Assembly: GCF_019880385.1 (NCBI RefSeq)
Contig: NZ_CP082273.1
Span: 3,100,001 to 3,164,000 of the forward strand
From: Nocardioides coralli
GTDB lineage: Bacteria; Actinomycetota; Actinomycetes; Propionibacteriales; Nocardioidaceae
Length of the DNA: 64,000 bases
Direction of reading: 5' to 3'
The notes below the pieces were generated by a model, which was given only the letters and a program-made list of their open reading frames with translations, was not told the origin of the DNA and did no database searches. Position numbers and translations under genes: made by a program. Below, in pieces: positions 1-64,000 of the stretch; the first letter of the stretch is position 1; every line of letters begins with the position of its first letter.

Positions 1-523
1 ACGTGGCGGTCGCCGGGTTGAAGCCGTAGACGTTGAGGGTGCTGCCGCTCAGGCCCCCGTAGTAGTAGATGCCGGAGATCGGGTCGATCGCGCCGTGCGT
101 GGTGGCGGCGTTGGCGACGCCGGCACCGAGCTGGGCGGTGGTGTCGGTGGCCCGGTCGTACCGGTAGACGGCGCGGCCGCTCCCCGTGGTGGGGATGACG
201 CCGATCGCGTGGGAGCCGTCGCCGGCGATGCCGAGACCGTTGAGGTTGTTGGTGTTGCCGGCGATGTCGAACTCGCTGCCCACCGAGGACTGGGTGCCGG
301 TGTCGACGTCGACCTCCCACAGGTTGCGCGGTGCCTGGCCCTGGAGCGAGTAGACGTTGGGGCACTCCAGCGCCGGCAGCGCCCACGCCTTCGGGGCAGG
401 CAGCGCGACGGCGTCGACCACGGCGAGACCCGCGGCCGTCAGCGCGGCGGCCAGCAGCAGGCTGCCACGCCGCCGCCACGGGGTGGTCTGGCGCGGGTGG
501 ACGGTCCGGGGGTGGTGGCTCAC
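1..523 (-). CDS. Secreted protein, 5' part only (partial)
   Basis: This is the N-terminal part of a longer protein; the 3' end lies beyond the left edge. A GTG start at 521-523 has a GGAAAGG ribosome site a few bases upstream. After an Arg-rich N-terminus there is a hydrophobic core (GSLLLAAALTAAGLAVVDA) and an Ala-rich stretch, as in a Sec signal peptide. The mature part has Asp/Gly-rich segments such as LWEVDVDTG, LNGLGIAGDG and AVYRYDR, and later YYYGG. These resemble the beta-propeller-like repeats of actinobacterial secreted DUF6923-type proteins. Function is unknown and the family assignment is an inference from pattern. Confidence 0.7.
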   Translation of the reverse strand, partial: MSHHPRTVHPRQTTPWRRRGSLLLAAALTAAGLAVVDAVALPAPKAWALPALECPNVYSLQGQAPRNLWEVDVDTGTQSSVGSEFDIAGNTNNLNGLGIAGDGSHAIGVIPTTGSGRAVYRYDRATDTTAQLGAGVANAATTHGAIDPISGIYYYGGLSGSTLNVYGFNPATAT

Positions 524-690
524 GGGGGGCCTTTCCGAGGTCGACGCGGGGGGTCCGAGACAGCACGGCGCGCGGTCCCCGGGGGACGCCCGGGCGGCCG
601 CGCGTGGCCATCGTGGGTGGGGAGGTCGGTAACAGGTTGGTGAATCGCCCAGCCGTGGACGAAGGGACCAGACGAAATGGTCCGAACGGA

Positions 691-3429
691 CTAACCCGTC
701 GGGGTGGAGGACCGGTCGGCCATCGCCGCGGCGAGCTCGGTCCGGGAGCGGATGCCGAGCTTCTGGTAGACGTGCCGCAGGTGGTACTCGACGGTCTTCG
801 GGCTGAGGAACAGCGCGCCCGCCGCCTCGCGCGTGGTCCGGCCCTCCGCGAGGAGCTGGGCGATCTGCCGTTCCTGCGGGGTGAGCTGCTCGACCGGGCC
901 GAGGTCGCGCCGCTGCGCGGTCTCGCCGGTGGCCTCGAGCTCCTGGGCTGTCCGGTCCGCCCAGGGACGGGCACCGAGGTCCTCGAACGCCGACAGCGCC
1001 TCGCGCAGCGGCGGCCGCGCGTCGACCCGGCGGCGCTCGCGCCGCAGCCGGGCGCCGAGGGCGAGCCGCGTGCGGGCCGCCTCGTAGCGGTCGGGGGTGC
1101 CCGCGTGCAGCTCCAGCGCCTCGGCGAACGCCGCCTCCGCCTGCTCCGGGGTGTCCGCACAGAGCCCGCGGGTCCGGGCCGCACGGGCCAGCGCCCACGC
1201 CTCGCCCTTCTGCTCGGCCAGGCCGGCGTGGGCTGCGGCGCGCTCCGCGGCCTCTGCGGGCCGCCCGAGGTGGAGCAGCACCTCGACCAGCTCGGGGGTG
1301 CAGGACTGGTCGGGGTCGGCGAACCCGGTCCCGGCCAGCAGCGACTCGACCCGCTCGTAGGGCCCGACCGCCGCCGCGGGGTCGCCACGGCCGGCCGCCA
1401 GGTCGCCGCGGGCCGCAGCGGCCCAGAGGCCCGCCACCCGGACGGTGTCGCGCTCGGCGATCCCGGCCGCCTCGGCGGCGTACGCCTCGCAGGGCTCGGC
1501 CCGACCACGGCGCGCCTCCAGCACCGCCAGCCCGGCCAGCGCCATCGCCAGGTCGTTGGTCTGCCCGGTCTCGCGGGCCAGCCGGATGCCCTCGGAGTAC
1601 GCCGACGCGGCGTCGTCCCAGCGGTCGGTCGTGGCCGCCTCCCGGCCCAGCTGCATCAGCAGCAGCGGCAGCGACCCGAGCGCCGCCCGGTCGCGCAGGT
1701 CCCCCATGGCGCGGATCACCGCGTCACGCACCGGGCCGCGCTCACGCACCCACAGCGCGCCCTGCAGCAGCAGCGGGTGGCGGAGCAGGTCCTGGTCGGA
1801 GGCGGTCCCCGCCGCGACCGGGGCCAGCGCCTCCCGGACCCGGTCGACCCCCTCGGCCCCGCGCCCCGACACGACCAGCGCCATCCCCGAGGCCATCCGG
1901 GCCAGCGCGACCACGTCCGCGTCGGTCACCGTCTCCAGCAGCCGGTCGAGCGCCGTGCAGCACCGCGTCGCCGCCGCGGCGTCGGCGAGCAGGAACGTCG
2001 CGTGGACGGCGTCGGAGTAGAGCGACACCGCCAGCGCGGGATCCGCGTCCGCCGCCTCGGCAGCGGCCGCCAGCAGGGTCGCCTGCGCCTCGGGCAGGGA
2101 CCCCGCGCGGGTCAGCACCGCGCCCCGCAGCTGCTGGGCCCGCACCCGGGCGTCGGGCGCGGTCGCGACGGCACGGTCGGCGAGGTCGAGCGCCCGCTGC
2201 GGCCACCCGGCCAGCCAGGCGCCGTACGCCGACTCCACCAGCAGTCCCGCGCGGTGCGCCGCGGTCCCGGCCAGCTCGGCGGCCCGCTCCAGGGCGGTCG
2301 CGGCCACCGCGTGCGCACCGCGGCTGGTGGCGGTCCGGGCCACCGACTGCAGGGTCGTGGCGGTGTCGTCGTCGGGCGCCACCGCGCTCTGGGACAGGTG
2401 CCAGGCCAGCCGCTCCGGCTGGGTAGGTGGCACCACCGCGGCCAGGGCCCGGTGGACGTCGCGGCGCACGGCCGGCGGGGCCGCGCCGTACACGGCGGAG
2501 CGGACCAGGGGGTGGCGGAACTCGACGCGGTCCTCGCGCACCGAGACCAGTCCGGCGTCGACGGCCAGGGTCAGGGTGGGCGCGGCCACGCCGAGGGAAC
2601 GGGCGGCGTCGAGCACCCGCACCAGGCTGCTGCCGTCGGTCGCGGCCACCAGCAGGGTGGTGCGGGCGTCGTCGTCCAGGTCCCGTGTCTGGTCGAGGAA
2701 GGCGCGACCGACGGTGACCGACACCGGCAGCGGCAGGTCGGCCGGACCTGGCCCGAGGTCGGCGTCGCGCAGCTCCAGCAGCGCCAGCGGGTTGCCGCCG
2801 GTGGCGTGGTGCAGCCGGCGTACCCGGTCCTCGGGCGTCTCCTCACCGAGCAGGGTCGCCGCAGCGGGGAGGTCGATCCCAGCCAGGTCGAGCCGCGGCA
2901 GCGGCGACCACGCCTGCTCCGGCTCGCCGGGCCGCAGCGCGACGAGGACCGCGACCGCGTCGGAGGTCAGCCGCCGGGACGCGAAGACCAGCGCGTCGGC
3001 CGACGCCTCGTCGAGCAGGTGGCCGTCGTCGACCAGCACGGCCAGCGGCCGGTCCTCCGCAGCCCGGCTCAACAGGCTCAGCGCCGCCGCCCCCACCGCG
3101 AACCGCGTGGGGACCGGTCCCGGGTCGGCGTCCCCCAGCAGCAGCGCGGACCGCAGCGCCTCGGACTGAACGCCGGGGACCTCGTCGAGCAGCGGCAGCA
3201 GCGGCGCCAGCAGCTGGGAGAGGCCGGCGAAGGCCAGCATGCGCTCCGCGTCGACACCCTGCGCCCGCAGCACCCGCATCCCTGTCGCCAGCCCCGCCGC
3301 GTCCTCGAGCAGCGCGGTCTTGCCGACGCCGGGCTCCCCGGACACGACGAGGGCCCGACCCTCGCCGACCCGGGCCCCGGCGAGGAGCTCCGCCAGCGCC
3401 CGGCGCTCCAGGTCCCGCCCGACCAGCAC
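691..3429 (-). CDS. LAL-type (large ATP-binding) LuxR-family transcriptional regulator
   Basis: A 912-aa regulator with the MalT/LAL architecture. An N-terminal AAA-like ATPase has a Walker A (GEPGVGKTAL, residues 31-40) and a Walker B-like LAVLVDDGHLLD near 130. A long helical, TPR-like middle region follows, and a LuxR helix-turn-helix lies in the last 65 residues (LTPQERQIAQLLAEG, LSPKTVEYHLRHVYQKL). The GTG start is preceded at 6 nt by a TACAGT -10 hexamer, so the mRNA is probably leaderless. It is divergent from the methyltransferase/hydrolase-glycosyltransferase pair and is the obvious candidate to regulate it. LAL regulators commonly control secondary metabolism or carbohydrate use; the ligand here is unknown. 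Confidence 0.92.
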   Translation of the reverse strand: MLVGRDLERRALAELLAGARVGEGRALVVSGEPGVGKTALLEDAAGLATGMRVLRAQGVDAERMLAFAGLSQLLAPLLPLLDEVPGVQSEALRSALLLGDADPGPVPTRFAVGAAALSLLSRAAEDRPLAVLVDDGHLLDEASADALVFASRRLTSDAVAVLVALRPGEPEQAWSPLPRLDLAGIDLPAAATLLGEETPEDRVRRLHHATGGNPLALLELRDADLGPGPADLPLPVSVTVGRAFLDQTRDLDDDARTTLLVAATDGSSLVRVLDAARSLGVAAPTLTLAVDAGLVSVREDRVEFRHPLVRSAVYGAAPPAVRRDVHRALAAVVPPTQPERLAWHLSQSAVAPDDDTATTLQSVARTATSRGAHAVAATALERAAELAGTAAHRAGLLVESAYGAWLAGWPQRALDLADRAVATAPDARVRAQQLRGAVLTRAGSLPEAQATLLAAAAEAADADPALAVSLYSDAVHATFLLADAAAATRCCTALDRLLETVTDADVVALARMASGMALVVSGRGAEGVDRVREALAPVAAGTASDQDLLRHPLLLQGALWVRERGPVRDAVIRAMGDLRDRAALGSLPLLLMQLGREAATTDRWDDAASAYSEGIRLARETGQTNDLAMALAGLAVLEARRGRAEPCEAYAAEAAGIAERDTVRVAGLWAAAARGDLAAGRGDPAAAVGPYERVESLLAGTGFADPDQSCTPELVEVLLHLGRPAEAAERAAAHAGLAEQKGEAWALARAARTRGLCADTPEQAEAAFAEALELHAGTPDRYEAARTRLALGARLRRERRRVDARPPLREALSAFEDLGARPWADRTAQELEATGETAQRRDLGPVEQLTPQERQIAQLLAEGRTTREAAGALFLSPKTVEYHLRHVYQKLGIRSRTELAAAMADRSSTPTG

Positions 3430-3435
3430 CCGCCC

Positions 3436-3441
3436 ACTGTA
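3436..3441 (-). promoter_or_regulatory. -10 element of the LAL regulator gene (leaderless)
   Basis: TACAGT reads toward the LAL gene and ends 6 nt before its GTG. This is the spacing of actinobacterial leaderless transcripts and supports the chosen start. Confidence 0.55.
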
Positions 3442-3561
3442 GGTCCGACCGGGGACCGGCTCGACGGTCCACGACCAGGGGGGTCACCTGATGCGACCCG
3501 GCGTCCCTCGTTCCTAGGTTCGGCCTCCTGGACCACACACCACCACTGGGAGGGAACCACC

Positions 3562-4644
3562 ATGACCGATGTGCAGCAGCGCCCCACCGAGATCGACGTC
3601 GACAAGCTGATGGGCTTCGTCTTCCGCGCCGTGGACGAGGTGGGCGCGACCCTCAACACCGCGCTGGTGGTGATGGGCGACCAGCTCGGCTACTACCGGG
3701 CGATGGCCGACGCCGGTCCCGTCACCCCGACCCAGCTCGCCCACCGCACCGACACCTCGGAGCGCTACGCCCGCGAGTGGCTCAGCGCCCAGGCCGCGGG
3801 CGGCTTCGTCAGCTACGACGCCGACGCCGGGAGCTTCGAGCTGCCCCCCGAGCACGCCGTCGCCCTCGCCGACGAGTCGTCGCCGGCGTACCTGCCCGGG
3901 TTCTTCCAGATCGCCCTCGGCACCGCCCGCGACGCCGACCGGGTGCTCGAGGCGGCCCGCAGCGGCGCCGGCCTCGGCTGGCACGAGCACCACCACGACG
4001 TCCACGAGGGCTGTGAGCGGTTCTTCCGGCCCGGGTACGCCGCCCACCTGGTCGCCGAGTGGCTGCCCGCGCTCGACGGCGTGGTGGACCGGCTGCGGAG
4101 CGGTGCCCGCGTGGCCGACCTCGGCTGTGGCCACGGCGCCTCGACGATCATCATGGCCCAGGCCTTCCCGGAGTCGACCTTCATCGGGTTCGACTACCAC
4201 CCCGCGTCGATCGAGCAGGCCCGCGCCCGGGCCGCCGAGGCCGGCGTCGGCGACCGGGTGGACTTCGAGGTCGCGACGGCCCAGGACTTCCCCGGCGACG
4301 GCTACGACCTGGTGACGACCTTCGACGCGCTCCACGACATGGGCGACCCCGTCGGCGCCGCCCGCCGGGTGCGCGCCGCGCTGGCCGACGACGGCACCTG
4401 GATGGTCGTCGAGCCGCTCGCCGGTGATGCCCTGCAGGACAACCTCAACCCCGTCGGGCGGGCCTACTATGGCTTCTCCACGCTGCTGTGCACCCCCGCG
4501 TCGCTGTCGCAGGACGTCGGACTGGCGCTCGGGACGCAGGCGGGCCCCGCGAGGCTGCGGGACGTGGTCACGACGGGCGGGTTCTCCCGCTTCGCCAAGG
4601 TCGCCGAGACGCCGTTCAACATGGTGCTGGAGGTCAGGCCGTGA
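3562..4644 (+). CDS. Class I SAM-dependent methyltransferase with N-terminal winged-helix domain
   Basis: A 360-aa protein. Residues about 25-100 form a winged-helix or dimerisation region (TPTQLAHRTDTSERYAREWL). The Rossmann methyltransferase domain carries SAM motif I, VADLGCGHGAS, at 184-194 and an acidic FIGFDYH strand. The ATG at 3562 follows AGGGAACC and a clear GGGAGGG. The same reading frame stays open far upstream, but only by GC-bias, because that part is antisense to the LAL gene. The stop overlaps the next gene's GTG (GTGA), so the two are translationally coupled. This layout is common in small-molecule methyltransferases; the substrate is unknown. Confidence 0.9.
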   Translation: MTDVQQRPTEIDVDKLMGFVFRAVDEVGATLNTALVVMGDQLGYYRAMADAGPVTPTQLAHRTDTSERYAREWLSAQAAGGFVSYDADAGSFELPPEHAVALADESSPAYLPGFFQIALGTARDADRVLEAARSGAGLGWHEHHHDVHEGCERFFRPGYAAHLVAEWLPALDGVVDRLRSGARVADLGCGHGASTIIMAQAFPESTFIGFDYHPASIEQARARAAEAGVGDRVDFEVATAQDFPGDGYDLVTTFDALHDMGDPVGAARRVRAALADDGTWMVVEPLAGDALQDNLNPVGRAYYGFSTLLCTPASLSQDVGLALGTQAGPARLRDVVTTGGFSRFAKVAETPFNMVLEVRP

Positions 4645-6761
4645 CCCCTGCCGTCCGGGCACGCGAGCCCGACTCCTCCGGCACCGTCGTCCGCGACGGG
4701 GTCGGGCTCGCCTGGGAGGTCTTCGGCGACGGCGACACCACGCTGCTGCTGATGCCGACGTGGGTGATCGTCCACTCGCGCTTCTGGAAGGCGCAGGTGC
4801 CCTACCTGGCGCGCCACTTCCGGGTGGTCACCTTCGACGGCCGCGGGAGCGGCCGCTCCGACCGGCCGAGCGGCGCGGCGGCGTACGCCGACCGGGAGTT
4901 CGCCGCCGACGCGGTCGCCGTGCTCGACGCGACCGGCACCGACCGGGCGGTGCTGGTCGCGCTCTCGGCCGGGGCAACCCACGCCGTGCACGTGGCCGCG
5001 CGCCACCCCGACCGGGTGCTCGGTCTCTTCGCGATCGGGCCGTCCTGCCGGTTCGGGGCCTATCCCCGCGACGCCGACTGGGACGCCGACCTCGAGGATC
5101 ACGCGGGGTGGCGGACCTACAACCGGCACTACTGGACCGAGGGCGGCTACGACGACTTCCTGCACTTCTTCTTCGGGCAGATGTTCGCCGAGGCCCACTC
5201 CACCAAGCAGATCGAGGACTGCATCGGCTGGGGTCGCGAGATCGACCCGGTGACCCTGGTCGACACCGTCTGCGGCCGGATGGGCACCGACGGCGCCGAG
5301 ACGGAGCCGCTGGGGCCGTTGTGCGAACAGGTCCGGTGCCCGGTCACGGTCGTCCACGGCACGGACGACCGGGTCGTGCCGGCGTCGGTGGGCGAGGAGC
5401 TGGCGCGACGTACGCGCGGCTCGCTGGTGCTGCTCGAGGGCACCGGCCACGGACCGCACGCGCGGCAGCCGGTGAAGGTCAACCACCTGATCCGGGAGTT
5501 CGTGGCGGGGATCCGGCCGCCGGTGACCCGACGGACCTGGCCGGCCGCCGCCTCACGCCGTCGGCGGGCGCTCTACCTCTCCTCACCGATCGGGCTCGGG
5601 CACGCCCGCCGCGACCTCGCGACCGCGCAGGAGCTGCGCAAGCTCCACCCCGACCTCGAGGTCGACTGGCTCGCCCAGCACCCCGTGACCGCGGTACTCG
5701 AGCAGGCCGGCGAGCGGATTCACCCGGCCTCGCGGTGGCTGGCCAACGAGTCGGCCCACATCGAGCACGAGGCCGGCGAGCACGACCTCCACGCCTTCCA
5801 GGCGATCCGGCGGATGGACGAGACGCTGGTCAACAACTTCCTGGTCTTCGCCGACGTGGTCGCCGAGGAGCACTACGACCTCGTCATCGGCGACGAGGCC
5901 TGGGACGTTGACTACTTCCTCCACGAGAACCCCGAGCTCAAGCGGTTCCCCTTCGCCTGGCTGACCGACTTCGTCGGCTGGCTGCCCATGCCCGACGGCG
6001 GCGAGGAGGAGGCACGGCTCACCGCCGACTACAACGCCGAGATGCTCGAGCAGCGCGCGCGGTACGCCGCGGTGCGGGACCGGTCGGTGTTCGTGGGCAA
6101 CCCCGACGACGTCGTGGCCGACGCGTTCGGGCCCGGCCTGCCGCGGATCGACGACTGGGTGCGCGGCCACTTCGACTTCGCCGGCTACGTGACCGGCTTC
6201 GACCCCGCGTCGGTGGCCGACCGCGGCGCCCTTCGAGCCCGGCTCGGCATCGAGCCCGACCGCCCCTACTGCGTGGTGACCGTCGGCGGGTCCGGCGTGG
6301 GGCAGCCGCTGCTGCGCCGGGTCCTCGACGCCGTCCCCGCGCTGCGGCGCGAGGTGCCGGGGATGCGCGTGCTCGTGGTCGGCGGGCCGCGGATCGACCC
6401 CGCCTCGCTCCCCCGTCGGCGCGGGGTGACGGTGCGCGGGCACGTGCCCGACCTCTACCGGCACCTCGCCGCCGCCGACATCTCGGTCGTCCAGGGCGGG
6501 CTCACCACCACCATGGAGCTGACCGCGGCCCGCCGGCCGTTCGTCTACGTGCCGCTGCGGCACCACTTCGAGCAGAACCGCCACGTGCGGCACCGGCTCG
6601 AGCGCTACGGCGCCGGCCGCTGCCTGGACTACGACGCCGCGGCCGACCCCGACGCGTTGGTCGAGGCGGTCGTGGGCGAGATGGGTCGCGAGGTCGACTA
6701 CCGGCCCGTGGAGAGCGACGGGGCCGCCCGGGCGGCTCAGCTGCTCGCGGACCTGCTCTAG
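4641..6761 (+). CDS. Alpha/beta hydrolase - glycosyltransferase fusion
   Basis: A 706-aa two-domain protein. Residues 15-290 are an alpha/beta hydrolase with nucleophile Ser109 in ALSAGA, acid in GTDDRVVP and His270 in GTGHGPH. Residues from about 308 are a MurG/GT28-like glycosyltransferase: it begins ALYLSSPIGLGHARRDL, has TVGGSGVG in the nucleotide-sugar domain and ends with HVPDLYRHLAAADISVVQGG then TTTMELTAARRPFVYVP. The GTG at 4641 overlaps the methyltransferase stop. Its TAG stop overlaps the stop of the opposite-strand MerR gene within CTAG. One polypeptide may hydrolyse and glycosylate the same pathway intermediate. The substrate is not deducible. Confidence 0.88.
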   Translation: MTPAVRAREPDSSGTVVRDGVGLAWEVFGDGDTTLLLMPTWVIVHSRFWKAQVPYLARHFRVVTFDGRGSGRSDRPSGAAAYADREFAADAVAVLDATGTDRAVLVALSAGATHAVHVAARHPDRVLGLFAIGPSCRFGAYPRDADWDADLEDHAGWRTYNRHYWTEGGYDDFLHFFFGQMFAEAHSTKQIEDCIGWGREIDPVTLVDTVCGRMGTDGAETEPLGPLCEQVRCPVTVVHGTDDRVVPASVGEELARRTRGSLVLLEGTGHGPHARQPVKVNHLIREFVAGIRPPVTRRTWPAAASRRRRALYLSSPIGLGHARRDLATAQELRKLHPDLEVDWLAQHPVTAVLEQAGERIHPASRWLANESAHIEHEAGEHDLHAFQAIRRMDETLVNNFLVFADVVAEEHYDLVIGDEAWDVDYFLHENPELKRFPFAWLTDFVGWLPMPDGGEEEARLTADYNAEMLEQRARYAAVRDRSVFVGNPDDVVADAFGPGLPRIDDWVRGHFDFAGYVTGFDPASVADRGALRARLGIEPDRPYCVVTVGGSGVGQPLLRRVLDAVPALRREVPGMRVLVVGGPRIDPASLPRRRGVTVRGHVPDLYRHLAAADISVVQGGLTTTMELTAARRPFVYVPLRHHFEQNRHVRHRLERYGAGRCLDYDAAADPDALVEAVVGEMGREVDYRPVESDGAARAAQLLADLL

Positions 6762-7024
6762 GCGTCCAGCCGGGCGCGCAGCCGGCGTACCTCCTCCTCG
6801 AGGGCGAGCACCCGCGCGATGCCGGCGAGGTTGAGGCCCTCGGCGAGCAGGTCCCGGATCCGGTGGAGCCGGTCGACGTCGTCGCGGCTGTAGCGCCGGG
6901 TGCCGCCGTCGGTGCGGGCCGGCTCGACCAGCCCGTGGCGCTCGTAGACCCGCAGGTTCTGGGCGGGCATCTCGACCATCTCGGCCACCACCGAGATGGC
7001 GTAGACCCCGTGCGACCGCGCCAC
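6758..7024 (-). CDS. MerR-family regulator, HspR-like
   Basis: An 88-aa MerR protein with the winged helix typical of Hsp[22 protein letters not shown], then [20 protein letters not shown], and a short C-terminal coiled coil ([13 protein letters not shown]). The GTG start follows GGAGG. It is divergent from the hsp20 gene, with 113 bp between starts. HspR is a heat-shock repressor in actinobacteria, so control of hsp20 and of itself is a reasonable inference. No dnaK/dnaJ genes are nearby, so this is a stand-alone HspR paralogue and not the dnaK-operon copy. Confidence 0.85.
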
Positions 7025-7038
7025 GGCGTACCTCCTAC

Positions 7039-7068
7039 TTGAAATCTGCGATGGAGGGAATCTATAAC
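7039..7068 (+). promoter_or_regulatory. Probable hsp20 promoter
   Basis: TTGAAA (7039-7044) and TATAAC (7063-7068) are separated by 18 bp, which resembles a housekeeping-sigma promoter. It lies between the divergent HspR-like and Hsp20 genes and about 70 bp before the Hsp20 start. Confidence 0.5.
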
Positions 7069-7076
7069 TGTCATTG

Positions 7077-7089
7077 CAGGTTACACCTG
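7077..7089. promoter_or_regulatory. Inverted repeat, candidate HspR-like operator
   Basis: CAGGT-TAC-ACCTG is a perfect 5-bp inverted repeat just downstream of the hsp20 -10, where a MerR-type repressor could block transcription. It does not match the published HAIR motif (CTTGAGT-N7-ACTCAAG), so the assignment is tentative. Confidence 0.35.
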
Positions 7090-7137
7090 TCGGACATCAC
7101 CAACAACGACCGATCACGATCCGGAGGAGGACTTGTG

Positions 7138-7563
7138 ATGTTGCTGCGTTCCACGGACCCGTTCCGTGACTTCGACCGTCTCACCCAGCAGCTCCTCGGC
7201 ACCACGAACCGCCCCGCGGTGATGCCGATGGACGCCTGGCGCGAGGGAGACCACTTCGTCATCGAGTTCGACCTGCCCGGCGTCGCCCGGGACAGCATCG
7301 ACCTCGACGTCGAGCGCAACGTGCTGACCGTGCGCGCCGAGCGGGTGCCCCGCAACGGCGACTGGGAGATGCTCGCGACCGAGCGGCCGCGGGGCGTCTT
7401 CAGCCGGCAGCTCGTGCTCGGCGACAACCTCGACCTCGACCGGATCGAGGCGGGCTACGACGGCGGCGTGCTCCGGCTGACCGTCCCGGTGGCCGAGAAG
7501 GCCAAGCCGCGCAAGATCGAGATCAGCGGGCAGTCCTCCGACCGGACCGCGATCGAGGCCTGA
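7138..7563 (+). CDS. hsp20: Hsp20/alpha-crystallin family small heat-shock protein
   Basis: A 141-aa small heat-shock protein with a complete alpha-crystallin domain: [29 protein letters not shown], the [14 protein letters not shown] strand and the conserved GVLRLTVPV near the end. It is an ATP-independent holdase in the cytoplasm. The start is the ATG at 7138, or the GTG just before it; both follow GGAGGAGG. The upstream extension of the frame has no family similarity. The gene is probably repressed by the divergent HspR-like protein. Confidence 0.93.
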
Positions 7564-7601
7564 CCCGGTCCGACCAGGCTGGTGCCTCCCCCGGTGGGGT
7601 G

Positions 7602-7664
7602 GGTAGTCCCTCACGAAACGGTCGCCGATCCGCGCGATAGCGAGCCATTTCGTTAGGGACTACC
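7602..7664. repeat. 63-bp near-palindromic element, copy 1
   Basis: The arms are GGTAGTCCCTCACGAAA (7602-7618) and TTTCGTTAGGGACTACC (7648-7664), with one mismatch between them and a 29-bp interior. It lies between the convergent hsp20 and moaD genes. Two relatives with the same arm and interior lengths occur at 18049 and 19328. It could act as a bidirectional terminator or be a REP/MITE-like element. Confidence 0.88.
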
Positions 7665-7682
7665 GCCCCCCGGGGGCTTCCC

Positions 7683-7955
7683 TCAGCCGCCGGCGAACGG
7701 CGGCAGGAACTCGACGGTCTCCCCCGGCTCGACCCACACCTGCGCCGGGTCGCGGGTGGTGACCGGCCGCTCACCCACGAGCACCGAGCACACCTCCAGC
7801 ACGCCCGCGAGCCGGGTCTCTGGCCGCTCGGCCACCACCCGGCGTACGACGTCGGCGAGCGTGACCGGGCCCTCGACCGGCAGCCTCAGCTCGCCGGTGC
7901 CGGCCGCCGCGCGCGCGGCCGCCCAGAAATGGACGGTGATCTCGGGCTCGTTCAT
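7683..7955 (-). CDS. moaD: MoaD/ThiS family sulfur-carrier protein
   Basis: A 90-aa ubiquitin-like protein with an N-terminal beta strand ([14 protein letters not shown]), a central [11 protein letters not shown] helix and the strand [18 protein letters not shown]. It ends in the diagnostic Gly-Gly that becomes a thiocarboxylate in molybdopterin synthase. No moaE or other moa gene is in the window, so its partner is elsewhere and a role in another sulfur-transfer pathway cannot be excluded. It is divergent from glnR with 48 bp between starts, an arrangement I recall from other actinobacteria. Confidence 0.85.
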
Positions 7956-8003
7956 CGTTCACTATCCTTGCGCACGGGCCCGCAGACCGAGGGAGGCCGT
8001 GTG

Positions 8004-8735
8004 ATGAGCCAGGTGCTGCTGCTGACGAGCTCGCTGCAACCCTCCGCCGACGTGCTGCCCTCCCTGGCGCTCCTCGCGCACCACGTGCGGATCCTGCCCG
8101 CCGAGGGCAGCGCCCTCCTCGACGCCCCCGAGTCCGACGTGATCCTCGTCGACGGCCGCCGCGAGCTCGCCCAGGCCCGCGACCTGTGCCGGCTGATCCG
8201 CACCACCGGCGTCGACGTACCGGTGCTGCTGGTGCTCACCGAGGGCGGTCTCGCCGCGGTGAGCCACGACTGGGGGATCGACGACGTGGTGCTCGACACC
8301 CTCGGCCCGGCCGAGCTCGAGGCGCGGCTCCGGCTGGCCACCGGCCGGCTCACCGCGCAGAAGGAGGCCGAGGACCCCGAGGCCCACGTCATCCGGTCCG
8401 GCGAGGTGGTCATCGACGAGGCGGCCTACACGGCCCGGCTCGGCAGCCGCGTGCTCGACCTGACCTTCAAGGAGTTCGAGCTGCTCAAGCACCTCGCCCA
8501 GCACCCCGGCCGGGTGTTCAGCCGCGACCAGCTGCTGCAGGAGGTGTGGGGCTACGACTACTTCGGCGGCACCCGCACCGTCGACGTCCACGTCCGCCGG
8601 CTGCGCGCCAAGCTCGGGCCCGAGCACGAGACGCTGATCGGCACGGTGCGCAACGTCGGCTACCGGTTCGTGCTCCCGGCGCGGTCCCCGGCGGCCACGG
8701 CCGAGGTCGAGGAGCGCGACTCCCAGGACGTGTGA
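8004..8735 (+). CDS. glnR: GlnR, OmpR-type nitrogen (and phosphate cross-talk) regulator
   Basis: A 243-aa orphan response regulator. The N-terminal receiver-like domain has [20 protein letters not shown] and [19 protein letters not shown], and [20 protein letters not shown]. The C-terminal winged helix ([47 protein letters not shown]) is nearly identical to Streptomyces GlnR. GlnR controls glutamine synthetase, ammonium and nitrate genes and interacts with PhoP at phosphate genes. The start is the ATG at 8004 or the adjacent GTG at 8001, after GGGAGG. No sensor kinase accompanies it, which is normal for GlnR. Confidence 0.95.
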
Positions 8736-8813
8736 GCGCCCCGCCGCGGCCGGCGGCGTGGGGTACCCCGGGGGGTGATCCGTTCGTCACCGGCACCGCA
8801 TAACCTCGGGACC

Positions 8814-9638
8814 GTGGACGCCGACGGAGTGCGACTCATCGCCGACATCGCTGCCGACGCCGAGGCAGCAGACGGCACCTCCCCGCTCGACGAGGCGGCC
8901 TGGCTCGCGCTGCGACACCGCTCCGACGACCTCGAGGGGCACGTCACCGGCGACGGGTTCGTGCTGCTGATCGGCGACGAGCTGTCGCTGGTGGTGCGGC
9001 CCGGCGCGCGCGGCAAGGGCGTGGGCGGGTCGCTGCTGGAGGCGCTCCTGCCGGCGTACGACGGGGCACTGCGGGCCTGGTCCCACGTCGACCACCCCGC
9101 TGCCGCCCGGCTGGCCGAGCGCCACGGCTTCACGAAGGTGCGTGAGCTGTGGGTGATGCGACGGCGCGCCGCCGAGCCGGCCGGCGAGGTCTCCCTGCCC
9201 GAGGGGGTCGCGATCCGCGGCTACCACCAGCGCGACGAGGAGCAGCTGCTCCGCATCAACGCCGCCGCCTTCGCCACCCACCCCGAGCAGGGGAAGATGA
9301 CCGCCGAGGACCTGGCCGAGCGCATGGCCGAGCCGTGGTTCGACCCCTCCGGGCTGTTGGTGGCCGTCGACGAGGGACGGCTGCTGGGCTTCCACTGGAC
9401 CAAGGCCCACTCCGCCGAGGTCGGCGAGGTCTACGTCGTGGGGATCGACCCGTCCGCGCAGGGCATGGGCCTCGGGCGGGCCCTCACCCGCGCCGGGCTG
9501 GCCCACCTGGCCGAGCGCGGCATCACCGAGGTGCTGCTCTACGTCGAGGCCGACAACGCCCCGGCGATCCGGCTCTACCAGGGGCTGGGCTTCGTCCACG
9601 AGGCCCGCGACACCCACGTGATGTACCAGCGCGGCTGA
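8814..9638 (+). CDS. mshD: Mycothiol synthase (two-GNAT acetyltransferase)
   Basis: A 274-aa tandem GNAT protein; both halves carry acetyl-CoA motifs (RPGARGKGVGGSLLEALL and GIDPSAQGMGLGRALTRAGL) and it ends with YVEADNAPAIRLYQGLGF. MshD acetylates Cys-GlcN-Ins with acetyl-CoA, the last step of mycothiol synthesis, so the organism makes mycothiol. I use the GTG at 8814, in frame and without a good ribosome site. A CATAAC hexamer 9 nt upstream suggests a leaderless or near-leaderless mRNA. The gene follows glnR, with 78 bp between. Confidence 0.93.
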   Translation: MDADGVRLIADIAADAEAADGTSPLDEAAWLALRHRSDDLEGHVTGDGFVLLIGDELSLVVRPGARGKGVGGSLLEALLPAYDGALRAWSHVDHPAAARLAERHGFTKVRELWVMRRRAAEPAGEVSLPEGVAIRGYHQRDEEQLLRINAAAFATHPEQGKMTAEDLAERMAEPWFDPSGLLVAVDEGRLLGFHWTKAHSAEVGEVYVVGIDPSAQGMGLGRALTRAGLAHLAERGITEVLLYVEADNAPAIRLYQGLGFVHEARDTHVMYQRG

Positions 9639-9708
9639 CCCCGTCCCGGGCCGGACGTCACGGCCGACGATCGGTGCCACGGGGTGGCGCGGATCGGCGG
9701 CTGTCCCG

Positions 9709-9718
9709 TCATCCACAG
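9709..9718. promoter_or_regulatory. DnaA-box-like 10-mer upstream of an AbiEi-like gene
   Basis: TCATCCACAG differs by one base from the DnaA-box core TTATCCACA. The same 10-mer, in the opposite orientation, lies at 18163-18172, also shortly upstream of a second AbiEi/DUF559-like gene. Confidence 0.4.
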
Positions 9719-9768
9719 GCCGTGGCCGACCCCGTTGTGCCCGCCTCGCCGCCGCGGCAGGGTCAGGC

Positions 9769-10725
9769 ATGGCCGTCCCCGCCGCGATCGCCGACCTGCT
9801 GGGCATCCAGTCCGGCGTGATCTCCCGCTCCCAGGCCCTCGACGCCGGCCTGCAGCCGCACGACCTCAGGCGGCTCGTGCGCCGGCGAGAGCTCTCGTCC
9901 GTCCACGCCGGCGTCTACCTCGACCACACCGGTCACCCCACCTGGCTCCAGCGCGCCTGGGCGGGAGTGCTGGCGACGGCGCCGGCCGCCCTGTCCCACG
10001 AGTCGGCGATCCGCGCCGTCTGCGGTCCGGGCCTCCGCGTCGCCGAGGACCGCATCATCCACGTGGCGGTCGCGCGCGAACGGCGCAGCCTGGTGGCGCC
10101 GCCGGGGGTCCGGATCCACCACCTGGCCGACCTCTCCAGCAAGACGCTCTGGCACGCCTCACCGCCCCGCGTGCGCATCGAGCAGGCAGCGCTCGACGTC
10201 GCCGCCGGGGCGCCGGACGAGCTGACGACCATCGCGCGGCTGGCGGACGTCGTCCAAGCGCGGCTGACCACGGCCGACCGGATCCGCACGGCCCTCGACG
10301 GCCGGACCCGGATCGCACGCCGGGACTTCATCGCCGGCGTCCTGGGCGACGTCGCGGCCGGCACCTGCTCGGTCCTCGAGCACGGCTACCTCAGTCGCGT
10401 CGAACGCCCGCACGGGCTGCCGGCGGCCGCACGCCAGTGTCGCGACTCGGCCCGCGGACCCGTCCTCCGCGACGTCAGGTACGCCGCGTACGCGCTCGAT
10501 CTCGAGCTCGATGGTCGACTGTTCCACGACAACGCGCGAGCCCGCGACCTCGACCTGGATCGCGACCTGGCGTCGGCCGTGGCCGGGCGGCGGGCCGTGC
10601 GTCTGGGATGGGGACAGGTGTTCGGCCGACCGTGCCGCACGGCCGCCGCGGTCGGTCGGCTCCTGACCCGAGGAGGCTGGTGCGGCCAGGTGCGCGCCTG
10701 TCCCGCCTGCCGCGTGGCCGCGTGA
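9769..10725 (+). CDS. AbiEi-type antitoxin-domain / DUF559-like endonuclease-fold protein
   Basis: A 318-aa protein. The N-terminus (GVISRSQALDAGLQPHDLRR, VHAGVYLDHTGHPTW, LSHESAI) matches the winged-helix AbiEi antitoxin N-terminal pattern. The C-terminal half (ALDLELDGRLFHDNARARDLDLDRDLA) resembles the DUF559/very-short-patch-repair nuclease fold, in which DLELDGR places the acidic residues. These genes are abundant in actinobacterial genomes, and their function and toxin partner are mostly unknown. No AbiEii-like toxin adjoins it. A DnaA-box-like 10-mer lies 50 bp upstream. It is not flanked by the 63-bp repeats. Confidence 0.75.
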   Translation: MAVPAAIADLLGIQSGVISRSQALDAGLQPHDLRRLVRRRELSSVHAGVYLDHTGHPTWLQRAWAGVLATAPAALSHESAIRAVCGPGLRVAEDRIIHVAVARERRSLVAPPGVRIHHLADLSSKTLWHASPPRVRIEQAALDVAAGAPDELTTIARLADVVQARLTTADRIRTALDGRTRIARRDFIAGVLGDVAAGTCSVLEHGYLSRVERPHGLPAAARQCRDSARGPVLRDVRYAAYALDLELDGRLFHDNARARDLDLDRDLASAVAGRRAVRLGWGQVFGRPCRTAAAVGRLLTRGGWCGQVRACPACRVAA

Positions 10726-10791
10726 CGGACATGGCCGACGACCCGAGTCACCGGGCGGCCCGGAACGTCGGCGGTCCCGCGACCGCCCGGG

Positions 10792-11727
10792 TCAGCCGAG
10801 CTTGGGGCGGACGTGGAGCCCCACGTCGGGGTCGACCACAACCTCCTGGCCCGCCACGAGGCCGTCGGCCGTCAGCACCGCGTCGACCGGCACGTTGCGC
10901 TTGACCAGCGCCAGCGCGATCGGGCCGAGCTCGTGGTGGCGGGCGCTCGAGCCGACGAAGCCGACCACCTTCTCGCCGTTGAGCAGGTCGGCGCCGCGCT
11001 CGGGCAGCCGGTTCTCGGACCCGTCGAGGTGGAGCATGACCAGTCGGCGCGGTGGCCGGCCGAGCGTGTGGACGCGCGCGACCGTCTCCTGCCCGCGGTA
11101 GCAGCCCTTGTCGAGGTGGACCGCCGAGGGGATCCAGCCGGCCTCGTTGGGGATGGTCCGGTGGTCGGTGTCGAGCCCGAACCGCGCCTCGCCGCGGGCG
11201 ATCCGCAGCGCCTCGAACGCCCAGATGCCGCAGGCCGGGCCCGCCGCCTCGGCGTACGCCGTCAACCGCTCGCGCGGCACGAGGTCGTAGCCCTTCGGCC
11301 GCCAGGTGACGGCGAGCTCGTCGGTGGCGTCGGTGACCTCGACGCGGGTCATGAACACCATTCGCTGCAGGAACTCCAGCAGCGGCTGCCCGGCGCCCGG
11401 CTCGGTGTGGAGGGTCGCGGTCTCGCCGTCGTCGATGATGGCGAAGGCGTGCTCCACGTGTCCCTGCGGGCTGAGCACGAGCGACCAGGTCCACTCCCCC
11501 GGCTGTACGGCGGTGAGTTGCTGGGTCGTCAGCGAGTGGAGCCACGTCAACCGGTCGGGGCCGGTGACCCGGACCACCTCGCGGTGCGAGAGGTCGACGA
11601 ACCCGTCACCCGCCTCGAGGGTCCGCTGCTCGCGGTTGAACGAGCCGTAGTGGGCGGCGACACCCGCGTCGATCCCCTCGGCCGCGACGGCGTCGGGGAG
11701 GTCGAGCAAGGGACTGGTCAGCGGCAC
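10792..11727 (-). CDS. ygfZ: YgfZ/GcvT-like folate-binding protein
   Basis: A 311-aa protein of the GcvT/YgfZ fold. The diagnostic YgfZ motif KGCYRGQE(T) is present (HLDKGCYRGQETVARVH), and VVRVTGPDRLTWLHSLTTQ forms the N-terminal folate-binding part. YgfZ proteins help maintain Fe-S enzymes in a tetrahydrofolate-dependent manner. Its start overlaps the end of the upstream Fur-family gene by 10 bp, so the two are probably cotranscribed. The Fur-family link would fit metal or Fe-S homeostasis. Confidence 0.9.
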   Translation of the reverse strand: MPLTSPLLDLPDAVAAEGIDAGVAAHYGSFNREQRTLEAGDGFVDLSHREVVRVTGPDRLTWLHSLTTQQLTAVQPGEWTWSLVLSPQGHVEHAFAIIDDGETATLHTEPGAGQPLLEFLQRMVFMTRVEVTDATDELAVTWRPKGYDLVPRERLTAYAEAAGPACGIWAFEALRIARGEARFGLDTDHRTIPNEAGWIPSAVHLDKGCYRGQETVARVHTLGRPPRRLVMLHLDGSENRLPERGADLLNGEKVVGFVGSSARHHELGPIALALVKRNVPVDAVLTADGLVAGQEVVVDPDVGLHVRPKLG

Positions 11728-12134
11728 TTCTCACACCTTCCGAAGATCGTCAGGTGGCCGACGTCGATCGCGAACCGGTGGTCGGCCTCCAGGGTCTCTT
11801 GCAGCTCGGAGAGCACATCAGGATCAACGGAGAACACCTCCCGGCAATTCCGGCAGACCAGGTGGAAGTGCTCGTGGTCGGTGACGGAGTGGTAGGTCGG
11901 CGCGCGGTCGCTCAGGTGGGCGTGGCGGATCAGGCCGAGCTCCTCGAGGACCTCCAGGGTCCGGTAGACCGTGGAGGCGTTGACCGCCTCGGAGTGCCGG
12001 CGTACGTCGCGCAGCACCTCGTCGGGCGTGGCGTGACCCAGCCGCTCCACCGACGCCAGGATCAGCTCGCGCTGGGGCGTGAGCCGGTAGCCGCTGCCGC
12101 GGAGCCTCTCCCGCCAGTCGTCCCGGGTCGACAC
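11718..12134 (-). CDS. Fur-family metal-responsive repressor
   Basis: A 138-aa Fur-superfamily protein. The winged helix is LRGSGYRLTPQRELILASVE and VNASTVYRTLEVLEELGLI. The metal-binding dimerisation region is HEHFHLVCRNCREVF, with a second Cys pair in FGRCEKCR at the C-terminus, a structural zinc site. The pattern fits Zur/FurB or Fur; the metal cannot be decided by eye. It overlaps ygfZ downstream, and the nitrobindin gene (stop at 12136) abuts its start. Confidence 0.9.
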   Translation of the reverse strand: MSTRDDWRERLRGSGYRLTPQRELILASVERLGHATPDEVLRDVRRHSEAVNASTVYRTLEVLEELGLIRHAHLSDRAPTYHSVTDHEHFHLVCRNCREVFSVDPDVLSELQETLEADHRFAIDVGHLTIFGRCEKCR

Positions 12135-12135
12135 C

Positions 12136-12648
12136 TCACCCTCCGTCCGCCACTCGCCTCAGCTGCGCGTGGGTGTGCGGCTGCAGCGGGTGGCCCATCG
12201 CCTGCATGTCGAAGGCGTACATCAGGTCGCCGTTGACGTAGCCGTAGAGCCGCTTGCCGCCGGCGTACTCCTTGGCGGTGGCCGTGCGGCCCACGGCGTC
12301 GGTCACGATCTCGAACCGCGGCTGCTCGGCGTGGATCTCGCCCTGCCACACCTCCACGAAGCCGAGGTTGTGGGTGAGCACCATCTCGAGGGTGCCGTCC
12401 GGCTGCGGCCGGAGGAAGCCGGTCTCCTGCGCGGCCGGGCGGATCTCGTTGCCCTCGGCGTCGGTGACCCACGCGCGGCTGAAGTAGTGGATGAAGGGGC
12501 GGCCGTCCTGCTGGAAGATGACCTCCTGCCCGAACTGGAACGGCTCGATGCCGGGGTACTCACCGTGGCCGTTGCCCTGCCAGGTGCCGATGAGCCACGC
12601 CAGGCGGGCGCAGTTCTCGTGGATGTTCTGGGGGATCTCGAACGGCAT
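12136..12648 (-). CDS. Nitrobindin-like heme-binding FABP-family protein
   Basis: A 170-aa beta-barrel protein of the nitrobindin (THAP4-like/FABP) family. The signature GTWQGNGHGEYPGI lies near the N-terminus, and MVLTHNLGFVEVWQGEI and a C-terminal MGHPLQPHTHA carry conserved His residues that may bind heme. Nitrobindins bind ferric heme and react with NO or peroxynitrite. I chose the ATG at 12648 rather than the longer frame because a TAGACT -10 hexamer lies exactly 7 nt upstream, consistent with a leaderless mRNA. The start is only 23 bp from the divergent DsrE gene. Confidence 0.9.
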   Translation of the reverse strand: MPFEIPQNIHENCARLAWLIGTWQGNGHGEYPGIEPFQFGQEVIFQQDGRPFIHYFSRAWVTDAEGNEIRPAAQETGFLRPQPDGTLEMVLTHNLGFVEVWQGEIHAEQPRFEIVTDAVGRTATAKEYAGGKRLYGYVNGDLMYAFDMQAMGHPLQPHTHAQLRRVADGG

Positions 12649-12655
12649 GGCCACG

Positions 12656-12665
12656 AGTCTAGAGT
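12656..12665. promoter_or_regulatory. Overlapping divergent -10 elements (bidirectional promoter)
   Basis: TAGAGT (12660-12665, plus) sits 6 nt before the DsrE ATG. TAGACT (12661-12656, minus) sits 7 nt before the nitrobindin ATG. The two hexamers share bases 12660-12661, so one symmetric AGTCTAGAGT core would place both transcription starts at or next to the start codons. Confidence 0.65.
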
Positions 12666-12671
12666 CGGCGC

Positions 12672-13034
12672 ATGTCTCGCTCACTGGTGGTGAAGGTGAC
12701 CTGCGGTGCCAACGACCCCGAGCGCTGCAACCAGGCGTTCACGGTGGCCGCGTCCGCGCTCGCGTCAGGGGCCTCGGTCTCGCTCTGGCTGACCGGGGAA
12801 GCGGCGTGGTTCGCGGTACCGGGCAGGGCCGAGGAGTTCGACCTGCCGCTGGCGACCCCGCTCGCGGACCTGCGCGACGCGGTCCTCGCGGGCGGGTCGG
12901 TGACCCTCTGCTCGCAGTGCGCCGCGCGCCGCGACATCGGCGAGGACGGCGTGCTCGACGGCGTACGGATCGCCGGGGCGGCCGTGTTCGCCGAGGCCGT
13001 GCTCGAGGACGGGGTCCAGGCGCTCGTCTACTGA
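12672..13034 (+). CDS. DsrE-family protein
   Basis: A 120-aa DsrE/F-like protein: [30 protein letters not shown] and [11 protein letters not shown] near residue 80. It has several Cys residues, and the CSQC pair is where the family usually carries its active or persulfide Cys. DsrE-like proteins take part in sulfur relay; a role in mycothiol-containing actinobacteria is unproven. The ATG coincides with the predicted transcription start. It converges on the beta-keto acid cleavage gene with 16 bp between stops. Confidence 0.85.
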
Positions 13035-13050
13035 CGGGGCGGGTGCCGCC

Positions 13051-13902
13051 TCAGCTCCCGGCGCGCGTCCCGAGCAGCACCCGCGCCTCGTCGGGGGTCA
13101 TCGGCGTGCGCTGCGCGAGCGCCCCGAGCGCCGCGGCGCGCTCGACCAGCTGCCGGTTGTGCTCGACGGGTACGCCGCGGGCGAGGGTCAGCACGTCCTC
13201 CATCCCGACCCGCAGGTGGCCGCCCTTGCTCAGCGCGACCAGCGCCACCGCGAGCGTGGAGCGGCCGATGCCGGTGGCCGACCACGAGGTGACCGCAGCC
13301 GGCAGGTCGCGGACCGCGGCGACCAGCGCGTCGGCGGTGCCGTTCATGCCGCCCGGCACCCCCATCACCAGGTCGCAGTGCACCCGGCCGCCGTAGGGCA
13401 GACCGAACTTGTCGAGCAGCCGCGCCAGCGCGTGGACCTGCCCGAGGTCGAAGAGCTCGAACTCCGGCACCACCTGCCGCTCCTGCGAGAGCTGGTAGAG
13501 CTCGCACACGAACGGCCACGGGTTGGAGAACACGTCGTCACCGAAGTTGGTGGTGCCCATGGTCAGCGAGCAGGAGTCCGGCTCGGCGTCGAGCACCCGC
13601 AGCCGGTCCTCGAGGGGGTCGTGCACCGAGCCGCCGGTGGAGAGCTGCACCACCATCGAGGAGGCCGACCGCACGGCCGCCACCCACTCGCGCAGCAGGC
13701 CCAGGTCGAGCGTCGGGCGGTGGTCGGCGTCACGGACGTGGATGTGGATCATCGCCGCCCCCGCGGCCTCGCACTCCGCCGCCGTCGTGGCGATCTCCTC
13801 CGGCGTCGTCGGCAGCTGGGGGCAGTCCGCCTTGGCGGTCTCCGCCCCCGTCGGGGCGACCGTGATCAGGAGGCGGTCGGCAGGCAGGTCGGGCTGGCTC
13901 AC
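13051..13902 (-). CDS. Beta-keto acid cleavage enzyme (BKACE, Kce-like)
   Basis: A 283-aa TIM-barrel protein of the 3-keto-5-aminohexanoate cleavage family. It has [11 protein letters not shown] at the start, the zinc-binding MIHIHVRD motif, and the conserved C-terminal [12 protein letters not shown]. These enzymes condense a beta-keto acid with acetyl-CoA to give a CoA ester and acetoacetate. No lysine-fermentation genes surround it, so the substrate is probably another beta-keto acid. The GTG start is 7 nt from a TAGTCT hexamer. It is divergent from dtd, with 18 bp between starts. Confidence 0.88.
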
Positions 13903-13908
13903 GGCTGG

Positions 13909-13915
13909 GAGACTA
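13909..13915. promoter_or_regulatory. Overlapping divergent -10 elements (dtd / BKACE)
   Basis: GAGACT (13909-13914, plus) lies 6 nt before the dtd ATG; TAGTCT (13915-13910, minus) lies 7 nt before the BKACE GTG. The geometry is the same as at 12656-12665. Confidence 0.5.
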
Positions 13916-13920
13916 GCGCC

Positions 13921-14346
13921 ATGCGAGCGGTGGTCCAGCGGGTGCTGTCGGCGTCGGTCACCGTGGACGGCGAGGTCGTCGGCGCCATCGACGGTCCCGG
14001 GCTGCTGGTCTACCTCGGCGTCACCCACGACGACGGCCCGGCCGAGATCGCGTGGACGGCCCGCAAGGTGTGGGACCTGCGGCTGCTCCGTGAGGAGAAG
14101 TCGGCCTCCGAGGTCGATGCGCCGGTGCTCGTGGTCAGCCAGTTCACGCTCTACGGCGACGCGCGAAAGGGTCGCCGGCCGACGTGGCAGGCCGCCGCAC
14201 CCGGGCCGGTCAGCGAACCGGCGTACGACGCCTTCTGCGACGAGCTCGAACGGCTCGGCGCGACGGTGGCGCGCGGCCGGTTCGGGGCCGACATGCGGGT
14301 GGCGTCGGTCAACGACGGACCGGTCACGGTCTGGCTGGAGCGCTGA
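13921..14346 (+). CDS. dtd: D-aminoacyl-tRNA deacylase
   Basis: A 141-aa protein with all DTD signatures: [18 protein letters not shown], the SQFTLYGD motif followed by [14 protein letters not shown], and a C-terminal [10 protein letters not shown] (the NxGPVT loop). It removes D-amino acids mis-attached to tRNA. The length equals the family norm. Its 3' end overlaps the convergent Ddn-like gene by 23 bp. Confidence 0.95.
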
Positions 14347-14791
14347 GCACCAGCTCGACGACCGGCAGGTGGTCGGCGGGCCCGCCCGCCGCCTCGATGG
14401 CGGCCCGGAGGGTGCGCCACGCCCGCGGGTGGGCCTCCCGGTAGCGCTCCAGCACCGCCGAGGCCTCGGCGTCACCCAGCACCCGCGCGGTCGCCGGGCG
14501 GCGACGCAGCCGGCCGACGCTCACGAAGCAGGTGGGGTCGGCCCGCAGGTTGCGGTACCACTGCGCCCGCTCGCCGAGGCCGCTCGCGACGACGACCCGT
14601 GTCGCCTCGGGGCGTTCGACCACCTCGAGGCACGCGTAGCGGGCCTCGCCCGTGCGGCGGCCGCGGTGCTCGAGCATCATCAGCCGGGGCCCGAGCAGCC
14701 ACCCGAGGCCGTGCCGGTAGAGCGGCACGGGCGCCCGGGCCAGCGCCGGCGTCCGCAGCACCAGCGCGCCCAGGGCGGCCAGGCCTCGCAT
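14324..14791 (-). CDS. Ddn-like F420-dependent nitroreductase-family protein
   Basis: A 155-aa protein of the deazaflavin (F420H2)-dependent oxidoreductase family: [33 protein letters not shown] and [10 protein letters not shown]. Family members reduce quinones or nitroaromatics with F420H2. Presence of F420 in the organism is an inference. The ATG overlaps the stop of the upstream esterase gene by one base (TGATG), so the two are coupled. The extreme N-terminus lacks a signal peptide. Confidence 0.85.
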
Positions 14792-15837
14792 CAGCCCGGC
14801 GAGCGCTCCGCGGCCGTGGTCAGTCCGGTGCGCAGCGCCGCCGCGATCTCCTCGTTGGCCGCCCGGGCGGAGCGACCGACCCCGACGACGTTGAAGAAGC
14901 TGTGGATCTGGTCCTCGAAGCGGCGTACCTCGGTCGGCACCCCCGCCTCCTCCAGCCGCGCTGCGTAGGCCTCGCCCTCGTCGCGCAGCGGGTCGAACCC
15001 CGCCGTCGCGACGTACGCCGGCGCGAGCCCGGCCGGCAGGTCGGCGAGCAGCGGCGAGGCGCGCGGGTCGGTGCGGTCGGCGGGGCTGTTCAGGTAGCAG
15101 CGCTCCGCGAGGTCGGAGAACTCCTCGGTCAGGTAGAAGCCGGCGGCGAACGTGCGCCGGCTCTCGGTGTCGCCGCGCAGGTCGGTCACCGGGTAGACGA
15201 GCAGCTGGAAGGCGAGCGGGAGACCCTCACGGGCGGCGGCGATGGCGGTGGTGGCAGCAAGGCAGCCGCCGGCGGAGTCACCCCCGACCGCCAGCCGATC
15301 GGCGTCGGCACCGAGCTCCGCGACGTGCTCCACCACCCAGCGGTAGGCCGCGACGCAGTCGTCGTGGGCGGCGGGGAAGGTGTGCTCGGGGGCGAGCCGG
15401 TAGTCGACCGCCAGCACCCGGACCCCCGCGCGGCGAGTCAGGAAGCGGCAGGCGGCGTCGTGGGAGTCGAGGTCGCCGTAGACGAACCCGCCGCCGTGGA
15501 AGAAGACCAGCAGCGGGCCGGGCGACACCGCGTGCTCCGGCGTGTAGAGGCGGCCGGGCAGGTCCCCGACGCGGACGTCCCTCACCGACCCCACGGACTG
15601 GTGGCCGCCGACCAGGCGCGCCTGCCGGCGTACGACGTCGCGGGCGCGGTCGAGGGGCAGCGTCTCGGCCCCGGGAATCCGGGCCAGCCGCTGGAGCCAC
15701 AACAGCCACTGCCACTCCGTCGACAGCGTCAGCCCGTCGCGCACCACGGGCCGGCCGAGCAGCCGCCGCTGCACCTGCTCGGGCAGCGCCAAAGCCCCAG
15801 CCACGGACAGCCGCTCCAGCCGCTCGAGGATCCTCAC
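14791..15837 (-). CDS. Alpha/beta hydrolase, hormone-sensitive-lipase (HSL) type
   Basis: A 348-aa esterase/lipase of family IV. The oxyanion motif HGGG is in [12 protein letters not shown], the nucleophile in [12 protein letters not shown], the acid in [14 protein letters not shown] and the His in [11 protein letters not shown]. The N-terminal cap has about 90 residues. The GTG start at 15837 begins [11 protein letters not shown]. It is translationally coupled to the Ddn-like gene. The substrate is unknown, probably a short-chain or lipid ester. Confidence 0.9.
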
Positions 15838-15919
15838 GTCCCCGAACCTACCGCCGGCCGGCCGCCGCGGATCCCGGAGGCCGTACCGGGCGTTCACCTC
15901 GTGGTGGGAGACTCGGGCC

Positions 15920-18001
15920 ATGACGACCGAGGCCGCCCCGGACACCCACGAGGCAGCGCTGGAGGAGATCGCCAAGCACGAGGACCGGTTCCTCGACCGC
16001 GAGATCTCCTGGCTCCACTTCAACGAGCGGGTCCTCGAGCTGGCCGAGGACCCCCAGGTGCCGCTGCTCGAGCGGGTCCGGTTCGCCGCGATCTTCGCCA
16101 GCAACCTCGACGAGTTCTTCATGGTCCGCGTGGCCGGGCTCAAGCGCCGGATGGCCGCGGGCGTCGCCGTCCGCGCCGCGTCCGGGCTGCTGCCCCGTGA
16201 GGTGCTGGAGGCGATCTGGGAGGAGACGCGCCGGTTGGCGCCGCGCCACGCCTCGCTCTTCAGCGAGCGGATCGTGCCCGAGCTGGCCGACCACGGCATC
16301 CAGCTGGTGCGTTGGCCCGACCTCGAGCGCGACGAGCAGCGTCACTGCAAGAGGTTCTTCAAGGACCGCGTGTTCCCGGTGCTGACGCCGCTGGCCGTCG
16401 ACCCGGCCCACCCGTTCCCCTACATCTCCGGGCTGTCCCTCAACCTCGCGGTGCTGGTCCGCAACCCGCAGACCGACAAGGAGCACTTCGCCCGGGTGAA
16501 GGTGCCGCCCAACTTCGGTCGCTTCGTCGAGCTGGGCAACGACCGGTTCGTGCCGCTCGAGGACGTGATCCGCGAGCACCTCAAGAAGCTCTTCCCCGGC
16601 ATGGAGGTGCTGCAGGTTCACACCTTCCGGGTCACCCGCAACGAGGACCTCGAGGTCGAGGAGGACGACGCCGAGAACCTGCTCGCGGCGCTCGAGAAGG
16701 AGCTGCTGCGCCGCCGGTTCGGGCCCCCCGTGCGGCTCGAGGTCGAGGAGTCGATGACGCCCGACGTGCTCGAGCTGCTGACCTCCGAGCTGGGCGTCAC
16801 CGAGGAGGAGGTCTTCACCCTGCCGGGGCCGCTCGACCTGTCCGGGCTGCACGGGATCGCCGACCTCGCACGGGAGGAGCTGAAGTTCCCGGCTTTCATC
16901 CCGACCACCCACCGCCACCTGGCGGAGGTGGAGACGGCGACGCCGGTCGACGTGTTCAAGGCCGTGCGCCGCCACGACGTGCTGCTCCACCACCCCTACG
17001 ACTCGTTCGCGACCAGCGTCCAGCGGCTCGTCGAGCAGGCCGCCGCCGACCCGCACGTGCTGGCGATCAAGCAGACGCTCTACCGCACCTCGGGCGACTC
17101 CCCGATCATCGACGCCCTCATCGACGCCGCCGAGGCCGGCAAGCAGGTGCTGGTGATCGTGGAGATCAAGGCGCGCTTCGACGAGCAGGCCAACATCCGT
17201 TGGGCCCGCAAGCTGGAGCAAGCGGGCTGCCACGTGGTCTACGGGCAGGTCGGGCTCAAGACCCACTGCAAGCTGGCGATGGTGGTGCGCGACGAGCCGG
17301 AGGGCATCCGGCGCTACGTCCACATCGGCACCGGCAACTACAACGGCAAGACCGCCCGCCACTACGAGGACCTGGGACTGATCACGACCAACGAGGCGAT
17401 CTGCGAGGACGTCGCCCACCTGTTCAACAACCTCTCCGGCTACTCCCGCAACGCGTCGTACGCCGGCGTGCTGGTCGCCCCCGGCTCGGTCCGGTCGGGG
17501 CTGGTGGAGCGGATCCACGGCGAGATCGAGAACGCGCGCTCGGGGCTGCCGGCGGCCATCCGGATGAAGGCCAACTCGGTGGTGGACGAGGCAGTCATCG
17601 ACGCGCTCTACCTCGCCTCCCGTGAGGGGGTGCGGGTCGAGGCGCTGATCCGCGGGATCAGCGCGCTGCGGCCCGGCGTCCCCGGGCTGTCGGAGAACGT
17701 CACGGTGCGCTCGATCCTCGGGCGGTTCCTCGAGCACAGCCGGATCTTCTGGTTCGAGAACGGCGGCGAGCCGACCGCCTGGATCGGCTCCGCCGACCTG
17801 ATGCACCGCAACCTCGACCGGCGCGTCGAGGTGCTGGTCCAGGTCGCGGGCCAGGACGAGGTCGCCGAGCTCGGCAAGCTCCTCGACGTCGCCTTCGACG
17901 ACGACACGGCCGCCTGGATCCTGCAGCCCGACGGCCGCTGGCAGCGCAACGCCGGCACCGTGCACCTGCACGACGTGCTCATCGAGAGGCAACGTCGCTA
18001 G
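15920..18001 (+). CDS. ppk: Polyphosphate kinase 1
   Basis: A 693-aa PPK1, full length. It has the N-domain [19 protein letters not shown] and the first PLD-like domain with [17 protein letters not shown]. The phosphorylated His is in [15 protein letters not shown], the second catalytic His in [14 protein letters not shown], and [17 protein letters not shown] lies near the end. It reversibly transfers the gamma-phosphate of ATP to polyphosphate. It lies close to pstBACS and a MutT1 homologue, in a phosphate-handling block. Copy 2 of the 63-bp palindrome starts 48 bp after the stop and could terminate it. Confidence 0.96.
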
Positions 18002-18048
18002 CCGGCTGGCCCGCCGACCTGGCCCGTCGACCCTGGTCCGCTGAGTGG

Positions 18049-18111
18049 GATAGTCCCTAACGAAAGGGCTGGCTCACGGCCCAAAACACAGCCATTTCGT
18101 GAGGGACTACC
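18049..18111. repeat. 63-bp near-palindromic element, copy 2
   Basis: The left arm core TAGTCCCTAACGAAA is at 18051-18065 and the right arm core TTTCGTGAGGGACTA at 18095-18109, with a 29-bp interior as in copies 1 and 3. Pairing continues into the interior as GGGCTG opposite CAGCCA. It lies between ppk and the AbiEi-like gene. Confidence 0.88.
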
Positions 18112-18162
18112 TCGCTCGGGGCGAGCCCACCGGCGGCACCACCGACCGCACCCCCCAGCCCC

Positions 18163-18172
18163 CTGTGGATGA
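18163..18172. promoter_or_regulatory. DnaA-box-like 10-mer upstream of an AbiEi-like gene
   Basis: CTGTGGATGA is the reverse complement of the 10-mer found at 9709-9718 before the other AbiEi/DUF559-like gene. It ends 39 bp before the GTG start. Confidence 0.4.
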
Positions 18173-18211
18173 GGGGCGCCCAGGCTCCCCGGGACCGGTG
18201 AGCATGTCGGG

Positions 18212-19288
18212 GTGTTCCACCCACCTCCGTTCCACCCGAACCGGCCCGGGCTCGTGGCTCCGGTCCGCATCGACCCGGCCGGCCTGGCGGGGCCGACCAG
18301 AGGCCAGGCACGGGGGCCGAGGTGGCGGGCCAGCGCCCACGGCTGGTACGTCCCGGCGTACCTCGACCCCACCGTCGTCGAGCAGCGCATCGTGGAGGCT
18401 GCGGCCTGTCTGCTGCCGTACGGCGGCGTCACCGGCTGGGCAGCCCTCCGCTGGCAGCACGCGCCGTGGTTCGACGGACTCGGCGCCGACGGGGTGACTC
18501 CACGGCCGGTGACTCTCGCCACCGGGATGTTCCACGGTCGCTCGCAACCGGGGATCACCATGAGCGAGGAACGGTGTCGGCCGGAGGACCTCACCGAGGT
18601 CGACGGGCTGCGCGTCACCACGGCGGTGCGTTCGGCGACCTTCGAGATGCGGTACGCCGCGGACGAACGGTCAGCTGCGGTGGTCCTCGACATGGCGGCG
18701 TACTCCGACCTCGTGAGCATCTCGGAAGCGGCCGCGTTCGCCGACGAGCTCAACGGGTGGACCGGGATCCCCCAGTGCCGGGCCGCCCTGCCGCTGGCCG
18801 ACGAGAACAGCTGGTCGGTCCGCGAGTCCCTGATGCGGCTCGTGTGGGAGGTCGACGCCGGCAAGCCCCGGCCCCTCACGAACCGACCCGTCTTCGACCG
18901 GGCCGGCCGACTCCTCGGAGTTCCCGACCTGCTCGATCCCGTGGCGGGAGTCGTCGGCGAGTACGACGGGGCGGTCCACCTCGCCGGGCGACAGCGGGCC
19001 AGGGACGTCCGGCGGGAGCACCTGTTCCGGTCGGTCGGGCTCGAGTACGTGGTGATGCTGGCACCCGACTTCAGCGACATCGACGGGTTCGTCTCCCGCC
19101 TGCACGCGACGTACGCCCGCGCCGCGCACGCAGCGGAGAGCACGCGCGCCTGGACCATCGAGCCACCGCCGTGGTGGACGCCCACGGTGACGGTGGACCA
19201 ACGCCGGGCGCTCGACCCGAGTATGCGCTCGCGGCTGCTCCGCCACCGGTTGCGGACCGGTGGGCTCCCCGGCACCCCGCGTAGGTGA
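18212..19288 (+). CDS. AbiEi-like protein with possible PD-(D/E)XK nuclease region, bracketed by 63-bp palindromes
   Basis: A 358-aa protein related in layout to the one at 9769. The N-terminal half (WYVPAYLD, GGVTGWAALRW, VTTAVRSATFEMRY) is AbiEi-like. The C-terminal half has SVRESLMRLVWE, then GVPDLLDPVAGVVGEYDGAVH and RARDVRREHLFRSVGLEYVVM. That spacing of E, D and E-x-D fits a PD-(D/E)XK-type nuclease fold, with no recognised transposase motif. The GTG start is the first in frame; no strong ribosome site is visible. Palindrome copies lie 100 bp upstream and 39 bp downstream, so the gene forms a 1.3-kb repeat-bounded module between ppk and pstB. Confidence 0.7.
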   Translation: MFHPPPFHPNRPGLVAPVRIDPAGLAGPTRGQARGPRWRASAHGWYVPAYLDPTVVEQRIVEAAACLLPYGGVTGWAALRWQHAPWFDGLGADGVTPRPVTLATGMFHGRSQPGITMSEERCRPEDLTEVDGLRVTTAVRSATFEMRYAADERSAAVVLDMAAYSDLVSISEAAAFADELNGWTGIPQCRAALPLADENSWSVRESLMRLVWEVDAGKPRPLTNRPVFDRAGRLLGVPDLLDPVAGVVGEYDGAVHLAGRQRARDVRREHLFRSVGLEYVVMLAPDFSDIDGFVSRLHATYARAAHAAESTRAWTIEPPPWWTPTVTVDQRRALDPSMRSRLLRHRLRTGGLPGTPRR

Positions 19289-19327
19289 CGCCGTCCGTCC
19301 GACGCCCTTGCACACCCCGGGGGGTGG

Positions 19328-19390
19328 GGTAGTCCCTAACGAAAGGGCTGAGAAAGTGCCCGTTCGGCAGCCCCTTCGTTAGGGACTACC
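19328..19390. repeat. 63-bp near-palindromic element, copy 3
   Basis: The left arm GGTAGTCCCTAACGAAA (19328-19344) and the right arm ending TTCGTTAGGGACTACC (19375-19390) enclose the interior. With the interior GGGCTG/CAGCCC the stem reaches 21 bp with a single mismatch, the best hairpin of the three copies. It lies between the AbiEi-like gene and the convergent pstB. Confidence 0.9.
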
Positions 19391-19435
19391 GACCCTGCGG
19401 CCCGGGCCCGACCCCGGGGTCCCCCGGGCCCCCGG

Positions 19436-20371
19436 TCACCCGAAACGGCCGGAGATGTAGTCCTCGGTCCGCTTGTCGTTGGGGTTGGTGAAGATCCGGC
19501 TGGTGAGGTCGTACTCGACCAGGAGACCGGTGCGGTTGCCGGTGGTCTCGTCGGGGCGGGCGGTGAAGAACGCCGTCCGGTCGGAGACGCGCGCGGCCTG
19601 CTGCATGTTGTGGGTCACGATGATGATCGTGAACTCCTCGCGCAGCCCCACCATCAGGTCCTCGATGCGCGAGGTCGCGATCGGGTCGAGGGCCGAGCAG
19701 GGCTCGTCCATGAGGATCACGTCGGGCTTGGTGGCGATGGTCCGCGCGATGCAGAGCCGCTGCTGCTGACCGCCGGACAGCCCGTACGCCGAGTCCTTCA
19801 GCTTGTCCTTGACCTCGTCCCACAGCGCGGCGCCGCGCAGCGCCTCCTCGACCGTGTCGTCCATGTTGTCGACCTTCATGCCGATGACCCGGGGGCCGTA
19901 GGCGATGTTGTCGTAGATCGACTTCGGGAACGGGTTCGGCTTCTGGAACACCATGCCGATGTGGGTGCGCACGGCGATCGGGTCGACGCCGCGGCCGTAG
20001 ATGTTCTGCCCGTGGTAGAGGATGTCGCCCTCGACGCGCGCGCCCGCCACCAGGTCGTTCATCCGGTTCAGGCAGCGCAGCACGGTCGACTTGCCGCAGC
20101 CCGACGGGCCGATCAGCGCGGTGATCTCGTTCTTGCCGAACGACAGGTTCACGTCGTGCACGGCGTGGAAGTCGCCGTAGTAGACGTTGAGCCCGAAGGC
20201 CTCCATCACGGGGTCCGGCGGGGCGTCGGGCAGCTCGCGCTCGGCCGAGCCCGGAGCGGCGAGGCCGCTCACGCTGCCGGCCGTGTCGTCCACGGTCCCG
20301 GTGGTGTCGCGGTCGGCGGTCGTCACGGCGCTGTCCTCACGGGTCGAGAAGGTGTGCGGGTGTGTGGCCAT
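19436..20371 (-). CDS. pstB: Phosphate ABC transporter ATP-binding protein
   Basis: A 311-aa ATPase with Walker [11 protein letters not shown]-loop [15 protein letters not shown] (the PstB-specific form), signature [13 protein letters not shown], Walker [14 protein letters not shown] and the H-loop in [10 protein letters not shown]. An unusually long N-terminal extension of about 55 residues (Asp/Pro/Ala-rich) precedes the conserved [12 protein letters not shown]. The real start could be an internal GTG (VTTADRD). It is the last gene of pstSCAB, 4 bp after the pstA stop. It energises high-affinity phosphate uptake at the membrane. Confidence 0.95.
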
Positions 20372-20375
20372 GGTC

Positions 20376-21278
20376 TCACCACGTCCTCTGGAACTTGTTG
20401 CGGATGAAAATTGCGAGCGCGTTCATCCCGAGAATCATCACCAGCAGCACGATGATGGCAGCGGCCGCGGCGGTCTGGAACTCCTCCTGCGACCGCGACG
20501 TCTGGTTGTAGATCTGCATCGGCAGGGCCGTGAACTGGCTGAGGAAGCCGTTGGGGTCGAACCGGATGCCGACGGCCACACCGAGCAACAGCAGCGGCGC
20601 CGCCTCACCGATGGCGCGCGACAGCCCGAGGATGGTGCCGGTCGCGATGCCGGGTACGGCGGAGGGCAGGGTCTGACGCCAGGTGGTCTGCCACACCGTG
20701 GCCCCCAGCGCGAGCGATCCGAACCGGATCTCGTTGGGCACCGCCCGGACGGCCTCGCGCGTGGTGATGATGACGACCGGCAGGATCAGCAGCGCCAGGG
20801 CGAGCGAGCCGCCGAGCACGATCCCCGTCTCCTGGAAGCCCAGCAGCGCCATCGCCGCGACGGCCAGCAGCCCGTAGACGACCGCGGGTACGGCGGCGAG
20901 GTTCTGCAGGTTGAGCTCGATCAGCCGGTTGTACCAGCGGTTCCGGTCGGCGAACTCCTCGAGGTAGAGCGCCGAGGCGATGCCTAGCGGCACCGAGAGC
21001 AGCGCCGTGCCGAGCATCAGCCACATCGAGCCGAGGATGCCGGCCCGGAAGCCCGTCGACTCCGGCCGCAGCGAGGAGAGGTAGTTGGAGAACAGGGCGC
21101 CGTCCATGCGTGCGGCGCCGTCGAGCGCCGTGGACACGATGAGCACGAGCAGCACCGTCACCCCGAAGAACAGGGACGCCCACAGCGCGATGAGGAAGGC
21201 CATGGATCCGGGGGTGCGGTCGCGGCTGCGCCCGGTCGCGATGGCGCCGGGGCGTGTGGTGGCTACAGCAGTGGCCAT
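20376..21278 (-). CDS. pstA: Phosphate ABC transporter permease PstA
   Basis: A 300-aa permease with about six membrane segments and the PstA EAA-loop region [22 protein letters not shown] followed by [20 protein letters not shown]. The start overlaps the pstC stop (TGATG). It forms the transmembrane channel with PstC. Confidence 0.94.
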
Positions 21279-22231
21279 CAGTACTCCTGGCGGAAGCGTC
21301 GGACCAGGCTGATGCTGACCATGTTGATCACGAGGGTGATCGCGAACAGCAGCAGCCCGATGGCGAACAGGGTGTTGTACTCGAGCGACCCCACGGGGTT
21401 CTCACCGCCGGCGGTGGTCGCCATGTAGCCCGTCATGGCCTGCATGCCGTCCCGCGGGTCGGCGCTCATGTTGGGCAGCGACCCCGAGGCGAGGGTGACG
21501 ATCATGGTCTCCCCCACGGCGCGCGACAGACCGAGCACGATCGCGGCCGCGATGCCGGAGAGCGCGGCCGGGAACACCACGCGGAGCGTGGTCTGCATCT
21601 TGTTGGCGCCCATCGCGAGCGAGCCCTGCCGCAGTGCCAGCGGTACGGCGCTCATCGCGTCCTCCGAGAGCGACGCCACGGTCGGCACGATCATGACGCC
21701 CAGGACGAGGCCGGCGGCGAGGGCGTTGGTGAACCCGACGTCCAGCGCCAGCAGGTCCTGCAGCAGCCACGGGGTGATCACCGTCAGGGCGAAGAACCCG
21801 TAGACGACGGAGGGCACACCGGCCAGCAGCTCGAGCACCGGCTTGAAGATCTTGCGGGTACGGGCGGAGGCGTACTCCGAGAGGTACATCGCCGCGCCCA
21901 GGCCCACGGGCACCGACACCAGCAGGGCGATGAGCGTGATCAGGAACGTCGCCTTGACCAGCGGCACGGCGCCGAACTCGCCGCGCCGGGGCGCCCAGTC
22001 GGTGCCGATGAGGAAGTCGATGATCGAGGCCTCGGCGAAGAAGTCCAGGCTCGGCCGCAGCAGGGTGACGACGATGCCGATGGTCGTCAGGATCGAGATC
22101 ATCGCGGCGACGAAGAGGACCGCCTTGATCACGGTCTCGCCGGGGCGGGAGCGCCCCTTCAGGGATCGGGGAGCGGACCGCAGGCCCGCCCCGGGGGGCG
22201 GGCCTGCGGCACCAGAGGTAGTCGTAGTCAT
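21278..22231 (-). CDS. pstC: Phosphate ABC transporter permease PstC
   Basis: A 317-aa permease with a cytoplasmic N-terminus (residues 1-33), about six membrane segments and the conserved LAGVPSVVYGFFAL and ALRQGSLAMGANKMQTTLRV, then GLSRAVGETMIVTLASG. It partners PstA and is the second gene of the operon, 23 bp after pstS. Confidence 0.95.
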   Translation of the reverse strand: MTTTTSGAAGPPPGAGLRSAPRSLKGRSRPGETVIKAVLFVAAMISILTTIGIVVTLLRPSLDFFAEASIIDFLIGTDWAPRRGEFGAVPLVKATFLITLIALLVSVPVGLGAAMYLSEYASARTRKIFKPVLELLAGVPSVVYGFFALTVITPWLLQDLLALDVGFTNALAAGLVLGVMIVPTVASLSEDAMSAVPLALRQGSLAMGANKMQTTLRVVFPAALSGIAAAIVLGLSRAVGETMIVTLASGSLPNMSADPRDGMQAMTGYMATTAGGENPVGSLEYNTLFAIGLLLFAITLVINMVSISLVRRFRQEY

Positions 22232-22254
22232 GCAGCGCTTTCTTGTGGCTTCGT

Positions 22255-23208
22255 TCAGCCGGAGATGCCCTCGAGGCTCGACTGCGTGTCAGCGTACTGC
22301 TCGTCGTTCAGCGGGATGAACTGCGCCGCCTCGGCGAGCTCGGCCAGGTTCTCGATGTAGAAGTCGACGTACGTCGAGGTGGCCTCGTTCTCGGTGTACT
22401 TGGCGTTGTTCACGTAGATGAACAGCGGCCGCGAGAGCGGGGTGTAGGTGCCGTCGGCAGCGGTCTCCGGGGACGGCTCCACGCACCCGTCGCCGTTGTC
22501 GATCTGGAGCGCCTTGAGCTGCTCGGCGTTCTGCTCGTAGTAGGTGTAGCCGAAGTAGCCGGTCGCGCCCTGGGTGCCCGCGACACCGGAGACCAGCTGG
22601 TTGTCGTCCTCGGAGGACTCGTAGTCGTCACGGGTCGACTCGGACTCGTCGCCGATCACGTCGGCCGCCATGTAGTCATAGGTTCCGGAGTCGGTGCCGG
22701 GACCGAAGAGCGAGATCTCCTGGTCGGGGAAGCTCGGGTCGAGGTCCTGCCAGTTGTCGACCTTCGAGTCCGGTCCCCACAGCTTCTTCACCTGGTCGAC
22801 GGTCAGGCAGTCGACGTCGAGGTCGGGGTGGACCACCATGGTCAACGCGTCGGTGGCGACCTGGAGCTCGGTGTACTCGATCCCCTGCTTCTCGCACACC
22901 TCGACCTCGTCCTCCTCGATCGGGCGCGAGGCGTCGGAGACGTCGGTCTGGCCCTGGCAGAAGACCTCGAAGCCGCCACCGGTGCCGGCCTCGCCGACGG
23001 TGACGCGGATGTCGGGGTTCTCCTCGGCGAGCAGCTCGGCGGCCGCGTCGCTCAGGGGAAAGACGGTGGAGCTGCCGTCGACGGCGACCGAGCCGCTGAC
23101 GCCCCCAGCGCCACCAGCACCGGTCTGGCCCCCACCGCAGGCGGTGAGGAGCAGCCCGAGGGCCGCGATGCCGGGCACGAGCGCCCGGCGCATGGACGTG
23201 GTCTTCAC
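22255..23208 (-). CDS. pstS: Phosphate-binding lipoprotein PstS
   Basis: A 317-aa periplasmic-type binding protein anchored as a lipoprotein: signal peptide with lipobox LLTAC (Cys near residue 24). The binding signatures are VAVDGSSTVFPLSDAAAELL, VGEAGTGGGFEVFCQGQTDVSDASR and LFGPGTDSGTYDY. It presents phosphate to PstCA at the outer face of the membrane. A PHO-box-like direct repeat lies about 80-95 bp upstream, so phosphate starvation via PhoP probably induces the operon. Confidence 0.95.
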   Translation of the reverse strand: MKTTSMRRALVPGIAALGLLLTACGGGQTGAGGAGGVSGSVAVDGSSTVFPLSDAAAELLAEENPDIRVTVGEAGTGGGFEVFCQGQTDVSDASRPIEEDEVEVCEKQGIEYTELQVATDALTMVVHPDLDVDCLTVDQVKKLWGPDSKVDNWQDLDPSFPDQEISLFGPGTDSGTYDYMAADVIGDESESTRDDYESSEDDNQLVSGVAGTQGATGYFGYTYYEQNAEQLKALQIDNGDGCVEPSPETAADGTYTPLSRPLFIYVNNAKYTENEATSTYVDFYIENLAELAEAAQFIPLNDEQYADTQSSLEGISG

Positions 23209-23284
23209 TTCGGTCTCCTGAAGTATCAGTCGGGTCTGACAGCGGCGACGCTAGGGAGCCGAGGTTGCAGGACCCGTGGCGACA

Positions 23285-23302
23285 GGTGAACGGGTGGTGA
23301 AC
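23285..23302 (-). promoter_or_regulatory. PHO box (PhoP operator) of pstSCAB
   Basis: Read toward pstS, two GTTCACC units (23302-23296 and 23291-23285) are spaced exactly 11 bp apart. This is the direct-repeat unit reported for actinobacterial PhoP sites. It lies 77-94 bp upstream of the pstS start. A single further ACGTGAAC half-site lies at 23350-23357. Confidence 0.75.
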
Positions 23303-23374
23303 GAGACCGGGCGATTCGGCCACAAACGGCCGAGCGTGAGACCACCGTCACGTGAACGGGCCCGCGCGAGGTGC

Positions 23375-24244
23375 TCAGGGCCGCTCGTGGACCTCGGTCG
23401 CCACCACCGTCCCCTTGCGGTGGTGGACCACGACCATCCCGCCCGGGTCGAGGGGGCGGTCGGGCAGGGCGAGGGCGTCGAACACCGCGGGCAGCACCGG
23501 CCGGTGGGTGCAGATGACCGCGCTGTCGTGGCCGGCGAGCAGGTCGTCGGCGGCGGTCACCACCGACTCTGCCGACGCGCCCTCCTCGCTGATGCCGTCC
23601 AGCTCCTCGACCTTCCAGCCGGACGCGTCGGCGTAGGGCCGCACGGTGTCGACGCAGCGGGCCGCCGGCGAGCTGACCACCCGGGTGGCGTCGTACGCCG
23701 ACAGCAGCGGCACCAGGCGGCTGGCCTGGCCGTGGCCGAGCGAGATGAGTGGTCGGGCGAGATCGTCCTTCTTCCTGCCCCACCCCTTGCGCGAGCGGGC
23801 CTTGGCGTGCCGCAGCACGACCAGCGCCCGCGTCCGCTTCCGCAGCCGCTTGGCCTCCACCAGGGTGTTGCGGTCCCGGGCGTAGCTGAGCCGGTGGAGC
23901 GCCTGGTCGTAGGGGAGCCACACGACCTCGTCGATCTCGTCGTTGACGCGGTAGCCCGACACGTCGTGGTCGTCGACCGGCCAGGCGACCCAGTAGTGGA
24001 CCACCTTGTGCCGGTCACCGCCCATGGGGTAGCGCTGGCTGGCCAGCGGCGGCCCGAGCCTGACGTGGAGGCCGGTCTCCTCGGCCGCCTCGCGGACCGC
24101 GGCCACGGGAGCCAGCTCGCCGCGGTCGAGCTTGCCCTTGGGGAAGGACCAGTCGTCGTAGCGGGGACGGTGGACCAGCAGCACCTGGCGGCCTGGGCGG
24201 AAGGTGACGACGCCGGCGGCGACCACGTCCCTGGCAGACGGCAT
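23375..24244 (-). CDS. mutT1: MutT1-like Nudix hydrolase with C-terminal SixA-type histidine phosphatase
   Basis: A 289-aa two-domain protein. The Nudix box (GKLDRGELAPVAAVREAAEE) spans residues 37-56. A phosphohistidine-phosphatase domain starts with LVVLRHAKAR (catalytic His146) and has VVSSPAARCVDTV and a late VICTHRPVLPA. Mycobacterial MutT1 has the same fusion, removes 8-oxo-dGTP and related nucleotides and lies beside ppk. The start at 24244 is supported by a GAGACT hexamer 6 nt upstream. It is divergent from the membrane protein at 24287, with 42 bp between starts. Confidence 0.9.
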   Translation of the reverse strand: MPSARDVVAAGVVTFRPGRQVLLVHRPRYDDWSFPKGKLDRGELAPVAAVREAAEETGLHVRLGPPLASQRYPMGGDRHKVVHYWVAWPVDDHDVSGYRVNDEIDEVVWLPYDQALHRLSYARDRNTLVEAKRLRKRTRALVVLRHAKARSRKGWGRKKDDLARPLISLGHGQASRLVPLLSAYDATRVVSSPAARCVDTVRPYADASGWKVEELDGISEEGASAESVVTAADDLLAGHDSAVICTHRPVLPAVFDALALPDRPLDPGGMVVVHHRKGTVVATEVHERP

Positions 24245-24286
24245 GGGGCTAGTCTCACACCACTTCGAGCCGGACAGGAGGGTTGG

Positions 24287-25336
24287 GTGCGCAACCGCTG
24301 GTGGGCCGTCGTCGCCGTGGTCGCCGTCCTCGCCCTGCTCGCCGGCGTGGCGTGGTGGTGGCGCACCCTGCAGCAGAACGACTTCCAGCGGGCGATCTCC
24401 TGGGCCCCGCCCGACGCGCAGCGGCTGACCTTCACCGACTGGGGCGACGTACGCCGCGAGCTCGGCGTCGAGATCGCAGCCGACGCCCCCAGTGGCGAGG
24501 TGTCGGCGTTCATGACCCGCGCGTTCGATCGCGACCTGTCGTCGATGTCGGCGCTGCCGGAGTCGACGGAGGTGATGCACGAGCGGTTCGGCTTCTCCCC
24601 CGCCACGCTGGACTGGGAGCTGCTGAGCCAGTCGCAGGACGGCGCCGTGGTCGTGATGCGGGTCGTCGAGGGCACCGACTTCGAGGAGCTGGCCGACCGG
24701 CTGGAGGGGTTGGGCTACCAGCGGCCGGAGGATGAGGACGGGGTGTGGGTCGGCGGCATCGACCTGCTGCCCCGGATCGGGACCCTCACCCCGGAGCTGC
24801 AGTTCCTCGCCCTCGACGAGGGTCAGCGGGTCGTCGTCTCCTCCGACACCCAGGGCTACCTCGAGCAGGCGCTGCCCGCCGTGACCGGCGGCGAGGGTGG
24901 TCTGGACGGACTCGACGAGGTCGTGGACGCCTCGGGCGAGCCACTCGCGGCGGCGGTCTTCGACGGAGAGGTCGTCTGCGGACGGCTGGCGATGGGCTCG
25001 GCCGGCGACTCCGACCAGGACCAGGCCGACCAGCTGATCGCGGCCGCGGGGAGGGTCGACCCGCTGACGGGGTTCGCGATGTCGGCCCAGCCCGGTGGCG
25101 GCGTACGGGTGGCGATGTCGTTCGAGAGCGACGAGCAGGCCCGCGCCAACGCCGACTCGCGGGCCCGGCTGGCGAGCGGGCCGGCACCGGGCCAGGGGGG
25201 CGACTTCGCAGACCGGTTCACGCTGGGCCGGGTCACGGCCGAGGGATCCGTGGTGACGATGCGGCTGGACCCGCTGGCCGGGAGCTACGTGCTGTCGGAC
25301 CTGTCGAGCGGCCCGGTGCTCTTCGCGACCTGCTGA
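24287..25336 (+). CDS. Membrane-anchored hypothetical protein
   Basis: A 349-aa protein. The GTG start follows CAGGAGGG. Residues 4-24 (RWWAVVAVVAVLALLAGVAWW) form one membrane segment with few charges before it, so the rest is probably outside the cell. The remainder is Asp/Glu-rich and lacks a motif I recognise; VVVMRVVEGTDFEELADRLEGL, GFAMSAQPGGGVRVAM and MSFESDEQARANADSR suggest a folded alpha/beta domain. It is divergent from mutT1. Function is unknown. Confidence 0.8.
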   Translation: MRNRWWAVVAVVAVLALLAGVAWWWRTLQQNDFQRAISWAPPDAQRLTFTDWGDVRRELGVEIAADAPSGEVSAFMTRAFDRDLSSMSALPESTEVMHERFGFSPATLDWELLSQSQDGAVVVMRVVEGTDFEELADRLEGLGYQRPEDEDGVWVGGIDLLPRIGTLTPELQFLALDEGQRVVVSSDTQGYLEQALPAVTGGEGGLDGLDEVVDASGEPLAAAVFDGEVVCGRLAMGSAGDSDQDQADQLIAAAGRVDPLTGFAMSAQPGGGVRVAMSFESDEQARANADSRARLASGPAPGQGGDFADRFTLGRVTAEGSVVTMRLDPLAGSYVLSDLSSGPVLFATC

Positions 25337-25349
25337 GTCTGGAGCCGAG

Positions 25350-25511
25350 TCAGGTGCGTTCGGTGTGGGGCGTGACGCCGAGGATGCGGTCGATCTCCTC
25401 GGGCGTGAGGTGATCCTCCGACTCGCTCGCGGCGATGATCAGAGTGGTGGTCAGTTCGACCTCGCCGAGGAGGTCGGCGTCCTCGAGGGACACGTCGAAC
25501 TGGTCGTGCAC
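25350..25511 (-). CDS. Small acidic protein, 53 aa, unrecognised
   Basis: The ORF starts at GTG (25509-25511) with GGAGG about 10 nt upstream. The product begins MHDQFDVSLEDADLLGEVEL and ends TPEEIDRILGVTP plus five residues. It is rich in Asp and Glu and ends close to the gene at 24287 on the other strand (13 bp between stops). The C-terminal LTPEEIDRILGV looks like a helical binding or capping motif. Coding bias and a ribosome site support it. I know no function. A TTGACA hexamer (25560-25555) lies upstream. Confidence 0.6.
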   Translation of the reverse strand: MHDQFDVSLEDADLLGEVELTTTLIIAASESEDHLTPEEIDRILGVTPHTERT

Positions 25512-25616
25512 CGAAATGATTCCTCCCACCCCCGTGTCTTGCTGCTGCTCCCACTGTCAACGATGCCCGGTCGGTCTGACAGCCAAACGCGGAATGGATG
25601 AAAAATCCCTGAAAAA

Positions 25617-25650
25617 GACGAGGCCCCACCCGAGCGGGTGGGGCCTCGTC
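25617..25650 (-). terminator. Intrinsic terminator of cspA
   Basis: A perfect 15-bp stem (GACGAGGCCCCACCC and its complement) has a 4-nt GAGC loop, 21 bp after the cspA stop. On the minus strand it is followed by TTTTTC and a second T-rich run. This is the clearest rho-independent terminator in the window. Confidence 0.92.
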
Positions 25651-25670
25651 GAAGCCTGATCAGGTGCTGA

Positions 25671-25874
25671 TCAGAGGGGGCGGACGTTCTCAGCCTGGGG
25701 ACCCTTGGGGCCCTGGGTGACGTCGAACTCCACCTTCTGGTTCTCGTCCAGGGACTTGTAGCCCTGGCTCTGGATGGCCGAGTAGTGCACGAAGACGTCG
25801 TCGCCGCCGTCCTCCTGCGCGATGAAGCCGAAACCCTTCTCGGCGTTGAACCACTTCACGGTGCCCTGAGCCAT
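25671..25874 (-). CDS. cspA: Cold-shock protein CspA-type
   Basis: A 67-aa single OB-fold protein with RNP1 KGFGFIAQ and RNP2 VFVHYSAIQ (both complete) and [18 protein letters not shown] at the end. It is an RNA chaperone. A candidate -10 (TAGTGT, minus strand, 26053-26048) would give a leader of about 165 nt, like the long structured leaders of cspA genes. A strong hairpin terminator follows. Confidence 0.95.
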
Positions 25875-26261
25875 TGTGCTCGTTACTCCTTCGTCGGGGC
25901 GAGAGCCGCCACTTCGACGGCCCACACCAGGTGCGGTGACACGTCGCTCCGACTTGCGTGACTGGAAGGCACACCCGAAGAAACGCCGTTGGCTCACAAA
26001 CTCCGCGGGCGTCAGACCTGCTGGAACTTGCACCTGTTGCGGCCCTGACACTACCAACCTCGGCGCACAAGGGAAGATTCGGAGCGGCGTTTTCTCCGCA
26101 GACGGAGACGAACGTCCGGTGGCCAGTCGGTGAGGTCGTCGCTGCAGAGACCTGCGTTGCAGAGACCTGAAGCAACACCGGCCGTCACTCCTGCGCGCGG
26201 GGCCTCGTTGGCCCTCACGTCAGGCCGCACCTCGCGGCGACCATCTCGGACAAGGATCCCC

Positions 26262-27509
26262 ATGCACAGGACCCCCCTGACCATGGCGGCCGCAGGCGCG
26301 GCCGCCCTCGCGCTTGGTGCAGCGGCGCTGGCCCCCGCCACCGCGTCCGCCGAGCCCAGCGGCAAGCCGGGCAGCGCCCCCGACAACTACATCGTCGTCT
26401 TGGAGGACGGCGCGGCAGCGAAGGCTGTCGCCAACGCCCACGCCGACCGGTTCGGCCTCGAGCTCGGCCACGTCTACACGACGGCCATCGACGGCTACTC
26501 CACCACGATGACCCCCTCCACCGCGGCGGCCGTCGAGGCGCTCCCCGGCGTCGCGTGGGTGCAGCGCGACACGCCGGTCAAGGCCACCGCCCAGTCCACC
26601 CCGACCGGCGTCAACCGCGTCGACGCCGACGCCTCCCCCACGGCCGCCATCAACGGGGTCGACCAGCGCGTCAACGTCGACGTCGCCGTGATCGACACGG
26701 GTGTCGACCTCGACCACCCCGACCTCAACGTCTATCGGCAGGGCGCCAAGAACTGCTCGGTCGGCCTCGGCGCCGAGGACGACCACGGCCACGGCTCCCA
26801 CGTCGCCGGCACCGTCGCCGCGCTCGACAACAAGACCGGCGTGGTCGGCGTCGCCCCCGGTGCCCGGATCTGGCCGGTCAAGGTGCTGACCGCCGTCGGC
26901 ACGGGCCTCAACTCCGACGTGATCTGCGGCATCGACTACGTCGCTGCCAACGCCGACAAGATCGAGATCGCCAACATGAGCCTCGGCGGCGGCGGTTCCG
27001 ACGACGGCAACTGCGGCGCCAGCAACAACGACGCCATGCACGCCGCGATCTGCGACGCCGTGGCCGCGGGCGTGACCTTCGTGGTCGCCGCCGGTAACGA
27101 CTCCGAGGACGCCAAGAACTCCACCCCGGCGGCGTACGACGAGGTGATCACCGTCAGCGCCCTCGCCGACTTCAACGGCACGCCCGGTGGTGGGGCGGCC
27201 AGCACCTGCCGCTCCGACGTCGACGACACCTTCGCCAACTTCTCCAACTACGGCGCCGACGTCGACATCATCGCCCCCGGTGTCTGCATCCGCAGCACCT
27301 CCATGGCCGGTACCTACTCGACGCTGTCGGGCACCTCGATGGCTGCCCCGCACGTCGCCGGCGGCGCCGCGCTGTGGGCGGCGACCCACCCGGGCGCGAC
27401 GCCCGCGCAGGTGAAGAGCGCGCTGCAGGGCTCCGCCACCACCAACTGGAACGACGTCGACGACCCCGACAACACCAAGGAGAAGCTGCTCAACGTCGCG
27501 ACGTACTGA
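26262..27509 (+). CDS. Secreted subtilisin-like serine protease (S8) with I9 propeptide
   Basis: A 415-aa preproenzyme. Residues 1-30 are a signal peptide (LTMAAAGAAALALGAAALAPA). Residues about 42-105 are the inhibitor I9 prodomain (YIVVLEDGAAAKAVANAHA). The catalytic triad is Asp145 (VAVIDTGVDLDHPD), His177 (DDHGHGSHVAGTVAA) and Ser about 358 (GTSMAAPHVAGGAAL), with oxyanion Asn in VVAAGNDSEDA. I chose the ATG at 26262 because the signal peptide follows directly. It is exported and autoprocessed to degrade external protein. It is convergent with the PPC-like gene, with a hairpin between. Confidence 0.93.
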   Translation: MHRTPLTMAAAGAAALALGAAALAPATASAEPSGKPGSAPDNYIVVLEDGAAAKAVANAHADRFGLELGHVYTTAIDGYSTTMTPSTAAAVEALPGVAWVQRDTPVKATAQSTPTGVNRVDADASPTAAINGVDQRVNVDVAVIDTGVDLDHPDLNVYRQGAKNCSVGLGAEDDHGHGSHVAGTVAALDNKTGVVGVAPGARIWPVKVLTAVGTGLNSDVICGIDYVAANADKIEIANMSLGGGGSDDGNCGASNNDAMHAAICDAVAAGVTFVVAAGNDSEDAKNSTPAAYDEVITVSALADFNGTPGGGAASTCRSDVDDTFANFSNYGADVDIIAPGVCIRSTSMAGTYSTLSGTSMAAPHVAGGAALWAATHPGATPAQVKSALQGSATTNWNDVDDPDNTKEKLLNVATY

Positions 27510-27528
27510 CGCTTCCCGCCCCGGCACG

Positions 27529-27564
27529 CCGCCCGGCTCCCCTTGCCCTGGGGGAGCCGGGCGG
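27529..27564. terminator. Bidirectional hairpin between the S8 protease and the PPC-like gene
   Basis: A 14-bp stem (CCGCCCGGCTCCCC with its exact complement at 27551-27564) has an 8-nt loop, 19 bp after the protease stop and 15 bp after the opposite gene's stop. There is no T-run, which is typical of G+C-rich actinobacterial terminators. Confidence 0.75.
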
Positions 27565-27578
27565 TGGTCTGTGCCGCC

Positions 27579-28421
27579 TCAGCGGCCGGGGCGGGCGTTG
27601 GAGTCGCTGGAGGCGGTGAGGATCTCGGACTCCTCGGTACGGGCGCGGGCGAATCCGTTCCACGACTGGGCGACCACGTCCACAGCCAGCGGACCGTCCT
27701 CGAAGGCCCAACCGGTCTCGCTGTCGAGGACCGCCTCCCAGGTCCGGGTGTCGGCGTCGCAGGGGGCGTCGCCGAAACCCGTGCCCCGAGCCACTCCGCC
27801 GCTGCTCACCCGCTGGCTCACGAGCACGGCGACGCTGAAGCTGTTGGGCGAGGCACAGGTCATCTCGCCCACGACGACGAGGCGCCCGGACGCGCGCCCG
27901 GCACGGGCTTCCTCGATGGTGACCTCGACGCTCGGGGGCACGGGGTCGCCGACGGTGAGCACGCCCTCGCCGCCGGGGCCGCCGCCGAAGGAGCTCACCG
28001 CGATCCAGTATCGGCCGCCCTGCCGCACCTGCTGGCGCAGCGAGGACGTGGTGTCGAACCGCGCGTCGTCGTCACAGTCGATGAGGGTCGGCGACCGGCG
28101 CGGCCCGCTGAAGAGCGCGAGCACGGTGTCGAACGAGGAGCCCGCTGTCGTGAGGCGCAGCCGCTCGGTGTCGGTGGCCCGGAAGCGGAACCACACGCTC
28201 CGTGAGCCGACGCACGGCAGCCGGCCGGCCTCGCGGGTCGCCTCGGTGGAGTCGAAGCGGTGGCTCGCGGGTTCCTGGCTGATGCGCGTGGCACCGGTGA
28301 TGTCGTCGTTGGGCGGCGGCGCGGCGTACGCCGGTCCGGAGAGTGCGAGCGGCAGGCACACCAGCAGCGCGCCGCCGGCGGCGAGGACCCGCCGCGCGCG
28401 CCGAGACCTCGTCGTGGACAT
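27579..28421 (-). CDS. Secreted protein with PPC-like domain
   Basis: A 280-aa protein. The signal peptide is RVLAAGGALLVCLPLALSGP with an AYA cleavage site, followed by APPPNDDITGAT. Mature repeats resemble the bacterial pre-peptidase C-terminal fold: SVWFRFRATDTERLRL, SFDTVLALFSG and GRYWIAVSSFGG. Cys residues in PCVGS, LIDCDDD, MTCASP and APCDADT may pair outside the cell. The start gives a typical Arg-rich n-region (MSTTRSRRARR). Function is unknown; proximity to a secreted protease suggests an extracellular binding role. Confidence 0.78.
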   Translation of the reverse strand: MSTTRSRRARRVLAAGGALLVCLPLALSGPAYAAPPPNDDITGATRISQEPASHRFDSTEATREAGRLPCVGSRSVWFRFRATDTERLRLTTAGSSFDTVLALFSGPRRSPTLIDCDDDARFDTTSSLRQQVRQGGRYWIAVSSFGGGPGGEGVLTVGDPVPPSVEVTIEEARAGRASGRLVVVGEMTCASPNSFSVAVLVSQRVSSGGVARGTGFGDAPCDADTRTWEAVLDSETGWAFEDGPLAVDVVAQSWNGFARARTEESEILTASSDSNARPGR

Positions 28422-28542
28422 GTGGGACCCCCTGCGCGCTGGACCCCACCACCCACAGGGTCGCCTCAGGCCACGGTAGGGCCACGAGCCGCGCGCCCCC
28501 ATCACCCAGATGGTCTAAACCGGTGACCGCGACCGCCGAGCG

Positions 28543-28562
28543 GGTGTCCGGTTGCGGACACC
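28543..28562. promoter_or_regulatory. 20-bp inverted repeat, candidate LuxR operator
   Basis: GGTGTCCG-GTTG-CGGACACC is a perfect 8-bp dyad of 20 bp in the divergent region, about 115 bp before the LuxR gene start and 122 bp before the PPC-like gene start. Size and symmetry fit a LuxR/FixJ-type box. Confidence 0.5.
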
Positions 28563-28677
28563 GGTCTTGCCCCCACCGGGCACCGGGTGCAATCTGTTCG
28601 GGTATCCGGCACTGATGCCGATGGCGTCCGGAATGCGGCCGAGAGCGGCCGCACCGGTCGCTGCGGGGGTGGGATCG

Positions 28678-29529
28678 ATGAGGAGCGCTCGAGCGCGGTA
28701 CGACGAGTGGCTGGACCTGCTGGCCGACCTGACCCGACATCACAACGGGCCGTTCCCGCGGGCCATCATCGCCGAGCAGCTCTTCGACACCTTCGACTGC
28801 AACATCTCGTGGAACTGGATGGACGAGGGAGGCCGGTTCGGCTGGGAGACCTCGGGGCCCCTCCCGGGGTTCGCCACCACGGCCGACGACGGGGCGTGGA
28901 TGGCCGACGCGCTCCTCAAGCACCCGCTGGTGTGCTGGTTCACGCGGACCGGTGACGCGACGGCCATGACCAACGGCCGGGTCCCGCGCGACCTCGTGCC
29001 CCCCGACGGCTTCGCGCTGGTGCAGGAGGTGCTCGAGCCCTACGGCTTCGAGCAACAGCTCTCCATGCCCTACGTGCTCGCGCCGGGCAGGTACCGCACG
29101 TTCGTCATGGCGCGCTCGAGCGACGACTTCACCGACGAGGAGCTCGAGCTTGCCCGCCGGATCCAGACGCTCCTCGCCGTCCTGGAACGCCAGACCGAGC
29201 TGCTCGAGGGCCAGCCACCCCACCTGCAGGGGGTCGGGCTCACGGCGCGGGAGGTCGCGGTGCTGGCCCTGCTGCAGGAGGGGCTGACCGCCGTCGCCAT
29301 CGGTCACCGGATGCAGCTCTCGCCGCGGACCGTCCACGCCCACCTGCGCAGCATCTACCGCAAGCTCGGCGTGGGCGACCGGATGCGTGCCGTGCTCGCA
29401 GCGCAGGAGCTCGGGGTGCTCGCGACCGGGCGCGCGGGCGGGGCGGACCTCGACGCCGTACCGCTCGAGTTCCGCTGGACCAGCCCCACCCCTGCCCGGC
29501 TGTACGACGAAAGCCCCCGGACGGCCTGA
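28678..29529 (+). CDS. LuxR-family transcriptional regulator with N-terminal sensory domain
   Basis: A 283-aa protein. Residues 1-180 form an uncharacterised sensory region (WNWMDEGGRFGWETSGPLP, GFEQQLSMPYVLAPGRYRTF) that looks GAF-like. The LuxR HTH follows (VGLTAREVAVLALLQEG, LSPRTVHAHLRSIYRKLGV) and the last 35 residues are non-conserved. I chose the ATG at 28678 (GGGGGTGGG upstream); the longer frame to 28552 would cross the inverted repeat. The first Trp-rich part may bind a ligand. It is divergent from the secreted PPC-like gene, which may be its target. Confidence 0.85.
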   Translation: MRSARARYDEWLDLLADLTRHHNGPFPRAIIAEQLFDTFDCNISWNWMDEGGRFGWETSGPLPGFATTADDGAWMADALLKHPLVCWFTRTGDATAMTNGRVPRDLVPPDGFALVQEVLEPYGFEQQLSMPYVLAPGRYRTFVMARSSDDFTDEELELARRIQTLLAVLERQTELLEGQPPHLQGVGLTAREVAVLALLQEGLTAVAIGHRMQLSPRTVHAHLRSIYRKLGVGDRMRAVLAAQELGVLATGRAGGADLDAVPLEFRWTSPTPARLYDESPRTA

Positions 29530-29568
29530 CCGCCGACCCGTCCGCCGACCCCGACTAGAGTCCCTGCC

Positions 29569-29644
29569 GGGCCCTTAGCTCAATTGGCAGAGCTCCGGAC
29601 TTTTAATCCGTTGGTTGTGGGTTCGAGTCCCACAGGGCCTACCA
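29569..29644 (+). tRNA. tRNA-Lys (TTT anticodon)
   Basis: A complete cloverleaf: acceptor GGGCCCT pairs with AGGGCCT (first pair G-U), D-arm GCTC/GAGC, anticodon loop CTTTTAA, T-arm GTGGG-TTCGAGT-CCCAC. CCA is encoded. The anticodon stem ends in a C/T mismatch at 27:43, not unusual. It marks the left edge of a lower-G+C accessory region. Confidence 0.95.
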
Positions 29645-30007
29645 GCATTAGCCCAGGTCAGCGGCCTGCGCCTCCGACCTGGGATTCGCCGCGCGAGCGT
29701 CCCTGCTACGCACCTGCTAGCACCTGGGCTCGAATGGGTTCACGAGAGTCCTCCACCACCAGGCTCGCGTGGCTTTGGTCTTGTCCTCATGTGCCCGTTC
29801 CGTTGACGAAACGCTCCCTCAACGCCTCAGACGCTGAGGGTGCGCTGGCCCGCGCTGGCGATCGCGATTCCGAAGTCGTGACCTCGCGTCGCGGCAATGG
29901 TTCCCGCTTCGAGCGGATGCAGCTACGGTAAGGGTCAGTCTCTAGAGGCGGCCGACGTTGTGCCGCCGAGGCCCCGGTTTGAGCTGGCTTGGGCGCCGGA
30001 AGTCCGC
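29645..30007. other. Gene-poor stretch after tRNA-Lys
   Basis: 363 bp between the tRNA and the endonuclease gene. I see no convincing gene, no integrase fragment and no repeat of the tRNA 3' end. Base composition starts to fall here. Confidence 0.6.
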
Positions 30008-30811
30008 TCACCATTCAACGTCCCTAGCGTCCGCGACGACCCTCCCCCCCTCCAACGCGCGGGCCAGGAGCCCGTCGTCGTGGCTTCGAAGGCTCTCAAA
30101 TTGGAGTCCTGTCCGCATCTCCAGGTCGGTCAAGGTCACTTGGTGGGTCTTGAACTCATCGAGGTAGTCCATGGTCTCGATGCGGTCAGGGTTGAGATCT
30201 TGTGAAAGTACGAAGCAGCGGAACTGCACCTGTCCTCCGACTGCATAGGCAACGACCTTCCAGTGATCTTTGGGGATCTGCCTGCCGCGATAGACAGGAT
30301 CGGAGGCGGCAAGAACTGGACCCCCGAACAAGGTCACTCGCCGACTCTCGATCTTGTCGAGCTCAAGCACTGCATTTTCAAGCAGCCCCCACACTCCGTC
30401 GCGCCTCGACTGATTGAAGTCACGCATTTGAGGAGTGATGTTCGTGTAGAAGAAGGAGTCGCGGTTGCCGGCTAAGGCCTCGGGCAGCGTGCCCCACAGC
30501 AGGTCAGCTCGTCGCGCGATGTGGCCTCTGTCTAAGTGGTTGTCGAGGTACAAGTCGTTGAGGGTTTGAAGCTCGTCAGAGAGGCGGTCGTCAGCTCGGA
30601 AGTCGACGCGATGGATGCCGTCCGCACTGAAGAGGCGCCGGCCGTCAATGTTCCAAGCGACCCACCACGCGAGCCGTCGCTCGGTGTTCAACTGCAGGGA
30701 GAAATGCACATAGTCAAGCTGCGCCGTTGCCATCCCGGGGGCCGAGGGCACCGCGAGGGGTTCGCGCAGAAAGTCTGGGTCGAAGCCAACCGCCTCTGTG
30801 CCCTGATTCAT
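30008..30811 (-). CDS. DNA/RNA non-specific endonuclease (NUC1 family), cytoplasmic type
   Basis: A 267-aa nuclease of the beta-beta-alpha-metal fold. The signature DRGHIARRADLLWG (residues 94-107; catalytic His97) and the metal-binding Asn region YTNITPQMRDFNQ (122-134) are both intact. VTLFGGPVLA and IPKDHWKVVAY follow. There is no signal peptide, unlike secreted NucA/EndA enzymes, so it probably acts inside the cell on self or phage nucleic acid. The ATG overlaps the stop of the preceding small gene (ATGA). G+C is clearly lower than in the core. A toxin or abortive-infection effector is an inference. Confidence 0.85.
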   Translation of the reverse strand: MNQGTEAVGFDPDFLREPLAVPSAPGMATAQLDYVHFSLQLNTERRLAWWVAWNIDGRRLFSADGIHRVDFRADDRLSDELQTLNDLYLDNHLDRGHIARRADLLWGTLPEALAGNRDSFFYTNITPQMRDFNQSRRDGVWGLLENAVLELDKIESRRVTLFGGPVLAASDPVYRGRQIPKDHWKVVAYAVGGQVQFRCFVLSQDLNPDRIETMDYLDEFKTHQVTLTDLEMRTGLQFESLRSHDDGLLARALEGGRVVADARDVEW

Positions 30812-31140
30812 CCTTTCCCGGGCCGACTTCCCTTAAAGTTGCGGTGATAGCAGACCTGAACGATTACTCCGACGCAGACCTCCACACACCCGCCGAGCGG
30901 ATGAGTTTCGCCCTCAGGGAGCTCCTTGGGCCGCAGCCGCGCCTTCAGGTCGACGGTCACCTCATCCGCGGATGCTTCTCCCGACTCTTCCATCTGCTTG
31001 GCAGCCGCCTCGAGAATCATGTTGTACATGAGCTCTCCGTATTCGGCGTCCCCAGCGTTGCCAGCATCTGGCGCTCCGTCTGCGTTCTGGATTCGCGTAT
31101 CGATGTGACCGCGGAGGTAGTCGGGTGTCAGTGAAGGCAA
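30808..31140 (-). CDS. Small protein coupled to the NUC endonuclease, unrecognised
   Basis: A 110-aa ORF with an acidic middle region (GDAEYGELMYNMILEAAAK, MEESGEASADEVTVDLKARL) and Cys-rich end GGCVEVCVGVIVQVCYHRNF. I use the TTG at 31140 with AAAGGA 8-9 nt upstream; a TTG at 31161 would add seven residues. It is translationally coupled to the endonuclease, so a partner, inhibitor or sensor role is the natural inference. No family recognised. Confidence 0.6.
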   Translation of the reverse strand: MPSLTPDYLRGHIDTRIQNADGAPDAGNAGDAEYGELMYNMILEAAAKQMEESGEASADEVTVDLKARLRPKELPEGETHPLGGCVEVCVGVIVQVCYHRNFKGSRPGKG

Positions 31141-31161
31141 GGTCCCAGTCCTTTCAGGCAA

Positions 31162-31723
31162 GTGTGACTCACGTCACCCTAACTAGGGATGTTCCGGGGC
31201 GTAAGGAGTCAGACCTACCGAGTTCAATTCGTCGAGGGTCCAAGAGAGTCGGGTCACACTGCCCTGCCGCGGCGTCGACCGACGGCAGATAGTCGGAATG
31301 AACCTGGACGGTCGGCTGGGCGGACAACGAGCGGGCGGTGCGTCCTTAACGCGGTTCGGGCAGTCGAAGCGCCCGCGACTGGGGTTCCCGCAGCCCCCGT
31401 TCTGCCTCGGCATTGCGCGATCACACGCCGTGCGTGCCGGTGGCGCATCGACGAACGTGGCTTCGTGCTGTCTGCAAAGGTTCATATCATCGCGTGCGTG
31501 GAGGAGCTCGCCACTCAGTTCTTACCTGGAGACCTAGATATTGACTGCCCGGCCCGTGCCTTCAACCTGTGAGTCAGGTGGTCAGAGGTGGCTGATTGCG
31601 CAGACCACGGTGGTGTGTCCTTGCTGTCGGGTTCGCGTCCGACTGGTGGACGACCGTTTAGGCATGCAAACGGCTGGTGAGGTGCTCGAGCGTGCTTCGG
31701 TACTTGCCCTCGCCGGAGTGACC
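31162..31723. other. Intergenic stretch in the accessory region
   Basis: About 560 bp upstream of the endonuclease operon. Open frames on both strands (for example 31189-31572) lack a known family, a ribosome site or consistent codon use. It probably contains the operon promoter and decayed sequence. Confidence 0.5.
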
Positions 31724-31909
31724 CTAGCCGTCCACGCGATGTCGCTGCACCCGGCTTGCGACCACCTCGATCAGTGGCGCGCGCCCTCCCAACAGGCGAT
31801 CGCTCGCGAGGTTATAAACCGTACCTACGACAACGCCAAGAACATCGGCAGCCTCATGTGCAGACAACCAGAATGCGCAGCAGACTAGGGCGATGTTGGG
31901 TCCAAGCAC
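31724..31909 (-). CDS. Short excisionase/MerR-like HTH ORF, possibly decayed
   Basis: A 61-aa frame from a GTG. Its middle, WLSAHEAADVLGVVVGTVYN followed by LASDRLLGGRAPLIEVVASR, matches the pattern of excisionase-type helix-turn-helix proteins (LxxxEAAxxLGVxxxTVYxL then a DVxxY-like helix). It lacks the usual R-x-G-R strand, so it may be decayed. There is no integrase beside it. If real it would be the only mobility-type gene left in the island. Confidence 0.4.
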   Translation of the reverse strand: MLGPNIALVCCAFWLSAHEAADVLGVVVGTVYNLASDRLLGGRAPLIEVVASRVQRHRVDG

Positions 31910-32071
31910 TGCCTCTTACCCACAAGGGCCCACTTGTTGCGCGACCGAGGGCTTTGCCGGTGCCATCGATAGAAACGCAGCCTAAACCGTGGCGGATTCC
32001 CGGCTGCTAAGACGCTCCGGTGAACGAGCTACTTCCGGCGGGGTCCCCCCGGGGACGAGAGGGAGTCGGTC

Positions 32072-32869
32072 CTAGTTGCTCGCCACCGTTGACCGCATCT
32101 CCGCAACTCGTGCAACGAAGAACAGCCAGGCAGGAGTGAATCCATGGTCCAAGTGGTCGACCACGATGCCTTCTGGGTCGGCGGATTCGGCGATAGCGCA
32201 GTAGATGGTTTGACGCTCTGGGTCCTGCGCCGCGTACCACACCATTTTGCGTGCGCGGAACGTCGAGGTGTCGCCTACGACCGCGGCAACGCCAAATATC
32301 TCGTCCCGCCAGTCATTCCACGCAGACGAATGAACGTCCTCCGGTGAAAGGCCAGACTGGACTGGTTGCCGGAACTTAGGGTCTGCTAGGTTCGCGCGAA
32401 AAGTGAACTCGAACATTGTGTCTGCAGTTATCAGCAGCTGAGTCGCGCCCAGCTCCTCCTGGTCCTTGTCGCTTGCTGCTGTCGCCAGCCTTACCAAGTG
32501 GTCCCCAATATGCGACTCCGAAGAGTGCTGCTTCTTGTACACGGTCAGCCTCCAGGCTCCCTTCGCGAACAGCGTGCCCGCTATTTGCCGTAGTAAATAC
32601 TCAGGTTGCGCAGTTCGTATACCTTGCCGCAGCCGCTGATTCTCAACTAACCGTCGCTCCACATCTCGCTCATCGCGTCTCAAGAGGACGAGGCCAGCGA
32701 CTGCAAGCACCAGGCTCACCAAGATCGCATAGGGACGAGCCTGTTCCGGAATCCAAGGAAGCCACTCGAGCGCTGGGATCACGACGACTGGTATGGCAGC
32801 CATCGCCGCCCACAATCTGCGTCGCAGGGATGACGGCGCCCGCTCTTCTCCAGGGTCGATGTCAGTCAC
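32072..32869 (-). CDS. Two-TM membrane protein coupled to a GmrSD-like nuclease
   Basis: A 265-aa protein. Residues about 18-38 and 46-64 are two membrane segments (IPVVVIPALEWLPWI, YAILVSLVLAVAGLVLL). After a charged linker (RRDERDVERRLVENQRLRQG, possible coiled coil) comes a cytosolic domain of about 180 residues (WRLTVYKKQHSSESHIGDHL, IYCAIAESADPEGIVVDHL). This looks GAF-like, but I cannot assign it. The start overlaps the stop of the DUF262/DUF1524 gene by ATGA. A sensor or membrane effector partner is inferred from coupling. G+C is low, as in the rest of the island. Confidence 0.7.
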   Translation of the reverse strand: MTDIDPGEERAPSSLRRRLWAAMAAIPVVVIPALEWLPWIPEQARPYAILVSLVLAVAGLVLLRRDERDVERRLVENQRLRQGIRTAQPEYLLRQIAGTLFAKGAWRLTVYKKQHSSESHIGDHLVRLATAASDKDQEELGATQLLITADTMFEFTFRANLADPKFRQPVQSGLSPEDVHSSAWNDWRDEIFGVAAVVGDTSTFRARKMVWYAAQDPERQTIYCAIAESADPEGIVVDHLDHGFTPAWLFFVARVAEMRSTVASN

Positions 32870-34983
32870 TGCTCATCATCGAAAGTGTCGCCGGTGTCAT
32901 CGGGATCGCCGTCCTGGCGATCTGCCTTAGCCGTAAACTCGCTCAATTCCTCCGACTGCATTCTCTTGCCGAGGTCGAATTGTGCCCGGTCTTGGTCAGC
33001 CACCCTCGACTTGAGCTCACCCGGTAGCCAAGTGGGGATTGCCTTGCTTTCCGTCCGAATTAGCCGGGCAAGTGTTGCGTCGAGCGTTGCAACGATCTCT
33101 CGAATGTCGTCATGGGCCGCACCTAGAACGGCAACCAGGTCGTCCTCGGTGACCCACCGGGTCACAGGCAAGCTCTGTAGCAGAGACTGCAGTCGATCCC
33201 GCACCGAAGCTCCGGACTCGTCCTGACTGGCGTCAGCGGAGCTGGCCAGCGGTTGATGATGGAACCTTTCGAGGATAGAGTTCGCCAGGGATTCACTACG
33301 GGCTTGGATATCCGCCGGATAGAATCGCGGCATTTCGGCGAGTGCCCTGTTTAGCCGCAAAGCTGACTGATCGAAGAACTCCTGGGTCTTCACCTTGAAA
33401 CTCGAGTTACCCATTCGCTGATTATTGTCAGTCAAGGTCAGATTGCCGAGTGTGTGTGTGAGGGCCTCCGCGTCAGAGAGGTCAATATCGGCCGACTCGA
33501 AGTACGCCCGCCACTCCCCGGAAAGCGACTGCGGCATGACATGCTCGATTTGGCTTTTGGAAAGGTCGGCCGACTCCATCCCGGGGAGGCGTTCCTCAGC
33601 AACTGAGAGTAGAAACTTCACGTACCGGCGCGCAGAGGCGTAGATCGGATTCCCGACGACCGCGGCACGTACCTGATCATCTGTGGGCCAGTAGTACCCC
33701 TGCTTGCTCAAGAGCAATCTCATTCGCTCGCTTACAGACTCATTGGCGCCGCGCTGCGCGAGATCGTGCGCCACGGGAGTTAGGAGCCGGTTAAGCTGGT
33801 TGGTGGGAACGCCATTGAGAGTACGCTTGACAAGGTAACTCATGAGGACGTCGATGGCGGCCGCGGCGTCGCTTTGCTCGATGTCACCCGCCATGGCCGC
33901 TTTCAAGAGCCAAAGGGCAACGGGGGTAGCTGGTTCGGATCGCCAATCCTTGAGGGTCTGCAGAGATTCGAGCAGTTCACGTGCGATGCGACTATCGGCT
34001 TGCCCGCGAGCGGGGTCCCGCACGATGAGGAACAGGAGATGATCGTCGTACATCTCCTGGAGAACGCCCAGAGCGTGGTCGTTTCGTTCTTGAGCGGGCA
34101 ATGCGTTGAGAGTGACTCGAAGCCGCTTCTCGAACTTCGAGAAAAGGTCGTCCCGAGAAGTCTTGGGGTTGATCGCGACCTCGCGAGACCACAGAAAAGT
34201 GACGAACTCGCGATCAGGAGACTTCGATCGCGGAGTGACGAGGTTGACCTCCATCGGCACCCAGTACTCGCTGTGCGCTTCGTCAGCAGCGCCTGTGCCA
34301 ATGTGGTGAAGCACTTCATTGCGAACGAGATCGGCAGCTGAGAGGTCCATGCCTTTCGAATTCAACGTATTGAAAATGCTATTGACCGAATCGCCGGTTT
34401 TGGTTGTTATCTCCACTAGCAGCATGTTAAGCAGCAGCGTATTCTCTAGACGGTCCAGCGATAGATCATCAGTACGCATGGCGCGTTCGATAGCCATCTT
34501 GAAAAAATTGTACGCCACCCCAATATCCCCTGTCGGGTCCTGGAGTCGTACAGTTCGCTCGTAGGCTTCGCGGTCGAGTTTGGTGGGGACGAGGCGGTCC
34601 GGGAAGTCCGTGCTGAACGGATTACGCAAGTATTGATCGTCGATGGAGCCTGGATTCCAAGTGGGGTCGGCTTCCTTCCTGACGTCGCGTAATGCGGCGA
34701 GCAGGATCAGGATGGTTGTCAACCGTTGCTGGCCATCAATAACCTGGTGTCGCATTAGCGTCGATGCGGGGCCGAGCGCTGGATGAAGCACGACGCTTCC
34801 GAGGAAATGGCCGTATAGAGCCTCGGGGTCGTCTGGGTGCTCGAGGCCGTACTCGATAAGCAGGTCATTCCACAACTGTTCCCATTGTTCTTTGCGCCAC
34901 GTGTATCGACGCTGAAACGTGGGGATCAGGAACACCTTCGATCCCTGGATCAGCCGATGAACTGTGATTGCGGTCGCCTTCAT
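32866..34983 (-). CDS. GmrSD-like type IV restriction protein (DUF262 + DUF1524)
   Basis: A 705-aa single-chain protein. DUF262 (GmrS-like, ParB/Srx fold) spans roughly residues 1-230, with FQRRYTW (23-29) and the nucleotide-binding DGQQRLTT (83-90). DUF1524 (GmrD-like HNH) has IEHVMPQS (479-486), LGNLTLTDNN (512-521) and GNSSFKVK (525-532). A further 150-residue C-terminal region ends in a very acidic tail. Known relatives (GmrSD, BrxU, SspE) cleave modified phage DNA or sense modification. Base composition is much lower in G+C than the neighbours (about half in the line at 34321), indicating acquisition. Confidence 0.9.
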   Translation of the reverse strand: MKATAITVHRLIQGSKVFLIPTFQRRYTWRKEQWEQLWNDLLIEYGLEHPDDPEALYGHFLGSVVLHPALGPASTLMRHQVIDGQQRLTTILILLAALRDVRKEADPTWNPGSIDDQYLRNPFSTDFPDRLVPTKLDREAYERTVRLQDPTGDIGVAYNFFKMAIERAMRTDDLSLDRLENTLLLNMLLVEITTKTGDSVNSIFNTLNSKGMDLSAADLVRNEVLHHIGTGAADEAHSEYWVPMEVNLVTPRSKSPDREFVTFLWSREVAINPKTSRDDLFSKFEKRLRVTLNALPAQERNDHALGVLQEMYDDHLLFLIVRDPARGQADSRIARELLESLQTLKDWRSEPATPVALWLLKAAMAGDIEQSDAAAAIDVLMSYLVKRTLNGVPTNQLNRLLTPVAHDLAQRGANESVSERMRLLLSKQGYYWPTDDQVRAAVVGNPIYASARRYVKFLLSVAEERLPGMESADLSKSQIEHVMPQSLSGEWRAYFESADIDLSDAEALTHTLGNLTLTDNNQRMGNSSFKVKTQEFFDQSALRLNRALAEMPRFYPADIQARSESLANSILERFHHQPLASSADASQDESGASVRDRLQSLLQSLPVTRWVTEDDLVAVLGAAHDDIREIVATLDATLARLIRTESKAIPTWLPGELKSRVADQDRAQFDLGKRMQSEELSEFTAKADRQDGDPDDTGDTFDDEQ

Positions 34984-35458
34984 TACTCTCCGTCACGATT
35001 GTGCGTAGCTGGAAGAAGCACGCGATGAAACTCGTCGGTTCAGTCCTGGTCTGGCGTCGAGGGCGGACGTCGTGGAGCACTTGGTAGCAGGAACCCTCCG
35101 CTGGGAGCCTGCTCGATTGTCAGGGCAGGGAGTGAGTCCCGACGCGGATTGCACGACTTCCGAGTCCCGAGCATGGGGCTATTCATACCCCACCTGGGGT
35201 CCAGTGTGTTCCGCGGACGGGTCCGACAGTCGCGGCGCGTGCTTGGGCATCATGATGAGCAGACATGGAAGCGGTCCGACCTACTGGGGTGGGAAGAGCC
35301 GCTCATTGCGCGCGTGCTTGGCCATGGCCAATGCTCCCGGTCAACGCCCGTCCGATCTGCCAACAGAACTAGGTAGATCAGGACATCGCCAGCTCGGCTG
35401 ATAGGCGGCCGCGCAGGTCAGATGCTGGCTCGCTCAACGCGAGCTCGACCTCATGGTC
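34984..35458. other. Intergenic stretch in the accessory region
   Basis: About 475 bp upstream of the GmrSD-like gene. It should hold that gene's promoter. The open frame at 35072-35401 has no recognisable family or ribosome site, and I do not call a gene. Confidence 0.5.
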
Positions 35459-35572
35459 TTAGCTCAACTGCAGCTCCGCTAAGACCTCGCCGGCTTCGGC
35501 GGCCATAGCCATTGCCAGATTCCTGGCGGTATGGAACGGCTCCCAATCGCGCCTACCTCGAAACGCGTGAAG
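35459..35572 (-). pseudogene. Fragment of a MazG-like nucleotide pyrophosphohydrolase
   Basis: The minus strand encodes LHAFRGRRDWEPFHTARN, then LAMAMAAEAGEVLAELQLS and a stop. This corresponds to the first helices of MazG-like (dCTPase-type) proteins: RDWxxFHTxxNLAMALAxEAGELLxxxQW, with the metal-binding EAGE motif. A stop precedes it and another follows after 37 codons, so about two thirds of the domain is missing. It is antisense to the first codons of the frame at 35531, so that frame's start is doubtful. Confidence 0.65.
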
Positions 35573-36253
35573 CTACTGCAGGAGACCGGCGAGCGAGTCA
35601 CTCATGCCTGCTCACCGTGCCTCGACGGGCTGCCGTGCCGCGTCGGCCAGGTCGGGGAGGGCGTGATCGAGATCGGCTACGGACCCGTCACTGACGCTGT
35701 CCGCGAGCTGAGCCTGACGTGCGTCCCGAGCACGATCCACACCCTGACGGTCACCAAGAGCGCGACCGACGGCGGGACAGTCTCGGGCGGCGCCATCAGC
35801 TGCGGCACGACGTGCTCAACCGTCCTGCCGGGCGGTGACCAGGTCACGTTGACCGCGACCCCGACGGCCGGCTACCGCTTCGCCGGCTGGAGCGGCGCCT
35901 GCACGGGAACGGGTGAGTGCACGGTGACCATGAACAGCGACAAGACAGTTGCGGCGACCTTCATCGAGCAGGTCACGCTCAGGGTGGTTCTCCTACAGCA
36001 GGGACACCGGACCATGGCCATGGTCGCTAGTCCGGAGCCGAGCCTCAGTCCCGATCCGTGCACCACCACCGGATCCGGGACCCAAAGGTCGTGCACTGCG
36101 ACCTACGACGTCGGTACGCAGGTCACTCTCACAGCCAGCACGCTCGGGTTTTCCGTGAACTGGCTCAACGGGCCGTGCACAGACACGAACGTGACCTCGT
36201 GCACTCTCACGCTTGACTCCGATATCGACCTGGCGGTTCAGGTGGCCGGCTAG
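35531..36253 (+). CDS. InlB/Listeria-Bacteroides-type repeat protein remnant
   Basis: A 240-aa frame. Residues about 70-145 form a classic repeat: LTVTKSATDGGTVSGG, CGTTCSTVLPGGDQVTLTAT, AGYRFAGWSGACTGTGECTV and MNSDKTVAATF. A second, degenerate copy is near the end (GTQVTLTASTLGFSVNWLNG). Such repeats belong to large exported surface proteins. Here there is no signal peptide, and the first 14 codons are antisense to the MazG fragment, so this is probably the 3' remnant of a longer gene. A GTG at 35663 is an alternative start. A 15-bp hairpin follows the stop. Confidence 0.5.
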   Translation: MERLPIAPTSKRVKLLQETGERVTHACSPCLDGLPCRVGQVGEGVIEIGYGPVTDAVRELSLTCVPSTIHTLTVTKSATDGGTVSGGAISCGTTCSTVLPGGDQVTLTATPTAGYRFAGWSGACTGTGECTVTMNSDKTVAATFIEQVTLRVVLLQQGHRTMAMVASPEPSLSPDPCTTTGSGTQRSCTATYDVGTQVTLTASTLGFSVNWLNGPCTDTNVTSCTLTLDSDIDLAVQVAG

Positions 36254-36270
36254 CAGCTCGCAGCCAAGGT

Positions 36271-36306
36271 CGTCCGGGCCGTGCGGCGGGGCGCACGGCC
36301 CGGACG
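36271..36306 (+). terminator. Hairpin after the repeat-protein gene
   Basis: A 15-bp perfect stem (CGTCCGGGCCGTGCG at 36271-36285 and complement at 36292-36306) with a 6-nt loop, 17 bp after the stop at 36253. There is no T-run. G+C is high again from here. Confidence 0.7.
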
Positions 36307-36339
36307 GCGTTCTGAGCTCGGCCCTTGCCACGGAAAGCC

Positions 36340-36392
36340 GGTGGTCTGGACCGGGCGTAACGTGGCCCGGGTCACACCGTTGAGCAGGCATG
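36340..36392 (+). repeat. Duplicated leader block, copy A
   Basis: This is nearly the same as 37978-38030: GGTGGTC, a GACCGGGCGTAACGTG core, the palindrome and CGTTGA, ending at GGCATGGC. In both copies the ATG lies exactly 50 bp after the first base of the block. Confidence 0.85.
36362..36375. promoter_or_regulatory. Imperfect palindrome, candidate CRP/FNR-type site (copy A)
   Basis: GTGGCCCGGGTCAC has one mismatch to the perfect palindrome of copy B. It retains the GTG-N8-CAC core of actinobacterial CRP sites. It ends 14 bp before the small-ORF ATG. Confidence 0.5.
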
Positions 36393-36542
36393 GCAATCAT
36401 GGGGATGGCAGCCCCCGAGGTCCGTGGACCGGTGCAGGGGCTGGACTTGCTGGAGAAGTGGCTGGAGTTCCGGGACAAGTGCCTCGACACGGTGGCTATC
36501 GACCACCCGGAGCACGTCCGGATCGCCGACCCGTACCGCTGA
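36390..36542 (+). CDS. Small ORF A, 50 aa, paralogue of small ORF B
   Basis: The product reads MAIMGMAAPEVRGPVQGLDL, then LEKWLEFRDKCLD and a 17-residue tail ending in ADPYR. ORF B (38028) shares the leader sequence and the MAI-GMAAP start, then DLL-x-x-WL. The shared upstream block and conserved residues argue that both are real small proteins and not chance frames. A weak AGCAGG lies before the ATG. It points at the 3' end of the nucleoside transporter on the opposite strand (36 bp between stops). Function unknown. Confidence 0.65.
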   Translation: MAIMGMAAPEVRGPVQGLDLLEKWLEFRDKCLDTVAIDHPEHVRIADPYR

Positions 36543-36578
36543 CCGGGGCGGGACTCCCGCCCCGACCAGCGACTCCGG

Positions 36579-37913
36579 TCAACCGATGAGGATGCCCGCG
36601 ATCGCGGCACTCATCAGGTTGGCCAGCGTCGCCGCGAGCACGGCGCGCAGGCCGAGCGCCGCGATGTCGGGGCGGCGCTCGGGCGCGATCCCGCCCAGCC
36701 CGCCGAGCAGGATGCCCAGCGACCCCAGGTTCGCGAAGCCGGTGAGCGCGAAGGTGATGATGGCGGCGGTCTTCTCGCTGTAGCTGCCGATCTCCGGCCC
36801 GAACCCGGTGAACGCGACGAACTCGTTGACCACGACCTTCTGACCCAGGAAGCTGCCGGCCTCCGCGGCCTCGGCCCACGGCACGCCGATCATCGACATC
36901 ACGGGCGCGAAGATCCACCCCAGGATCTGCTCGAAAGTCAGGTCCTCTTGGCCGAACCAGCCGCCCACGCCCCCGACCGCGAGGTTGATCAGCGCGATCA
37001 GCGAGATGAAGGCCAGCAGCATCGCGCCGATCGTCGCGGCCAGCCGCAGGCCGTCGGCCGCTCCCGATGCCGCCGCGTCGATCGTGTTGCGGTGGTGCAG
37101 CCCGTCGGACTCCGCCTCCCCGCGGTCCTCCTCCTCGCGCGCGTCGTCCTCGACCTCCGCGGGCGGTACGTCGGCGGAGCTGTCCCCGGCACCGGCTGCC
37201 CGCGCCGACGAGGTGGAGGACACCAGCTCGCGCTCCCTCGCCACGGCGTCCGGGTCGTCCTCGGGAACGATGATCTTCGCCATCAGCAGCGCGCCCGGGG
37301 CCGCCATGAAGCTGGCGGCGATGAGGTACTCCAAGGGCGCGCCGAGCAGCGAGTAGCCGACGAGCACCGACCCCGCGACCGTCGACAGACCTCCCACCAT
37401 CACCGCGAAGAGCCCCGATCGGGAGAGCCCCGAGACGAAGGGGCGGATCACCAGCGGCGCCTCGGTCTGGCCCACGAAGATGTTGGCGGCCGCGTTGACC
37501 GACTCGGCGTGCGACGTCCCGAGCAGGCGCCCCAGCGCCCCACCGAGCCACGAGACCACCCGCTGCAGGACCCCCCAGTGGTAGAGCACGGCGGTCAGGG
37601 CGGCGAAGAAGACGATGACGGGCAGCACCTGGAAGGCGAACACCACGCCGTCCCCCTCCTCGGGCAGCACCGGCCCGAAGAGGAAGCCGATCCCCTCCCG
37701 CGAGGAGTCGATGACCGCCTGGACGCCCCGCGAGGCCGCCTCGAGACCGCGCTGGCCGAGCGACCACGAGAGCACGATGACGCCGAATCCGACCTGCAGC
37801 CCCAGCGCGGCCAGGACGGTGCGCCAGCGGATGGCCTTGCGGTTGCTGGACAGCGCCAGCGCGATCACCAGCAGACCGGCCATGCCGCCGATGCCCCACA
37901 CGACGTCGATCAT
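36579..37913 (-). CDS. Concentrative nucleoside transporter (CNT/NupC family)
   Basis: A 444-aa membrane protein with about ten helices. It has the CNT motif NIFVGQTEAPLVIRPFV, and VNEFVAFTGFG and TFALTGFANLGSLGILLGG near the end. An acidic cytoplasmic insert of about 60 residues (DDAREEEDRGEAESD) follows the motif region. It probably imports nucleosides by proton or sodium symport. I chose the ATG at 37913 because GGAGG is 8 nt upstream; an in-frame GTG at 37922 would overlap that site. It is flanked on both sides by the paralogous small ORFs. Confidence 0.92.
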   Translation of the reverse strand: MIDVVWGIGGMAGLLVIALALSSNRKAIRWRTVLAALGLQVGFGVIVLSWSLGQRGLEAASRGVQAVIDSSREGIGFLFGPVLPEEGDGVVFAFQVLPVIVFFAALTAVLYHWGVLQRVVSWLGGALGRLLGTSHAESVNAAANIFVGQTEAPLVIRPFVSGLSRSGLFAVMVGGLSTVAGSVLVGYSLLGAPLEYLIAASFMAAPGALLMAKIIVPEDDPDAVARERELVSSTSSARAAGAGDSSADVPPAEVEDDAREEEDRGEAESDGLHHRNTIDAAASGAADGLRLAATIGAMLLAFISLIALINLAVGGVGGWFGQEDLTFEQILGWIFAPVMSMIGVPWAEAAEAGSFLGQKVVVNEFVAFTGFGPEIGSYSEKTAAIITFALTGFANLGSLGILLGGLGGIAPERRPDIAALGLRAVLAATLANLMSAAIAGILIG

Positions 37914-37977
37914 TCGTTCCACCTCCGGGTCACGTGGCGACCGAGCGTGCCACGACGACCACCCCCAGCGGCACCCC

Positions 37978-38030
37978 GGTGGTCCAGACCGGGCGTAACG
38001 TGACCCAGGTCACCTCGTTGACGGGGCATG
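37978..38030 (+). repeat. Duplicated leader block, copy B
   Basis: This matches 36340-36392 with the same spacing to an ATG. It contains GGTC-CA-GACC (37982-37990) and the palindrome GTGACC-CA-GGTCAC. Confidence 0.85.
38000..38013. promoter_or_regulatory. Perfect palindrome, candidate CRP/FNR-type site (copy B)
   Basis: GTGACC-CA-GGTCAC: 6-bp perfect half-sites, also TGA-N6-TCA and GTG-N8-CAC, as in CRP/FNR-family operators. It lies 14 bp before the ORF B ATG. Confidence 0.55.
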
Positions 38031-38159
38031 GCTATCGGAGGCATGGCGGCACCGGTCACCACCAGGCCGCTCCAGACCATGGACCTGCTGCAGCGGTGGC
38101 TCGCCTACCACGAGCCCCGGACGCAGCGGCAGGACGGCGAGCGCCCGGTCACGGTGTGA
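38028..38159 (+). CDS. Small ORF B, 43 aa, paralogue of small ORF A
   Basis: The product reads MAIGGMAAPVTTRPLQTMDL, then LQRWLAYHEPRTQRQDGERP and VTV. It is related to ORF A in the N-terminus and the DLLQRWL helix (DLLEKWL in A). Its stop overlaps the stop region of the convergent PHP gene by 11 bp. It is expressed from the duplicated palindrome-bearing leader. No known family; a short amphipathic helix is the only structural hint. Confidence 0.65.
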   Translation: MAIGGMAAPVTTRPLQTMDLLQRWLAYHEPRTQRQDGERPVTV

Positions 38160-39468
38160 GCCACCACGGGCTCGTGTAGGCGATCCCCCGCAGGTTGCCG
38201 GGGTGCCCGTCGGGCCCGGGCGTCTCGTTGCGCGCGTGCGGGTCCGCGACCCGCAGCAGCACCCAGTCACCGTCCGCTACGTCGAGCGGCACCGTGACGG
38301 CCACCAGTCCCCCCACCCGGAAGTCCCGCGTCGCCACCACCTCCGGCACCCTCCCGCCCGGCCGCAGCACCTGTACCGACAGCATCCGGCCACGCCAGCT
38401 GTCGTCCCGGGCCAGGTCGAGCACGAAGGTGACGTCACCCCGTCGCAGTGGCAGCGCTGACCCCATCGGCGCCGGCCGACGACCCTGCACCGCCGCCACG
38501 GCGTCCACCCGCAGCCCCGAGGTCCGGGTCGCGAAGAAGCGCCGGTCACGCATCGCAGCCTTGACGCCGGCCCGGGTGTGCTCGGCGACCCACAGCCCGG
38601 TCCGGCCCTTGCCCTCCGGGTGGCCCCAGTCGGTGCCGTGCTCGTCGGTGACGCCGGTGATGCCGGTGCGCCAGCCGGCGTCGAGGCAGGCCGAGAGCGG
38701 CGAGCTCCGGCCGTCGGCGTACCCCTCGAAGAGGTAGTCGTCGGTGCGGTTGAACATCTCCAGGGAGACCACGCGGTCGCGCAGCCGGGGGTCGAACCGG
38801 AACTCCTCGAAGCGGCCGGGCTCGCGACCCGGGTGGTTGAAGCCCGCGATGCCGTCGCCGCCGCCGTCGAGCACCAGCCCGGGTTCGCGACGGAGCCACT
38901 CGAGGAAGGGCGCCATGAGTCCCGACTGCACGACGTCGGTGTAGTGCTCGCTGAACCACACGTTCATGTGGCCGAGCAGCGGGTGGGACCACTCGAAGCC
39001 GCGGACGGCCGTGAACGCCCCGTCGACGTCGGCGGCGTCGGCATAGGCGGCCGTGCGGTCCCAGCCCTGCGGCGTCAGCCCGCCCACCTGGTGGTAGTCC
39101 TGCGGCATCGCGTCCTTGATCAGGTCCCCGAGCGCGTTGTCGGACATGGTCGCGTGGTCGGTGAGGGCCGCGACGTCGAGCCCCGCGCTCCGCATCGAGT
39201 CGAAGGCAAGAGCGGGGTCGCCGTCGCCGTCGGAGAGCAGGGTGTGGTTGTGCAGGTCGGCGTGCACGAGGGTGCGGCCGGCCGTGATCCGCGAGCTGCG
39301 GGCCGCGCCCGTCGCCGGCCGCGATCCGGGGGCCCGTGCCGCGGCGGTCTCGGGCGAGGTCAGTCCGGCGAGCAGCAGGCCGGTGCCCGCCGTCGCCAGC
39401 GCCGTACGTCGGGTGAGCGGTCGGTGGGGCGGGGTGCCGTGGTGGTGGCCGTCGCACATGCCCGGCAC
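38149..39468 (-). CDS. TAT-exported PHP-domain metal-dependent phosphoesterase
   Basis: A 439-aa protein. The signal LTRRTALATAGTGLLLAGL has a twin-Arg motif. The PHP domain begins with VHADLHNHTLLSDGD (metal-binding His residues) and has LDVAALTDHATMSDN, AVRGFEWSHPLLGHMNVWFS and a late ITGVTDEHGTDWG. PHP proteins hydrolyse phosphoesters with a trinuclear metal site. Export across the membrane is inferred from the signal, so the substrate is extracellular. The start is the GTG at 39468, or an ATG 3 codons later. It is convergent with small ORF B. Confidence 0.82.
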   Translation of the reverse strand: MPGMCDGHHHGTPPHRPLTRRTALATAGTGLLLAGLTSPETAAARAPGSRPATGAARSSRITAGRTLVHADLHNHTLLSDGDGDPALAFDSMRSAGLDVAALTDHATMSDNALGDLIKDAMPQDYHQVGGLTPQGWDRTAAYADAADVDGAFTAVRGFEWSHPLLGHMNVWFSEHYTDVVQSGLMAPFLEWLRREPGLVLDGGGDGIAGFNHPGREPGRFEEFRFDPRLRDRVVSLEMFNRTDDYLFEGYADGRSSPLSACLDAGWRTGITGVTDEHGTDWGHPEGKGRTGLWVAEHTRAGVKAAMRDRRFFATRTSGLRVDAVAAVQGRRPAPMGSALPLRRGDVTFVLDLARDDSWRGRMLSVQVLRPGGRVPEVVATRDFRVGGLVAVTVPLDVADGDWVLLRVADPHARNETPGPDGHPGNLRGIAYTSPWWLTP

Positions 39469-39534
39469 AACGGGCGAGCCCGCCGCAGGTCACTGACGGG
39501 CCGGTGAACAGTCCGCGACCAGCAGGGGGTCGGG

Positions 39535-41037
39535 TCAGCGCCCGTCGGACGGTACGCCGCGGACGCCCGCGTCGGTGAGCCGCGCCTCCTCCTCGGCCCG
39601 CTCCTCCAGCTCGCGCCTGGTCACCTCGATCAGGTCGCGGGCGGCGTCGTAGGCCCCGGGCGGCGAGACCAGGTCGGCCGCTCCGCCCTTGAGCCGGGCC
39701 AGGGCGGACCGCGCGAAGATCTGCTGCTCGGTCGTGGTCCGCTCCGAGCGGCCGCTGCCGAGGAACGAGATCGTCCAGCGCAGCAGCGCGGTGACCCGGT
39801 TCTTGAAGCCGGTCAGGTAGACGAGGTGGACGGCCAGCCAGCTCAACCACGCCAGCAGCCCGGAGAAACGGAGCTTGCCGACCATCGCGACCGCGTCGAA
39901 GCGGCTGATGATCGCCATCGAGCCCTTGTCGAAGTACTTGAACGGCTTCTGCGGCGCCTTGCCCTGCAGCCGGCCGTCGATCTCCTTGGCGGCGTACTTG
40001 GCGCCCTGGATGGCGACCTGCGCGACGCCGGGGAGGTTGTCGAGGGCGATCATGTCGCCGACCACGAAGACCTCGGGGTGGCCGGGCAGCGTCAGGTCGG
40101 CGTTGACACCGATCCGGCCGGCCCGGTCCAGTGGCGCCCCGGTCTGCTCGGCCAGCGTCCGGCCCAGCGGGCTGGCCTGCACGCCCGCGGCCCAGATCTT
40201 GGTGACCGCGTTGACGCGCTCGGTGCGCCCGTCCTTGTACTTGAGCTCGAGGCCGCGTTCGTCGACGTCGGTGACCATCGCGCCGAGGACGACCTCGACC
40301 CCGAGCTTCTCCAGCTCGGCCTGCGCCTTGGCCCCGAGCCGCGCACCGAAGGGCGGCAGCACCTGACCGGCGGCGTCGACGAGGATCACCCGCGCCGAGT
40401 GGGTGTTGATGGCGCGGAAGTCCTTCTCCAGGGTGCGCCGCGACAGCTCGGCGATCTGGCCGGCCATCTCCACGCCGGTGGGACCGGCGCCCACGACCAC
40501 GAAGGTGAGGTGGTGGTCCACGTCGTCGCCGCGCGTGGCGCCGAGCTCAGCCATCTCGAAGGCCCCGAAGATGCGGCCCCGCAGCTCCAGCGCGTCGTCG
40601 ATGCTCTTCATCCCGGGCGCGTGCTCGGCGAAGTGGTCGTTGCCGAAGTAGGACTGGGCCGCGCCGGCCGCGACGATCAGCGAGTCGTAGGGCGTGACCG
40701 TGGGCCGGCCGAGGACCTCGGAGGTCACCAGCCGCTGCTCCAGGTCGATCCCCGTGACCTCACCGAGCAGGATCCGGGCGTTCTTCTGGCGGCTCAGCAC
40801 CTCACGGGTGGGCGGCGCGATCTCGCCCTCGGAGAGGATCCCGGTGGCCACCTGGTAGAGCAGCGGCTGGAAGAGGTGGTGCGTCGTCTTGGCGATCATC
40901 GTGACGTCGACGTCGGACCGCCGGAGCGCCTTGGTCCCGAACAGGCCTCCGAAACCGGAGCCGATGACCACCACCCGGTGTCGCTGGCCGTCGACCGGCT
41001 CGGTGGCCGGCTCGTTGGTCGGCTGGTTGCTCACCAT
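39535..41037 (-). CDS. ndh: Type II NADH dehydrogenase (NDH-2)
   Basis: A 500-aa flavoprotein with FAD-binding VVVIGSGFGGLFGTKAL, HHLFQPLLYQVATG, the NADH-binding FVVVGAGPTGVEMAGQIAEL and VFVVGDMIALDNLPGVAQVA. The C-terminal region LLAWLSWLAVHLVYLTGFKN is a membrane-attachment helix. It oxidises NADH and reduces menaquinone without pumping protons. The ATG at 41037 is 6 nt from a GACAAT hexamer, supporting this start and a leaderless mRNA. It is divergent from the RsbW-like gene. Confidence 0.93.
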   Translation of the reverse strand: MVSNQPTNEPATEPVDGQRHRVVVIGSGFGGLFGTKALRRSDVDVTMIAKTTHHLFQPLLYQVATGILSEGEIAPPTREVLSRQKNARILLGEVTGIDLEQRLVTSEVLGRPTVTPYDSLIVAAGAAQSYFGNDHFAEHAPGMKSIDDALELRGRIFGAFEMAELGATRGDDVDHHLTFVVVGAGPTGVEMAGQIAELSRRTLEKDFRAINTHSARVILVDAAGQVLPPFGARLGAKAQAELEKLGVEVVLGAMVTDVDERGLELKYKDGRTERVNAVTKIWAAGVQASPLGRTLAEQTGAPLDRAGRIGVNADLTLPGHPEVFVVGDMIALDNLPGVAQVAIQGAKYAAKEIDGRLQGKAPQKPFKYFDKGSMAIISRFDAVAMVGKLRFSGLLAWLSWLAVHLVYLTGFKNRVTALLRWTISFLGSGRSERTTTEQQIFARSALARLKGGAADLVSPPGAYDAARDLIEVTRRELEERAEEEARLTDAGVRGVPSDGR

Positions 41038-41043
41038 GGCCCC

Positions 41044-41049
41044 ATTGTC
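41044..41049 (-). promoter_or_regulatory. -10 element of ndh (leaderless)
   Basis: GACAAT, read on the minus strand, ends 6 nt before the ndh ATG. Confidence 0.4.
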
Positions 41050-41186
41050 TCGCGATCGGCCAGAACGTCCCCATCGCGTCCCGCCATCAGAGCGGCAGCC
41101 CGCCTCCGGCGACGTTTGGTGGTGGAATGCTTGGGGAACACTCCCGGCGGGTGCGCACAAGAAGTCGACCGTGGATGGGGGCCGGC

Positions 41187-42125
41187 ATGCCGCTGAGCAG
41201 GCCTGCGCTTGCTGTGGGGACCGGGCCTCGCAGCGTCCACGCCGCGCGCCGCTGGGTGGTCGAGGTGCTCGCCGACATCGGCCGACCCGAGTTGTCCGAG
41301 CCCGCCGAGCTCGCAGTCTCCGAGCTGGTCACCAACGCCGTCCTCCACGCCGAGCCCCCCATCTCCGTGCTGGTCCGCGGTACCCGTGGCCACCCCCGCA
41401 TCGAGGTCCGTGACGGCTCCACCGAACCGCCCGTGCTGCCCCAGCCCTCCGAGCTCGACCCCCTCGCCGACGTCGACGAGGCCGACCTGATGGTGACCTT
41501 CGGCCGCGGGCTCGACATCGTGGCCCGCTCGTCCGACGCCTGGGGAGCCGAGATCGAGGAGACCGGCAAGGTCGTCTGGTTCACCCCCGCGCTCACCACC
41601 CGCGAGCACGGCACGCTCGGCACGATCAGCGGTCTGACCGAGCTGCTCGAGCGCAGCCCCAGCCCCGACAACATCCCGTTCCACCTGCTGGGGGCACCGG
41701 TCCGTCACCTCGCCGACTTCGAGCGCCACTACCGCGAGCTGCGTCGCGAGGTGCGACTGCTGGCGCTGGCCCACGACGACGAGTACCCGCTGGCCAAGAA
41801 CCTCTCGGCGCTCTTCGGGTCGATGCAGCGTGAGCTGCGCGAGGGCCTCGACAGCGACGACGTACGCCGGGCGCGGGAGGCGGGCGAGGCGACCACCGAC
41901 CTCACCGTGCGGTTGTCCCGGGAGAGTGCCGAGACGATGGGGCGGTTCGTGGAGCTGCTCGACTTCGCCGACGAGTTCTGCCGGCAGGAGCGGATGCTGG
42001 CCCTGGCGCGCAGCCCCGAGCAGCGGTCGTTCCAGACCTGGTTCCTCACCGAGTTCATCCGGCAGCAGGCCGGTCAGTCGCCGCTGCCCTTCGCCCGGGA
42101 GCAGCCCCAGCGCGTCCGCGCCTAG
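41187..42125 (+). CDS. RsbW-like HATPase protein with long C-terminal extension
   Basis: A 312-aa protein. Residues about 10-135 form an anti-sigma-factor kinase/HATPase_c_2 domain: GPRSVHAARRWVVEVLADIG, the N-box ELAVSELVTNAVLHAEPPI and the G-box FGRGLDIVARSSDAWG. The remaining about 170 residues are a helical domain (HYRELRREVRLLALAHDDEY, SMQRELREGLD) of unknown function. The start is uncertain: in-frame ATGs lie at 41127, 41175 and 41187. It may control an alternative sigma factor; no sigma or anti-anti-sigma gene adjoins. Its stop overlaps the next gene's stop in CTAG. Confidence 0.78.
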   Translation: MPLSRPALAVGTGPRSVHAARRWVVEVLADIGRPELSEPAELAVSELVTNAVLHAEPPISVLVRGTRGHPRIEVRDGSTEPPVLPQPSELDPLADVDEADLMVTFGRGLDIVARSSDAWGAEIEETGKVVWFTPALTTREHGTLGTISGLTELLERSPSPDNIPFHLLGAPVRHLADFERHYRELRREVRLLALAHDDEYPLAKNLSALFGSMQRELREGLDSDDVRRAREAGEATTDLTVRLSRESAETMGRFVELLDFADEFCRQERMLALARSPEQRSFQTWFLTEFIRQQAGQSPLPFAREQPQRVRA

Positions 42126-42475
42126 GCGTAGCCGAGGTCGTGCAGCCGGTCGTCCTCGATCCCGAAGTGGTGGGCGACCTCGTGGACGACCGTGATCCGC
42201 ACCTCCTCGACGAGGTGCTCCTCGTCCTCGGCGAAGGCGAGCAGCGGCCGGCGGAACACGAAGATGCGGTCGGGCAGCTCGAGGTTGGGCTCCCCGTACC
42301 GCTCGGTGAGCGCCACCCCGTCGTAGAGGCCCAGCAGGTCGGGGTCGTCGGGCGGCGGGTCGTCCTCGACGAGGACGACGACGTTGCGGATCAGCTCGGC
42401 GATCTCGTCGGGGATGTCGTCGAGGGCGGCCTCGACGAGCCGCTCGAACTCCTCGCGCCCCATCGTCACCGGCAT
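42122..42475 (-). CDS. Zincin-like metallopeptidase family protein (DUF1025-type)
   Basis: A 117-aa protein containing the zinc-binding HEVAHHFGI motif near residue 99, with the start MPVTMGREEFERLVEAALDD, a family hallmark. It is a minimal metallopeptidase-fold protein of unknown substrate. A start at the second Met (MGREEF) is also possible. It is convergent with the RsbW-like gene; the stops overlap in CTAG at 42122-42125. Confidence 0.88.
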   Translation of the reverse strand: MPVTMGREEFERLVEAALDDIPDEIAELIRNVVVLVEDDPPPDDPDLLGLYDGVALTERYGEPNLELPDRIFVFRRPLLAFAEDEEHLVEEVRITVVHEVAHHFGIEDDRLHDLGYA

Positions 42476-42532
42476 GGGTCCAGCCTAGTTCCGCCCCCGA
42501 TGAGACAAGCCCCGAGAGACGGGCCGGACGAC

Positions 42533-42565
42533 ACAAGCCCCGGACCGTGGTGGTCCGGGGCTTGT
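42533..42565 (-). terminator. Hairpin downstream of tRNA-Asp
   Basis: A 14-bp perfect stem (ACAAGCCCCGGACC at 42533-42546 and complement at 42552-42565) with a 5-nt loop, 10 bp beyond the tRNA-Asp 3' end. There is no T-run. Confidence 0.65.
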
Positions 42566-42575
42566 CGTCGCTCTG

Positions 42576-42649
42576 CGACCCCGACGGGACTCGAACCCGC
42601 GGCCTCCGCCGTGACAGGGCGGCGCGCTAACCAACTGCGCTACGGGGCC
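42576..42649 (-). tRNA. tRNA-Asp (GTC anticodon)
   Basis: The gene reads GGCCCCG...CGGGGTC with discriminator G. The anticodon loop is CTGTCAC, and the T-arm GCGGG-TTCGAGT-CCCGT is complete. CCA is not encoded. It lies 92 bp after tRNA-Glu on the same strand. Confidence 0.95.
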
Positions 42650-42741
42650 TCGATCGTGCTGTGCTCCCGGTGCGGAAGCGGTGGAACTCTAACCCATGGG
42701 CGGCGCCGCGTCCCAATCGAGATCGGCGCCCCCGCGAGCGG

Positions 42742-42814
42742 CACCCCCAACGGGATTCGAACCCGTGCTACCGCCGTGAAAGGGCGGGGTCCTGGGCCGC
42801 TAGACGATGGGGGC
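42742..42814 (-). tRNA. tRNA-Glu (TTC anticodon)
   Basis: The acceptor GCCCCCA pairs with TGGGGGT (first pair G-U). The anticodon loop is CTTTCAC and the T-arm ACGGG-TTCGAAT-CCCGT. Together with Asp and the divergent Phe gene it forms the Glu-Asp-Phe grouping known in actinobacteria. CCA is not encoded. Confidence 0.95.
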
Positions 42815-42901
42815 CGGACTGCCGGCCCAGCATAGGCGGGGCGGCGTCGCGGCGACCAATCCGGCGTCCGCCCCGACTAGGACCGCCCGCGCGGGCTCGG
42901 G

Positions 42902-42907
42902 TATGGT
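42902..42907 (+). promoter_or_regulatory. Possible -10 of tRNA-Phe
   Basis: TATGGT lies 37 bp before the tRNA-Phe 5' end, in the region shared with the divergent tRNA-Glu gene. A -35 is not obvious. Confidence 0.35.
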
Positions 42908-42944
42908 TCCCTCGGTCCGGCGGCGGCCCGCCGCCCCGGAACCC

Positions 42945-43021
42945 GGCCAGGTAGCTCAGTTGGTACGAGCGTCCGACTGAAAATCGGAAGGTCGGCGGTT
43001 CGACCCCGCCCCTGGCCACCA
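42945..43021 (+). tRNA. tRNA-Phe (GAA anticodon)
   Basis: GGCCAGG/CCTGGCC acceptor, anticodon stem TCCGA/TCGGA, loop CTGAAAA, D-arm GCTC/GAGC. CCA is encoded at 43019-43021. A strong hairpin follows 7 bp later. Confidence 0.95.
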
Positions 43022-43027
43022 CCAGCG

Positions 43028-43061
43028 ACGAGGGCCGTACCCCCAGGGGTACGGCCCTCGT
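43028..43061 (+). terminator. Terminator of tRNA-Phe
   Basis: A stem of 16 bp (ACGAGGGCCGTACCCC at 43028-43043 and its complement at 43046-43061) followed by TGTG. It is symmetric and could serve both strands. Confidence 0.85.
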
Positions 43062-43156
43062 TGTGCTCGTGGTCGGTCGTGCTCGCGTGACTTTGCCGTT
43101 TGGCGGCAAATCCCGGCAACGTCGCGCCAGAATGGTCCCACTACCTAGGAGGCCGG

Positions 43157-45928
43157 GTGATCGACGACGTGGCGTTGTTCCGCGCGCTGGTGGAGACCAG
43201 CCCCGCGGGCGTGTGGCTGCTCGACGACGACGGCCGGACGCTCTACGCCAACGCGCGGATGGCCGAGATGCTGGGCCGCACCCCCGCGGAGATGGAAGGC
43301 CTCTCGGCCTACGACGTGCACGACGAGCTCGGGAAGGCGCAGTTCGCCGAGCACATGAAGCACGCCCGCGACGGTGACCCCGGCCACGACGACCGGCTGG
43401 CGATGTACCTGCGCGCCGACGGCTCCCCGATCTGGCTGCAGGCCAGCTGGCGGCCCGTCCACGCCGCAGACGGGAGCCGCGTCGGCTTCCTCCACCAGTA
43501 CCACGACCACACCGAGCACCGGCTCGAGCTCAAGGCCCTCGAGCAGCGCGAGCAGCTGATGGCCGACGCGCAGGCCATCACCGGCATCGGCAGCTGGGAG
43601 TGGGACGTGCTGCGCGACGAGACGTGGTGGTCCGACCAGCTCTACGAGACCTACGGGGTGGGCCGCGACTTCGTCGCCGACTTCGCCGGCTACCTCTCCC
43701 GCATCCACCCCGAGGACCGCGAGCAGGTGCAGGCCGCCATCTCCTCGATCTTCGAGGGCGCCGACGACTTCGAGTTCACCGCCCGCGTTGTCCGCGGCGA
43801 CGACGGCCGGATCCTGTGGTGCCACGGCATGGGGCAGGTGGTGCGGGACGACGCCGGACGCCCGATCCGGGTCATCGGCACCAACCAGGACGTCACCGAC
43901 CAGGTCACCGCCGAGCGGGAGGTCGCGGAGTACACCCGACGGCTCGCCCTGCTGCGTGAGGTCGCGGAGGCAGCCAACCAGTCCACCAACCTCGTCGAGA
44001 CCCTGGCCAGGGCCGCCGACACCCTGGCCGACACCCCGGGCTGGGAGCCGCTCGCCGCGATCGTCCGCGAGGCGGACGGGTCGCTGGCGGCGCTCGACCT
44101 CAGCACTCCCGAGCTGCCGTGGCACCAGCCGCCCGACCTCGAGCTCGCCGAGCGCGCCTGGCAGAGCGGGCAGGTCGAGCACCTGCCCGTCATCGGCCGC
44201 GAGGAGACCCACAGCCTGGTCGCGCTCCCGATCGCCCACGGCGGTGGCGTCGCCTGTGTCGTCGAGCTGGTCGGCGACGAGGTGCCGCCCGACACCGCCT
44301 CCCGCGACCTGATGACGCAGATCGCCACCCAGCTCGGCCGGGTCGCCGAGCGCGAGCGCGCCGCCGCCGAGCTCGCCGAGGCCCGCGACGAGGCGATGGA
44401 GGCATCGCGGCTCAAGTCGGAGTTCCTGGCGACCATGAGCCACGAGATCCGGACGCCCATGAACGGGGTGATCGGTCTCAACGACCTGCTGCTGCGGACC
44501 GACCTGGACCCCGAGCAACGGCGGCTCGCCGAGGCACTCCACGGCGCCGGACGCACCCTGCGCGGCATCATCAACGACATCCTCGACCTGTCCAAGATCG
44601 AGGCCGGGAAGCTGGAGCTGGAGGTCGTGGACTTCGACGTCAGGACGGTGGCAGGACAGGCGGTCGACCTGCTCCGCGCCCAGGCCGTCGACAAGGGCCT
44701 CGACCTCACCCTCACCGTGGGCGACGAGGTGCCGACGTACGTCAGCGGCGACGCCGTGCGCTGGAGCCAGATCCTGGCCAACCTGCTCTCCAACGCGGTC
44801 AAGTTCACCGACGCGGGGCACGTCGAGGTCAGCGTCGGCGTGGAGCCGCGAGACACCCTGGGCACGGTCATCGCGGTCGCAGTGTCCGACACCGGACCCG
44901 GGGTGCCGCTCGACGCCCAGCCGGGACTCTTCGACGCCTTCACCCAGCTCGACCCCTCCACGACCAGACGCCACGGCGGGACCGGCCTGGGCCTGGCGAT
45001 CGCGCGGCAGCTCGTCGACGCACTCGGCGGCCGCCTCACCCTCGACAGCGTCCCCGGCAAGGGCTCGACGTTCCGGTTCACCGCCGTCTTCGGCACCGCG
45101 ACCCGTGACGCCATGGACAAGCCGGCGGTCCAGGACGGGGCCACCCCGCCGACGGCGGCCCCGCAGCGGGTGCTCGTCGTCGAGGACAACCAGGTCAACC
45201 AGCTGGTGGCGGTCGGGCTGCTGGAGAACGCCGGGTTCGAGGCCGACGTGGCCGAGGACGGCGTCGAGGCGGTGGCGGCGCTGCATGACGGGCACCAGTA
45301 CGCCGCGGTGCTGATGGACTGCCGGATGCCGCGCATGGACGGGTTCGCCGCCACCCGGGAGATCCGCGCCAACGAGCCGCTCGGCACGAGGGTGCCGATC
45401 ATCGCGATGACCGCATCTGCGCTGGAGGGCGAGCGGGAGCGCTGCCTCGCCGCCGGGATGGACGACTTCCTGACCAAGCCGGTCGACTCGGCGCGGCTGC
45501 AGCAGGTCGTGCGGGGGTGGATCGACGGCACCGCCTCGGCCGAGACCGTGCAGCCGCAGCTGCCCGGACCGCGCGGCGACGTCCTCGACCTCGCCCGCAT
45601 CGACATGCTGCACGAGCTGGTCAAGGACGGGCTCAGCCTGTTCCAGCGCAGCTCGGGCAACTTCATCGCCCACGCGGCCGACCACCTCACCGCCATCGGG
45701 GCCGCGGTCGAGGCCGGCGACCCCGAGGAGCTGACCGCCACCGCCCACAAGCTCAAGGGCAGCGCGCTCAACCTGGGCCTTCCCCGGGTGGGCGAGGTCG
45801 CGAGGGAGCTGGAGGAGCAGGGGCGCAGCGGCGACCTGGGCGCGTCCACCGCCGCGCTGTCCATGCTCTCGCGGGAGGTCCAGCTCGCGGTCGCCGCGCT
45901 CGAGCGGGCCCGGGCAGCGCGCGCCTGA
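43157..45928 (+). CDS. Hybrid sensor histidine kinase: PAS-PAS-GAF-HisKA-HATPase-REC-Hpt
   Basis: A 923-aa cytoplasmic multi-domain kinase with no membrane segments. PAS 1 (GVWLLDDDGRTLYANARMAE) spans residues about 5-115 and PAS 2 (WEWDVLRDETWWSDQLYETY) about 135-265. A GAF-like region covers 275-415. HisKA has His about 428 (MSHEIRTPMNGVIG); HATPase follows, with SNAVKFTD and GTGLGLAIARQL. REC has its acceptor Asp about 720 (VLMDCRMPRMDG) and TKPVD. Hpt has His about 863 (TAHKLKGSALNLG). The GTG follows AGGAGG. The output response regulator is not nearby. Confidence 0.92.
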   Translation: MIDDVALFRALVETSPAGVWLLDDDGRTLYANARMAEMLGRTPAEMEGLSAYDVHDELGKAQFAEHMKHARDGDPGHDDRLAMYLRADGSPIWLQASWRPVHAADGSRVGFLHQYHDHTEHRLELKALEQREQLMADAQAITGIGSWEWDVLRDETWWSDQLYETYGVGRDFVADFAGYLSRIHPEDREQVQAAISSIFEGADDFEFTARVVRGDDGRILWCHGMGQVVRDDAGRPIRVIGTNQDVTDQVTAEREVAEYTRRLALLREVAEAANQSTNLVETLARAADTLADTPGWEPLAAIVREADGSLAALDLSTPELPWHQPPDLELAERAWQSGQVEHLPVIGREETHSLVALPIAHGGGVACVVELVGDEVPPDTASRDLMTQIATQLGRVAERERAAAELAEARDEAMEASRLKSEFLATMSHEIRTPMNGVIGLNDLLLRTDLDPEQRRLAEALHGAGRTLRGIINDILDLSKIEAGKLELEVVDFDVRTVAGQAVDLLRAQAVDKGLDLTLTVGDEVPTYVSGDAVRWSQILANLLSNAVKFTDAGHVEVSVGVEPRDTLGTVIAVAVSDTGPGVPLDAQPGLFDAFTQLDPSTTRRHGGTGLGLAIARQLVDALGGRLTLDSVPGKGSTFRFTAVFGTATRDAMDKPAVQDGATPPTAAPQRVLVVEDNQVNQLVAVGLLENAGFEADVAEDGVEAVAALHDGHQYAAVLMDCRMPRMDGFAATREIRANEPLGTRVPIIAMTASALEGERERCLAAGMDDFLTKPVDSARLQQVVRGWIDGTASAETVQPQLPGPRGDVLDLARIDMLHELVKDGLSLFQRSSGNFIAHAADHLTAIGAAVEAGDPEELTATAHKLKGSALNLGLPRVGEVARELEEQGRSGDLGASTAALSMLSREVQLAVAALERARAARA

Positions 45929-46043
45929 CCCCGTACTTCTGGGTAACGGGCGGTGCGGCCTAGGCTTGACCCGTCGGCCACGCCACCCCTGTGACCGGCA
46001 GCCGTCACCCACCCCGTGACACCAACAGAAAGTGGTCACCGCC

Positions 46044-47123
46044 ATGTCCAGCACCGTCGACCTCTTCGACCTCGGCTCCGAGCACGAGCAGGTCGTCTTC
46101 GCCAACGACCCGGCCACCGGGCTGCGCGCCATCATCGCCGTGCACTCCACCGCCCTGGGGCCCTCGCTGGGTGGCACCCGCTTCTACCCCTACGCCTCGA
46201 CCGACGACGCGCTGCGCGACGTGCTCGCCCTCTCCCGGGGCATGACCTACAAGGCCGCCCTCGCGGGCCTCGACCTCGGTGGCGGCAAGGCGGTCATCAT
46301 CGGCGACCCGGCCACGCTCAAGAGCGAAGCCCTGCTGCGCGCCTACGGCCGCTTCGTCCAGTCGCTGCGCGGGCGCTACCACACCGCCTGCGACGTGGGG
46401 ACCTTCAGCGAGGACATGGACCACGTGGCCCGTGAGTGCGACTACGTCACCGGTCGCACCGTCGCCCACGGCGGTGCCGGCGACAGCTCGGTGCTGACGG
46501 CGTACGGCGTGTTCCAGGGGATGCGCGCGGCCGCCGAGGCGGTCTGGGGCGAGCCGACCCTGGCCGGTCGCACCGTCGGGGTCGCCGGGGTCGGCAAGGT
46601 GGGCCACCACCTGGTCCGGCACCTCTTCGAGGACGGCGCCACCGTCGTGGTGACCGACGTGTCGGCCGCGGCGGTCGAACGGGTCCGCGAGGAGAACCCG
46701 CAGGTGCAGGCGGTCGCCGACACCGACGCGATGGTCGCCGCCAACCTCGACGTCTATGCCCCGTGCGCACTCGGCGGCGCGCTCACCGACGAGGTGGTGC
46801 AGACGCTGTCGGCGAAGATCGTGTGCGGCGCCGCCAACAACCAGCTCGCCCACCCGGGGGTGGAGAAGGTGCTGGAGGAGAAGGGCGTGCTGTACGCCCC
46901 CGACTACTGCGTGAACTCCGGCGGCCTGATCCAGGTCGCCGACGAGCTCGAGGGCTTCTCCTTCGACCGGGCCCAGCAGCGCGCCAGCAAGATCTTCGAC
47001 ACCACCCGGGCTGTCTTCGAGACCGCCCGTCGCGACGGGGTGCCGCCGGCCGTGGCAGCCGACCGGCTCGCCGAGCGACGGATCCGTGAGGTCGGTCGGC
47101 TGCGCGGGATCTGGCTGGGCTGA
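46044..47123 (+). CDS. Glu/Leu/Phe/Val dehydrogenase (probably valine or leucine dehydrogenase)
   Basis: A 359-aa NAD-dependent amino-acid dehydrogenase. The substrate-binding [10 protein letters not shown] and [20 protein letters not shown] (catalytic Lys) are intact, as are the NAD motif [20 protein letters not shown] and [11 protein letters not shown]. It deaminates branched-chain amino acids to keto acids. In Streptomyces a valine dehydrogenase gene occupies the same position next to DUF3073 and purM, as I recall. Choice between valine, leucine and phenylalanine is not safe by eye. The ATG is at 46044; the frame opens 12 bp earlier with GTG. Confidence 0.88.
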
Positions 47124-47250
47124 CCGGGCAGGGCAGCCCACAGCGCCTTCCCGCACCCGGGCACCGCAGGACACGGAGAGAGGCTCGGGTCGGACGAGAG
47201 CGCGGGCGACGCTCCCGGGTCACCGGGGCGTCACCCGCGAGGGAGCCGTG

Positions 47251-47436
47251 TCAGTCGCGTTCGCTGTCGGCGTAGTCAGACCACGGATCGGCCTCGTCCG
47301 GGTCGATCTCGGTCTTCTCGTCCTGCTCCTCGCCGTGCAGCTCTCGCGCCAGCGCGCCGAAGTCCGTCTCGTGAGTGCGGTACTTCAGCTCGCGAGCGAC
47401 CTTCGTCTGCTTAGCCTTGGCTCGGCCGCGCCCCAT
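47251..47436 (-). CDS. DUF3073 family protein
   Basis: A 61-aa protein, MGRGRAKAKQTKVARELKYR at the start and ADPWSDYADSERD at the end, the DUF3073 consensus. It has a basic N-terminus and an acidic C-terminus. It is a conserved actinobacterial small protein of unknown function, typically found next to purM, as here. Confidence 0.92.
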   Translation of the reverse strand: MGRGRAKAKQTKVARELKYRTHETDFGALARELHGEEQDEKTEIDPDEADPWSDYADSERD

Positions 47437-47585
47437 AGGGTCGACCCCCTCGCACACTTGGCCGGGCCGCGGCAGCCGCGACGTCCGGTCTGTTGGTCTG
47501 GTCTCTCGTGGGGACAACGCTACCCGTTCGGTGGGTGTTCCCGCACACCGAGGTCGGCAATTCGCGGACGCGATCCGGACCGCTG

Positions 47586-48650
47586 CTACCAGCCCGGGTG
47601 GTTGCCGACCAGCCGCACCCGGCCGGAGCCTGCGCCGGTGACCTCGCCAGCCACCCACGCCCGCACCCCGTGGAGCCCGAGCACCCGCAGTGCCTCCTCG
47701 ACGTCGCCGGCCGACGTCAGGGCGACCATGCCCACGCCGCAGTTGAGGGTCTGCTCGAGATCGGCCTGGGACACGCCGCCGACCTGTCGCACCAGGTCGA
47801 AGACGGGCTGCGGGGTCCACGTCCCCCGCTCGATGGTCACGTCGACCTCCACCGGCAGCACCCGCTCGAGGTTGGCGGCCAGTCCGCCGCCGGTCACGTG
47901 GGACATGGCATGGGTGTCGGTGGCCGCGGCCAGCGCCAGGCAGGCCTTGGCGTAGATCCTGGTCGGCTCCAGCAGCTCCTCCCCCAGGGTCCGGCCGAGG
48001 TCCTCCACGTGGCGGTCCAGCGTCCAGCCGGCACCGCCGAGCAGCACGTGGCGCACCAGGGAGTAGCCGTTGGAGTGCAGACCGCTGGCCTCCATGGCGA
48101 TGACGGCGTCTCCGGGGCGCACCCGGCCCGGGCCCAGCAGGCGGTCGGCCTCCACGACGCCGGTGGTCGAGCCGGCGACGTCGTAGTCGTCGGGCCCCAG
48201 CAGCCCCGGGTGCTCGGCGGTCTCCCCGCCGATAAGTGCACAGCCAGCGGCGACACACGCCTCGGCGATGCCCTTGACGATCGCGGCGATCCGCTCGGGC
48301 ACCACCCGTCCGGTGGCGATGTAGTCGGTGAGGAAGAGGGGTTCGGCGCCACAGACGACGAGGTCGTCGACCAGCATCCCGACCAGGTCGAAGCCGATCG
48401 TGTCGTGCTTGTCGAGCGCCTGTGCGATGGCGACCTTCGTGCCGACGCCGTCGGCGGAGGTGGCCAGCAGCGGGCGGTCGTAGTCCTTGAGCGCCGAGGC
48501 GTCGAAGAGGCCCGCGAACCCCCCGATGCCGCCGATCATCTCCGGACGACGAGCCTTCTCGACCCAGCCCTTCATCAGCTCGACGGCCTTGTCACCCGCC
48601 TCGATCGAGACGCCGGCCTCGGCGTACGCGTGCCCCGGTCGGTCGGTCAC
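47586..48650 (-). CDS. purM: Phosphoribosylformylglycinamidine cyclo-ligase (AIR synthase)
   Basis: A 354-aa ATP-dependent cyclo-ligase with PEMIGGIGGFAGLFDAS, LLATSADGVGTKVAIAQA, LIGGETAEHPG, GLHSNGYSLVRHVL and HVTGGGLAANLERVLP. It converts FGAM to AIR in purine synthesis. I chose the GTG at 48650 (AAGGAGA upstream) over an in-frame ATG 15 bp earlier. It lies 27 bp after purF, so the two are cotranscribed. Confidence 0.95.
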   Translation of the reverse strand: MTDRPGHAYAEAGVSIEAGDKAVELMKGWVEKARRPEMIGGIGGFAGLFDASALKDYDRPLLATSADGVGTKVAIAQALDKHDTIGFDLVGMLVDDLVVCGAEPLFLTDYIATGRVVPERIAAIVKGIAEACVAAGCALIGGETAEHPGLLGPDDYDVAGSTTGVVEADRLLGPGRVRPGDAVIAMEASGLHSNGYSLVRHVLLGGAGWTLDRHVEDLGRTLGEELLEPTRIYAKACLALAAATDTHAMSHVTGGGLAANLERVLPVEVDVTIERGTWTPQPVFDLVRQVGGVSQADLEQTLNCGVGMVALTSAGDVEEALRVLGLHGVRAWVAGEVTGAGSGRVRLVGNHPGW

Positions 48651-48677
48651 GGGCTCTCCTTGCATCGACGGTGCGGG

Positions 48678-50207
48678 TCAGGGGTTGTTGAGGACGGGCA
48701 ACGACTCCGTCGCGATCGACGACTCCAGCAGGTGCTTGCCGAGCAGGCTCTCGTCGGGCAGCTCGATCGGGTAGTCGCCGGTGAAGCAGGCGCGGCACAG
48801 CCGCTCCGTGGGCTGACCGGTCGCCTCGACCATGCCGTCGAGGGAGATGTAGCCCAGGCTGTCGGCGCCGATGCTGGCCGCGATCTCCTCCACGTCGAGG
48901 CCGTTGGCGATCAGCTCCGCCCGGGTGGCGAAGTCGATGCCGTAGAAGCAGGGCCACTTCACGGGCGGGCTCGAGATCCGCACGTGGATCTCGAGCGCTC
49001 CCGCCTCGCGCAGCATCCGGACCTGGGCACGCTGGGTGTTGCCCCGCACGATCGAGTCGTCGACGACGACGACCCGACGGCCGCGGATCATGTGCTCGAG
49101 CGCGTTGAGCTTGAGGCGGATGCCGAGCTGGCGCAGGGTCTGGCTCGGCTGGATGAAGGTACGACCGACGTAGGCGTTCTTGACGAACCCCTGACCGAAG
49201 GGGATCCCGCTCTCCTCGGCGTAGCCGGCCGCTGCCGGGGTCCCGGACTCGGGGACCGGCATCACCAGGTCGGCGTCGACCGGGAACTCGCGGGCCAGGC
49301 GCCGGCCCATCTCGACCCTGGCCTCGTGGACGCTGCGACCACTGATGGTGGCGTCGGGCCGGGCGAGGTAGACGTACTCGAACACGCACCCCTTGGGCGC
49401 CGGATCGGCGAACCGGTGGCTGCGCAGGCCCTGCTCGTCGATCACCAGCAGCTCGCCCGGCTCCACCTCGCGGACCACGCTGGCGCCGATGGTGGCCAGC
49501 GCGGCGTCCTCGGAGGCGACGACCCAGCCACGCTCGAGGCGGCCGAGGACCAGCGGGCGGATCCCCTGCGGGTCGCGGGCGGCGTAGAGCGTGTCCTCGT
49601 TCATCCAGACGAAGCAGAAGGCGCCGCGCAGCTTGGGGAGCACCTCGAGCGCCCGCTGCTCGAGCGAGGTGTCGGGGTGGTGGGCGAGCAGGGCCGTGAC
49701 CAGCCCGGTGTCGTTGGTGGAGGTCTCGAGGTTGCGGGCGTGGATGTCGAGCTCGTCGCTGGCGCTCGGCAGCGAGCCGACCTCGTCAGCCAGCTCCCGC
49801 GTGTTGATCAGGTTGCCGTTGTGGCCGAGCGCGATCGACCCGTCGGCGGTGGGCCGGAACGTCGGCTGGGCGTTCTTCCAGATGCTGGCGCCCGTCGTGG
49901 AGTAGCGGCAGTGCCCCACCGCGAGGTGGCCCTTGAGCGAGGCCAGCGTGGTCTCGTCGAAGACCTGCGAGACCAGCCCCATGTCCTTGTAGACCAGGAT
50001 CTGCCGGCCGTTGCTGACCGCGATCCCGGCCGACTCCTGGCCCCGGTGCTGGAGCGCGTAGAGCCCGAAGTAGGTCAGCTTGGCGACGTCCTCGCCCGGC
50101 GCCCACACGCCGAAGACGCCGCACGCATCCTGCGGCGCGGCTTCGTGGGGGTCGAGCCCGGCCGAGAGTCGACCGTCGCCCGGGCGGTTCCAGCGGGGGC
50201 GGAGCAC
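48678..50207 (-). CDS. purF: Amidophosphoribosyltransferase
   Basis: A 509-aa enzyme, first step of purine synthesis (PRPP + Gln). The N-terminal 28 residues form a propeptide before Cys29 (DACGVFGVW), the glutaminase nucleophile. The PRPP loop is RRVVVVDDSIVRGNTQ. Cys residues in PKGCVFEYV, KWPCFYG and LCRACFTGD suggest a 4Fe-4S form like that of Bacillus. A TAGACT hexamer 7 nt before the GTG supports this start. It is divergent from the sensor kinase. Confidence 0.95.
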   Translation of the reverse strand: MLRPRWNRPGDGRLSAGLDPHEAAPQDACGVFGVWAPGEDVAKLTYFGLYALQHRGQESAGIAVSNGRQILVYKDMGLVSQVFDETTLASLKGHLAVGHCRYSTTGASIWKNAQPTFRPTADGSIALGHNGNLINTRELADEVGSLPSASDELDIHARNLETSTNDTGLVTALLAHHPDTSLEQRALEVLPKLRGAFCFVWMNEDTLYAARDPQGIRPLVLGRLERGWVVASEDAALATIGASVVREVEPGELLVIDEQGLRSHRFADPAPKGCVFEYVYLARPDATISGRSVHEARVEMGRRLAREFPVDADLVMPVPESGTPAAAGYAEESGIPFGQGFVKNAYVGRTFIQPSQTLRQLGIRLKLNALEHMIRGRRVVVVDDSIVRGNTQRAQVRMLREAGALEIHVRISSPPVKWPCFYGIDFATRAELIANGLDVEEIAASIGADSLGYISLDGMVEATGQPTERLCRACFTGDYPIELPDESLLGKHLLESSIATESLPVLNNP

Positions 50208-50214
50208 GCCGCGC

Positions 50215-50220
50215 AGTCTA
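50215..50220 (-). promoter_or_regulatory. -10 element of purF (leaderless)
   Basis: TAGACT ends 7 nt before the purF GTG, the same hexamer as at the nitrobindin start. Confidence 0.6.
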
Positions 50221-50325
50221 CGCGGGTCGTCCGATCGGACACAGTTGTCGCGTGTGGCGGACAGCACTCGCACTGCGACGTAACCTGCCGGTGCAGGGGG
50301 AGACGAGCCAGACCGAGGAGCGCAC

Positions 50326-52125
50326 GTGACACAGCGACTCTCGACGACCACCGACGCCGACCGCGAGGAGCACCTGACCGACGGCACGTTCCGCGACGGG
50401 CTGGAGCTCATCGCCGAGGGCGTCACCGACATGGTCGGCTTCAACCTCGCGTGCATCAGCGTCGTCCGGACCGCACCCGACGGCAGCCAGGACCTCGAGG
50501 TCCTCGCCCTCGGGGGCAGCGACTACAGCGCGGAGATGGTCGTCGGCCGGCGTACGCCGCTGGCCGGCCTGCTGGGGGAGCTCGCCAAGGCGGAGGACTG
50601 GGGCCGGTTCCGGTTCCTCCCCCACGAGCTGCTCGACACCGAGGACGTCGAGAACGCCTACGGCTGGGTCGTCCCCGACCTCGTGCCGGGCGAGGGACCC
50701 AACGCCTGGCACCCGCTCGACCTGCTGGTCGCCCTGCTCCACGACGACCACGGAAACCTGCGGGGCTCGCTGGCCATCGACCTTCCGGAGAACGGCCTGC
50801 GGCCAGACGCCGAGCAGCGGCGCCTGCTCGAGAAGTTCGCCGTCCAGGCGGAGCGCGCGGTGGTCACGCACCTCGAGCGTGAGGAGCTCGCCGAGCAGGT
50901 GCGGCTGGCCGAGACCGCCCGGACGATCGTGCGCAGCGCCAGCGCCCAGGACGGTCTCTCGGCGGTCCTGCAGCAGTGCCAGGCCGGGCTGGTCGAGGGC
51001 TTCCGCTGCCACGGCTCGTGGATCCAGACATTCGACGAGGACGGGCGCGGGTCCGGCGCGATCCACACCTCCTCCTCGAGCCAGGTCGTCCTGCCGGTGG
51101 AGCTCATCGGCGTGGCGACCTCGGCGGCACAGACGTGCTGGTCGGAGCAGCGCACCGTCGTGATCGCTCCCGGTCACCCCGTGCCCTCGGTCCTCTCGGA
51201 CGCCGAGCAGCACGCGGTGCTCGCCTTCATGGACGACATCCGCATCACCTCGCTGCTCTTCGTCCCCCTCGGTGCCGGCGGCGAGTGCCTCGGCAACCTC
51301 GTCCTCACGCGCACCGACGACCGCGACTGGACCGACCTCGACCGGCAGGCCGCCCTCGACATCGGGCACGACCTCGGCCGGGTCGTGCTCAACGCGCGGA
51401 CCTTCGAGCGCGAGCACGAGCTGGTGCTGGAGCTGCGCGCCCTCGACAGCTACAAGAGCCAGCTGATCGCCACGGTGAGCCACGAGCTGAAGAACCCGCT
51501 CGCCGCGGTCGCGGGGTACGCCGAGGTGCTGGAGTCGGCCCCCGAGCTCGCGGCACGCTCGCGCAGCGCCGTCGACGCGATCGTCCGCGGCGCCGGGCGG
51601 CTCAACCGGGTGATCGACGACCTGCTGGTGCTCTCGAAGGTCGAGGACCCCCACCGACCGCTGGAGCCCGTCCCCGTCGACCTCAGCCGGCTCGTCGCCG
51701 ACACGCTCGAGCTGCTGGACGTGACGATCACGCAGGGGCAGGTCGACGTCGTCACGAACACTCCTGAGGGAGGCGTGCTGGCCGACGGCGATCGCGACGA
51801 GCTGGCCTGCCTGGTCACCAATCTCATCAGCAACGCCGTGAAGTACACCGATCTCGGCAAGGTCGTCGTGACCGTGGAGCGTCACGGCTCGGTGACGGTG
51901 CTCCAGGTCAGCGACGAGGGGCTCGGGATCTCGGCCGACGACCAGGCTCGTCTGTTCACGGAGTTCTTCCGTTCCAGCAACCCCGTCGCGACCAGCCGCC
52001 CGGGAACCGGCCTCGGGCTCGCGATCGTGAAGCGGATCGTCGACCGCCACGGCGGGACGATCACGGTCGACTCCGAGCTGGGGCGGGGCAGCACCTTCAC
52101 CGTCACGCTGCCCGCCGCCGGCTGA
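50326..52125 (+). CDS. GAF-domain sensor histidine kinase
   Basis: A 599-aa kinase. Two GAF-like sensory regions cover about residues 20-185 and 195-365 (LVLTRTDDRDWTDLDRQA). HisKA has the phospho-His about 386 (IATVSHELKNPLAAVAGYAE), and HATPase has NLISNAVKYTD and PGTGLGLAIVKRIVDRHGG. No membrane segment. GTG follows GAGGAG. No response regulator is adjacent, so the partner is elsewhere. It is divergent from purF. Confidence 0.9.
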   Translation: MTQRLSTTTDADREEHLTDGTFRDGLELIAEGVTDMVGFNLACISVVRTAPDGSQDLEVLALGGSDYSAEMVVGRRTPLAGLLGELAKAEDWGRFRFLPHELLDTEDVENAYGWVVPDLVPGEGPNAWHPLDLLVALLHDDHGNLRGSLAIDLPENGLRPDAEQRRLLEKFAVQAERAVVTHLEREELAEQVRLAETARTIVRSASAQDGLSAVLQQCQAGLVEGFRCHGSWIQTFDEDGRGSGAIHTSSSSQVVLPVELIGVATSAAQTCWSEQRTVVIAPGHPVPSVLSDAEQHAVLAFMDDIRITSLLFVPLGAGGECLGNLVLTRTDDRDWTDLDRQAALDIGHDLGRVVLNARTFEREHELVLELRALDSYKSQLIATVSHELKNPLAAVAGYAEVLESAPELAARSRSAVDAIVRGAGRLNRVIDDLLVLSKVEDPHRPLEPVPVDLSRLVADTLELLDVTITQGQVDVVTNTPEGGVLADGDRDELACLVTNLISNAVKYTDLGKVVVTVERHGSVTVLQVSDEGLGISADDQARLFTEFFRSSNPVATSRPGTGLGLAIVKRIVDRHGGTITVDSELGRGSTFTVTLPAAG

Positions 52126-52131
52126 CCGCTC

Positions 52132-53472
52132 TCAGCCGCCCTCGCCCAGCCGCGCCAGCAGCAGCGTCTCGGCCAGCACCACCCGCTCGAACTCGGCCAG
52201 GTGGAGCCCCTCGTTGGCCCCGTGGGCCCGCGTGTCCGGGTCCTCGACCCCGGTGACGAGGACGCTGGCCTGCGGGAACGCCTCGAGGAACTCGGCGATG
52301 AACGGGATCGAGCCGCCCACCCCCATGTCGATCGGGGCGGTGCCGTCCCACGCCTCGGCGAACGCGCTCCGCGCAGCGTCGTACGCCGGGCCGGTGGCGT
52401 CGATCTGCATGGCCTCGCCGGTGTCGACGACGGTGAAGCCGAGCTCGGCACCCCACGGGACGTGCTGCTCGAGGTGGCGGCGGAGGCACTCGATCGCGTT
52501 GGCGGTGGTGTCGCCGGGCGCGATCCGCATCGAGATCCGGGCCCGGGCCGCCGGGACCAGGGTGTTGCTGGCGCCATCGACCTGGGGGGCGTCGAGACCC
52601 GTGATGCTGAGCGAGGGACGGGTCCAGAGCCGCTCGACGGCCGAGCCGTCACCGACCCACTCCACGCCCGGGTTGACGCCCGACTCGGCCCGCAGCCGGT
52701 CCTCGGGGTAGTCGACGTCGGCCGCCGCACCGCTGTGCAGCCCGGCGACGGCGACGTTGCCGGCGTCGTCGTGGAGCGTGGCGATGAGCCGGCTGAGCGT
52801 CATGAGGGCGTCGGGGACCAGGCCGCCCCACATGCCGGAGTGGACGGCATGGGTGAGGGTGCGGACCTCGACGTCGGCACGCACGAGCCCGCGCAGGCTG
52901 GTGGTCAGGGCAGGGACGCCGATGTCCCAGTTGCCGGAGTCGGCGATGACGATGACGTCGGCGGCCAGCCGCTCCTGGTGCTCGGCCAGCAGCGCGGGCA
53001 GCGTCGGCGAGCCGATCTCCTCCTCGCCCTCGACGAAGAGCGTGACGCCGACCGGCAGGTCGTCGCCGAAGACCCGCAGCGCAGCCAGGTGGGCCACGAT
53101 CCCGGCCTTGTCGTCGGCCGCACCCCGGCCGTAGAGGCGCTCGCCCCGCTCCGTGGGCTCGAAGGGGGCGCTGTCCCAGTCGGCCGGGTCGTTCTCGGGC
53201 TGCACGTCGTGGTGGGCGTAGAGCAGCACCGTCGGCGAGCCCTCCGGGCCCGCCTTGTGAGCGATGACCGCGGGCGCGCCGCCGTCGACGTCGACGATGT
53301 CGACCGTGCACCCCTCGGCCTCGAGCAGCGCCCGGACCGCCTCGGCGCTCCGGCGGACCTCCCCGGACCGGGCCGGGTCGGCGCTCACCGACTCGATCCT
53401 CACCAGGTCCTCGAGGTCCTTCCGGATGCCCGGGAGGACGGCGGCGACACGGTCACGGAGCTGGTCGGTCAT
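52132..53472 (-). CDS. M20-family metallopeptidase (dipeptidase)
   Basis: A 446-aa zinc peptidase: metal ligands in LLYAHHDVQP, GRGAADDKAGIVAHLAAL, FVEGEEEIGSP and VIADSGNWDIG, then the dimerisation domain with HSGMWGG. It hydrolyses dipeptides or N-acyl amino acids in the cytoplasm. The ATG is 7 nt from a TAGGGT hexamer. Convergent with the sensor kinase gene, with 6 bp between stops. Confidence 0.92.
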   Translation of the reverse strand: MTDQLRDRVAAVLPGIRKDLEDLVRIESVSADPARSGEVRRSAEAVRALLEAEGCTVDIVDVDGGAPAVIAHKAGPEGSPTVLLYAHHDVQPENDPADWDSAPFEPTERGERLYGRGAADDKAGIVAHLAALRVFGDDLPVGVTLFVEGEEEIGSPTLPALLAEHQERLAADVIVIADSGNWDIGVPALTTSLRGLVRADVEVRTLTHAVHSGMWGGLVPDALMTLSRLIATLHDDAGNVAVAGLHSGAAADVDYPEDRLRAESGVNPGVEWVGDGSAVERLWTRPSLSITGLDAPQVDGASNTLVPAARARISMRIAPGDTTANAIECLRRHLEQHVPWGAELGFTVVDTGEAMQIDATGPAYDAARSAFAEAWDGTAPIDMGVGGSIPFIAEFLEAFPQASVLVTGVEDPDTRAHGANEGLHLAEFERVVLAETLLLARLGEGG

Positions 53473-53479
53473 GGCCCTC

Positions 53480-53485
53480 ACCCTA
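53480..53485 (-). promoter_or_regulatory. -10 element of the M20 peptidase gene (leaderless)
   Basis: TAGGGT on the minus strand, 7 nt before the ATG. Confidence 0.5.
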
Positions 53486-53522
53486 GGGTCCGGCTCTGCG
53501 CGCGGAGCCACCGGGCGAGCCC

Positions 53523-54434
53523 TCACCGGGCCCCGTCGTGGACCACGTTGCGCAGCGGCTCCCCCGCGGCGTACCGCTGGAGCTGGTCGCGCACCAGGGC
53601 GGCGATCCGGGGCAGCATCGCGGTGGTGCCGCCGGCCACGTGGGGCGTGATCAGCACGTCGGGGGCCCGCCACAGCGGGTGGTCGTCGGGGAGCGGTTCG
53701 GGGTCGGTGACGTCGAGGGCGAACTGCAGCCGGCCGGCCTCGGCGAGGACGGCGCCGACGTCGAGGACACCACCCCGGGCCACGTTGACCACCACCGCGC
53801 GGTCCGGCAACCGGGCCAGCAGGTCGGCGCCGACGAAAGCACGGGTCGCGTCGTCGAGGGGCAGCAGCACGACGACGACGTGCTGGTCACCCAGCAGCCC
53901 GGGCAGGTCCTCCACCCCGTGGACCGTGCCGACCAGGTCGTCGTCGCGGCGGGAGCGTGCGACCGCGGTCACCTCGGCGCCGTGCGCCAGCAGCCGACGC
54001 GCCAGCGCCCGACCGATCGAGCCGTAGCCCAGCACCAGGACGCGCGAGTCGGTGAGGGAGCGCATCCCCTCGCGCAGCGACGACCACCTCCCGTGGTGGC
54101 GGACCGCCTCCGGGATCCGACGGAGCACGGCGAGCGCGAGCCCCACCGCGTGCTCGGCCGTGGCGTCGTCGTGGACACCCGTGGCGTTGCACAGCGTCAC
54201 GCCCGGCCGCAGCAGCTCCACCTGGCCGTCGAACCCGGCCAGTTGTGTCTGCACCACCCGCAGCGCGGGCAGCTCGTCGAGACGCCGCAGGAACGCCGGG
54301 GTGTCGCGGTAGTGCGGGACCATCACCTCGGTGCGCGGGTCGGGGGCGTCCTCGCCGTCCCAGACCACCACCTCGACCCCGGGCACCTCGCCGACGGCGT
54401 CGCGGAGCTCCGCGGACGGCACCGACGCGATCAC
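53523..54434 (-). CDS. D-isomer specific 2-hydroxyacid dehydrogenase
   Basis: A 303-aa NAD(P)-dependent dehydrogenase with the dinucleotide motif VLVLGYGSIGRALARRLL, NVARGGVLDVGAVL, catalytic Glu in DVTDPEPLPDDHPLW and catalytic His in ITPHVAGGTT. The substrate is unknown (hydroxypyruvate/glyoxylate or phosphoglycerate-like). It is 4 bp into the end of the sterol carrier gene, so the two are coupled. The start codon is ATG. Confidence 0.9.
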   Translation of the reverse strand: MIASVPSAELRDAVGEVPGVEVVVWDGEDAPDPRTEVMVPHYRDTPAFLRRLDELPALRVVQTQLAGFDGQVELLRPGVTLCNATGVHDDATAEHAVGLALAVLRRIPEAVRHHGRWSSLREGMRSLTDSRVLVLGYGSIGRALARRLLAHGAEVTAVARSRRDDDLVGTVHGVEDLPGLLGDQHVVVVLLPLDDATRAFVGADLLARLPDRAVVVNVARGGVLDVGAVLAEAGRLQFALDVTDPEPLPDDHPLWRAPDVLITPHVAGGTTAMLPRIAALVRDQLQRYAAGEPLRNVVHDGAR

Positions 54435-54799
54435 GCCGGTTCCCCCAGGGGCAGGTACGCCGACAGGTCCGTGCGCTCGCCCGAGGCCCGGACCCGGCCG
54501 GCTGCCACCGCGTCGCCCCAGGCGAGCCGGCCGGTGGCCAGCTCGACCCAGGTCGCGGGGTCGGTCTCGACGACCGCCGGCGGCGTGCCGCGGGTGTGCC
54601 GCACGCCCTCGACCACCTGGGCGGCGGCGTAGGGCGGCACCCGCACCTCCACCGAGGTGCCGGGCGCGCGCTGCTGGAGCAGGGCCAGGTAGTGCTTCAC
54701 CAGCAGCCGCACGTCAGCCGGGGAGGACGATCCGCTCACGTGGCGCGTGGCGGCCTCGGCCACCGCGGCGGGGTCACCGGGCTGGAGTCGTCGGGGCAC
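54431..54799 (-). CDS. Sterol carrier family protein
   Basis: A 122-aa protein with the conserved core VRVPPYAAAQVVEGVRHTRG, TPPAVVETDPATWVELATGR and ASGERTDLSAYLPL, a fold related to SCP2. The family is found near purF/purL in many actinobacteria, as I recall; its function is unknown. Its stop overlaps the dehydrogenase start. Confidence 0.85.
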   Translation of the reverse strand: MPRRLQPGDPAAVAEAATRHVSGSSSPADVRLLVKHYLALLQQRAPGTSVEVRVPPYAAAQVVEGVRHTRGTPPAVVETDPATWVELATGRLAWGDAVAAGRVRASGERTDLSAYLPLGEPA

Positions 54800-54829
54800 G
54801 CGGTCATTCGACCACGGCCGCGGGGCTCC

Positions 54830-56425
54830 TCAGGAGCCGGTGGTGGGCGCCGGCTCGCTGACCTCGTCCTGCACCGACTGGTTGACCATCCCGGCGACGA
54901 CCGCCAGCCCACCCAGCGTGGCCACCATCAGCAGGAAGCCGAGCAGCCAGCTGCCGGTGGCCGCGAGGGCGACGTAGCCGACGAGCGCCGCGAGGGCACC
55001 GGTGAGGGCATAGGGCAGCTGCGTCGTCACGTGGGTGATCACGTTGCAGCTGGCCCCGGTCGAGGAGAGGATCGTGGTGTCGGAGATGGGCGAGCAGTGG
55101 TCACCGAAGACGGCGCCCGCGAGCACGGCGCCGAAGGCGGGCACCAGCAGCTCCGGCTCGCCGACCGAGGCCATCAGCGTCCCGGCGATCGGCAGCAGGA
55201 TGCCGAAGCTGCCCCACGAGGTGCCGGTGGAGAAGGCCATGGCGCCGGCGATCACGAACATCGCGGGCACCAGCCACGCAGCGGCGATGCCGGCGTCCTC
55301 GACCAGCCCGGCGAGGTACTCGCCGGTCCCGAGCGACTCGATCAGTGCACCGAGCATCCAGGCCAGCAGCAGGATGTAGATGGCCGGCAGCATCGACTGC
55401 GCGCCCCCGGCGACACCCTTGCCGAGGACCCCGCGGTCGAACTCGTCGTTGGGCGTGGTGTAGCGGAAGTAGTAGTAGAGCGCGGTGCCGAGCCCGAGGA
55501 CGGCGCCGTAGATCAGTGCCTCGGTGACGTCGGCGTTGGCCATCACGTCGAGGACGCCCCACGAACCCGCGGCCGTGCCGCCGGTCCAGATCATGCCGCC
55601 CACGACGCCGACGACGAGGGCCGCGAAGGGGATCACCAGGGCCCGCTTGTGGCCGGGCTCGTGGACCGGGAGGTCCTCCGCCAGCTCGCCGGGCACGTCC
55701 TCGGAGCTGTCGAAGGTCTCCCCCTCGGCAATGGCGCGGCGCTCCTCGCGCCGCATCGGCCCGACGTCGAGCTGGAGCAGGATCACGATGCCGACGGTCA
55801 GCAGCGCCGCGATCGCGTAGTAGTTGTGGCCGGCCGAGAGGACGAACACCTCGAGGTCGCTCTGGTCGAGGGCCGCTGCGGCGATGAGCGGGCTCATCAG
55901 CCCGATGATGTAGGCGCCCCAGCTCGAGAACGGCGCCAGCACGGCGACCGGCGCCGCGGTCGAGTCGATCAGGTAGGCGAGCTTGGCGCGGGCCACGTTG
56001 AGCCGGTCGGTCACCGGGCGGGCCACCTGGCCGACGGCGAGGGCGTTGAAGTAGTCGTCGATGAAGATGGCGACACCGAGGCCACCGGCGAGACCCTGGG
56101 CACCGCGACGCGAGCGGACCCGCCGCGAGGCCCACTCGGAGAAGGCGGCGCTACCGCCACTCATGAGGACGACGGCCGCGATCACCCCGAGCGCCAGGGT
56201 GAAGAGCAGGATGTAGACCTTGCCGGTGTTGACGGCCCCGTCGGCCCAGAAGAGCTCCGCGAAGGATCGCCAGACGAGGACGAGGGTGTCCCAGGGTTGG
56301 TAGTCACTGACCAGGAAGGCGGCGCTGAGGACGCCCAGTCCCAGGCTCAGGACGACCTTGCGGGTGGCGATCACCAGGACGATCGCCACGACCGGTGGCA
56401 GGATGCTGAGAATCGAGTCGGCCAC
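54830..56425 (-). CDS. Na+/H+ antiporter, NhaC family
   Basis: A 531-aa membrane protein with about twelve helices. Diagnostic motifs are GGLGVAIFIDDYFNALAVG, and late GDHCSPISDTTILSSTGA followed by HVTTQLPYAL. A cytoplasmic acidic loop (AIAEGETFDSSEDVPGEL) divides the protein. It exchanges protons for sodium, or a related cation/amine exchange. I chose the GTG at 56425 with GGAAGGGGG upstream; the longer frame begins with TTG. Confidence 0.92.
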   Translation of the reverse strand: MADSILSILPPVVAIVLVIATRKVVLSLGLGVLSAAFLVSDYQPWDTLVLVWRSFAELFWADGAVNTGKVYILLFTLALGVIAAVVLMSGGSAAFSEWASRRVRSRRGAQGLAGGLGVAIFIDDYFNALAVGQVARPVTDRLNVARAKLAYLIDSTAAPVAVLAPFSSWGAYIIGLMSPLIAAAALDQSDLEVFVLSAGHNYYAIAALLTVGIVILLQLDVGPMRREERRAIAEGETFDSSEDVPGELAEDLPVHEPGHKRALVIPFAALVVGVVGGMIWTGGTAAGSWGVLDVMANADVTEALIYGAVLGLGTALYYYFRYTTPNDEFDRGVLGKGVAGGAQSMLPAIYILLLAWMLGALIESLGTGEYLAGLVEDAGIAAAWLVPAMFVIAGAMAFSTGTSWGSFGILLPIAGTLMASVGEPELLVPAFGAVLAGAVFGDHCSPISDTTILSSTGASCNVITHVTTQLPYALTGALAALVGYVALAATGSWLLGFLLMVATLGGLAVVAGMVNQSVQDEVSEPAPTTGS

Positions 56426-56503
56426 GGTGGCCCCCTTCCACTCCCCTGCCAACCTAGCCCGGGCCCTCGCAGATCGCCACGACCCCCCTCGGCGAGCGCC
56501 GCC

Positions 56504-57454
56504 TCAGGAGGAGGCGGCGCCGAAGGAGCGGGCCACCTGTGCGCACTGCTCCCGCAGCTCCTCGGGCGACTCGACCTCGAAGGGCGCGCCCAGCTCCGCC
56601 AGCACCATCACCGGCCACGCCAGGGAGTCGGCGTTCATCTCCAGGACGGCCCCACCGCTCGAGGGTGTCACCTCGCCCCACCCCCGGGCGGCGCGTGCGA
56701 CGGCCTCCGGGTCCGCGGCCACCCGGACGCGGACGGCGTACCGCTGGGGCATGCGGCGGATCCCGGCCTGCACGAACGCGAGCGCGTCGTCGGCCGGGAG
56801 CCGACGCGGCCGGAACCGCTGACCGGTCGGCTCCGGGTCAGTGATCCGGTCGACGCGGAAGCTGCGCCAGTCCTGCCGGTCGCGGTCGTAGGCGACGAGG
56901 TACCAGCGCCGTCCCAGGGTGACCAGCCGGTGGGGCTCGACGCGTCGGTCGGTCGGCTCCGCGTCGCGGGCGGTGTAGCTGAAGCCGACCGGCTCGTCGT
57001 CGCGGCAGGCCTGGGCGAGGGTCGTGAGCACCGCCGCGTCCACCTGCGGCCCGCCCGCCCACGGGGCGGGGGCGTCGGTCTGCGAGGCGAGCGCGTCCAT
57101 CCGGCGCCGCAGCCGCGGCGGCATCAGGGCGACCACCTTGGCGAGGGCCTGCACGGCGGTCTCCTGCACTCCGCCCACGCTGCCGGCCGCGGCCGAACGG
57201 AGGCCGACAGCGACGGCGACCGCCTCGTCGTCCTCGAGCAGCAGCGGAGGGAGCAAACCACCGGCGCGCAGCTGGTAGCCGCCCAGGACACCGCGGACCG
57301 CGTCCACCTGGTAGCCGAGCTCGCGCAGCCGGTCGACGTCGCGCCGCAGGGTGCGCGGACTGACCTCGAGCCGCTGGGCGAGCTCCGGCCCGGGCCAGTA
57401 GCGGTGGGTCTGGAGCAGGGACAGCAGCCGCAGCATCCGGGAGCTGGTGGACAT
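56504..57454 (-). CDS. WYL-domain (YafY/DeoR-like) transcriptional regulator
   Basis: A 316-aa regulator. The N-terminal HTH (MSTSSRMLRLLSLLQTHRYW, LEVSPRTLRRDVDRL) spans residues 1-60. The middle WYL domain (about 145-225) has EPHRLVTLGRRWYLVAYDRD and FRVDRITDPEPTG. A C-terminal WCX domain follows. WYL domains sense nucleic-acid or nucleotide ligands. The ATG is 6 nt from a TATCCT -10 hexamer. A perfect inverted repeat upstream (57476-57494) is a strong candidate for its own operator. Confidence 0.93.
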   Translation of the reverse strand: MSTSSRMLRLLSLLQTHRYWPGPELAQRLEVSPRTLRRDVDRLRELGYQVDAVRGVLGGYQLRAGGLLPPLLLEDDEAVAVAVGLRSAAAGSVGGVQETAVQALAKVVALMPPRLRRRMDALASQTDAPAPWAGGPQVDAAVLTTLAQACRDDEPVGFSYTARDAEPTDRRVEPHRLVTLGRRWYLVAYDRDRQDWRSFRVDRITDPEPTGQRFRPRRLPADDALAFVQAGIRRMPQRYAVRVRVAADPEAVARAARGWGEVTPSSGGAVLEMNADSLAWPVMVLAELGAPFEVESPEELREQCAQVARSFGAASS

Positions 57455-57460
57455 GGCCCG

Positions 57461-57466
57461 AGGATA
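57461..57466 (-). promoter_or_regulatory. -10 element of the WYL regulator gene
   Basis: TATCCT on the minus strand, 6 nt before the ATG (leaderless geometry). Confidence 0.6.
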
Positions 57467-57475
57467 GGTCGCATA

Positions 57476-57494
57476 GCGGCCAGGAACTGGCCGC
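57476..57494. promoter_or_regulatory. Perfect inverted repeat, WYL operator candidate
   Basis: GCGGCCAG-GAA-CTGGCCGC: 8-bp arms, 3-bp spacer. It lies 10 bp upstream of the WYL gene -10, where a bound dimer would overlap RNA polymerase contact with the -35 region. Confidence 0.7.
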
Positions 57495-57526
57495 AGGTGT
57501 GGCGGCTGCGACGTGGGTCGTCGGGC

Positions 57527-58333
57527 CTACCCCAGGTCGGCGAGCAGCCCGAGCGTCTGCGCCCAGGCCTCGGAGGCGGGGTCGATGAGGACGTAGTGGT
57601 CACCGTCGACCCGGGTGAGGGCGGCGTCGGCGCCGGTGGCCGCCGCCGCGGCGACGTAGCGCTCCGAGAGCTCCAGCGGCACGTCGGCGTCAGCCCGCCC
57701 GTGGATGCAGCGGACGGGTACGCCGAGCGGCAGCTGCCGGAAGGGGTCGAGGGCCCGGTCGGCGGGACCCGGGGGGTGGCCGAGGAACGCCTCGACCGCC
57801 CCGCTGCCGAGGCCGAGCTCGTGGGCCAGGACCAGGTCGAGCACCCCCGCCTGGGCGACCACGCCCGTCACGGGCACGACGGGCTCGGGACGGGCCGCCG
57901 CCCAGGTGGCGAGGTGGCCGCCGGCCGAGTGACCCAGGGTGATGACGGTCGAGGTGTCGAGGCCCCCGACCTCGGCCAGCAGGTCGATCCCCGCTGCCAC
58001 GTCGTCGAAGGTCTCGGGTGTGCCGCCGCCACCACCGACGCGGCGGTACTCCAAGTTCCAGGCAGCCCACCCCTCCGCGGCGAGGCTCGCGGCCAGCGGC
58101 CGCCCGAGCGAGAGGTCGTAGGCCTGCTTCCAGAAGCCGCCGTGGACCACCACCACGACTCCCCGCGGCTTCCCGGCGGGCAGCGTCAGCTCCGCCAGCT
58201 GGCTCGGGTGCGTGCCGTAGCGATGGGTCGTCGTCCCGCTCACGTCCGGGCTGCCCCTGCCGATCGGCGCCGCAGCCCCGCACGCCCCCAGTGCGGCGAA
58301 CGCGGGCAGACCGAGCAGGGTCCGCCGCCGCAC
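57527..58333 (-). CDS. Exported alpha/beta hydrolase (lipoprotein)
   Basis: A 268-aa esterase. The N-terminus RRRTLLGLPAFAALGAC carries an Arg-rich start and a lipobox (LGAC), so it is probably a membrane-anchored lipoprotein. Catalytic features are VVVVHGGFWKQAYD (oxyanion), LGHSAGGHLATW (nucleophile), a late IHGRADADVPLEL (Asp) and VDGDHYVLIDP (His). It may act on peptides or esters outside the cell. The GTG start is 10 bp after the purL stop, so it could be cotranscribed with purL. Confidence 0.88.
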   Translation of the reverse strand: MRRRTLLGLPAFAALGACGAAAPIGRGSPDVSGTTTHRYGTHPSQLAELTLPAGKPRGVVVVVHGGFWKQAYDLSLGRPLAASLAAEGWAAWNLEYRRVGGGGGTPETFDDVAAGIDLLAEVGGLDTSTVITLGHSAGGHLATWAAARPEPVVPVTGVVAQAGVLDLVLAHELGLGSGAVEAFLGHPPGPADRALDPFRQLPLGVPVRCIHGRADADVPLELSERYVAAAAATGADAALTRVDGDHYVLIDPASEAWAQTLGLLADLG

Positions 58334-58343
58334 GCGATGCCGC

Positions 58344-60590
58344 TCACGCCAGCGCGTCGGGAAGCGTGGAGCTCCAGGCCTGCCGCAGCTCGTCGAGGGG
58401 TACGTCGAAGTGCCCCTCGACGACCAGGGCGTCGCCGCCGGTGGTGCCGATCGGCGTCACGGGGACGCCGTGGGTGCCGGCCAGCGCCACGAGGCGGTCG
58501 GCCAGCTCGTCGGTCACCGTGACCAGGGCCCGTGCCGTCGACTCCGCGAACAACCCGATGAACGGGTCACCCGGCAGCGACACCGTGGCGCCGACGTCCG
58601 CGCGGAGCACCGACTCGGTGAGCGCCTGGGCCAGACCGCCGTCGGAGAGGTCGTGGGTCGAGGTGAGCAGCCCGGCGCCGCCGGCCTCCACCAGCAGCGC
58701 GGCCAGGGAGCGCTCGGCCGCCAGGTCGACCTGCGGCGGCCGGCCGCCGAGGTGGCCGTGCACGACGTGGGCCCACTCCGACCCGGACAGCTCCTCGCGG
58801 GTCTCGCCGAGGAGCAGCACCCGCTCGCCGGCGCCCGTGAAGCCCGTGGGCGTGCGCCGCCGGACGTCCTCGATCACGCCGAGGACCGCCACCACCGGCG
58901 TGGGCAGGATCGCCGTCTCGCCGGTCTGGTTGTAGAGGCTCACGTTGCCTCCGGTGACCGGGACCCCGAGCTCGGCGCAGCCGTCCTTGAGGCCGCGGCA
59001 GGCCTCCGCGAACTGCCACATCACCCCGGGGTCCTCGGGCGAGCCGAAGTTGAGGCAGTCGGAGACCGCGAGCGGCCGGGCACCCCCGGTCGCCACGTTG
59101 CGATAGCTCTCCGCGAGCGCGAGCTGCGCGCCGGCGTACGGGTCGAGGCGGGCGAAGCGGCCGTTGCAGTCGGTCGACACCGCAACCCCCAGACCGGTCT
59201 CGTCGTCGACCCGGACCATGCCGCTGTCGGAGGGCTGGGCGAGGACGGTGTTGCCGCGCACGTATCGGTCGTACTGGTCGGTGATCCACGACTTGTCACA
59301 GAGGTTGGGGCTGGCAGCCAGCTGCAGCAGCGTCGCCCGCAGCTCCTCTCCGGTGGTCGGTCGCGGCAGGGCCTCGGCCACGTCGGCCTGGAGCGCGTCC
59401 TGCGCGTCGGGCCGGGCGAAGGGCCGGTGGTACGTCGGGCCGTCGTGGGCCACCGAGCGGGGCGGGACGTCGACCACCTGCTCGCCGTGCCAGTCGATGT
59501 GGAGCCGCCCGGTGTCGGTGACCTCGCCGATGTCGGTGGCCTCGACGTCCCACTTGCGGCAGATCGCGAGGAACTCCTCGACGTCGTCGGGTGCGACCAC
59601 GGCCATCATCCGCTCCTGCGACTCGCTCATGAGGATCTCCTCGGGGGCGAGGGTCGAGTCGCGGAGCGGCACCAGGTCGAGGTCGACGTGCATGCCCCCG
59701 TCACCCGCGCTGGCGAGCTCGGAGGTGGCGCAGGACAGGCCGGCGCCGCCGAGGTCCTGGATGCCGGTGACCAGGCCGGCGGCGAAGAGCTCGAGGGTGC
59801 ACTCGATGAGCAGCTTCTCCATGAACGGGTCGCCCACCTGGACGCTCGGGCGCTTGGCCGGCCCACCGTCCTCGAAGGTCTCGCTGGCCAGCACAGAGAC
59901 GCCGCCGATGCCGTCGCCCCCGGTCCGGGCGCCGTAGAGGATGACCCGGTTGCCGACCCCGGAGGCCTTGGCGAGGTGGAGGTCCTCGTGGCGCAGCACG
60001 CCGACGCAGAGCGCGTTGACGAGAGGGTTGCCGAGGTAGGTCTCGTCGAAGACGGCCTCACCGCCGATGTTGGGCAGACCCAGGCAGTTGCCGTAGCCCC
60101 CGACGCCCGCCACGATCCCGGGCAGCACCCGGTGGGTGTCGTCGGCCTCCAGCGGCCCGAACCGGAGCGGGTCCATGACCGCCACGGGCCGCGCCCCCAT
60201 CGCGAGGATGTCGCGGACGATCCCGCCCACGCCCGTCGCCGCGCCCTGGTAGGGCTCGACGTAGGAGGGGTGGTTGTGGCTCTCGACCTTGAAGGTGACC
60301 GCCCAGCCCTGCCCGATGTCGATGACGCCGGCGTTCTCGCCGATGCCTGCGAGCATCTTGCCCACCGGGGTCTCCTGCGCGAGCTCGCCGAACTGCTTGA
60401 GGTGGACCTTGCTGGACTTGTAGGAGCAGTGCTCGCTCCACATCACCGAGTACATCGCCAGCTCGCTGCTGGTTGGGCGACGGCCGAGGATCTCGCGGAT
60501 CCGCTCGTACTCGTCGGCCTTGAGACCGAGCTCGGCCCACGGCTGCTCGCGGTCGGCGTCCTGCGCGGCTGCTTTCACGGTGTCGAGCAC
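58344..60590 (-). CDS. purL: FGAM synthase subunit PurL (small-type)
   Basis: A 748-aa subunit, the small PurL that works with separate PurQ and PurS. It has [60 protein letters not shown] and [20 protein letters not shown]. It uses ATP and glutamine-derived ammonia to convert FGAR to FGAM. The GTG at 60590 is 7 nt from a TAGATT hexamer; a second GTG at 60578 is less likely. It is divergent from the DUF1906 gene. Confidence 0.95.
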
Positions 60591-60597
60591 GGGCGCC

Positions 60598-60603
60598 AAT
60601 CTA
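60598..60603 (-). promoter_or_regulatory. -10 element of purL (leaderless)
   Basis: TAGATT on the minus strand, 7 nt before the GTG start of purL. Confidence 0.55.
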
Positions 60604-60762
60604 CCGACGGCCCGGCTGGCGTCCGGGCCGTGGTCGGCGGCCGGTCGCAGGGTCCGGGAGGCCGGAGTAAGAACAGAGGTGTAGTTCGGGCGAAGTGCTG
60701 TGACTGCTGTGACTCGTGGGTTTAACGTTGCATGTCTTTCCCTGAGCTCCTGGAGCAACCGC

Positions 60763-62112
60763 ATGCGATCCACCGCCCTCCGGCGTCCCCTCCGCCGTCC
60801 GCTGCACAGCGGCCTCGCCGCCCTCCTGGTCGCGGGCGCTCTCCTCACCTCCCCCACCCCGGCGCACGCCGGCAACGTGGTCACCCCCGGCCACATCCGT
60901 GGCTACGGCTTCGACCAGTGCGTGGCGCCGACACAGAAGGCGATGAACACCTGGCTGAAGCACAGTCCGTTCCTCGCCGTCGGCATCTACATCTCCGGAG
61001 CGAGCCGCGGCTGCCGCGACCAGCCGAACCTGACACCCACCTGGGTCAGCACCCAGCTCCGGAAGGGCTGGCGGCTGCTGCCGATCACGCTCGGCCCGCA
61101 GGCGTCCTGCAGCCCCCACTTCCCCCGCTACGGCAACGACCCGACGATCAACCCCAAGCCGGGCAAGAGCGGCAACTACCCCGCGGCGCGCAAGCAGGGG
61201 CGCCGTGAGGCGGGCTCGGCGGTGACGGCCGCCAAGAAGCTCGGGATCGTGCCCGGCAGCACGCTGTGGTACGACCTCGAGGGCTTCGACGCCAGCAAGC
61301 GCCACTGCCGCGAGTCAGCGCTCGCGTTCCTCTCCGGCTGGACCTGGCGGATCCGCGACCTCGGCTACGTCTCCGGCGTCTACTCCAGCGCCAGCTCCGG
61401 CATCAAGATGCTGGACGACGCCCGCGTCGACCGGCCCGGGAAGTTCAACCTCCCCGACCGGATCTGGATCGCCCGCTGGGACGGGCAGGCCAACACCCAC
61501 ACCGACTACATCCGCAAGGACGGCTGGCGCCCCGGCGGCCGGATGAAGCAGTACCGCGGTGGCCACAACGAGACGTGGGGCGGCGTCACCATCAACATCG
61601 ACAGCAACTGGCTCGACCTCGGCAAGGGGTCGTGGACCCCACCGGTGAAGCACTGCGGCGGCGTCGACGTCGACCACCGCGACTACCTCGTGCTCGACGA
61701 GGGCACCACCCAGCGTGAGCAGGTCCGGACGCTGCAGTGCCTGCTCGACGAGCAGGGGGTCTACGACGGTCGGCTCACGGGCCGCTACAACCGCAAGACC
61801 GTCGCTGCCGTCGGCGAGTGGCAGGCCGACCACGGCTTCGCCGTCTCCTCCCGGTGGACCCGGCGGCACTGGATGAGCCTGCTCGCCGCCGGCGGCAGCC
61901 CCGTGCTCAAGTTCGGCTCCGCCAGCGACGACGTGCGCCGGTTGCAGCGGGCGCTCCACGCGGCCGACCGGGGGCTGCGGCTTCCGATCAACGGCCGCTA
62001 CACCCGGCGTACGGCGCAGGCCGTGACCGCGTGGCAGAAGTCGGTCGGCCACCGCGCCAACGGCATCCTCATCGCGAAGAACTGGCGGGCGCTGCGCCGC
62101 GGCAAGCTCTGA
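60763..62112 (+). CDS. Secreted DUF1906 (Rv2525c-like) glycoside-hydrolase-like protein with peptidoglycan-binding repeats
   Basis: A 449-aa exported protein. Signal peptide residues 1-36 ([20 protein letters not shown]). The TIM-barrel domain (about 40-280) has [43 protein letters not shown] and [10 protein letters not shown], the Rv2525c-like pattern. Two peptidoglycan-binding-1 repeats follow ([20 protein letters not shown] and [20 protein letters not shown]). It probably binds and modifies the cell wall. ATG chosen at 60763 (CTGGAGC upstream), where the signal peptide starts. Confidence 0.9.
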
Positions 62113-62149
62113 CCGACCTCACGCGTCGAGGAAGCCGAGCACCTGGCCG

Positions 62150-62827
62150 TCAGGAAGCCGGGTCGAAGGCGGCGGCTGCGAGCGAGCTGAAGAACCCGAG
62201 CCCGTCGGTCCCGCAGCCGGTCAGCTCCTCGACGGCGTGCTCGGGGTGCGGCATCAGACCGACCACGGTGCCGCGCTCGTCGGAGATGCCGGCGATGTCG
62301 CGCATCGAGCCGTTGGGGTTGTCGTCGAGGTAGCGGGCCACGACCCGACCCTCGCCCTCCAGCCGGTCGAGGGTCGCCTCGTCGGCGACGTAGCCGCCCT
62401 CGCCGTTCTTGAGGACGATCGTGACCTCGGCGCCATCGTCGTAGGCGGCGGTCCAGGGAGTGCGGGCGTTCTCGATGCGCAACCGCTGGTCGCGGCAGAC
62501 GAACTTGCGGTGGTCGTTGCGGATCAGCGCGCCGGGCAGCAGGTGGGACTCGCAGAGGATCTGGAAGCCGTTGCAGATCCCGAGCACGGGGAGTCCGCGG
62601 CGGGCGGCCTCGACGACCTCGGTCATCACGGGCGCGAAGCGGCTGATCGCCCCGCAACGCAGGTAGTCACCGTAGGAGAAGCCGCCGGGCAGCACCACGG
62701 CGTCGACGCCCCGCAGGTCGTGGTCGCCGTGCCAGAGCGGCACCGCCTCGTTGCCGCCCAGGCGGACGGCGCGCTGGGCGTCGACGTCGTCGAGCGACCC
62801 CGGAAAGGTGACGACCCCGACCCTCAT
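62150..62827 (-). CDS. purQ: FGAM synthase glutaminase subunit
   Basis: A 225-aa class-I glutaminase with [15 protein letters not shown], catalytic Cys in [13 protein letters not shown] and His/Glu in [12 protein letters not shown]. It supplies ammonia to PurL. The start overlaps the purS stop (ATGA). Confidence 0.95.
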
Positions 62828-63072
62828 GCGGGATCCACGTGGACGGTGAAGTTCTCGATCACCGGGTTGGACAGCAGCGTCTCGGCCATCTGGTGGACCT
62901 CGGCGAGCATCTCGTCGGTGGCCTCGCCGTCGACCTCGAGCTCGAACCGCTTGCCCTGGCGGACCTCGGTCACCCCCGTGAACCCGAGCCGGGGCAGCGC
63001 CCCGAGCACCGCCTTGCCCTGGGGGTCGAGGATCTCGGGCTTGGGCATCACGTCGACGACGACACGGGCCAC
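62824..63072 (-). CDS. purS: FGAM synthase subunit PurS
   Basis: An 82-aa protein with [20 protein letters not shown] and [20 protein letters not shown], the PurS pattern. It bridges PurQ and PurL. It is coupled to purQ by ATGA. No TAxxxT hexamer sits at leaderless spacing before its GTG. Confidence 0.93.
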
Positions 63073-63157
63073 GGCTGGACTCTCCTCGGTAGGCGGCGAA
63101 CCGCTCAGGAGTCTATGGGGTGCCCGTCACCACCACGGTCGAGGGCCGAGGTCGGTG

Positions 63158-64000
63158 TCAGACGACCTCGGGCAGCTCGGGCGACATGGCGAGCTTGGTG
63201 AGGAGGTAGTCGCGGACGGTCGTCATCGACGACGGGTCGAGGCCCGGGCCGCCCGGTGCGTAGGCGGCCTCCGTCGAGGCGAGGTAACGGTTGAGCCCCA
63301 TCGTGTGCGCCGGCACGACACCCGCCGGCCGCATCAGCGCCGCCAGACCCGCGTAGACCGGAGCCGGGGTCGAGAGGATCCGCACCCGGCGGCCCAGCAG
63401 CTCGGCGTAGGTGTCGGCGACGTCGCGCCAGGTCAGCACCTCGGGCCCGCCGACCTCGAGCGGGGCGTCGGGAGCAGTGTCGGCCGTGGCGGCGTGGGCC
63501 AGCGAGAGGGCGACGTCGGCCTCGTCGATGAAGGCGTTGCGCATCGACGGCGACCCCGGCACCAGCATCACGCCGCGGTCCTCGACGAGCGTGCCGGTCG
63601 CCCGGCGGAAGGTCTGCAGGAACGGCGAGGGCCGGCCGATGGTGTTGTGCATCGCCCCACGCAGGGGGATCGAGGAACCGACCAGGGCCAGCCACGCACC
63701 CATGAAGGGCGGGAACCGCAGGATCGCGGTCTCGAGACCGCTCTCGAACAGCCGCTGCTCGAGCCGGCGACGGGAGCGGATGAAGGGCACGCGGTCGTCG
63801 ACGCCACCGACCGGCACCGACGCGAGCACCACGCGGCGTACGCCGGCGAGCTGGATGTCGTCGATCAGGCGGCTCGTCCCCGCGACGACCTCGCGCGGGT
63901 CGTCGCCCCGGCGCGGCACGACCGGGTTGGCGGTGAGGACGACGGCGTCGACACCGACCAGGGCCGGCATCCAGCCCTCGGAGCCGGTGAGGTCGGCCTC
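63158..64000 (-). CDS. NAD(P)-binding (NmrA/SDR-like) protein, 5' truncated by the window
   Basis: At least 281 residues; the N-terminus with the Gly-rich dinucleotide loop is beyond the right edge (the frame is open to base 64000). The visible part has VVLTANPVVPRR, VRRVVLASVPVGG, ETAILRFPPFMGAWL, and AFIDEADVALSLAHAATA, typical of NmrA-like epimerase-type proteins. Its C-terminal half contains LTWRDVADTYAELLGRRVRI. Function unknown. It is upstream of purS on the same strand, with 85 bp between. Confidence 0.8.
   Translation of the reverse strand, partial: EADLTGSEGWMPALVGVDAVVLTANPVVPRRGDDPREVVAGTSRLIDDIQLAGVRRVVLASVPVGGVDDRVPFIRSRRRLEQRLFESGLETAILRFPPFMGAWLALVGSSIPLRGAMHNTIGRPSPFLQTFRRATGTLVEDRGVMLVPGSPSMRNAFIDEADVALSLAHAATADTAPDAPLEVGGPEVLTWRDVADTYAELLGRRVRILSTPAPVYAGLAALMRPAGVVPAHTMGLNRYLASTEAAYAPGGPGLDPSSMTTVRDYLLTKLAMSPELPEVV

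Follow-up and report, generated by a model that had tools for sequence, protein, structure and literature searches.

Two small-protein genes behind candidate sigma-BldN promoters in Nocardioides coralli

The two genes and their surroundings

The window, that is, the whole analysed stretch of 64,000 nucleotides, belongs to the genome of Nocardioides coralli, a single contig of 3,527,132 bases (3.53 Mb). Two short units were found in it on the plus strand, at 36343-36542 (copy A) and 37981-38159 (copy B), with a nucleoside transporter gene between them (Table 1). The 53 bases upstream of the two start codons are identical in 43 positions, and further upstream only 30 of the next 100 bases coincide. 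The initial annotation of this DNA had reported near-identical blocks at the same distance from the start codon, ORFs of 50 and 43 amino acids, and the common protein motifs MAI-x-GMAAP and DLLxxWL; all of these are present. When copy B and its upstream DNA were compared with the complete genome, only copy B itself and copy A were returned (E 6.3e-13).

Table 1. Features of the two units and the gene between them (positions in the window)
Feature	Position	Strand	Remarks
Small palindrome, copy A	36343..36352	+	GGTC-TG-GACC, just 5' of the -35 element
-35 element, copy A	36356..36361	+	CGTAAC, exact sigma-BldN motif
Near-palindrome, copy A	36362..36375	+	GTGGCC-CG-GGTCAC in the 16-bp spacer; operator or chance
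-10 element, copy A	36378..36383	+	CGTTGA, ATG 6 nt downstream
Copy A gene	36390..36542	+	50 aa, MAIMGMAAP...DLLEKWLEF...HPEHVRIADPYR; three metagenomic homologues
Hairpin after copy A	36544..36564	+	9-bp perfect G+C hairpin right after the stop; candidate terminator, no T run
CNT-type nucleoside transporter	36579..37922	-	PF07662, PF01773, PF07670; neighbour, between the copies
Small palindrome, copy B	37981..37990	+	GGTC-CA-GACC, just 5' of the -35 element
-35 element, copy B	37994..37999	+	CGTAAC
Palindrome, copy B	38000..38013	+	GTGACC-CA-GGTCAC, perfect, in the 16-bp spacer; operator or chance
-10 element, copy B	38016..38021	+	CGTTGA, ATG 6 nt downstream
Copy B gene	38028..38159	+	43 aa, MAI and DLLxxWL kept, HPxHVRIxDPYR end absent; paralogue of copy A

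Ten neighbouring ORFs were compared with Pfam. Matches were observed to the nucleoside transporter, DUF3604, nucleotide-disulphide oxidoreductase, InlB-repeat, GmrSD and nuclease families, and four ORFs had no match. Both small ORFs converge 3' to 3' with ORFs on the opposite strand, and the stop of copy B overlaps one of these by 11 bases. Accordingly, the two ORFs do not have the appearance of leader peptides, there being no downstream gene on the same strand that such a peptide could control. To the left of the two copies lies a stretch of lower GC content (29569-36253) that starts beside a tRNA-Lys gene. It encodes a DNA/RNA non-specific endonuclease (30008-30811), a GmrSD-like restriction protein (32866-34983) and an InlB-repeat protein (35531-36253). 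No att-type repeat was found at the tRNA-Lys gene and the low-GC stretch with 11-mers.

The assignment of the gene between the copies to the CNT-type nucleoside transporters was confirmed. However, its suggested link to the small genes did not survive comparison with relatives, as no such units occur in the 29 relative transporter loci scanned. Transporter matches with E <= 1e-30 are present in 29 of 209 genomes of the same genus, N. coralli included. The relative loci contain no exact or one-mismatch promoter of the kind described below, and a single match with two mismatches (L093). Without composition correction, translated matches to the small proteins at transporter loci had E values as low as 0.007 (copy B, L089) and 0.019 (L078). 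Those in L089 lie in a repeated stretch and lack the MAI start, and the best value with default statistics was 0.34, so no match at a transporter locus was counted. The stretch concerned (positions 1208-1446 of L089) is a dispersed repeat upstream of the transporter homologue that gives rise to spurious translated matches to copy B. The link to the transporter looks incidental.

Coding evidence and distribution

The two ORFs resemble each other more closely at the protein level than random change would produce. Copies A and B share 15 of their first 29 residues, and seven of these 15 are encoded by different codons. Over the 29 codons 34 of 87 bases differ, 15 of them in third positions and 10 and 9 in the other two. 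In frame, the pair has a BLOSUM62 score of 81; the remaining five frames score 2-43, and when equally many changes are placed at random the mean score is 33 (P about 5e-5, one draw in 20,000). Both ORFs are very likely protein-coding paralogues.

Three homologues of copy A were found (P0002, P0003, P0004). All are metagenomic proteins of 48-51 amino acids with 62-74% identity to copy A, and all keep MAI, DLLxxWL and HPxHVRIxDPYR. They stem from contigs of 1.1-1.3 kb and are known here as proteins; the promoter was read for copies A and B. In the alignment of the five members, MAI, P9, P14, DLL, WL, P40 and V43 are present in all sequences, and HPxHVRIxDPYR in four, copy B being the exception. 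None of the five members belongs to a Pfam family, copies A and B have no NCBIfam match, and the best match among PDB sequences (E 0.21) is an unrelated kinase. The claim of an undescribed small-protein family is very likely correct, given the three metagenomic homologues, the in-frame conservation and the lack of a match to any known family.

One possibility is that only copy A is a working gene and that copy B is a decaying duplicate, since copy B has no HPxHVRIxDPYR end, which the four other members share, and as a query of its own found no homologue. However, copy B has an exact promoter and an N-terminal half that agrees with that of copy A in the manner of coding sequence, although seven of the 15 identical residues differ in codon. 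We regard decay of copy B as possible but doubtful; it is compatible with the preferred reading, that is, coding ORFs behind a promoter of the sigma-BldN type. The arrangement of conserved N-terminal and C-terminal blocks around a variable middle resembles that of precursors of ribosomally made, modified peptides (RiPPs), in which an N-terminal leader precedes a C-terminal core. However, no typical modifying enzyme was found among the ten neighbouring ORFs by Pfam, four of them being without a match, and the C-terminal block contains no cluster of Cys, Ser or Thr. A RiPP precursor seems very improbable.

The units are short, and copy A ends in a strong hairpin, with a folding energy of -24.2 kcal/mol for the region 36540-36582 (z -3.3). 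These features would suit small or dual-function RNAs in which the ORF is incidental. However, the copy A RNA (36390-36535) shows no more structure than shuffled sequences (z +1.0), no Rfam match with E <= 1 was observed in the region 35500-39000, conservation follows the protein frame, and the full-length homologues differ by whole residues. An RNA function in place of the protein is thus very unlikely. The stretch downstream of copy B has no excess of structure (z 0.0).

The family appears to be narrowly distributed. No member was found outside this genome and the three metagenomic proteins among 215 genomes of the genus and 391 genomes of the order. In 341 genomes of the family, the promoter followed by a MAI-type start occurs only at the two sites described here; likewise, the exact upstream pattern has no occurrence in GTDB genome contigs and viral contigs. 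Pattern scans gave 75 matches in GTDB and named-genome contigs, and 77 and 29 in viral contigs, none of them confirmed; such scans reach only relatives that contain the chosen peptide words. Plasmids and phages contain no relative of P0002 detectable by tblastn. Weak matches in four genomes (G045, G185, G350, G452) were dismissed as chance, three of the four reading through a stop codon; the one in G452 is partial and lies in a 68-aa frame. An origin from a mobile element was considered and rejected, there being no relative in viral contigs, plasmids or phages.

The promoter motif and BldN

In Streptomyces, the regulon of the ECF sigma factor sigma-BldN includes bldM p1, the chaplin and rodlin genes, and rsbN. 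Both copies in N. coralli have the structure CGTAAC-N16-CGTTGA, followed after 6 nt by ATG. According to a passage on BldN in PMC2375139, this factor 'recognizes the motif CGTAACN16CGTTGA', which is letter for letter the motif of both copies, with identical -35 and -10 elements and the same spacing of 16 bp; the same passage gives the bldM promoter as the sole site of BldN known at that time. The most fitting reading of the conserved block is a promoter with the sigma-BldN -35/-10 pair as its core. As such, and with 6 nt between its end and the ATG, it is expected to lie outside the transcript, and the term 'leader' used for it initially is not appropriate.

The pattern GTAAC-N15-17-CGTTGA has two sites in the genome, both of them here, versus about one expected from the base composition of the window, so this count proves little by itself. 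For the motif with a start codon at the proper distance and up to two mismatches, which may fall in the ATG, ten sites were found in the N. coralli genome and none with the reversed control. One of the ten precedes the gene for a secreted trypsin-like protease; over 252 residues this protein shares 58% identity with a protease that has the same promoter in a relative.

In a drawn sample of 209 genomes of the genus, the exact motif with an ATG 5-8 nt downstream has 66 sites in 54 genomes; the reversed control has none. The spacer is 16 bp in 32 sites and 17 bp in 34. The distance from the -10 element to the ATG is 6 nt in 34 sites, 7 nt in 19, 5 nt in 12 and 8 nt in one. By their N-terminal signatures, 44 of the 66 sites head five recurring groups: large secreted proteins (12 sites), which look like penicillin acylases, proteins of 84-90 aa (11), DUF5667-type proteins (8), trypsin-like proteases (8) and small secreted proteins (5, one cut-short frame included). 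Two further sites are copies A and B, and the other 20 fall outside these groups; some of them have very short frames and may be leadered genes or chance matches.

The 84-90 aa proteins, most of which start with MSALHTLDVRLYE, are encoded directly behind the BldN-type promoter (loci L013, L016, L026, L031, L034, L038, L039, L040, L120, L122, L138). The member in L034 matches no Pfam family at E 0.01 and no NCBIfam model at E 1. They resemble the proteins described here in being small and in having the same promoter class with similar spacing, but no sequence similarity to copies A and B was apparent by eye.

The host genome contains an ECF sigma factor gene (G000:C1:342512-343063) whose product has the BldN family as its top NCBIfam model, with 172 bits versus 105 for the next model and below the curated cut-off of 206. 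The best PDB sequence is 6dxo_A, with 167 bits versus 63 for the next; we take 6dxo to be the BldN-RsbN complex. By these matches, the host genome encodes a BldN homologue. At E <= 1e-60, bldN was found in 139 of 147 genomes of the genus.

The motif is also tied to bldN itself. The sigma factor gene was located in 28 of 30 bldN loci, and in all 28 a CGTAAC-N17-CGTT.. sequence lies 3' of it, at a distance of 4-97 bases and with at most two mismatches; 13 of the 28 are exact. In N. coralli (L053) the sequence after bldN is CGTAAC-N17-CGTTGG, with one mismatch, and is not placed for leaderless expression of the following gene as read. The product of that gene is 46-49% identical to DUF5667-type proteins of relatives. 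A DUF5667-type protein is encoded after bldN in five loci, L053 included, by tblastn; one of the five was confirmed by Pfam, PF18915 having been tested on one relative (L036). The position of the motif just after the host bldN is analogous to that of the BldN-dependent promoter of rsbN in Streptomyces, as described in a section of PMC4255298, and the DUF5667-type neighbour is presumably an RsbN-like anti-sigma protein. The part of this 2013 review that deals with distribution confines convincing bldN matches to morphologically complex genera; bldN followed by its own type of promoter occurs almost throughout the genus as sampled here, and is perhaps more widespread than that statement suggests. 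Our literature searches found nothing on Nocardioides with BldN beyond this review, and no report on DUF5667.

The host genome also encodes a protein with five chaplin domains (PF03777, all over the cut-off) in a single frame of 607 aa (L188, G000:C1:2669176-2669976). No sigma-BldN-type site with at most three mismatches was found upstream of it on its strand.

Palindromes, proposed control and possible function

The palindromes noticed in the upstream blocks were confirmed. GTGACC-NN-GGTCAC is intact in copy B and deviates at one position in copy A; GGTC-NN-GACC is present in both. The former had been described as CRP/FNR-like. A regulator of this type, or another dimeric one, acting via GTGRCC-NN-GGTCAC would leave the match to the BldN motif incidental, and the palindrome does occupy the same place in both copies. 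Besides, GTGACC-NN-GGTCAC with at most one mismatch has four sites in the window versus 0.54 expected from shuffles, two of the four being those of copies A and B. However, the looser pattern GTGA-N6-TCAC is not enriched, with two sites in the window versus 1.07 expected, and one half-site of copy A is broken (GTGG), so that two intact, enriched CRP half-sites are not found in both copies. Moreover, the palindrome lies between the -35 and -10 elements, so that a protein binding there would be more likely to prevent transcription, and the hexamers flanking it belong to a class of promoters that recurs across the genus. Within that class, palindromes with arms of at least 5 bases occur in the spacers of 8 of the 66 promoters, compared with a mean of 4.0 in shuffles. 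Control by a CRP/FNR-type or other dimeric regulator in place of BldN is accordingly improbable.

Palindrome arms upstream of the promoter were found in 15 of the 66 cases versus 8.9 in shuffles. Spacer palindromes seem to be no clear feature of this promoter class, and the upstream signal is weak. A second regulator acting besides BldN is possible. The BldM site TCACcCgnncGgGTGA, as given in a part of PMC4125116, differs from the spacer palindrome and was discarded as a candidate; MtrA sites are described as loose direct repeats in a passage of PMC5650626. In four loci (L019, L020, L021, L029) a larger palindrome, GGGTAGTC...GACTACCC, lies beside the -35 element, and it is imperfect in L020 and L021. 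It occurs at genes of secreted proteases in three of the four loci and is placed like the small palindrome of copies A and B.

The best explanation of the data, for the promoter and the coding part, is a sigma-BldN promoter match in front of coding ORFs, and we hold it with considerable confidence. It is supported at the level of sequence by the promoter match itself, the tie between the motif and bldN across the genus, the coding type of conservation, and the paralogy of the two genes. What stands from the initial interpretation is a paralogous coding family with a common promoter; the leader, the CRP/FNR operator and the link to the transporter found no support.

The following mode of control is proposed. 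Firstly, each unit would be a stand-alone gene for a protein of 43-50 aa, transcribed from an ECF sigma-BldN promoter. Secondly, since the -10 element ends 6 nt before the ATG, the mRNA is predicted to start at or next to the ATG and to be nearly leaderless. This would resemble leaderless genes of actinobacteria, the spacing of 6 nt being the commonest in the class (34 of 66 sites, with 5-8 nt searched); about 21% of S. coelicolor mRNAs are leaderless according to a passage of PMC4895711. Finally, the RsbN-like DUF5667-type product of the gene after bldN would presumably keep BldN in check; BldN, once active, would activate both small genes together with those of the secreted proteases and the anti-sigma protein. 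Differences from the Streptomyces regulon are in the targets, which here are two small proteins that match no known family, and in the chaplin-domain protein, which has no such site upstream at up to three mismatches.

The helical moment of QGLDLLEKWLE is 0.67, and that of the corresponding segment in copy B is 0.59, both computed without a control; no long hydrophobic stretch is seen in the small proteins. Because of the moment of 0.67 and the lack of such a stretch, we tentatively suggest a small soluble adaptor that may bind a partner via the amphipathic DLLxxWL helix, with HPxHVRIxDPYR as a second contact that is absent in copy B; this role is rather uncertain. More speculative still is the view of an undescribed leaderless sigma-BldN microprotein family (MAI - DLLxxWL - HPxHVRIxDPYR) that would act in the BldN programme as an effector or adaptor specific to the lineage, and in which the paralogue without the C-terminus may antagonise the other.

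What emerges is a new family of small proteins with a narrow distribution, probably part of a regulon of a known kind. The promoter match would tie this orphan family to a developmental sigma factor known by name, and a single deletion would suffice to test such control. Almost all genomes sampled from the genus encode a BldN homologue, and the sigma-BldN promoter class can be read genus-wide. The promoter with the ATG at its proper distance provides a search string for more leaderless small genes, which may have been missed by automatic annotation.
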